From the IMG/VR virus record IMGVR_UViG_3300006353_000011, positions 1 to 20,107 of that record: a stretch of DNA of 20,107 bases, one strand, 5' to 3'. A program made the position numbers and the translations under genes. The notes under the pieces were generated by a model, which worked only from the letters and a program-made list of their open reading frames with translations, was not told the origin of the DNA and ran no database searches. Positions 1-20,107 of this stretch are shown here, piece after piece. Within the stretch, counting starts at the first letter, position 1, and every line of letters begins with the position of its first letter. This DNA is from a virus.

Positions 1-348
1 GCGCGTAACGTAATGGTGCCGCACGGTCTCAAGACGGCCTTTGCAAAGTTTTCCGGTAACGCCGACAAATATCAGGTCGCGAACAAAGAAGGCACCATCT
101 ACAACGATGTTGGTGTCTATGTTTCGCCCCACGGTACTTTCAAGGTCTTGTCGAACTCTTTTATGACCGAAACGACCGTTATCGCTTACGATCCGAGCCT
201 CTGGAAAGTTGCGGAACTACGTAAACTCACTGCAACACCGCTTGCTAAGACCGGTGACTCCGAACGTTGGCAGTTACTGACCGAATTGACTCTTGCGTGT
301 TACAACGAGAAGGGCAATGGCAAGATTGCAGACGTAACGGCTGCATAA
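1..348 (+). CDS. Major capsid protein, C-terminal part (DUF5309 / SU10-type), 5' end outside window
   Basis: Open from the first base of the window, so the N-terminus is missing; about 115 residues are visible. The sequence shows the end of the DUF5309 family, the HK97-fold capsid family named after phage SU10. It has a segment reading VYVSPHG, then FMTETTV, then a DP-LW-VA-LR segment, and the very typical PLAKTGDSERWQLL-E-TL followed by NEKGNGKIADV. Members of this family form the icosahedral shell around packaged DNA. The gene ends in TAA at 346-348, and a strong terminator follows within 30 bases, which separates high-level capsid transcription from the head-tail genes downstream. An internal methionine at position 13 is not the true start. 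The family call is from recognised pattern, not a search. Confidence 0.8.
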   Translation, partial: ARNVMVPHGLKTAFAKFSGNADKYQVANKEGTIYNDVGVYVSPHGTFKVLSNSFMTETTVIAYDPSLWKVAELRKLTATPLAKTGDSERWQLLTELTLACYNEKGNGKIADVTAA

Positions 349-377
349 TCAACAAAACAAAATTAGATTACAAACTT

Positions 378-402
378 AGGCGGGGTAATACCCGCCTTTT
401 TT
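378..402 (+). terminator. Rho-independent terminator after the capsid gene
   Basis: Perfect 7-bp stem AGGCGGG (378-384) and CCCGCCT (391-397) with loop GTAATA, followed by a T run to 402. It lies 30 bases after the capsid stop and just before a TAAATAC promoter candidate, so it probably ends capsid transcription and insulates the next transcript. Confidence 0.85.
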
Positions 403-410
403 CGTGCATC

Positions 411-420
411 GATAAATACC
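411..420 (+). promoter_or_regulatory. Candidate late promoter P1 (GATAAATACC)
   Basis: GATAAATACC lies directly after the capsid terminator. The final C of TAAATAC is 33 bases before the ATG at 452. It resembles the T4 late -10 element TATAAATA. By that analogy transcription would start near 424, at the beginning of an AAT-rich leader. No convincing -35 box is visible. Support comes from five other copies in this window, three with almost the same spacing to a start codon. Confidence 0.5.
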
Positions 421-448
421 AATAACAATAATAATAATAACGGTATTT
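414..448 (+). promoter_or_regulatory. Inverted repeat spanning the leader of the gene at 452
   Basis: AAATACC (414-420) and GGTATTT (442-448) are perfect 7-bp complements with a 21-base loop made almost only of AAT/AAC triplets. The right arm ends three bases before the ATG at 452. The left arm overlaps the P1 motif, so a transcript starting at P1 would lose that arm, while a read-through transcript could fold. The same design, much stronger, is found at the endolysin start. Confidence 0.45.
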
Positions 449-451
449 TAT

Positions 452-799
452 ATGGATCGAAGATACACCGCACCTCCCATTGGTAACGTAGTTGGCCGAG
501 AAACTCTCGTTTGGTGTGATGACAACGACAAACGAGTAACATTCACACGGTGTGGCGATGAAATATACGTCCGTACCGAGTGGAAGAATGTTGCCGCAGT
601 CCTCAAACGAAATGCAGAGTTAGCAGCGGATTTTTCGCGAAACCAGAAACTTGGTGAAATCGTTCAAGTCGCAAATATACCCGAAGGACTGTATTATCAA
701 TGGGCTGACGAAGGAATTGTTGATGATGAGGAATACCTCAATCGCCGTCTAAATGATGCGCAATTTGCTAAACTTCGCACAAATAATTTGGTGCTCTGA
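452..799 (+). CDS. Small virion-module protein of unknown function (115 aa)
   Basis: This is a 115-residue acidic protein with no membrane segment, cysteine cluster or motif I can assign. The middle (about 45-70) is rich in Lys, Arg and Asn. The C-terminal third is helical and acidic around a VDDEEYLNRRL segment. Position is informative: it lies between the major capsid protein and the head-tail adaptor, where short-tailed phages often keep a small head-completion or structural protein, but that role is inferred. The start is ATG at 452; there is no recognisable Shine-Dalgarno sequence, and the leader is AAT-rich with an inverted repeat. Its stop (797-799) overlaps the next start in TGATG, so the next gene is probably translated by coupling. 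Confidence 0.7.
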   Translation: MDRRYTAPPIGNVVGRETLVWCDDNDKRVTFTRCGDEIYVRTEWKNVAAVLKRNAELAADFSRNQKLGEIVQVANIPEGLYYQWADEGIVDDEEYLNRRLNDAQFAKLRTNNLVL

Positions 800-1377
800 T
801 GATCGGCACCTACCAGCAACTCGTCACCGCAGTGCAAGATTATTCGCTCAGATCAGATGCTCCGATTGATTTGTTCATTCGATTGGCTGAATCCGATATT
901 TCTCCATACCTCATCCATTATCGTGCAGAAACCGAAGCCACAATCAACATCAATAGCAGCGGTGTTATCGCACTGCCAAATGACCACATCAAAACACGCG
1001 CAATCGCGGTTGATGGAATTACGCCCACTCCGGTCGGTATTTTCGATAACGCAATTTATCCCGACCAGATCACCTATTATCAATCCGGCAATCAATTAAA
1101 TTTCCGGTCGGTCAATCCGATGAGCAAAGCGACTGTCGCATATTATGCGCGTGTCCCTGCCCTTACATCGACCGCTAATAGCAACTGGTTGTTGACCTAC
1201 TATCCGTCCGTATATCTCTACGGCGTCCTGTCCCGACTTTACAAATGGGCAAAGGATGCAGAGGCCGAAGCCGACGCCAAAGCCTCGATGATGGAAGCCA
1301 TTAACGCACTTCTTGAAGACCACAAGCAAGGCACGACTGTTACCAATCCAATCCAGCGAGAGGTGACGCAGTGGTAA
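799..1377 (+). CDS. Head-to-tail adaptor (phage adaptor protein family, T7/P22 gp4-like position)
   Basis: This 192-residue protein resembles the short phage adaptor proteins that form a ring between the portal and the tail nozzle. Seen here: an N-terminal helix (IGTYQQLVTAVQDYSLR), then RLAESDIS, a beta-rich middle with ALPNDHIKTRAI, and a strongly typical helical C-terminal segment (YYPSVYLYGVLSRLYKWAKD followed by an Ala/Glu-rich helix). Length is normal for the family. It starts in a TGATG overlap with the preceding gene and its end overlaps the next start by seven bases. The following gene being a gp10-like hub protein supports the role. Family assignment is from pattern and gene order. 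Confidence 0.65.
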   Translation: MIGTYQQLVTAVQDYSLRSDAPIDLFIRLAESDISPYLIHYRAETEATININSSGVIALPNDHIKTRAIAVDGITPTPVGIFDNAIYPDQITYYQSGNQLNFRSVNPMSKATVAYYARVPALTSTANSNWLLTYYPSVYLYGVLSRLYKWAKDAEAEADAKASMMEAINALLEDHKQGTTVTNPIQREVTQW

Positions 1378-2879
1378 TAGATATACCTTTACCGCACTGG
1401 CGACCTGACGCTGCGGACATCAGCAATCCCGGCTTGAAAACGGCGAATAATGTCGCACCGTCGATGGGTAATGCACAAGGCACCGTCACGTATCTCCCAC
1501 TAAAAGCGGCTGCGTTATACGCATCTACTGCGCTCGATACCCCCGCTCGTGGATTAATGATAGGAGCCGATAGTCTCGGTAATGCCCGCGTGTACTGCGG
1601 TACATCGGCGCGACTAAATCTCTTCGATCCAGCGACCAACACTTGGCTGAATAAATCTCGTCCTGCTGGCTACACAACGACTGAGCAGGAGCGGTGGAAT
1701 GCGATCCAGTATTCTGCCTCGATCATCACGACAAACTACAGTGATAACATCCAGTACATTAATATGGACGACAACGGCAATTTTGCCGATTTAACGACAC
1801 TCGTTCGCGCCCGGTATATCGTCTCCCATCGGGGCTTTGTCGTCGTCGCAAATACGATGGATGCTTTCGATGGAGCACAGCCGAGCCGGGTTAGATGGAG
1901 CGCCATTAATAATCCATTTGATTGGAGTTTTAGCCAAGCCACTCAGTCCGACTATCAGGACTTGCGAAACGTCGGCGCGGTGACCGGCCTCGTCGCAGAT
2001 GAAGACATCTGGATATTTTGCGAGAACGCCATTGTGCGGCAACACTATATCGGGACGCCGTGGATTTTCGAATTTTCGACGGTCGTTGAAGGTCGTGGTT
2101 GCTCTGTACCATCATCCATTATTACAGTTGATGGCATCACCTATTTTTACGCAGGCGACGGCTTCTACTCCTTCCGATCAGGTCAGATTTCACCGATTGG
2201 CGCGGGCAAGGTAGACCGGCATTTTAGCGATGACGCCGATACATCCGCTTGGCATTTGATGACTGTCGTGGCCGATCCCACCGAGCCGTTGATCATATGG
2301 ACATACGCGAGCAAAGCCGCGACGAACTCGCAACCAGACAAGAGCATCATCTACAATTACGTGACCGGCGAATGGTCACAGGCCGACGCTCGATCTGCAT
2401 ATCTTTACCAATCACAATCTCTGCCTTGGACAATTGACGGTCTCAATGCGTACGGCTCGATTGACAATGTACCAGCCTCATTCGATTCCAACATTTGGAG
2501 CGGCGGCAACGAAGTTGTTTGGGGCCTAGACGTTTCCGGCAAGGTCTACACTCTGAGCGGTCCTGTAATGACCGCGACCATAGAAACCGCTGAAATGCAG
2601 GTTTCAGCAAGTCTTGAAGACGCCAAGCACGACCGCGCTACAATAACGGCTGTAAGGCCGGTCTATCAATCGGACGGTACAGCACAAATTACGATTGGTA
2701 GTAAGCAACTGCCAAATGAGGGCCTCAACTGGAGTAGCGCCTACCCTACAACCGTCGCTACCGGTTACGCATATGTCCGATCACAGGCACGCTACCATTC
2801 GATCCGTGTAACGGTTTCTGGAAATTGGAACAAAATATCCGCCATACAAGTGGACGCGGTAGCTGCGGGAGGTCGCTGA
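1371..2879 (+). CDS. Tail hub/nozzle protein (P22 gp10-like packaged-DNA stabilisation protein)
   Basis: 502 residues, beginning with a short IPLPHWRPDAAD stretch followed by NPGL-TANNV-P, the usual opening of podovirus nozzle or stabilisation proteins. These proteins bind below the adaptor ring, close the DNA channel and carry fibres or the needle. The body has beta-propeller-like repeats: GLMIGADSLGNARVYCGTSA, then RYIVSHRGFVVVANT, a PSRVRWSAINNPFDW segment, WIFCENAIVRQHYIG and YFYAGDGFYSF. The SRVRWS-I-NP-DW motif and the FCE-AIV segment are the best diagnostic parts. The C-terminal third (about 385-502) is a beta-rich domain. The ATG at 1371 lies inside the adaptor gene, a seven-base overlap. 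Length fits the family. Confidence 0.7.
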   Translation: MVIDIPLPHWRPDAADISNPGLKTANNVAPSMGNAQGTVTYLPLKAAALYASTALDTPARGLMIGADSLGNARVYCGTSARLNLFDPATNTWLNKSRPAGYTTTEQERWNAIQYSASIITTNYSDNIQYINMDDNGNFADLTTLVRARYIVSHRGFVVVANTMDAFDGAQPSRVRWSAINNPFDWSFSQATQSDYQDLRNVGAVTGLVADEDIWIFCENAIVRQHYIGTPWIFEFSTVVEGRGCSVPSSIITVDGITYFYAGDGFYSFRSGQISPIGAGKVDRHFSDDADTSAWHLMTVVADPTEPLIIWTYASKAATNSQPDKSIIYNYVTGEWSQADARSAYLYQSQSLPWTIDGLNAYGSIDNVPASFDSNIWSGGNEVVWGLDVSGKVYTLSGPVMTATIETAEMQVSASLEDAKHDRATITAVRPVYQSDGTAQITIGSKQLPNEGLNWSSAYPTTVATGYAYVRSQARYHSIRVTVSGNWNKISAIQVDAVAAGGR

Positions 2880-3172
2880 TGACGACCATTAATCCCATTT
2901 CCAATATCGATGACAAGAGCAATCTGCGGTCCATTATCAACCAGACGATACGACAGGTATCCGATGTTTCAGGATCAATTACTGTAGCCGCATCAGGCAC
3001 CATAACGATTCAAAATCCTAAGATTTTCAGCGGAACCGTTATCGTATTATCACCACGTAATGCAGCAGCATCCAGTGCAACATACTACGTATCATCAGTT
3101 TCAGAAGGTTCCGCGTCAGTTGTCGTAACCGGTACTGGCGTTTTTGATTATCAGCTATGCGGAGTGCGTTGA
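2879..3172 (+). CDS. Small beta-rich structural protein (97 aa), unknown role
   Basis: This protein is 97 residues, MTTINPISN to the end. The start is the ATG in the TGATG overlap with the nozzle gene, rather than an in-frame ATG 54 bases upstream, because the overlap start matches how its neighbours are joined and the longer version would run deep into the nozzle gene. After an N-terminal helix (12-28) it is nearly all beta: ITVAASGTITIQNP, then IVLSPRNAAASSATYYVSSV, then SASVVVTGTGVFDYQLCG. Small proteins with this SPRNAAAS-pattern seem common beside nozzle genes in short-tailed phages, but I know no proven function. A minor virion or decoration role is plausible from its place. Its stop overlaps the next ATG (TGATG at 3170-3174). 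Confidence 0.65.
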   Translation: MTTINPISNIDDKSNLRSIINQTIRQVSDVSGSITVAASGTITIQNPKIFSGTVIVLSPRNAAASSATYYVSSVSEGSASVVVTGTGVFDYQLCGVR

Positions 3173-3633
3173 TGATCCGCCGCGTTGATACAGCAGAAGA
3201 CGCAATCGAAACCTACGGTATATTCCGCGACAAAATCCTGCACGTGATTGATATCGCAAATGACGACACAACCGAAACCGAAATCCTGAAATTACTCGAT
3301 AGTCGTGAAGCCCTGATGTGGGTCCATAATGACTCCATCGCGATAGTCCAGATCATTATTGATCTTACGAACGGTAGTCGTTGGTGCCTTGTGCGCATCG
3401 CATCCGGTGATCTTTCCGACATCCTAGCGGGCAATTCGGCCATCGCTGAGTGGGCAAAATCCCACGGCGCTATCGGCATCTGTTTGATTGGGAGAAAAGG
3501 ATGGATACGCGTTCTGGCTCCGCTCGGATTCTCTATAAATACTACAAAACAACAAGAAGGCAGGGTCTACCTGCTCAAGAGATTTTTCGATGGCTTCATC
3601 ACCCAAGACGACGACGCAGACCACGCAGACTGA
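3172..3633 (+). CDS. GNAT-like acetyltransferase-fold phage protein (153 aa)
   Basis: The start chosen is ATG at 3172 (TGATG overlap); an ATG five codons upstream is in frame but breaks the junction pattern of the operon. The protein is 153 residues with the order of elements expected of an acyl-CoA N-acyltransferase fold: N-terminal helices, a central beta strand pair around ALMWVHNDSIAIVQIIID, and a C-terminal part with AEWAKSHGAIGI then GRKGWIRVLAPLGFS. GNAT-like proteins with a GRKGW segment are found in the same place in many short-tailed phages, where their substrate is unknown. The classical acetyl-CoA binding R/Q-x-x-G-x-G/A motif is not clear, so catalysis is doubtful and a structural or internal role is possible. 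The 3' end overlaps the next gene by 44 bases. Confidence 0.55.
   Translation: MIRRVDTAEDAIETYGIFRDKILHVIDIANDDTTETEILKLLDSREALMWVHNDSIAIVQIIIDLTNGSRWCLVRIASGDLSDILAGNSAIAEWAKSHGAIGICLIGRKGWIRVLAPLGFSINTTKQQEGRVYLLKRFFDGFITQDDDADHAD
3534..3542 (+). promoter_or_regulatory. Candidate late promoter P2 (TATAAATAC), inside a coding region
   Basis: TATAAATAC matches the T4 late element exactly over TATAAATA. It lies inside the GNAT-like gene (codons for Ser-Ile-Asn-Thr), 48 bases before the ATG at 3590. The spacing differs from the 31-33 bases seen at the best copies, so this copy may be chance. Confidence 0.3.
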
Positions 3634-5158
3634 GCCGTGGTCTGGCGCAAAACCGTACCTACAATCGGTATACGCACAATACGATACGGCGCTCCAACAA
3701 GGTAAACCGCAGGTATGGCAAGGTCCGACCGTGGCGGGCCAATCTACCGAGACAACTCAAGCGCAGCGGATGGCGTCGAACGTTGCGAACAACGCCACCA
3801 ACAATGCAATGTTGGGTAATGCCGCGACCGCGACAAACAACCTGATCCAGACCGGCGGTGCCAACCAGCAAGCAAATCAGACATATAGCAACTTGATGGG
3901 TGGCCTTAATCTAGGTGCAGACCCATCGGCAGGTGGTCTGGCATCGCTGATCGGACAGGTTCAGAACGGCCAAAACCCGACCAACAATATCTACAACAAC
4001 ATAGCCAACGGTAACAATCCCGGCGTGGGTGCATCGCAATCCGTTTTTGGAGCGGCGCAGGGTGCAAACCCTACGGATACTAACCTTGCTGCAACGGCAT
4101 CCGGTGCGAACATCGGTAATAACCCGTATTTGCAGCAGTCGATTGCATCTAATCAGCAGTCCATCGCGGATATGCTCAAGAACAGCACCCTACCCACTCT
4201 ATCGGGACAGGCCGCTGCACTTGGTCGAAATGGCTCAGGCGCGTTTGCTTCGCAGATTAATAGCGCAACTGATACCGCCGCAAACCAGATGGCCAAAGTT
4301 GCCACCGATATGTATGCCAACCAGTACAACACCGACGTTAATTCGATGTTGCAGGCCAATAATCAGTTGTCGAACAACCATAATCAAGGCATCAATAATC
4401 AGATATCGGCAGCTAATAACCTCGGTAATGCATACGCGCAAAATGCAAATACGCAGATGGCGGGTGCACAAGGTCTTGGCAATAATTATCAGCAGTCGAT
4501 TAGCAACTTATCGTCGTTACTCGGCCAGCAATCCAACGCATATAATCAGGGCGTTTCGAACAACCTGAACAATGCAAATCTTGCACTTAATGCGGCTAAT
4601 GCAGGTACATCAGCAAGTCAGAACGCAGCAAATACGCAGCTACAAGCGGCACAAGGTGCCGGTAATATCTATCAAAATAGCCTCCTCCCTGCTGAAACAA
4701 TCGGCCAGATTGGTGGAGCTAAGGATGCATATAATCAGCAAATCCTAAACGGCCAGATCGCGCAGTGGGATGCACAGCAGCAAGGCCCGCTTATCCAGTT
4801 GAGCAATTTTGCGAATATTCTCAACGGCGGTGGATACAACAGCCAGTCCTCGCAAACGACGCAACCCGGCAACTCTGCAATGTCCAATATTCTTGGTCTT
4901 GGATCATTATTCGCAGGTTTCTTATCGGATCGACGTACCAAGGAAAACATCATCCGCATCGGTAAAAGCCCGAACGGTTGGGATATGTACCAATACAATT
5001 ACATCGATGATGACGAAATCTATGTTGGCCCAATGGCGCAAGAAATTGAAGAAATCAGGCCTGACCTCGTTGCCGAAATTGACGGCTACAAGTGGGTCCA
5101 TCCGTCAGCGTTTAGCGATCTAAATACTAACAATAATAATAATGTGAGCATAAATTAA
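3590..5158 (+). CDS. Low-complexity virion protein with C-terminal S74-type intramolecular chaperone
   Basis: This is a 522-residue protein, extremely rich in Asn, Gln, Ala and Gly through residues 60-430, as expected of an extended or coiled structural protein. Two near copies of a 20-residue unit occur at 284-303 and 344-364 (NANTQ then AQG-GN-YQ-S). A short hydrophobic stretch (about 432-445) precedes SDRRTKENI at 446-454. This is the start of the peptidase S74 / endosialidase-type chaperone, which drives trimer folding and then cuts itself off; the Ser446 and Lys451 pair matches the Ser/Lys spacing of that family. The domain here is short (77 residues) and ends in an Asn tail. It probably forms part of a fibre or tail tip; its place beside ejection genes makes an internal role possible. 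The start overlaps the preceding gene. Confidence 0.7.
   Translation: MASSPKTTTQTTQTEPWSGAKPYLQSVYAQYDTALQQGKPQVWQGPTVAGQSTETTQAQRMASNVANNATNNAMLGNAATATNNLIQTGGANQQANQTYSNLMGGLNLGADPSAGGLASLIGQVQNGQNPTNNIYNNIANGNNPGVGASQSVFGAAQGANPTDTNLAATASGANIGNNPYLQQSIASNQQSIADMLKNSTLPTLSGQAAALGRNGSGAFASQINSATDTAANQMAKVATDMYANQYNTDVNSMLQANNQLSNNHNQGINNQISAANNLGNAYAQNANTQMAGAQGLGNNYQQSISNLSSLLGQQSNAYNQGVSNNLNNANLALNAANAGTSASQNAANTQLQAAQGAGNIYQNSLLPAETIGQIGGAKDAYNQQILNGQIAQWDAQQQGPLIQLSNFANILNGGGYNSQSSQTTQPGNSAMSNILGLGSLFAGFLSDRRTKENIIRIGKSPNGWDMYQYNYIDDDEIYVGPMAQEIEEIRPDLVAEIDGYKWVHPSAFSDLNTNNNNNVSIN
5121..5128 (+). promoter_or_regulatory. Candidate late promoter P3 (TAAATACT)
   Basis: TAAATACT lies in the last codons of the S74-chaperone gene; the C of TAAATAC is 31 bases before the ATG at 5158. 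It is followed by a 15-base stretch, AACAATAATAATAAT (5129-5143), identical to the leader after P1 (424-438). The shared leader and spacing make it a better candidate than the single heptamer would suggest. Confidence 0.5.
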
Positions 5159-6783
5159 TGGCATCAGTATGGGATTGGCTAAGCGACCGGGCCGACCGGA
5201 CATTCAACGGCACCCTATCAGCCGATGAACGAAGAAAACGAGAACGCGAAGAAGCCGAAGCCGCTGAACGTCAGCGATTGATCGAAGCGCAACGCTTGGC
5301 CAATCTCGAAGCACAACAGGCCGGTTATATCGATGATGCATATGCTGCAGATCAATATCGCAAGCAGCAGGATCAGGCACGAACGAACACCGCTTCCGCT
5401 ATCGAAATAGGTCGCCAGAACGTCGCTGCAGGTCCTTCGTCAGCTCAATATCGAACCGACCAGCCTGCACGATATGTTGAGGATAGAAAGGCCCACCTCA
5501 CGTCCGATCCTATCCTCGTAGTCGAAGATGAGCAGGTTGACCCTACTCCGTCGCCTATGGCTTACGTCCTGACTGGCGAGACCTATTCCGACCCGTCACA
5601 AACACCTTCGGTAAAACCAGAATCCAAGTCTAATGCTTTTTGGGATTTTCTCGGCCTGCAGGATCAAGAAGATCGCAAGCGTTGGAGCAACGGTATGTTG
5701 CGGGCCGGTGGCGCTATCCTTGGTGCAGGTACACCGGATTGGGCAGAGGCCCTTGGCAAAGGTGTTGGGGCCTATGCCAAGGCGGGCGATGATTATGATA
5801 AGGCGGCGCAGGACCGCACTCTCATCGATCAGAAGCGACGTGCGAATGAAATCGCACTTGCTGAAGGCGAGAAGTCGAAGTCGGTACAGGCCCAAATCGC
5901 CCGCATCTATCAGGATGCCGGTCCTAATGGTCTGTCATCTACACAAAAACAGCAAGTTGCCAGCCTTTACGCAGGTATTGGTGAATTCAAGGCAGCACAA
6001 GAACTGCTCGGCACAAACGTTAAACCAGTCAATTATCAAAAAGGCGAAACATATTATTCGCCTGAAGGTGCGCTGTATACGCAGGTATTCGATCCCGCGA
6101 CCGGTCGTACAGCAATGCTTGATACATCAGGTAATGTTGTGACCGATCAGTCCGTCATTAATACGCTTCGTATTGATGACAAGAAGCGAGCCGGTGGCGC
6201 AGGTGGAATGCCCGAGCTAACAAAGGGCGAGGAGAAGCGCGACGAGGAATTCGGCAAAAATTACGAAACAACTGCGAACGATTATAACCGTAATCAGGTT
6301 CAAATTGCGCAGCTTGATGAAACAATCCGAATCCTCGAGACGACACCGAATGCATCCGGCAACATCGTCCTCGAAAACGCTCCTGCTTTCCTAAAACCTT
6401 ACATCAACACTGACGGTACAATCGCCCGAGAAAAGACCTACGAAGTTGTGCAGGGTACGTTGCGTCAGGTTCTTGGTGCACAGTTTACCGAAAAAGAGGG
6501 CGAAATGATTATGGCCCGCGCCTTCAACCCTAATTTGCCGGTTGATGAGAACGTCAAGCGCGTTAGAGCACTTGCAGAAATGCTCAAATCGAACAGTCAG
6601 CAAAACATCAATAAACTTAATTATTTCGATCAGAACGGGACATTAAAGGGTTTCCGAGGAAACTATCTATCGGCTGACGATATTTCGAATAACGTATTTG
6701 GCGACAACGGCAATCGCCCTCAATCCAATATGCCGTTATCCAGACAGCGCCAACTTCCTGCGCATCTAAGGCCTAGGGGGTAA
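5158..6783 (+). CDS. Large helical virion protein, probable ejection/internal protein (541 aa)
   Basis: 541 residues, starting in a TAATG overlap with the preceding stop. The N-terminus has a short Trp-containing segment (ASVWDWLSDRADRTF) followed by a highly charged coiled coil at about 22-52, rich in Arg and Glu. Another WDFLG segment near 160 leads into a small Gly/Ala-rich helix (GMLRAGGAILGAG, about 179-191) and a further charged helix. A beta segment with YYSPEGALYTQVFDPATGRT is near 300, then a long helical C-terminal half. I recognise no enzyme motif. Similar proteins lie between the nozzle and tail-lysozyme genes in short-tailed phages and are injected with the DNA to build a channel across the envelope; that role is inferred from position, size and helical content. 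Confidence 0.6.
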   Translation: MASVWDWLSDRADRTFNGTLSADERRKREREEAEAAERQRLIEAQRLANLEAQQAGYIDDAYAADQYRKQQDQARTNTASAIEIGRQNVAAGPSSAQYRTDQPARYVEDRKAHLTSDPILVVEDEQVDPTPSPMAYVLTGETYSDPSQTPSVKPESKSNAFWDFLGLQDQEDRKRWSNGMLRAGGAILGAGTPDWAEALGKGVGAYAKAGDDYDKAAQDRTLIDQKRRANEIALAEGEKSKSVQAQIARIYQDAGPNGLSSTQKQQVASLYAGIGEFKAAQELLGTNVKPVNYQKGETYYSPEGALYTQVFDPATGRTAMLDTSGNVVTDQSVINTLRIDDKKRAGGAGGMPELTKGEEKRDEEFGKNYETTANDYNRNQVQIAQLDETIRILETTPNASGNIVLENAPAFLKPYINTDGTIAREKTYEVVQGTLRQVLGAQFTEKEGEMIMARAFNPNLPVDENVKRVRALAEMLKSNSQQNINKLNYFDQNGTLKGFRGNYLSADDISNNVFGDNGNRPQSNMPLSRQRQLPAHLRPRG

Positions 6784-6789
6784 TCGGTT

Positions 6790-7722
6790 ATGGCGATAGC
6801 GAAGAACCAGAACGCACAATATGCGTACAATTATTTGAAACAAAAGTACGGATATTCCGACTCACAAGCAGCAGGTATCGTCGGTAATTTGATGCAGGAA
6901 TCCAGCCTTAATACCGGCGCACGTAATCGTGGTGATGGTCGAGACGGAAGCGACTCTATCGGTATCGGCCAGTGGAATCAGGATCGCGCTCAAAACTTAC
7001 ATCGGTTTGCAAAAGCAAGTGATCGTGATGTGTACAGTCTGGATACGCAACTTGATTTCATTCACCACGAGTTAAATGGCGCAGAGAAGCGATCAGGTGA
7101 TTTACTTCGCAACGCGACGGATATCCCTTCGGCCACACGCGCAATGATTTCCTACGAGCGCCCGCAAGATTTTAAATGGGATAACCCCACGGCTGGCCAC
7201 GGATATAACAATCGCGAACGATATGCAGCCGATGCTGCACGTACATTTGGTGGCGATGATGGAGCACAGATAGTTGCTTCGTACAAACCGGCAAACACGG
7301 CAACGCCGCTACCAGCACCTGCTACAACAACCACCCCTGCTCCTACTGATCCAAATATCGACCCACGTATGCTCGATAAAGACGGCGATAAACTAACGGG
7401 TATTGCAGGATTTGGCCGAGGTATCCGTAACGATATTGATGATGCCATTGGCGTCACCACCGACAAGGACGGCACACGGCAACTGTGGGGCTTCGACCTC
7501 GACGGGAAAGATAGCGTCGTGGATGGTTTGGCCGGATTTGCGCAAGCATTTGCTGCAGGCGATAAAACGTCGACTGTCGCGCCTCTACAAGGTGGCCGCG
7601 CTGGTGGATCAGCACCGGTTCAAATCCAGTTTGCCGACTCCCTCGTAAATACAGATGACGACGAACTACGCAAACGACGTGGGGGGATGGCAGGTTTTGG
7701 CGGATTTACACGCCGAGCATAA
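6790..7722 (+). CDS. Virion-associated tail lysozyme (phage tail lysozyme domain), 310 aa
   Basis: The N-terminal 150 residues carry a phage tail-type lysozyme domain: NYLKQKYGYSDSQAAGIVGN, then LMQESSLN with the likely catalytic Glu at residue 37, and SIGIGQWNQDRAQNL around 57-71, the Gly-rich GQW motif of these muramidases. LDFIHHEL and the RAMISYERP segment complete the fold. Such domains cut peptidoglycan locally so that DNA and ejection proteins can cross the cell wall during entry; this differs from the lysis endolysin encoded at 12264-12764. Residues 165-200 form a Thr/Pro/Ala linker. The C-terminal part has KDGDKLTGIAGFGRGIRNDI and ends with a Gly-rich basic tail. It starts six bases after the preceding stop and is followed closely by another ejection-type gene. 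Confidence 0.7.
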   Translation: MAIAKNQNAQYAYNYLKQKYGYSDSQAAGIVGNLMQESSLNTGARNRGDGRDGSDSIGIGQWNQDRAQNLHRFAKASDRDVYSLDTQLDFIHHELNGAEKRSGDLLRNATDIPSATRAMISYERPQDFKWDNPTAGHGYNNRERYAADAARTFGGDDGAQIVASYKPANTATPLPAPATTTTPAPTDPNIDPRMLDKDGDKLTGIAGFGRGIRNDIDDAIGVTTDKDGTRQLWGFDLDGKDSVVDGLAGFAQAFAAGDKTSTVAPLQGGRAGGSAPVQIQFADSLVNTDDDELRKRRGGMAGFGGFTRRA

Positions 7723-7737
7723 TTTGAGATTTTTTAG

Positions 7738-9924
7738 ATGGCCGAGAATAAGAAGAAAAAAGAAATTAAATCGGTAATGTTTGGCGACACCTCGACTGCT
7801 CCCCATAACAGTACTTTGGCCGAAGCCGATAGACAGCTACTGATTGACCAAGGTCTCAATCCCGATGATTACGAGTATGTGCCGGGATATGATCCAGCGA
7901 GCGCCGCATCAGTATCGCCTTGGACAAAACAAGAAGGTGATATCGTCTATTATGACGACCAAACACCCATCAATGTTTCGGATGTTGAATTAGAAGTACC
8001 CACTTCGGTGCGCTTCGAAATCGGGGCACTATCGAAACCAGAAGACCGCCTGACAGCCCTCCGTAAATATTATCCTGATGCGCAGCCGGTTGGCACAGAT
8101 CAATACGTTATGCGTGATCCTGAAACCGACAGGGCAATGGTTTTCAATGTTAAGTCGTGGGTACCGAGTTGGGGTGACGTAGGCGATGCCGCACCTGAAA
8201 TCGTAGGCACGGCTGGCGCTATCAGTGGCGGTATTCTTGGAGGTGCCGCTGGCGCAGGTGTAGGATCGGTTGTCCCTATTGTTGGCACCACCACTGGTGC
8301 GCTTGCAGCCGGTGCGGCTGGAGCCGGGACAGGGTATGCAGCCGGTCGTGATTTATACCAACGCGGCGCAAATATAGTCTTCGGTAATCAGGATACGCGA
8401 ACGACTGGCGAGCAAGTAATCGACGCCGCACAGGATTTTGGTATCGGCGCGACAGGCGAATTAGGCGGCACTATAGTCGGTGGTGCAGTGGCTCGCGGTA
8501 TAGGCAAGGCTGTTGATGCCGTACGCCCATCGAAATTGATTGGTGGTTTAACGCCTGCTGACGACGCAGCCAAGGCAGCACAACGCCTGCAAGCATTTGA
8601 AGACATCGGTGTTCAACCCACTCCAGGTATGATCGCCGGTCCCGTCGCCGCGACACGAGAGCAATCCCGTCTGTCCGGTAACTCGATAATGTCTAATCGC
8701 GTTGGCGAGATCTACGATGATGTAAGCAAGCGTTTTGATGATGTGATCGACCGCACAACTGGTGGCCGAAATCTATCTGCAGCCGAGGCAGGCGATGCCT
8801 TCCAGCAGCGCGCACAGGATTTCAAATCCATCGTAAAAAATCGCCAGAACGAACTCTACGATGACGTAGTTCGACTGACACAAGGCATTACTGCGGATGC
8901 ACCGAACACGGCTCAGTTTCTGAAAACGACGAAGGAAGAATACAAACAACTCGGCCAGTCCGCGAAAATGAATGCCGGATCGGCTTACGAAACCACGATC
9001 AAACAAGCCGAGGCAATCGTTTCAGACGTACAGGCTGGAGCATCGTTCGACACCTTGAAACAAGCCAGAACGGCTATTGGTGATATTGCCTTTGACCGTA
9101 ATCTGCCGACTAAGGAAGGCCAACTTTACCGCAATCTTTATAAATCTTTGACCGACGATATGACGGCCACGGCTGAAAAAGGTGGTGAGGATGTCATTCA
9201 GGCGATGCGCAAAGCCAACAACTTTTCGGCCCGTACCAAAAATCCCGGTAATCTTGTTTCGCAAAACATTCCCGATGAAATCCTTCGAAAGCAGGTTCCT
9301 GAAGCCGCCTACAAGATGATGATTTCCGGTAGCAAAAATGCCGGGAGCAAGATCACCCAAATAGTCCGGCAAGCACGAGTATCAGGTGGCGACGATGCCG
9401 TTAGAGAGATCGGTTCAGGTGTTTTCCAGAAACTCGGTCGGGATAACGCAGGTAACTTTTCGCCTGCCCGTTTGATCGCTGATTGGGACTCACTTCCGAA
9501 GGAAACCAAAACCGCGCTCTATATGACTAAAGACGGAAACGAGCTCCGTAAATCAATGGAGCAGATTGTCGAAGTATCTCGAAATCTTGTCCAATACGCA
9601 GGCACGAAGAACCATTCGAATACCGCTCGCCACCTCTCCACCCAACTCGATAACTTCGTGAATTCCGCCTCCATTGCCGGTGCAATTGCGACTGCATCGC
9701 CATCTGCATTACTTATACCGGTTCTCAAATACGGGGCAGATAAAGCCGGAAAACGCTATGCCAACAAACTGTTTTCTTCGCCGGAAACGTTGCAATGGAT
9801 GGCTGGCCTGAATACCGGCACGACCAAAGGTGCAATCACGCGTCTAACCAACATCTACAATAAGACTGCGGACCAATCTCTGAAGATTGCGATACGAGAT
9901 TATATGCAGGATTTACGGCAATAA
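7738..9924 (+). CDS. Large ejection-type virion protein with Gly/Ala hydrophobic segment (728 aa)
   Basis: At 728 residues this is the largest protein in the window. It begins with a Lys-rich stretch. The first 150 residues are an acidic domain with DDYEYVPGYDP and YYPDAQPVGTDQYV. Residues about 152-210 form an extended Gly/Ala/Val hydrophobic region (GGILGGAAGAGVGSVVP, then GALAAGAAGAGTGYAAG), which suggests membrane insertion. The remaining 500 residues are mainly helical, with charged and Gln-rich segments. I see no catalytic motif. Size, composition and its place between the tail lysozyme and the tail fibre fit the large injected proteins of short-tailed phages, which form or line a trans-envelope channel. 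Function is inferred. The start ATG follows an A/T-rich leader without a good Shine-Dalgarno sequence. Confidence 0.6.
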   Translation: MAENKKKKEIKSVMFGDTSTAPHNSTLAEADRQLLIDQGLNPDDYEYVPGYDPASAASVSPWTKQEGDIVYYDDQTPINVSDVELEVPTSVRFEIGALSKPEDRLTALRKYYPDAQPVGTDQYVMRDPETDRAMVFNVKSWVPSWGDVGDAAPEIVGTAGAISGGILGGAAGAGVGSVVPIVGTTTGALAAGAAGAGTGYAAGRDLYQRGANIVFGNQDTRTTGEQVIDAAQDFGIGATGELGGTIVGGAVARGIGKAVDAVRPSKLIGGLTPADDAAKAAQRLQAFEDIGVQPTPGMIAGPVAATREQSRLSGNSIMSNRVGEIYDDVSKRFDDVIDRTTGGRNLSAAEAGDAFQQRAQDFKSIVKNRQNELYDDVVRLTQGITADAPNTAQFLKTTKEEYKQLGQSAKMNAGSAYETTIKQAEAIVSDVQAGASFDTLKQARTAIGDIAFDRNLPTKEGQLYRNLYKSLTDDMTATAEKGGEDVIQAMRKANNFSARTKNPGNLVSQNIPDEILRKQVPEAAYKMMISGSKNAGSKITQIVRQARVSGGDDAVREIGSGVFQKLGRDNAGNFSPARLIADWDSLPKETKTALYMTKDGNELRKSMEQIVEVSRNLVQYAGTKNHSNTARHLSTQLDNFVNSASIAGAIATASPSALLIPVLKYGADKAGKRYANKLFSSPETLQWMAGLNTGTTKGAITRLTNIYNKTADQSLKIAIRDYMQDLRQ

Positions 9925-9929
9925 ATACT
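9921..9929 (+). promoter_or_regulatory. Candidate late promoter P4 (ATAAATACT)
   Basis: ATAAATACT overlaps the stop codon of the preceding gene, and the C of TAAATAC is 33 bases before the tail-fibre ATG at 9961. The leader between them is AT-rich, contains the palindrome TGATATCA and ends with AAGAAG shortly before the ATG as a possible ribosome binding site. Spacing equals that of P1. Confidence 0.5.
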
Positions 9930-9960
9930 GATATCAAATTGCCAATAAGAAGAATAATAA

Positions 9961-11415
9961 ATGGTAGATATCAGCAATAACAAATGGACCGAATTGGATG
10001 GCGGAAATATATCAGCATCACCTGATGGCGTCCAAGGTGGTTATCAACCATCTACACTCGCCCCTATTATCCGCAGCATAAGAGGCGCAGTTAAACGAGA
10101 ATATGTATCTGCTAACCCCGTCTATGCATCAAGTGGCTCCGCCAACACCTATGCCATCGCCTTCGCAACACCGCTCGAAATCGCCAAAGGCAAACGTATT
10201 GCGTTCTTCGCAAACGTTACGAATACCGGCGCATCCACGATCAATTTAAACGGAACAGGTGCCGTCGCTATTGTCCGTGTAGACGGTACGGCTTTGCAAG
10301 CAGGCGATATCAGGGCGGGTTATCCGGTTGACCTTCTGTATGACGGGACCCGCTACATCCTCCAGTCGGCAGTTAATCTTTCGAACTATTCCGGCACAAT
10401 CACGGCTACCGCCTTCACTGGCTCTGGCGCGGCCTTGACGGCCTTGAACGCCACCAACTTGACGACAGGCACGGTCAACAACGCTCGTCTTCCAAGCTCT
10501 ATGACCGGTAAAACATTCACCTCGGCAACAACTATTTCGGCTGGCGGTTTGAATCTGAATGATAGCAGTTTGACTATTCAAAATGGACAGATTCTTGTTC
10601 GCTCTGGTGCGCCAATCATTCAGATGCAAGAGTCCGATAATAGCGACAAAAACTGGTATTTGGTTGTAGATGGCGGTAACTGGTCTATCCGCGAAAACAC
10701 CACTGGAAACACAAGGCTATCGATAACTGCTGGCACAGCAACAACGTCTCTTAAAATGGATGGCAACACTGTCTGGACCGCTGGCAACGGTGGCGCTGGT
10801 TCGGGTCTGGACGCCGACCTTTTGGACGGTCAACACGGCGCATATTACCTTGCCCGCTCTAATGGTACAGGCACTCAGGCGATTAGCACAGTCGCGGGAC
10901 TCCAAGCAGCAATAGATGCACTCAACGCGTCAATAGCAGTAAGCACCCCTACCGGTTCTGTGACAATGTGGACAGCCGCTACATCGCCTTCGGGATATTT
11001 GATTTGTAACGGTGCAGCGGTATCCCGCACAACATACGCTGCATTGTTCGCGGTCATTGGAACGACATACGGCGCAGGCAACGGCTCCACCACATTCAAC
11101 CTACCCGACTTAAGAGGCGTATTTCCTCGTGGTCTCGATAGCGGGCGTGGACTAGATGCCGGTCGTATAATCGGGTCCTATCAAGACTCGGACAACAAGT
11201 CGCACAATCACGGTGTTAACGACCCCGGACACGTACACGGAGGCGTCCAGAATGGTCAAAGTAGTACCGGTCGTTCAACTTCTGTTGACCAGCCACCTGC
11301 CGTCTTCTCATTCGGTAATACGTGGGCGGCGGCCACCGGTATTTGGCTTTCTGCAAGCGGTGGCGCGGAATCCAGACCGCGCAACATAGCCTTGAATTTC
11401 ATCATCAAGACTTGA
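9961..11415 (+). CDS. Tail fibre with phage tail collar domain (484 aa)
   Basis: This is the receptor-binding type fibre. The N-terminal 150 residues (starting VDISNNKWTELDGGNISASP) are probably the virion-attachment part. The middle has beta-helix-like repeats and a GLDADLLDGQHGAYYLARS segment at about 282-300, a frequent trimeric-fibre motif. Residues 331-396 are a tail collar domain: GSVTMWTAATSPSGYLICNG, then TTYAALFAVIGTTYG and NLPDLRGVFPRGLD. The C-terminus (400-484) has HNHG and HVHG histidine pairs, as in metal-binding fibre tips, and ends LNFIIKT. No separate fibre chaperone gene follows; a bidirectional terminator lies directly after the stop. Start ATG at 9961 is preceded by AAGAAG. 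It closes the + strand virion module. Confidence 0.8.
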   Translation: MVDISNNKWTELDGGNISASPDGVQGGYQPSTLAPIIRSIRGAVKREYVSANPVYASSGSANTYAIAFATPLEIAKGKRIAFFANVTNTGASTINLNGTGAVAIVRVDGTALQAGDIRAGYPVDLLYDGTRYILQSAVNLSNYSGTITATAFTGSGAALTALNATNLTTGTVNNARLPSSMTGKTFTSATTISAGGLNLNDSSLTIQNGQILVRSGAPIIQMQESDNSDKNWYLVVDGGNWSIRENTTGNTRLSITAGTATTSLKMDGNTVWTAGNGGAGSGLDADLLDGQHGAYYLARSNGTGTQAISTVAGLQAAIDALNASIAVSTPTGSVTMWTAATSPSGYLICNGAAVSRTTYAALFAVIGTTYGAGNGSTTFNLPDLRGVFPRGLDSGRGLDAGRIIGSYQDSDNKSHNHGVNDPGHVHGGVQNGQSSTGRSTSVDQPPAVFSFGNTWAAATGIWLSASGGAESRPRNIALNFIIKT

Positions 11416-11548
11416 CCAAAAGCCCCTTAAATGGGGCTTTCTTATTTTCACCTTCTTCAGCTTCGTATTCTTCAATCGCCTTTTCAGCGGCTTTTACGGG
11501 ATTTGATAACTGCGCTATTAAGCCGTTACAGGGCTTCTCATCTGACAT
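11405..11548 (-). CDS. 47-aa protein whose 3' end runs through a terminator
   Basis: ATG at 11548 overlaps the stop of the 186-residue gene (TGATG), giving 47 residues beginning MSDEKPCNG, with an acidic helix EKAIEEYEAEEGENK and a short tail KAPFKGLLVKS. No family is recognised. The tail is encoded by the stem-loop that ends tail-fibre transcription on the other strand, and the stop lies within the last codons of the fibre gene. Coupling to the upstream gene and the clean helix argue that it is real, but it is short and could be a chance extension. Confidence 0.45.
   Translation of the reverse strand: MSDEKPCNGLIAQLSNPVKAAEKAIEEYEAEEGENKKAPFKGLLVKS
11419..11440. terminator. Bidirectional terminator between convergent modules
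   Basis: Perfect 8-bp stem AAAGCCCC (11419-11426) and GGGGCTTT (11433-11440) with a 6-base loop. On the + strand it follows the tail-fibre stop by four bases with a T-rich continuation; on the - strand it is followed by TTTT and falls inside the last codons of the 47-residue gene. It probably stops both convergent transcripts. Confidence 0.75.
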
Positions 11549-12108
11549 CAAAAACCCTCCACGAAATCAACGCCGTTGAACGCGGAATTGCTCTCTAAAA
11601 GCTCGAATAAATTATCTAAATGCAGCAATTGATCGAGACTAATATCATTCGTATATCGCCGCCATTTACCGTTATAATTACGACGTTTGTACTTTATTTT
11701 GTCTTGCAGGAGACCTTTTAAAAAATCCTGCCACGGTTGCGATTTGCCATTTCGATTTACCGGTGTCGCTGTCTTTTGCAAAACGCTCCAGACGTTTGAA
11801 ACATATTCGTCTGCTGACACAGCCACTGCATCCAATGTGGATATCATATACAACTCGGCGATGAGGTTGTTTAGCAATCGCCGGTCAGGAATATCAAGGT
11901 ACGGCTTGCCTTGATTAGTACCCGTCGATTTAATCGAGTAGTCGATTACAAGCGCGTGATTCGACAACTCATCTAAAGTTGATTCCTCTCGCCCACCGAC
12001 ATCGTATAATTCGCCGTCCACCAATCCATAATCTTTGATAAGATCATCAATCCAAGCGGATGATGTACGTGGTGCTGGTGGTTTTATCTTACGTGATTTT
12101 ATTGCCAT
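11548..12108 (-). CDS. Unrecognised 186-aa phage protein
   Basis: I do not recognise this protein. It has a basic N-terminus (MAIKSRKIKPPAPR), then helix SSAWIDDLIKDYGLVDGELY, a beta segment HALVIDYSIKS, a long helix around LLNNLIAELYMISTLDAVAV, a second one at WSVLQKTATPVN, a basic stretch KIKYKRRNYNGKWRRYTND (about 139-157) that could bind nucleic acid, and an acidic leucine-rich C-terminus. There is no signal peptide or membrane span, so it is not a holin. AAGGATC precedes ATG at 12108, giving a fair ribosome binding site. It is downstream of the endolysin on the same strand and has its own TAAATAC motif upstream, so it may be expressed late. Confidence 0.65.
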   Translation of the reverse strand: MAIKSRKIKPPAPRTSSAWIDDLIKDYGLVDGELYDVGGREESTLDELSNHALVIDYSIKSTGTNQGKPYLDIPDRRLLNNLIAELYMISTLDAVAVSADEYVSNVWSVLQKTATPVNRNGKSQPWQDFLKGLLQDKIKYKRRNYNGKWRRYTNDISLDQLLHLDNLFELLESNSAFNGVDFVEGF

Positions 12109-12263
12109 TTATTTGATCCTTTGAATATGCGTAGACGTTGCCTCGCCCACAAATGTATTTATTCAAAAGTCCAAAAAATGAGCATTTAGCGCCAAATTTC
12201 CAATGGCGTACCGTTTGGGGCAGAAGTGACCTATCCTGTCAGCGACATCAAACTAGCCCCTCC
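12109..12263. other. Intergenic gap with small hairpin; possible short RNA
   Basis: There is no coding sequence of note here. It holds P5 on the minus strand, a small hairpin CGCCA/TGGCG near 12190-12210, and on its right edge the stem of a terminator that points to the + strand. A + strand transcript ending there has no visible gene, so either a small RNA is made or the terminator mainly serves the minus strand. Confidence 0.3.
12155..12162 (-). promoter_or_regulatory. Candidate late promoter P5 (ATAAATAC, minus strand)
   Basis: On the minus strand AATAAATACAT lies 47 bases upstream of the ATG at 12108. It is intergenic and shares the ATAAATAC core with P1, P2, P4 and P6. Spacing is longer than at the best copies. 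Confidence 0.4.
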
Positions 12264-12282
12264 TTAGCGTGGGGCTTTTTTT
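12255..12282. terminator. Terminator at the endolysin 3' end, T run on + strand
   Basis: AGCCCC (12255-12260) pairs with GGGGCT (12271-12276) around a 10-base loop; a seven-T run follows on the + strand. On the minus strand the stem surrounds the endolysin stop codon, and the A run encodes its Lys-Lys near the C-terminus. The T run after the minus-strand stem is poor, so it is a stronger terminator for + strand transcripts. Confidence 0.6.
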
Positions 12283-12764
12283 GTTGATGCAGTGGGTCGC
12301 TTCTCAGACTTCGGAGCGGCGATGATAGGCGTGTCGAATAGCATTCTTTCAGCAGCACGACGTGCGGTCAGGCCAGCAAGGATACGACCACCACCCTTAT
12401 TCCATCTTTCAAACTGAGCAGCGGCTTCTTTTGTGCGACCAGCATTCAGCAATTTCAACAGAGTCGATGAAGCAAATGCACCGGTTCCAATATTATAACA
12501 AAAGGACACCAAAGCGCCGAATTGGTTCTCGTTGATAGGGACTTTGACCAATCTCGATACGTCAGCCTCGAAGCGTTTTAGGTCGTCTTGGAGGAGTTTC
12601 TCAGCCTGCGCTTCGGTGATCTTTTTGACACCGACATCCGACGCTTTGACCGTCGCGGTATGCCCGAATCCGATTGTGGGTACGTGCGCGGCGCAGTAAT
12701 ATGCGGTAGTTTTGAGACCTTCAAAACGCTTAATTAAAGATAATGCGGCTGCATTGATAGCCAT
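12264..12764 (-). CDS. Endolysin, GH24 (T4-type) lysozyme, 166 aa
   Basis: A muramidase that cuts the glycan strand of peptidoglycan to release progeny. The N-terminal part contains LIKRFEGLKTTAYY and VPTIGFGHT, the signature of GH24 lysozymes. The catalytic triad reads Glu15, eight residues, Cys24, five residues, Thr30. The family normally has Asp in the middle position; Cys is a known natural alternative, and the D20C change in T4 lysozyme keeps activity. NQFGALVSFCYNIG, KLLNAG and RRAAERMLF follow as expected. There is no signal peptide or SAR membrane anchor, so it needs a holin, and none lies beside it. The leader contains a perfect 13-bp hairpin overlapping a TAAATAC promoter candidate and burying the ribosome binding site. 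The C-terminal Lys-Lys comes from the terminator. Confidence 0.85.
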   Translation of the reverse strand: MAINAAALSLIKRFEGLKTTAYYCAAHVPTIGFGHTATVKASDVGVKKITEAQAEKLLQDDLKRFEADVSRLVKVPINENQFGALVSFCYNIGTGAFASSTLLKLLNAGRTKEAAAQFERWNKGGGRILAGLTARRAAERMLFDTPIIAAPKSEKRPTASTKKAPR

Positions 12765-12766
12765 TG

Positions 12767-12800
12767 AAATACACCTGTAAAATTGAATACAGGTGTATTT
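12767..12800 (-). promoter_or_regulatory. Hairpin sequestering the endolysin ribosome binding site
   Basis: In minus-strand sense, AAATACACCTGTA (12800-12788) and TACAGGTGTATTT (12779-12767) are perfect 13-bp complements with an 8-base loop. The 3' arm contains AGGTG, the only Shine-Dalgarno-like sequence for the ATG at 12764, so folding would block translation. No T run follows, so it is not a terminator. The late-promoter motif overlaps the 5' arm, so transcripts starting there lack most of that arm and cannot fold. Confidence 0.75.
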
Positions 12801-12802
12801 AT
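12795..12802 (-). promoter_or_regulatory. Candidate late promoter P6 for the endolysin (ATAAATAC)
   Basis: ATAAATAC on the minus strand, with C 31 bases before the endolysin ATG. By analogy with T4 late promoters (last A of TATAAATA at -6) the transcript would begin near 12790, within the 5' arm of the hairpin. T4 gene e has the same arrangement. Confidence 0.6.
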
Positions 12803-12820
12803 TTTCGTTACATCAGATGA

Positions 12821-13603
12821 TTATCGGTAGCGGCGAATATACTCTTTCACCAAATGCGTACCGACATCATAGTAATGTTGGTCTTGCTCTATGCATATCC
12901 ATTTCCGAGCAGTTGATTGCGCAGCTAATGCTGTAGTTCCTGAACCAGCGGTATTGTCCAACACGACATCGCCGGGATTAGAATACCAATTGATAAGCCG
13001 CTGAAACAAAGGCACGGGTTTGCGTGTCGGATGTATGCCCTTATCGATCCAGTCCCATTTAGCCATTTCAATGGGATCGGTAGTCAGAATCGAAGTCGGA
13101 AAGCCTACTGCATCAACTAGGTGATCGTTATCCATTGTGTCGCGGCTGATATACGACTCGCCACTAGCCTTTGCCTTCTTGCCTTTACGCACGACCGGTT
13201 CATCAAGGGCGGTGGTATCAGGATTGTAGGTATGCCGCTGTCGATAGAACACGAGGATGTCTTCGTGCGCGTTCATCGGCTTCTTCTTGGCATTGGCGTA
13301 ACCCGTCGCCCGTTGTTTGTCCCATACCAGCGCGTAAAACTTCGGAAAGACCGCGCGCCCAGAGTTGATCAGCGTCGTCGTAAACGGCTGCTGCGCCGTT
13401 AATACAATAGCGGCATTCGGCTTGCATATCCGGCTGTACTGGCTCCACAATTGCTCTGGATCAATAATCGAATCCCATTCCAGGTCGAGCACTTGGTAAG
13501 GAAGATCGCACAACACCATATCGACCGAGCCGTCCGGGATGTCTTTCATCACCTCCAGACAATCGCCCATAAAGTATTCACCATTCCCGATTTTTTCGCC
13601 CAT
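12821..13603 (-). CDS. Orphan DNA methyltransferase, beta-class amino-methyltransferase (260 aa)
   Basis: S-adenosylmethionine-dependent DNA methyltransferase of the N6-adenine / N4-cytosine group. The catalytic motif IV is DLPY at 33-36, a variant of DPPY, and the SAM-binding motif I is DNTAGSGTT at 216-224. Motif IV before motif I defines the beta class. GDCLEVMKDIPDGSVDMVL near the start and IHPTRKPVPLFQRL before motif I are typical. No restriction endonuclease gene lies beside it, so it is an orphan enzyme, most likely protecting phage DNA or affecting phage or host gene expression; its target cannot be read from sequence. Its gene ends 57 bases before the endolysin start with no terminator between, so its transcripts would read into the endolysin hairpin. 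It is divergent from the gene at 13679. Confidence 0.85.
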   Translation of the reverse strand: MGEKIGNGEYFMGDCLEVMKDIPDGSVDMVLCDLPYQVLDLEWDSIIDPEQLWSQYSRICKPNAAIVLTAQQPFTTTLINSGRAVFPKFYALVWDKQRATGYANAKKKPMNAHEDILVFYRQRHTYNPDTTALDEPVVRKGKKAKASGESYISRDTMDNDHLVDAVGFPTSILTTDPIEMAKWDWIDKGIHPTRKPVPLFQRLINWYSNPGDVVLDNTAGSGTTALAAQSTARKWICIEQDQHYYDVGTHLVKEYIRRYR

Positions 13604-13678
13604 TTTCGAAGCCCGTTAACCCATCGTTTCACGGATACACCGATAGATTGCGGAGGTTAAAAAACGGATCACAAAAAA

Positions 13679-14668
13679 ATGCGTCGTCGTATCCCTCTGC
13701 CTGCCAATATCACCGACAAGATCATCGCGCTTTCTAACGCGCCGAAAATCCGAGAACTCAACGATATCTACGCGCTTGTTTGGTTTAATGGATTAACCGA
13801 ACAGGACCACGAAGATATCCGTGTAATCGCTCCGGCATCGATGAAGGTCGGAACGCATCATACCGACATAACCGATGGCGTTGTGACACGCCGGATCATA
13901 GGCAAGACGGATTGGCAGGATAACGACCATTCCCAAATTTACGTGATACCGAAGGTCTACCTTTCGAAACCCGAAATCATACCCGAGCTTCTGGAGGCAA
14001 TGTTCGGTGATATGGCTATATTTTCTCGCCATACCAGCCACGCACCGATAGAGGGCAAAGGGCTGGCTTGGGACGCCGACAAGAACAAAATCGTCAAGCG
14101 GGATATCAAGGCCACGGATAAGGTTATGACGCATTCGGGCAGCGTCATTTATGCGCAACACCTCCTTGAAGACCGAGGGGATTGCGACATCGTATTAATA
14201 CCGGCGAGTTTCCATAACCGGCACCTGCCTAAGATCGAAAACTCTAAAACAATGTCGGACTACGTGCTGACGCAAGCCACCGCGTGGAAAATTCACGAAA
14301 GAACCATTATCGCGCACCTTGAAGATCATAAGGCGACAAGACAACCGCATCCCAATATCAGGCCGCTTTATCTCCGCACGGTGAAAACGCCAAAACGGGG
14401 TAATAACCAATGTTATGACGTGCATCTCACCGATATTGAAGAAGGTAATAAACCAGCCAATATCTTTCAGTTTTTCGTCAATCCGACCGAACTGAAACTA
14501 ATTAAGCAGCAGAAAAACAAAAGACAGTTCGGCCTGCCTTATGTGCTCGACCACCTGACAACGATTGTCGGCATAGATGCCTTACAGCCAAAAGATTATC
14601 ACGACCGGCTAAATATCCTTAGGAAACAAAAGGAAGAAGCCGCTAATGATCAAAATCAAAGACCCTGA
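13679..14668 (+). CDS. Unrecognised 329-aa protein
   Basis: I do not recognise this protein. It is soluble, with no signal peptide or membrane span, mixed alpha/beta and rich in His, Asp and Lys. Visible parts: MRRRIPLPANITDKIIAL, YALVWFNGLTEQDHEDIRV, a GTHHTDITDG stretch near 58-67, YVIPKVYLSKPEIIPELLEAMFGD, CDIVLIPASFHNRHLP in the middle, and a Lys/Gln-rich C-terminus. His and Asp clusters might bind metal, but no known catalytic motif is complete. ATG at 13679 follows an A run; a strong GGAGG sits 22 bases upstream, too far to be ideal, with no in-frame ATG, GTG or TTG closer to it. The last 23 bases overlap the next gene, so the two are probably co-translated. The divergent neighbour is the methyltransferase. 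Confidence 0.65.
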   Translation: MRRRIPLPANITDKIIALSNAPKIRELNDIYALVWFNGLTEQDHEDIRVIAPASMKVGTHHTDITDGVVTRRIIGKTDWQDNDHSQIYVIPKVYLSKPEIIPELLEAMFGDMAIFSRHTSHAPIEGKGLAWDADKNKIVKRDIKATDKVMTHSGSVIYAQHLLEDRGDCDIVLIPASFHNRHLPKIENSKTMSDYVLTQATAWKIHERTIIAHLEDHKATRQPHPNIRPLYLRTVKTPKRGNNQCYDVHLTDIEEGNKPANIFQFFVNPTELKLIKQQKNKRQFGLPYVLDHLTTIVGIDALQPKDYHDRLNILRKQKEEAANDQNQRP

Positions 14669-14903
14669 TCACGCCCACGATGACCGCATTTGGGTGATCG
14701 ATATAGATTTTGGCGGTATATCTCTGACTACGCATCACATCGCGCAAATCGAGGTGGGTGACTACGCATATCCAAAAACGGGTACCGGACTGGTAACGCT
14801 TTACCACCCGAGCGAGTTGTCGGACAGCGATCTATTGGAAGCATATATGGGCGTATCCGACCGTTACGGGATATGCACGGTCAGAGACGTAATCCCTTGG
14901 TGA
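14646..14903 (+). CDS. Unrecognised 85-aa protein, overlapping the 329-aa gene
   Basis: An acidic 85-residue protein starting inside the 3' end of the gene above (23-base overlap). It has a beta-rich N-terminal half (RIWVIDIDFGGISLTTHH, then AQIEVGDYAYPKTGTGLVTLY), an acidic helix ELSDSDLLEAYMG and a C-terminal CTVRDVIPW. No motif or membrane segment is recognised. The overlap argues that the two proteins are made together, possibly as partners. After its stop there are about 120 bases without a gene before the KAP NTPase. Confidence 0.6.
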   Translation: MIKIKDPDHAHDDRIWVIDIDFGGISLTTHHIAQIEVGDYAYPKTGTGLVTLYHPSELSDSDLLEAYMGVSDRYGICTVRDVIPW

Positions 14904-15025
14904 CAAGCATTTCACCCCAAGTGGAGGTATTTTATTTCTAATCACGGTGGATATCCAAATCGCAGCCTTGCAACTCGAAAGAGTATTTCGCATCCTACTT
15001 TTAGTTGATTTAGGTAGGGCTGGAT

Positions 15026-16528
15026 ATGAGCAACGAAATGGTTCCTTGGAACGATGATCTTCTCGAGCGGAAAATAGACAGTGTCTATCTGTACAAGTTG
15101 ATTCAAGGCCGTTCGAAACATCCACAAACCAAAGGTTCCGTCGTTATCAACGTCGATGCAAAATGGGGCCAAGGCAAGTCGTATTTCATCCGAAATATGT
15201 TTCTGGACGTCCGCAGGCAGGGTCATCCAGCAATCACTATTGACGCTTGGAAATATGACTATGTTGACGATCCGTATACCTACGTGATGGCCGAACTGGA
15301 CGCATACTTCAACGAAATCGTGGAGAGGGACGCAACGCAAGCGGGAAAGAACAAAGTTCGTCGTACGATAAAGGCCGTTCAGAAAAACGCGGGAAAATTA
15401 CTTTGGTCCGGTCTAAAAGGTGCCGCCAAACGCGCTAGCCGATATGTCGTTGCCGAAGGCGCAGACGAGATGATCGAAATCATCGAACAGTACACGCCGG
15501 AACCTATCGCGGAAGAAGCGAAAGGCGCAGTAGCGGATGCGGAAAAGCAAATCGTTGAGGTGTCGGATAAAATCATCACCTCTTACATCAAGAAGCGCTT
15601 GGATGACTTTGCAGAAACTAAGGCCAGTCTCGAGAGTTTTAGGAGTAATCTAACATCCCTATTGCAGCTTCTGGCGGGCGAATACGGAATGAAACTGCCA
15701 ATGTATGTTTTCATCGATGAATTGGATCGATGCAGACCTACCTATGCAATTCAGATGCTAGAACGCATCAAACACCTTTTCGATATTCCGAATTTGTCTT
15801 TCGTTATCGCTACCGACACCACGTCACTTAGCCATTCCATCAAGGCTGTTTATGGCTCCGAATTTGACAGCAAACAGTATCTGCAGCGCTTCTTTCATCG
15901 AACATACAGGTTGCCGACTCCACCGAGAAGTCGCATCATTGTCAACTTGCTTAGGGACAATGATGTCGACCTTGACAGATGGACATCACCATTTCGCGAA
16001 ACGTCATTTGATAACTACGCTGATTTTTTTGATACCACGTCGCGCAAATTCGGCCTCACTGTAAGACAGGCGAAGCAATCCATACTGATCCTGACAGACA
16101 TAACCAACGCGGCAGATGATCGCTTCCCACTCGAAATCGTCTACCTGTATTGCCTCATCTGCGATTTCATTTCAGAGGGTGATCTAGAACCTTCAGATAG
16201 TTCCCGTCTCCACGAAAAAACCAAACGTTTTGGAGGAAATTGGTCTACTGAGACAAACACAGGTACACTCTCTTATTACAATATAATTTTGGAAATAGAT
16301 GGAATAAAGAGCAGTCAAATTCATCAGGCTTACCAAAACATTCAATCGCGGCGTAATTCCAGCGGGTCCCCTATGGAAGAATATCTCTACCATATTCTTC
16401 GGCAAGAGTTTCGAATAAAACGTGAGAAAAACAGTAATAATTCGACTGAATTTTATCAATATCACGATCTTATCAACTGCGCCAAGAATGCATATGTGGA
16501 ACACGAAGAGGAATATGATATCGAATAA
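15026..16528 (+). CDS. KAP-family P-loop NTPase (500 aa)
   Basis: A predicted ATPase of the KAP (Kidins220/ARMS-PifA) family, which includes the F-plasmid phage-exclusion protein PifA. Walker A is AKWGQGKS at 45-52, with Ala in place of the usual first Gly, followed by DAWKYDYVDDPYTYVMAEL, a typical KAP segment. Walker B is VFIDELDRCRP at 228-238, followed by LERIKHLFDIPNLSFVIATD and a QYLQRFFHRTYRLP segment with likely sensor or arginine-finger residues. Many bacterial KAP proteins carry membrane spans between Walker A and B; here that insert (about 110-200) is Ala/Glu/Lys-rich and amphipathic, so this member is probably cytosolic or peripherally bound. The C-terminal 120 residues are AT-rich in DNA and unassigned. 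A defence or superinfection-exclusion role is inferred from family and cargo position. Confidence 0.8.
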   Translation: MSNEMVPWNDDLLERKIDSVYLYKLIQGRSKHPQTKGSVVINVDAKWGQGKSYFIRNMFLDVRRQGHPAITIDAWKYDYVDDPYTYVMAELDAYFNEIVERDATQAGKNKVRRTIKAVQKNAGKLLWSGLKGAAKRASRYVVAEGADEMIEIIEQYTPEPIAEEAKGAVADAEKQIVEVSDKIITSYIKKRLDDFAETKASLESFRSNLTSLLQLLAGEYGMKLPMYVFIDELDRCRPTYAIQMLERIKHLFDIPNLSFVIATDTTSLSHSIKAVYGSEFDSKQYLQRFFHRTYRLPTPPRSRIIVNLLRDNDVDLDRWTSPFRETSFDNYADFFDTTSRKFGLTVRQAKQSILILTDITNAADDRFPLEIVYLYCLICDFISEGDLEPSDSSRLHEKTKRFGGNWSTETNTGTLSYYNIILEIDGIKSSQIHQAYQNIQSRRNSSGSPMEEYLYHILRQEFRIKREKNSNNSTEFYQYHDLINCAKNAYVEHEEEYDIE

Positions 16529-16531
16529 TGA

Positions 16532-16606
16532 ATGTTGGAACTCCTGCAAACGGAGTGGACTGATGACGACATCAGAGCGATGAATAATCACCGAAATGGA
16601 GGTTGA
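16532..16606 (+). CDS. Possible 24-aa leader-type ORF
   Basis: ATG at 16532, three bases after the KAP stop, opens 24 codons (MLELLQTEWTDDDIRAMNNH and four more residues). Its stop lies two bases before the next ATG, and its last codons contain the GGAGG used by that gene. It may be a tiny protein or only a coupling leader. No ribosome binding site of its own is obvious. Confidence 0.3.
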   Translation: MLELLQTEWTDDDIRAMNNHRNGG

Positions 16607-16608
16607 TT

Positions 16609-16755
16609 ATGTCGTATTTGATAATCGCGTATAACAATGCAGTCCAGCAATTAATTGAATCGGGAACGCGCACAAGCGATCCTGTTCTTCGAGATGTAAT
16701 TGTCGCTAATCTGAAAGAACGTGGCTTTTATGTAAGGGTAAGAGAAGAAGGATAA
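16609..16755 (+). CDS. 48-aa small protein
   Basis: ATG at 16609 has an excellent GGAGG six bases upstream. The 48 residues begin MSYLIIAYNNAVQQLIESG, continue with a charged helix TSDPVLRDVIVANLKERG and end FYVRVREEG. The overall pattern, a helical pair followed by a basic strand, is common in small phage proteins, but no family is recognised. It is followed after four bases by the next small gene, so it belongs to the same transcript. Confidence 0.55.
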   Translation: MSYLIIAYNNAVQQLIESGTRTSDPVLRDVIVANLKERGFYVRVREEG

Positions 16756-16759
16756 CTAG

Positions 16760-16933
16760 ATGAAAAAATACATTGTTGTATCGTATCGTGAAATTGAGGC
16801 CGAAGTCATAGGTGGATACGATAATATAGACGACGCTTCGGAATTCGTAGCGGATTTCCTAAAAGACAATCCAATGTTAGATCCCGATGATTATATCATC
16901 TACGAATTCTCGAAACGAGCAAAAGCCTCCTAA
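16760..16933 (+). CDS. 57-aa small acidic protein
   Basis: ATG at 16760 follows the preceding stop by four bases; the GAAGAAGGAT end of that gene supplies the ribosome binding site. The 57 residues start MKKYIVVSYREIEAEVIGGY, then DDASEFVADFLKDNP and DDYIIYEFSKRAKAS. The beta-strand, helix, strand layout resembles many short accessory proteins without known function. Its last codons form the 5' arm of a strong terminator that ends the operon. Confidence 0.55.
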   Translation: MKKYIVVSYREIEAEVIGGYDNIDDASEFVADFLKDNPMLDPDDYIIYEFSKRAKAS

Positions 16934-16946
16934 CGGGGGCTTTTTT
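16921..16946 (+). terminator. Rho-independent terminator of the KAP / small-gene operon
   Basis: A ten-base-pair stem, AAAAGCCTCC (16921-16930) with GGGGGCTTTT (16935-16944), has one T-G pair, a TAAC loop and a T run to 16946. It overlaps the last codons and stop of the 57-residue gene. Confidence 0.85.
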
Positions 16947-16970
16947 GTTGTTAGGGGTAGACCACGACAC

Positions 16971-17147
16971 TTAGTAAGCGGGCTTATCCTTTTCACCTTC
17001 TTCGATAGTGATTTCCTGATATTCATCCGGTTTTTCGCGGGCATACTCTGATGCATATTGTTCGGCTTCGGCACGGGTTGGAAAATTGTGTACTGGATAC
17101 TTTACACCGGCGTGGTCGCCGTAAACCCAGAATGTTTTAAGTGTCAT
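16971..17147 (-). CDS. 58-aa small acidic protein
   Basis: ATG at 17147 has GAGG about nine bases upstream. The 58 residues begin MTLKTFWVYGDHAGVKYPVH, then FPTRAEAEQYASEYARE, KPDEYQEITIEEGEK and DKPAY. A strand, a helix starting with the TRAEAEQYA motif and a final strand suggest a compact one-domain protein of the kind often seen in phages; no function is known to me. It stands alone, convergent with the preceding operon and divergent from the recombinase. An imperfect TAAATAC-like sequence (CAAATACAC) is 37 bases upstream. An 11-base repeat GAATGTTTTAA flanks its start. Confidence 0.6.
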   Translation of the reverse strand: MTLKTFWVYGDHAGVKYPVHNFPTRAEAEQYASEYAREKPDEYQEITIEEGEKDKPAY

Positions 17148-17421
17148 TTTTGAATACCTCGAATGTTTTAAATGGATACTTGTGTATTTGGATGAAGACT
17201 TGCTGTTTTTAATGAGACTTGTGGATGCGACCTATGAATCCACGCAATAATTTCAATTTAATTTTCGAGATTCGCAACCCATCGATTTTAGTCGATCTCG
17301 GCTCTGAAGTCAACTCTCAACTTTGCTGAAAATGAAATTTATTCTTCATTTTCAATGGTTTAACATTGCGACCACCGTTGGAATGTTATAGTCTGTTTTC
17401 AACAATGGAGACGATATTCCT
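17148..17421. promoter_or_regulatory. Regulatory region between the 58-aa gene and the recombinase
   Basis: 274 bases without a gene. They hold several inverted repeats: GTGGAT/ATCCAC around 17220-17250, ATCGA/TCGAT around 17280-17300, and a perfect 10-bp pair TGAAAATGAA (17327-17336) and TTCATTTTCA (17345-17354) with an 8-base AT-rich spacer. A TATAGT -10-like box at 17387-17392 has only a weak TTGCGA partner 15 bases upstream. GGAGA at 17407-17411 is the recombinase ribosome binding site. The repeats could be recombinase crossover or accessory sites, or repressor sites. Confidence 0.45.
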
Positions 17422-18057
17422 ATGGTTCAATATGTCGCCTATTATCGTGTATCGACCCAACGTCAGGGAATGTCCGGTCTTGGCTTGGATGCTCAACGTG
17501 CGTCGGTTTTGGCCTTTGTGAATGCTACGGATATCGCGGCGGAATACACCGAGGTAGAGTCTGGCAAACGAAACGATAGGCCAGCATTAGCAAAGGCTCT
17601 GGAACACGCTAAATCCATCGGTGCCGTTCTATTGATTGCAAAACTCGATAGGTTGGCTCGTAACGTCGCTTTCATTGCGAATTTGCTTGAGTCTGGCGTT
17701 GAAATTCAGGCCGTAGATATGCCTTCGGCTAATCGAATGATGTTGCAAATGATGGCCGTTTTCGCGGAAGAGGAAGCTCGCGCCATATCGATTAGGACAA
17801 GGGCCGCTTTGAAAGCCGCAAAGGAACGTGGAACGCTATTAGGTGGCGCTCGTGACGATAATAGAGCTGTATCATATGCACGAGGAGAAGCCTCTACCGA
17901 CCGTGCAATGACGTTGATCCAATCAATCCCGGACTATGGAAACCTATCTTTCAACGCCCTTGCAAAAGCGCTTAACGAAGCCGGTCATAAAACCATCCGA
18001 GGCAATACCTGGACCGCTATGCAAGTCTCCCGGACACTGTCCCGCACACAGGCTTGA
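17422..18057 (+). CDS. Small serine recombinase / resolvase (211 aa)
   Basis: Site-specific DNA recombinase of the resolvase/invertase family. AYYRVST at 6-12 holds the nucleophile Ser11 and Arg9; KLDRLARN at 74-81 supplies the conserved Arg pair; ANRMMLQMMAVFAEEEARAISIRTRAALKAAKERG is the long E helix that joins the catalytic and DNA-binding parts. The C-terminus (about 165-207) is a helix-turn-helix: SFNALAKALNEAG, then GNTWTAMQVSRTL. At 211 residues it is a small resolvase, not a large phage integrase, so it may act in inversion, resolution or transfer of the accessory block rather than as a classical integrase. A terminator follows. The start at 17422 has GGAGA ten bases upstream. Confidence 0.85.
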   Translation: MVQYVAYYRVSTQRQGMSGLGLDAQRASVLAFVNATDIAAEYTEVESGKRNDRPALAKALEHAKSIGAVLLIAKLDRLARNVAFIANLLESGVEIQAVDMPSANRMMLQMMAVFAEEEARAISIRTRAALKAAKERGTLLGGARDDNRAVSYARGEASTDRAMTLIQSIPDYGNLSFNALAKALNEAGHKTIRGNTWTAMQVSRTLSRTQA

Positions 18058-18183
18058 TAAGCGTTTTGGCTACGCGGGTAGCAGGATCGTCCTGAAGGCT
18101 TTGTGTGGGCTTGTGTGGGGATTTGCGGGGGAGAATTTGGACGAGCCCCCCTTATGGGAGTGTTTTATTTTTATCTGGTTGTC

Positions 18184-18208
18184 CGATAATTTTTTTATCG
18201 TTTTTTTT
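18184..18208. terminator. Bidirectional terminator between recombinase and DUF2971 gene
   Basis: CGATAA (18184-18189) and TTATCG (18195-18200) form a perfect 6-bp stem with a TTTTT loop and an eight-T run after it on the + strand. On the minus strand the A run is the last codons of the DUF2971 gene and the stem includes its stop. It serves two convergent genes. Confidence 0.7.
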
Positions 18209-18944
18209 GTAAGCCGAGATTGTCGATCAGGTCTTGATATGACGGCACTTTAAGAGATTCTAGTTTGAGTTTGCGTTTACCCTTCAAGTCAGCAAAATTG
18301 CGCGTAACATCGTAGATGACGCGATAATATTTTTCAGAAAATCGTGTGTAAGCCAATCTGATATCGGGATTAGATTTATATATTCCTTCTATCTGCGCTT
18401 GATTGACAGTACTACGGAAACCGAACAGCGCGCCCTTCAGTTTCATAGCATCATCAAACTTCTTGAAATGCATATTTTCTACGAAATCATAGTCGTCAAT
18501 TTCGAATGGACAAAACCGTCTAAATTCCCGTTCATATTTCCAGTTTACGAATTTCTTGAGTCCGAGAAAAAACAAATCGACCCGCTCCAGATCCTCGAAG
18601 CGTTCTTTCCCAAACTCTTTAAGGGAGGGGCGTTCGGTTACGTATTCGACATCAAACCACCATTGATCATCGACCTCGAATATAAGACACATCCCTTTAT
18701 AGTTGTCCGCGTAATGACCCCATAAAAGCGGTTCACGCCAGTCGAAGGACATACAGAGAATGCCACCACCACTATCAAATCTCTGCCTTTGCTGGCGTAG
18801 TGCTTTTCTGTCTTCTGCGCCGCTAACAAAAATGCCTAAGTGATCGGCTGGATCGTTCAATTCGGAGAATTTCGAAATTTTCAATCGCTTATCGCGAATG
18901 GCTGCCAGCCCGTACTTTTGTGACGTGAAGTAATATAGCTGCAT
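18195..18944 (-). CDS. DUF2971 family protein (249 aa)
   Basis: The protein opens LYYFTSQKYGLAAIRDKRLK and SELNDPADHLG, the usual first block of DUF2971: an aromatic-rich strand, a helix, then the N-D-P motif. The second block is GILCMSFDWREPLLWGHYAD followed by GMCLIFEV, and the third is FVNWKYEREFRRFCP, equal to the family W-x-Y-E-x-E-x-R element. Order and 249-residue length fit. The family is widespread in phages, prophages and defence-rich islands, and its biochemical activity is not established to my knowledge. AGGGG precedes ATG at 18944. The gene stands alone, convergent with the recombinase and divergent from the exported protein gene, which fits a single-gene cargo element. Confidence 0.75.
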   Translation of the reverse strand: MQLYYFTSQKYGLAAIRDKRLKISKFSELNDPADHLGIFVSGAEDRKALRQQRQRFDSGGGILCMSFDWREPLLWGHYADNYKGMCLIFEVDDQWWFDVEYVTERPSLKEFGKERFEDLERVDLFFLGLKKFVNWKYEREFRRFCPFEIDDYDFVENMHFKKFDDAMKLKGALFGFRSTVNQAQIEGIYKSNPDIRLAYTRFSEKYYRVIYDVTRNFADLKGKRKLKLESLKVPSYQDLIDNLGLQKKR

Positions 18945-19088
18945 TTTGCCCCTGCCCGTGTTTCACACCTAGGGATACCGGCAGTTATTTAAAAATCGAT
19001 TGCCGAAAAGTGGAGTTGCTCTATTCATTCAATTTAAACGTGAATGCAGAATGATCGGACCATCTGTCCAATTCTATGGTTTCGATTG

Positions 19089-19535
19089 ATGTCTAAACGC
19101 TTTGCATACGCTGCGATCATCGCCGGTGTCGTGTTTTCATATAATACCGCTAACGCAGATCCGAATGAGGATTCCCCTGTTTCCTACGGCAATTGGCAAG
19201 GCGTGTGTAATGCCTATTCCTGCGTTGCACGAAACAATCGTGCTGTTGCAATCCAGTTTGATGTCGATGGCGATATGTGGGTTCAATTCCCGGCATCAAA
19301 AAAGCAACTCGAAGAAGCCCGAATGCTGAAGGTTACGCTGCCCAACGGTACGAGGTTCGAGGAATTCAAAAGGTCGGGTATAAATCAAACCATACGGTTG
19401 ATCATTCCTAAGAAACAGCAAAAAGGCTTCGTGAAGACAAAGAAATTTACCATTGAAGGTATCGGTGAATACGACATCAGAAACTTTGACGGTTTGTATG
19501 AAATGGGTGCATTTAGATTGGGAATAAACGAATGA
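19089..19535 (+). CDS. Small exported protein of unknown function (148 aa)
   Basis: The start chosen is ATG at 19089, because it gives a clean signal peptide: MSKR, a hydrophobic core FAYAAIIAGVVFSY, and cleavage after NTANA before DPNED. An in-frame ATG 45 bases upstream would add a polar extension. The mature protein is about 125 residues and begins with YGNWQGVCNAYSCVARN, whose two cysteines could form a disulfide in the periplasm. The rest is beta-rich (VAIQFDVDGDMWVQFP, IRLIIPKKQQKGF). The NWQ-x-x-C start is faintly like invasion-associated locus B proteins of alphaproteobacteria, but I would not assign that family. Its stop overlaps the next gene in ATGA. Confidence 0.6.
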   Translation: MSKRFAYAAIIAGVVFSYNTANADPNEDSPVSYGNWQGVCNAYSCVARNNRAVAIQFDVDGDMWVQFPASKKQLEEARMLKVTLPNGTRFEEFKRSGINQTIRLIIPKKQQKGFVKTKKFTIEGIGEYDIRNFDGLYEMGAFRLGINE

Positions 19536-19693
19536 AGTTTGATGGTTATTTTAGAAACCTAATCGTCGCGGTTTTTCCGCCTGCAAAGAACAATCCGAGC
19601 CTATTCATTCTGACAGGGGCTGTTTTGTTTTGGCTTATGGCGAACGCTTTATGGTTTGGTTTGTTCAGGCATTTACCCGGCTTGTTCCGGTAG
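19532..19693 (+). CDS. 53-aa single-span membrane protein
   Basis: ATG at 19532 overlaps the preceding stop (ATGA), which implies translational coupling to the exported protein. The 53 residues begin MKFDGYFRNLIVAVFPPAKN; the segment LFILTGAVLFWLMANALWFG (24-43) is one hydrophobic span, and the protein ends RHLPGLFR with positive charge. Size and one span would suit a small membrane protein, including a pinholin-like or accessory lysis protein, but it is far from the endolysin and nothing specific supports that. Partnership with the exported protein is the more direct reading. Confidence 0.55.
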   Translation: MKFDGYFRNLIVAVFPPAKNNPSLFILTGAVLFWLMANALWFGLFRHLPGLFR

Positions 19694-19896
19694 CGCAGGT
19701 GATTGCGGAGATCAGCGACCGGTCTAATGGGTAACATATCAGCCGGGGGTATGTCCCTAATCTCCGCAGATGATTAGCTATACCGCATAAATGTCGGCAT
19801 CAAGACTTTGATAAATAACTATGTCGAATGGTTTTGCCATAATTTCCATTCGATGAGTTTAGACATTTGAACTCCATATTTCCTTGATCCTCTGGA
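19694..19896. other. Non-coding stretch with two long inverted repeats
   Basis: About 200 bases without a convincing gene. TGCGGAGAT (19704-19712) and ATCTCCGCA (19760-19768) enclose a nested stem GGG..ACATA (19729-19738) with TATGT-CCC (19750-19757), a plausible folded RNA. TCGAATGG (19824-19831) and CCATTCGA (19846-19853) form a second, 8-bp inverted repeat. GATAAATAACT at 19810 is an imperfect relative of the TAAATAC motif. A terminator follows. Confidence 0.4.
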
Positions 19897-19899
19897 AAG

Positions 19900-19926
19900 C
19901 CCTCTGATTAGCGTCAGGGGGTTTTT
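19900..19926 (+). terminator. Rho-independent terminator
   Basis: CCCTCTGA (19900-19907) pairs with TCAGGGGG (19914-19921), one T-G pair, loop TTAGCG, then five T. It is more than 200 bases after the last recognised gene, so a non-coding transcript or a long untranslated tail probably ends here. Confidence 0.7.
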
Positions 19927-19944
19927 CTGTTTAAATTCAAGAAA

Positions 19945-19974
19945 TTGTCTTTTCCACTGTCGCCGTGCTATAAA
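19945..19974 (+). promoter_or_regulatory. Sigma70-like promoter facing the GC-rich right end
   Basis: TTGTCT (19945-19950) and TATAAA (19969-19974) are separated by 18 bases. The -10 is preceded by GC, as in CTATA-type alphaproteobacterial promoters. Expected start near 19981. Confidence 0.45.
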
Positions 19975-19980
19975 CTATTA

Positions 19981-20107
19981 ATTGCATAAGAGCGCTTTTC
20001 GGCGTATCCAGCATGTGCGGACACCCTCCCAAGCGCCTGCCTTGTCAACTTGTGGCGGCGCGACCTGCCCCGTATCGGCTATTCTGCGCCCGGCGGTGGC
20101 GTTTCGT
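19981..20107 (+). other. GC-rich segment at the window end: stable RNA, leader or partial gene
   Basis: Base composition rises sharply compared with the phage genes. Just downstream of a good promoter, the sequence lacks an obvious ribosome binding site and has complementary GC blocks (GCGCC and GGCGC). An ATG near 20012 is open to the window end but its 31 codons resemble nothing I know. A host stable RNA is possible, but the diagnostic part would lie beyond the window. Confidence 0.3.

Follow-up and report, generated by a model that had tools for sequence, protein, structure and literature searches.

The endolysin gene of this short-tailed phage is preceded by a perfect hairpin whose 5′ arm is overlapped by a promoter-like motif, AATAAATAC, and the two probably form a late switch of the kind known from T4 gene e. 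Comparison with related genomes indicates that the arrangement recurs throughout the genome and serves other genes too. The window (the whole 20,107-nucleotide stretch of IMG/VR record IMGVR_UViG_3300006353_000011 that was analyzed; Table 1) was compared with relatives found via the endolysin and the nozzle protein; together with the window, G001, G002, G004, G005, G006, G007, and G012 make up clade A. None of the virion genes places these phages with T4 (Straboviridae). Their serine recombinases, KAP NTPase, portal (phrog_1216), scaffold, and nozzle (phrog_3287) are of the temperate podovirus type.

Table 1. Genes, hairpin elements, and motif sites of the window
Feature	Position	Strand	Evidence
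Endolysin (phage lysozyme, PHROG 7), 166 aa	12264..12764	-	phrog_7, E = 3.7e-63; PF00959 over cut-off
DNA methyltransferase, 260 aa, codirectional, upstream of endolysin	12821..13603	-	phrog_67, E = 5e-59
Late-promoter-like motif AATAAATA, then C, of endolysin	12796..12803	-	7-mer ranking; positional enrichment; kept in G001 (L002) despite differing upstream DNA
Predicted +1, T-G initiator 12791/12790, motif index 13, inside 5′ arm	12790	-	Suggested by T-purine offset
5′ arm AAATACACCTGTA	12788..12800	-	Inverted repeat and fold
8-nt loop TTCAATTT	12780..12787	-	Inverted repeat
3′ arm TACAGGTGTATTT with SD-like AGGTG (12776-12772)	12767..12779	-	Inverted repeat, fold, accessibility
Motif AATAAATA upstream of 186-aa ORF 12108-11548; leader hairpin leaves SD uncovered	12156..12163	-	
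Motif GATAAATAC, 41 nt before head-tail gene at 452; arms AAATACC 414-420, GGTATTT 442-448	411..418	+	
Motif TATAAATAC, 56 nt before ORF at 3590; without hairpin at motif	3534..3541	+	
Motif AATAAATAC, 41 nt before tail-fibre gene at 9961; without SD-covering hairpin	9920..9927	+	

The hairpin is as a preliminary description of this DNA had it: two arms of 13 nt each, 100% complementary, enclose an 8-nt loop, and the 3′ end lies 2 nt from the endolysin ATG. No other perfect close inverted repeat in the 20-kb window is as long, and an Rfam search matched the hairpin to no family. The 3′ arm contains the Shine-Dalgarno (SD)-like AGGUG, seven bases upstream of the ATG. Folding prediction gave −24.9 kcal/mol for the long minus-strand RNA (z = −4.9; 0/200 shuffles as good) versus an unremarkable −6.3 (z = 0.16) for RNA beginning at 12790, which does not form the hairpin. 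The predicted probability that the SD is unpaired is 0.00 in the long RNA and 0.50 in the short one. Both the burial of the SD and the effect of removing 10 of the 13 bases of the 5′ arm, close to a check that had been proposed, are borne out by the predictions.

The T4-late-like element reported over the base and 5′ arm of the hairpin does overlap it, but it is properly AATAAATAC and is not peculiar to the endolysin: the 9-mer recurs before two other genes of the window, with GATAAATAC and TATAAATAC before a further two. DATAAATAC is found 39 to 56 nt upstream of five window gene starts (452, 3590, 9961, 12764, and 12108), and ATAAATACA occurs at 12794-12802 and 12154-12162, with 0.11 expected per window. 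With one mismatch allowed, TATAAATA has 21 window sites versus 19 expected, i.e., chance level, and the motif therefore needed comparative support, which the comparison supplied. A terminator-like hairpin (GGCGGG..CCCGCC plus a T-run) lies at ~377-398, immediately upstream of the motif at 411.

Throughout the clade A genomes, NATAAATA sits 30 to 60 nt upstream of gene starts. Sites 20 to 62 nt before an ATG ORF account for 48 of 66, versus 182/675 (27%) for permuted motifs of the same composition (Fisher, 3e-13, in genomes that are partly redundant, as the window and G001 are). Unbiased ranking of all upstream 7-mers places ATAAATA first in G001, G005 (11/12, 1.3e-8), and G013 and tied for first in G012; it is not among the leading 7-mers in G007. 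In 38 deduplicated clade A leaders, no −35 signal was found, and C follows the motif in 23. Counting from the motif, 28/38 leaders have T at index 12 (p = 1e-9) and 34/38 have a purine at index 13, and a T-purine step at offset 13 is present in 26/38 leaders, versus at most 8 at every other offset in the range 9 to 29. A purine likewise occupies index 13 in 14/17 TATAAATA leaders of T4, used as a control. The putative T-purine initiator thus has the T4 late spacing, which predicts that transcription begins at 12790, within the 5′ arm, in agreement with the late start near 12790 that had been anticipated. We infer from this pattern that the clade A motif is a late promoter. Motif sites are also seen in early regions (G001 6504 and 6655, plus strand; G002 4541 and 4701, plus strand; G007 7300, plus strand, and 30359, minus strand), with a TAAATTGCNNTA-like sequence ~35 bp upstream that is possibly an operator common to early promoters. 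In another phage contig, IMGVR_UViG_3300028794_000025 (L442; 53% G+C), NATAAATA occurs seven times versus 1.1 expected, and six of these sites lie 32 to 53 nt before ORFs.

Comparison of the window with G001 (L002) delimits the element. The two are identical from the motif onward, including hairpin and loop, and only 17/60 positions upstream are identical, so that a shared upstream element is not needed; the conserved unit, judged from this alignment, is motif plus hairpin plus endolysin. The upstream mismatch arises because the window has the methyltransferase and one further gene there: window positions 12821 to 14668 hold the methyltransferase and a 329-aa ORF, both missing at the same place in G001, and the break in identity falls exactly at the motif. 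In the window, the methyltransferase stop (12821) is 56 nt upstream of the endolysin ATG, and no convincing minus-strand terminator was found between them, which agrees with the arrangement first described. The methyltransferase is accordingly a possible source of the read-through RNA that was proposed to carry the silenced form. However, it cannot be the general rationale, since G001 lacks it at the endolysin locus and still keeps the hairpin. The gene upstream in G001 is divergent, so that read-through from the host or from antisense prophage transcription would have to be invoked there.

Motif and hairpin stand upstream of the endolysin gene in 5/5 clade A relatives examined, and in four the arm sequences differ from those of the window. 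The arms are AAATACACCTGTA/TACAGGTGTATTT in the window and G001, CATAAGA/TCTTATG extended by ATACC/GGTAT in G005 and G006, CACTTTCA/TGAAAGTG in G007, and TACCGCTTTC/GAAAGTGGTA in G012. G013, a myovirus prophage linked to clade A solely through the endolysin and one segment of a fibre, has AAATACCCCTAG/CTGGGGGTATTT. The inner arms therefore vary among the leaders of G005, G006, G007, G012, and G013 while motif and hairpin are kept, and the compensatory changes sought in related leaders are found as pairing retained under changing arm sequence. The arrangement extends to other genes: hairpins with a 5′ arm beginning at motif index 3 to 12 occur in 16/40 clade A motif leaders, versus a mean of 2.0 and a maximum of 6 in 200 shuffles, and in 7/11 leaders of G013 (shuffle mean, 1.25; maximum, 4). 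The head-tail gene (at 452 in the window) has motif-hairpin leaders in the window, G001, G005, and G006. In late genes of G013 (L256 and L257; e.g., at 9347, 11454, and 14656, minus strand), the motif is repeatedly at the base of terminator-like hairpins. Pattern scans of the whole collection for ATAAATACC hairpins gave many matches of a kind that bidirectional terminators can mimic, and few contigs were enriched in the motif; no breadth is therefore claimed from these scans.

The predicted probability that the SD is unpaired rises from long to short RNA in each of the other endolysin leaders: from 0.13 to 0.52 in G005, 0.12 to 0.54 in G006, 0.20 to 0.48 in G007, 0.01 to 0.63 in G012, and 0.01 to 0.59 in G013. 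In the T4 controls, it rises from 0.04 to 0.56 for gene 49 and slightly, from 0.30 to 0.41, for gene e. Accessibility in the short RNAs is thus ~0.5 and not 1, a point against the switch.

In the proposed mechanism, RNA entering the endolysin gene from upstream, through prophage or early read-through and here also from the methyltransferase, would carry both arms. It would fold the 13-bp hairpin and hide the SD, and little endolysin would be made; read-through RNA would be present with its translation blocked. Later in infection, a putative phage-encoded factor that reads the motif would redirect RNA polymerase to initiate from AATAAATAC, with the +1 falling at 12790 within the 5′ arm. The resulting late mRNA would lack 10 of the 13 arm bases, making the hairpin impossible, and the endolysin would be translated. 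All sequence-testable predictions of the T4 gene e interpretation first offered for this leader held, and it needs correction as to the source of read-through, the genome-wide use of the motif, and the lack of a detectable gp55.

The hairpin might instead serve mainly to halt read-through, with the promoter that starts in its 5′ arm resuming transcription beyond it. We consider this unlikely as the main function, even though T-runs follow the hairpins in G013 and at G012 257 and 864 (minus strand) and ordinary terminators lie just upstream of some motifs, such as that before 411. The window hairpin does not have the G+C-rich stem and U-tract of an intrinsic terminator on the transcribed strand: its stem has only 4 G-C pairs, CAATGG and no T-run comes next on the minus strand, and a terminator-like reading exists on the plus strand only. 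T-runs are also missing from the endolysin leaders of G005, G006, G007, and G012. The hairpins of G013 and of the two G012 genes may, from their sequence, act as terminators in addition to blocking translation.

A DNA operator, in which a repressor bound to the dyad would cover the promoter, seems very improbable. Each window arm is nearly palindromic (TACA-NN-TGTA, a pattern with just two occurrences in the window), and dyad and promoter overlap. However, a shared repressor would conserve sequence, and the arms differ between relatives' endolysin leaders and between genes of a single genome (CCTGATAA, CCTATGG, CCCC, and ACACCTGTA in G001) with pairing kept, which counts against an operator. 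For the same reason, nonconservation of the arms, a repressor-operator reading of TACANNTGTA was rejected. We give still less credence to a stabilizer role, in which the normal late mRNA would begin with the intact hairpin and be protected by it; the hairpins are near the inferred start, but the initiator signal places the +1 inside or past the 5′ arm, and the protected mRNA would itself have its SD buried if the hairpin were intact. The T4 gene e-type switch is retained as the best explanation.

The related podovirus prophages of clade B (G008 to G010) show no ATAAATA enrichment and have CCGCTAAATA before several of the same genes. Upstream of the same late genes (L086 to L092; e.g., G008 14643, 19053, and 11828, plus strand), we observed GCCGCTAAATA(G), which is probably a variant late motif. 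Two G008 leaders, those of the endolysin (~32200, minus strand; L087) and the terminase (13189, plus strand; L086), contain hairpins, GTCATCC..GGATGAC and GTTCATTCC..GGAATGAAC, that loop out a promoter-like element and include the ATG in their 3′ arm. These are possibly leaderless or start-in-hairpin variants. A first genome scan with the nozzle profile gave no matches; three close relatives of the nozzle protein are present in genomes sampled from the family of an Ochrobactrum, which makes the alphaproteobacterial host suggested earlier plausible.

No match to gp55 (phrog_234) or to sigma70 region 2 (PF04542) was found at E ≤ 10 in 11 records, which, as IMG/VR records, are possibly incomplete. 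An ~130-aa protein is encoded directly ahead of the late operon, on the opposite strand, in 7/7 clade A records covering that place (G001, at 10269-10661, minus strand [L052]; G002; G004; G005; G006; G007; and G012) and has an invariant Trp. Doubtful counterparts (E = 0.17 to 0.28) occur in G013 (21803-22258, plus strand) and in clade B (G008 11396-11866, minus strand). Searches of Pfam and PHROGs gave nothing significant, tblastn gave no match in known phages, and Foldseek matched the AlphaFold2 model (mean pLDDT, 77) to nothing significant in PDB or BFVD; naming this protein as a candidate for the motif-reading factor is therefore only a guess. An 86-aa protein encoded before the small terminase was dropped as a candidate because it is also present in clade B, which is without the motif. 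More broadly, we propose tentatively, as a possibility that we rate below the switch itself and short of probable, that clade A-type phages read T4-type NATAAATA promoters with an unrecognized late specificity factor of their own, homologous to neither gp55 nor sigma70, and that starting in a hairpin is a repeatedly evolved rule guarding the lysis and structural genes of prophages.

Precedents for a start within a hairpin are T4 genes e, soc, and 49 and I-TevI, together with the segB and mobE leaders of T4-type phages (PMC3014915, PMC2988022). Like T4 gene e, which itself reads TATAAATACC..GGAGGTATTATG, the window leader combines a lysozyme-family gene, a TATAAATA-type motif followed by C, a predicted start in or at the 5′ arm, and an SD in the 3′ arm. 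Unlike T4, clade A consists of temperate podoviruses unrelated to it, in which gp55 is not detectable, several structural genes are served, the motif begins with G or A more often than with T, and the arms are unrelated to those of T4 in sequence. The T4-like late promoters of cyanomyoviruses, NATAAATA, show the same motif with a free first base, but these phages carry gp55, gp33, and gp45 homologues, and the available part of their description contains no rule that places the start in a hairpin (PMC2984593). Phage rV5, whose late motif is TggTAaAAtA, resembles clade A in having a T4-late-like motif without gp55, gp33, or gp45 homologues; it differs in being a lytic coliphage with a weaker, different motif, and the accessible portion of its description does not mention a hairpin architecture (PMC3606486).

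That integrating podoviruses and an unrelated myovirus prophage share motif, initiator spacing, and start-in-hairpin arrangement suggests a general design. The T4 lysozyme switch has been associated with T4-type phages and the gp55/gp33/gp45 machinery that they carry, and a T4-like late motif without detectable gp55 points to an undiscovered late transcription factor. Starting transcription within a hairpin may give prophages a means of silencing a lysis gene despite leaky transcription.
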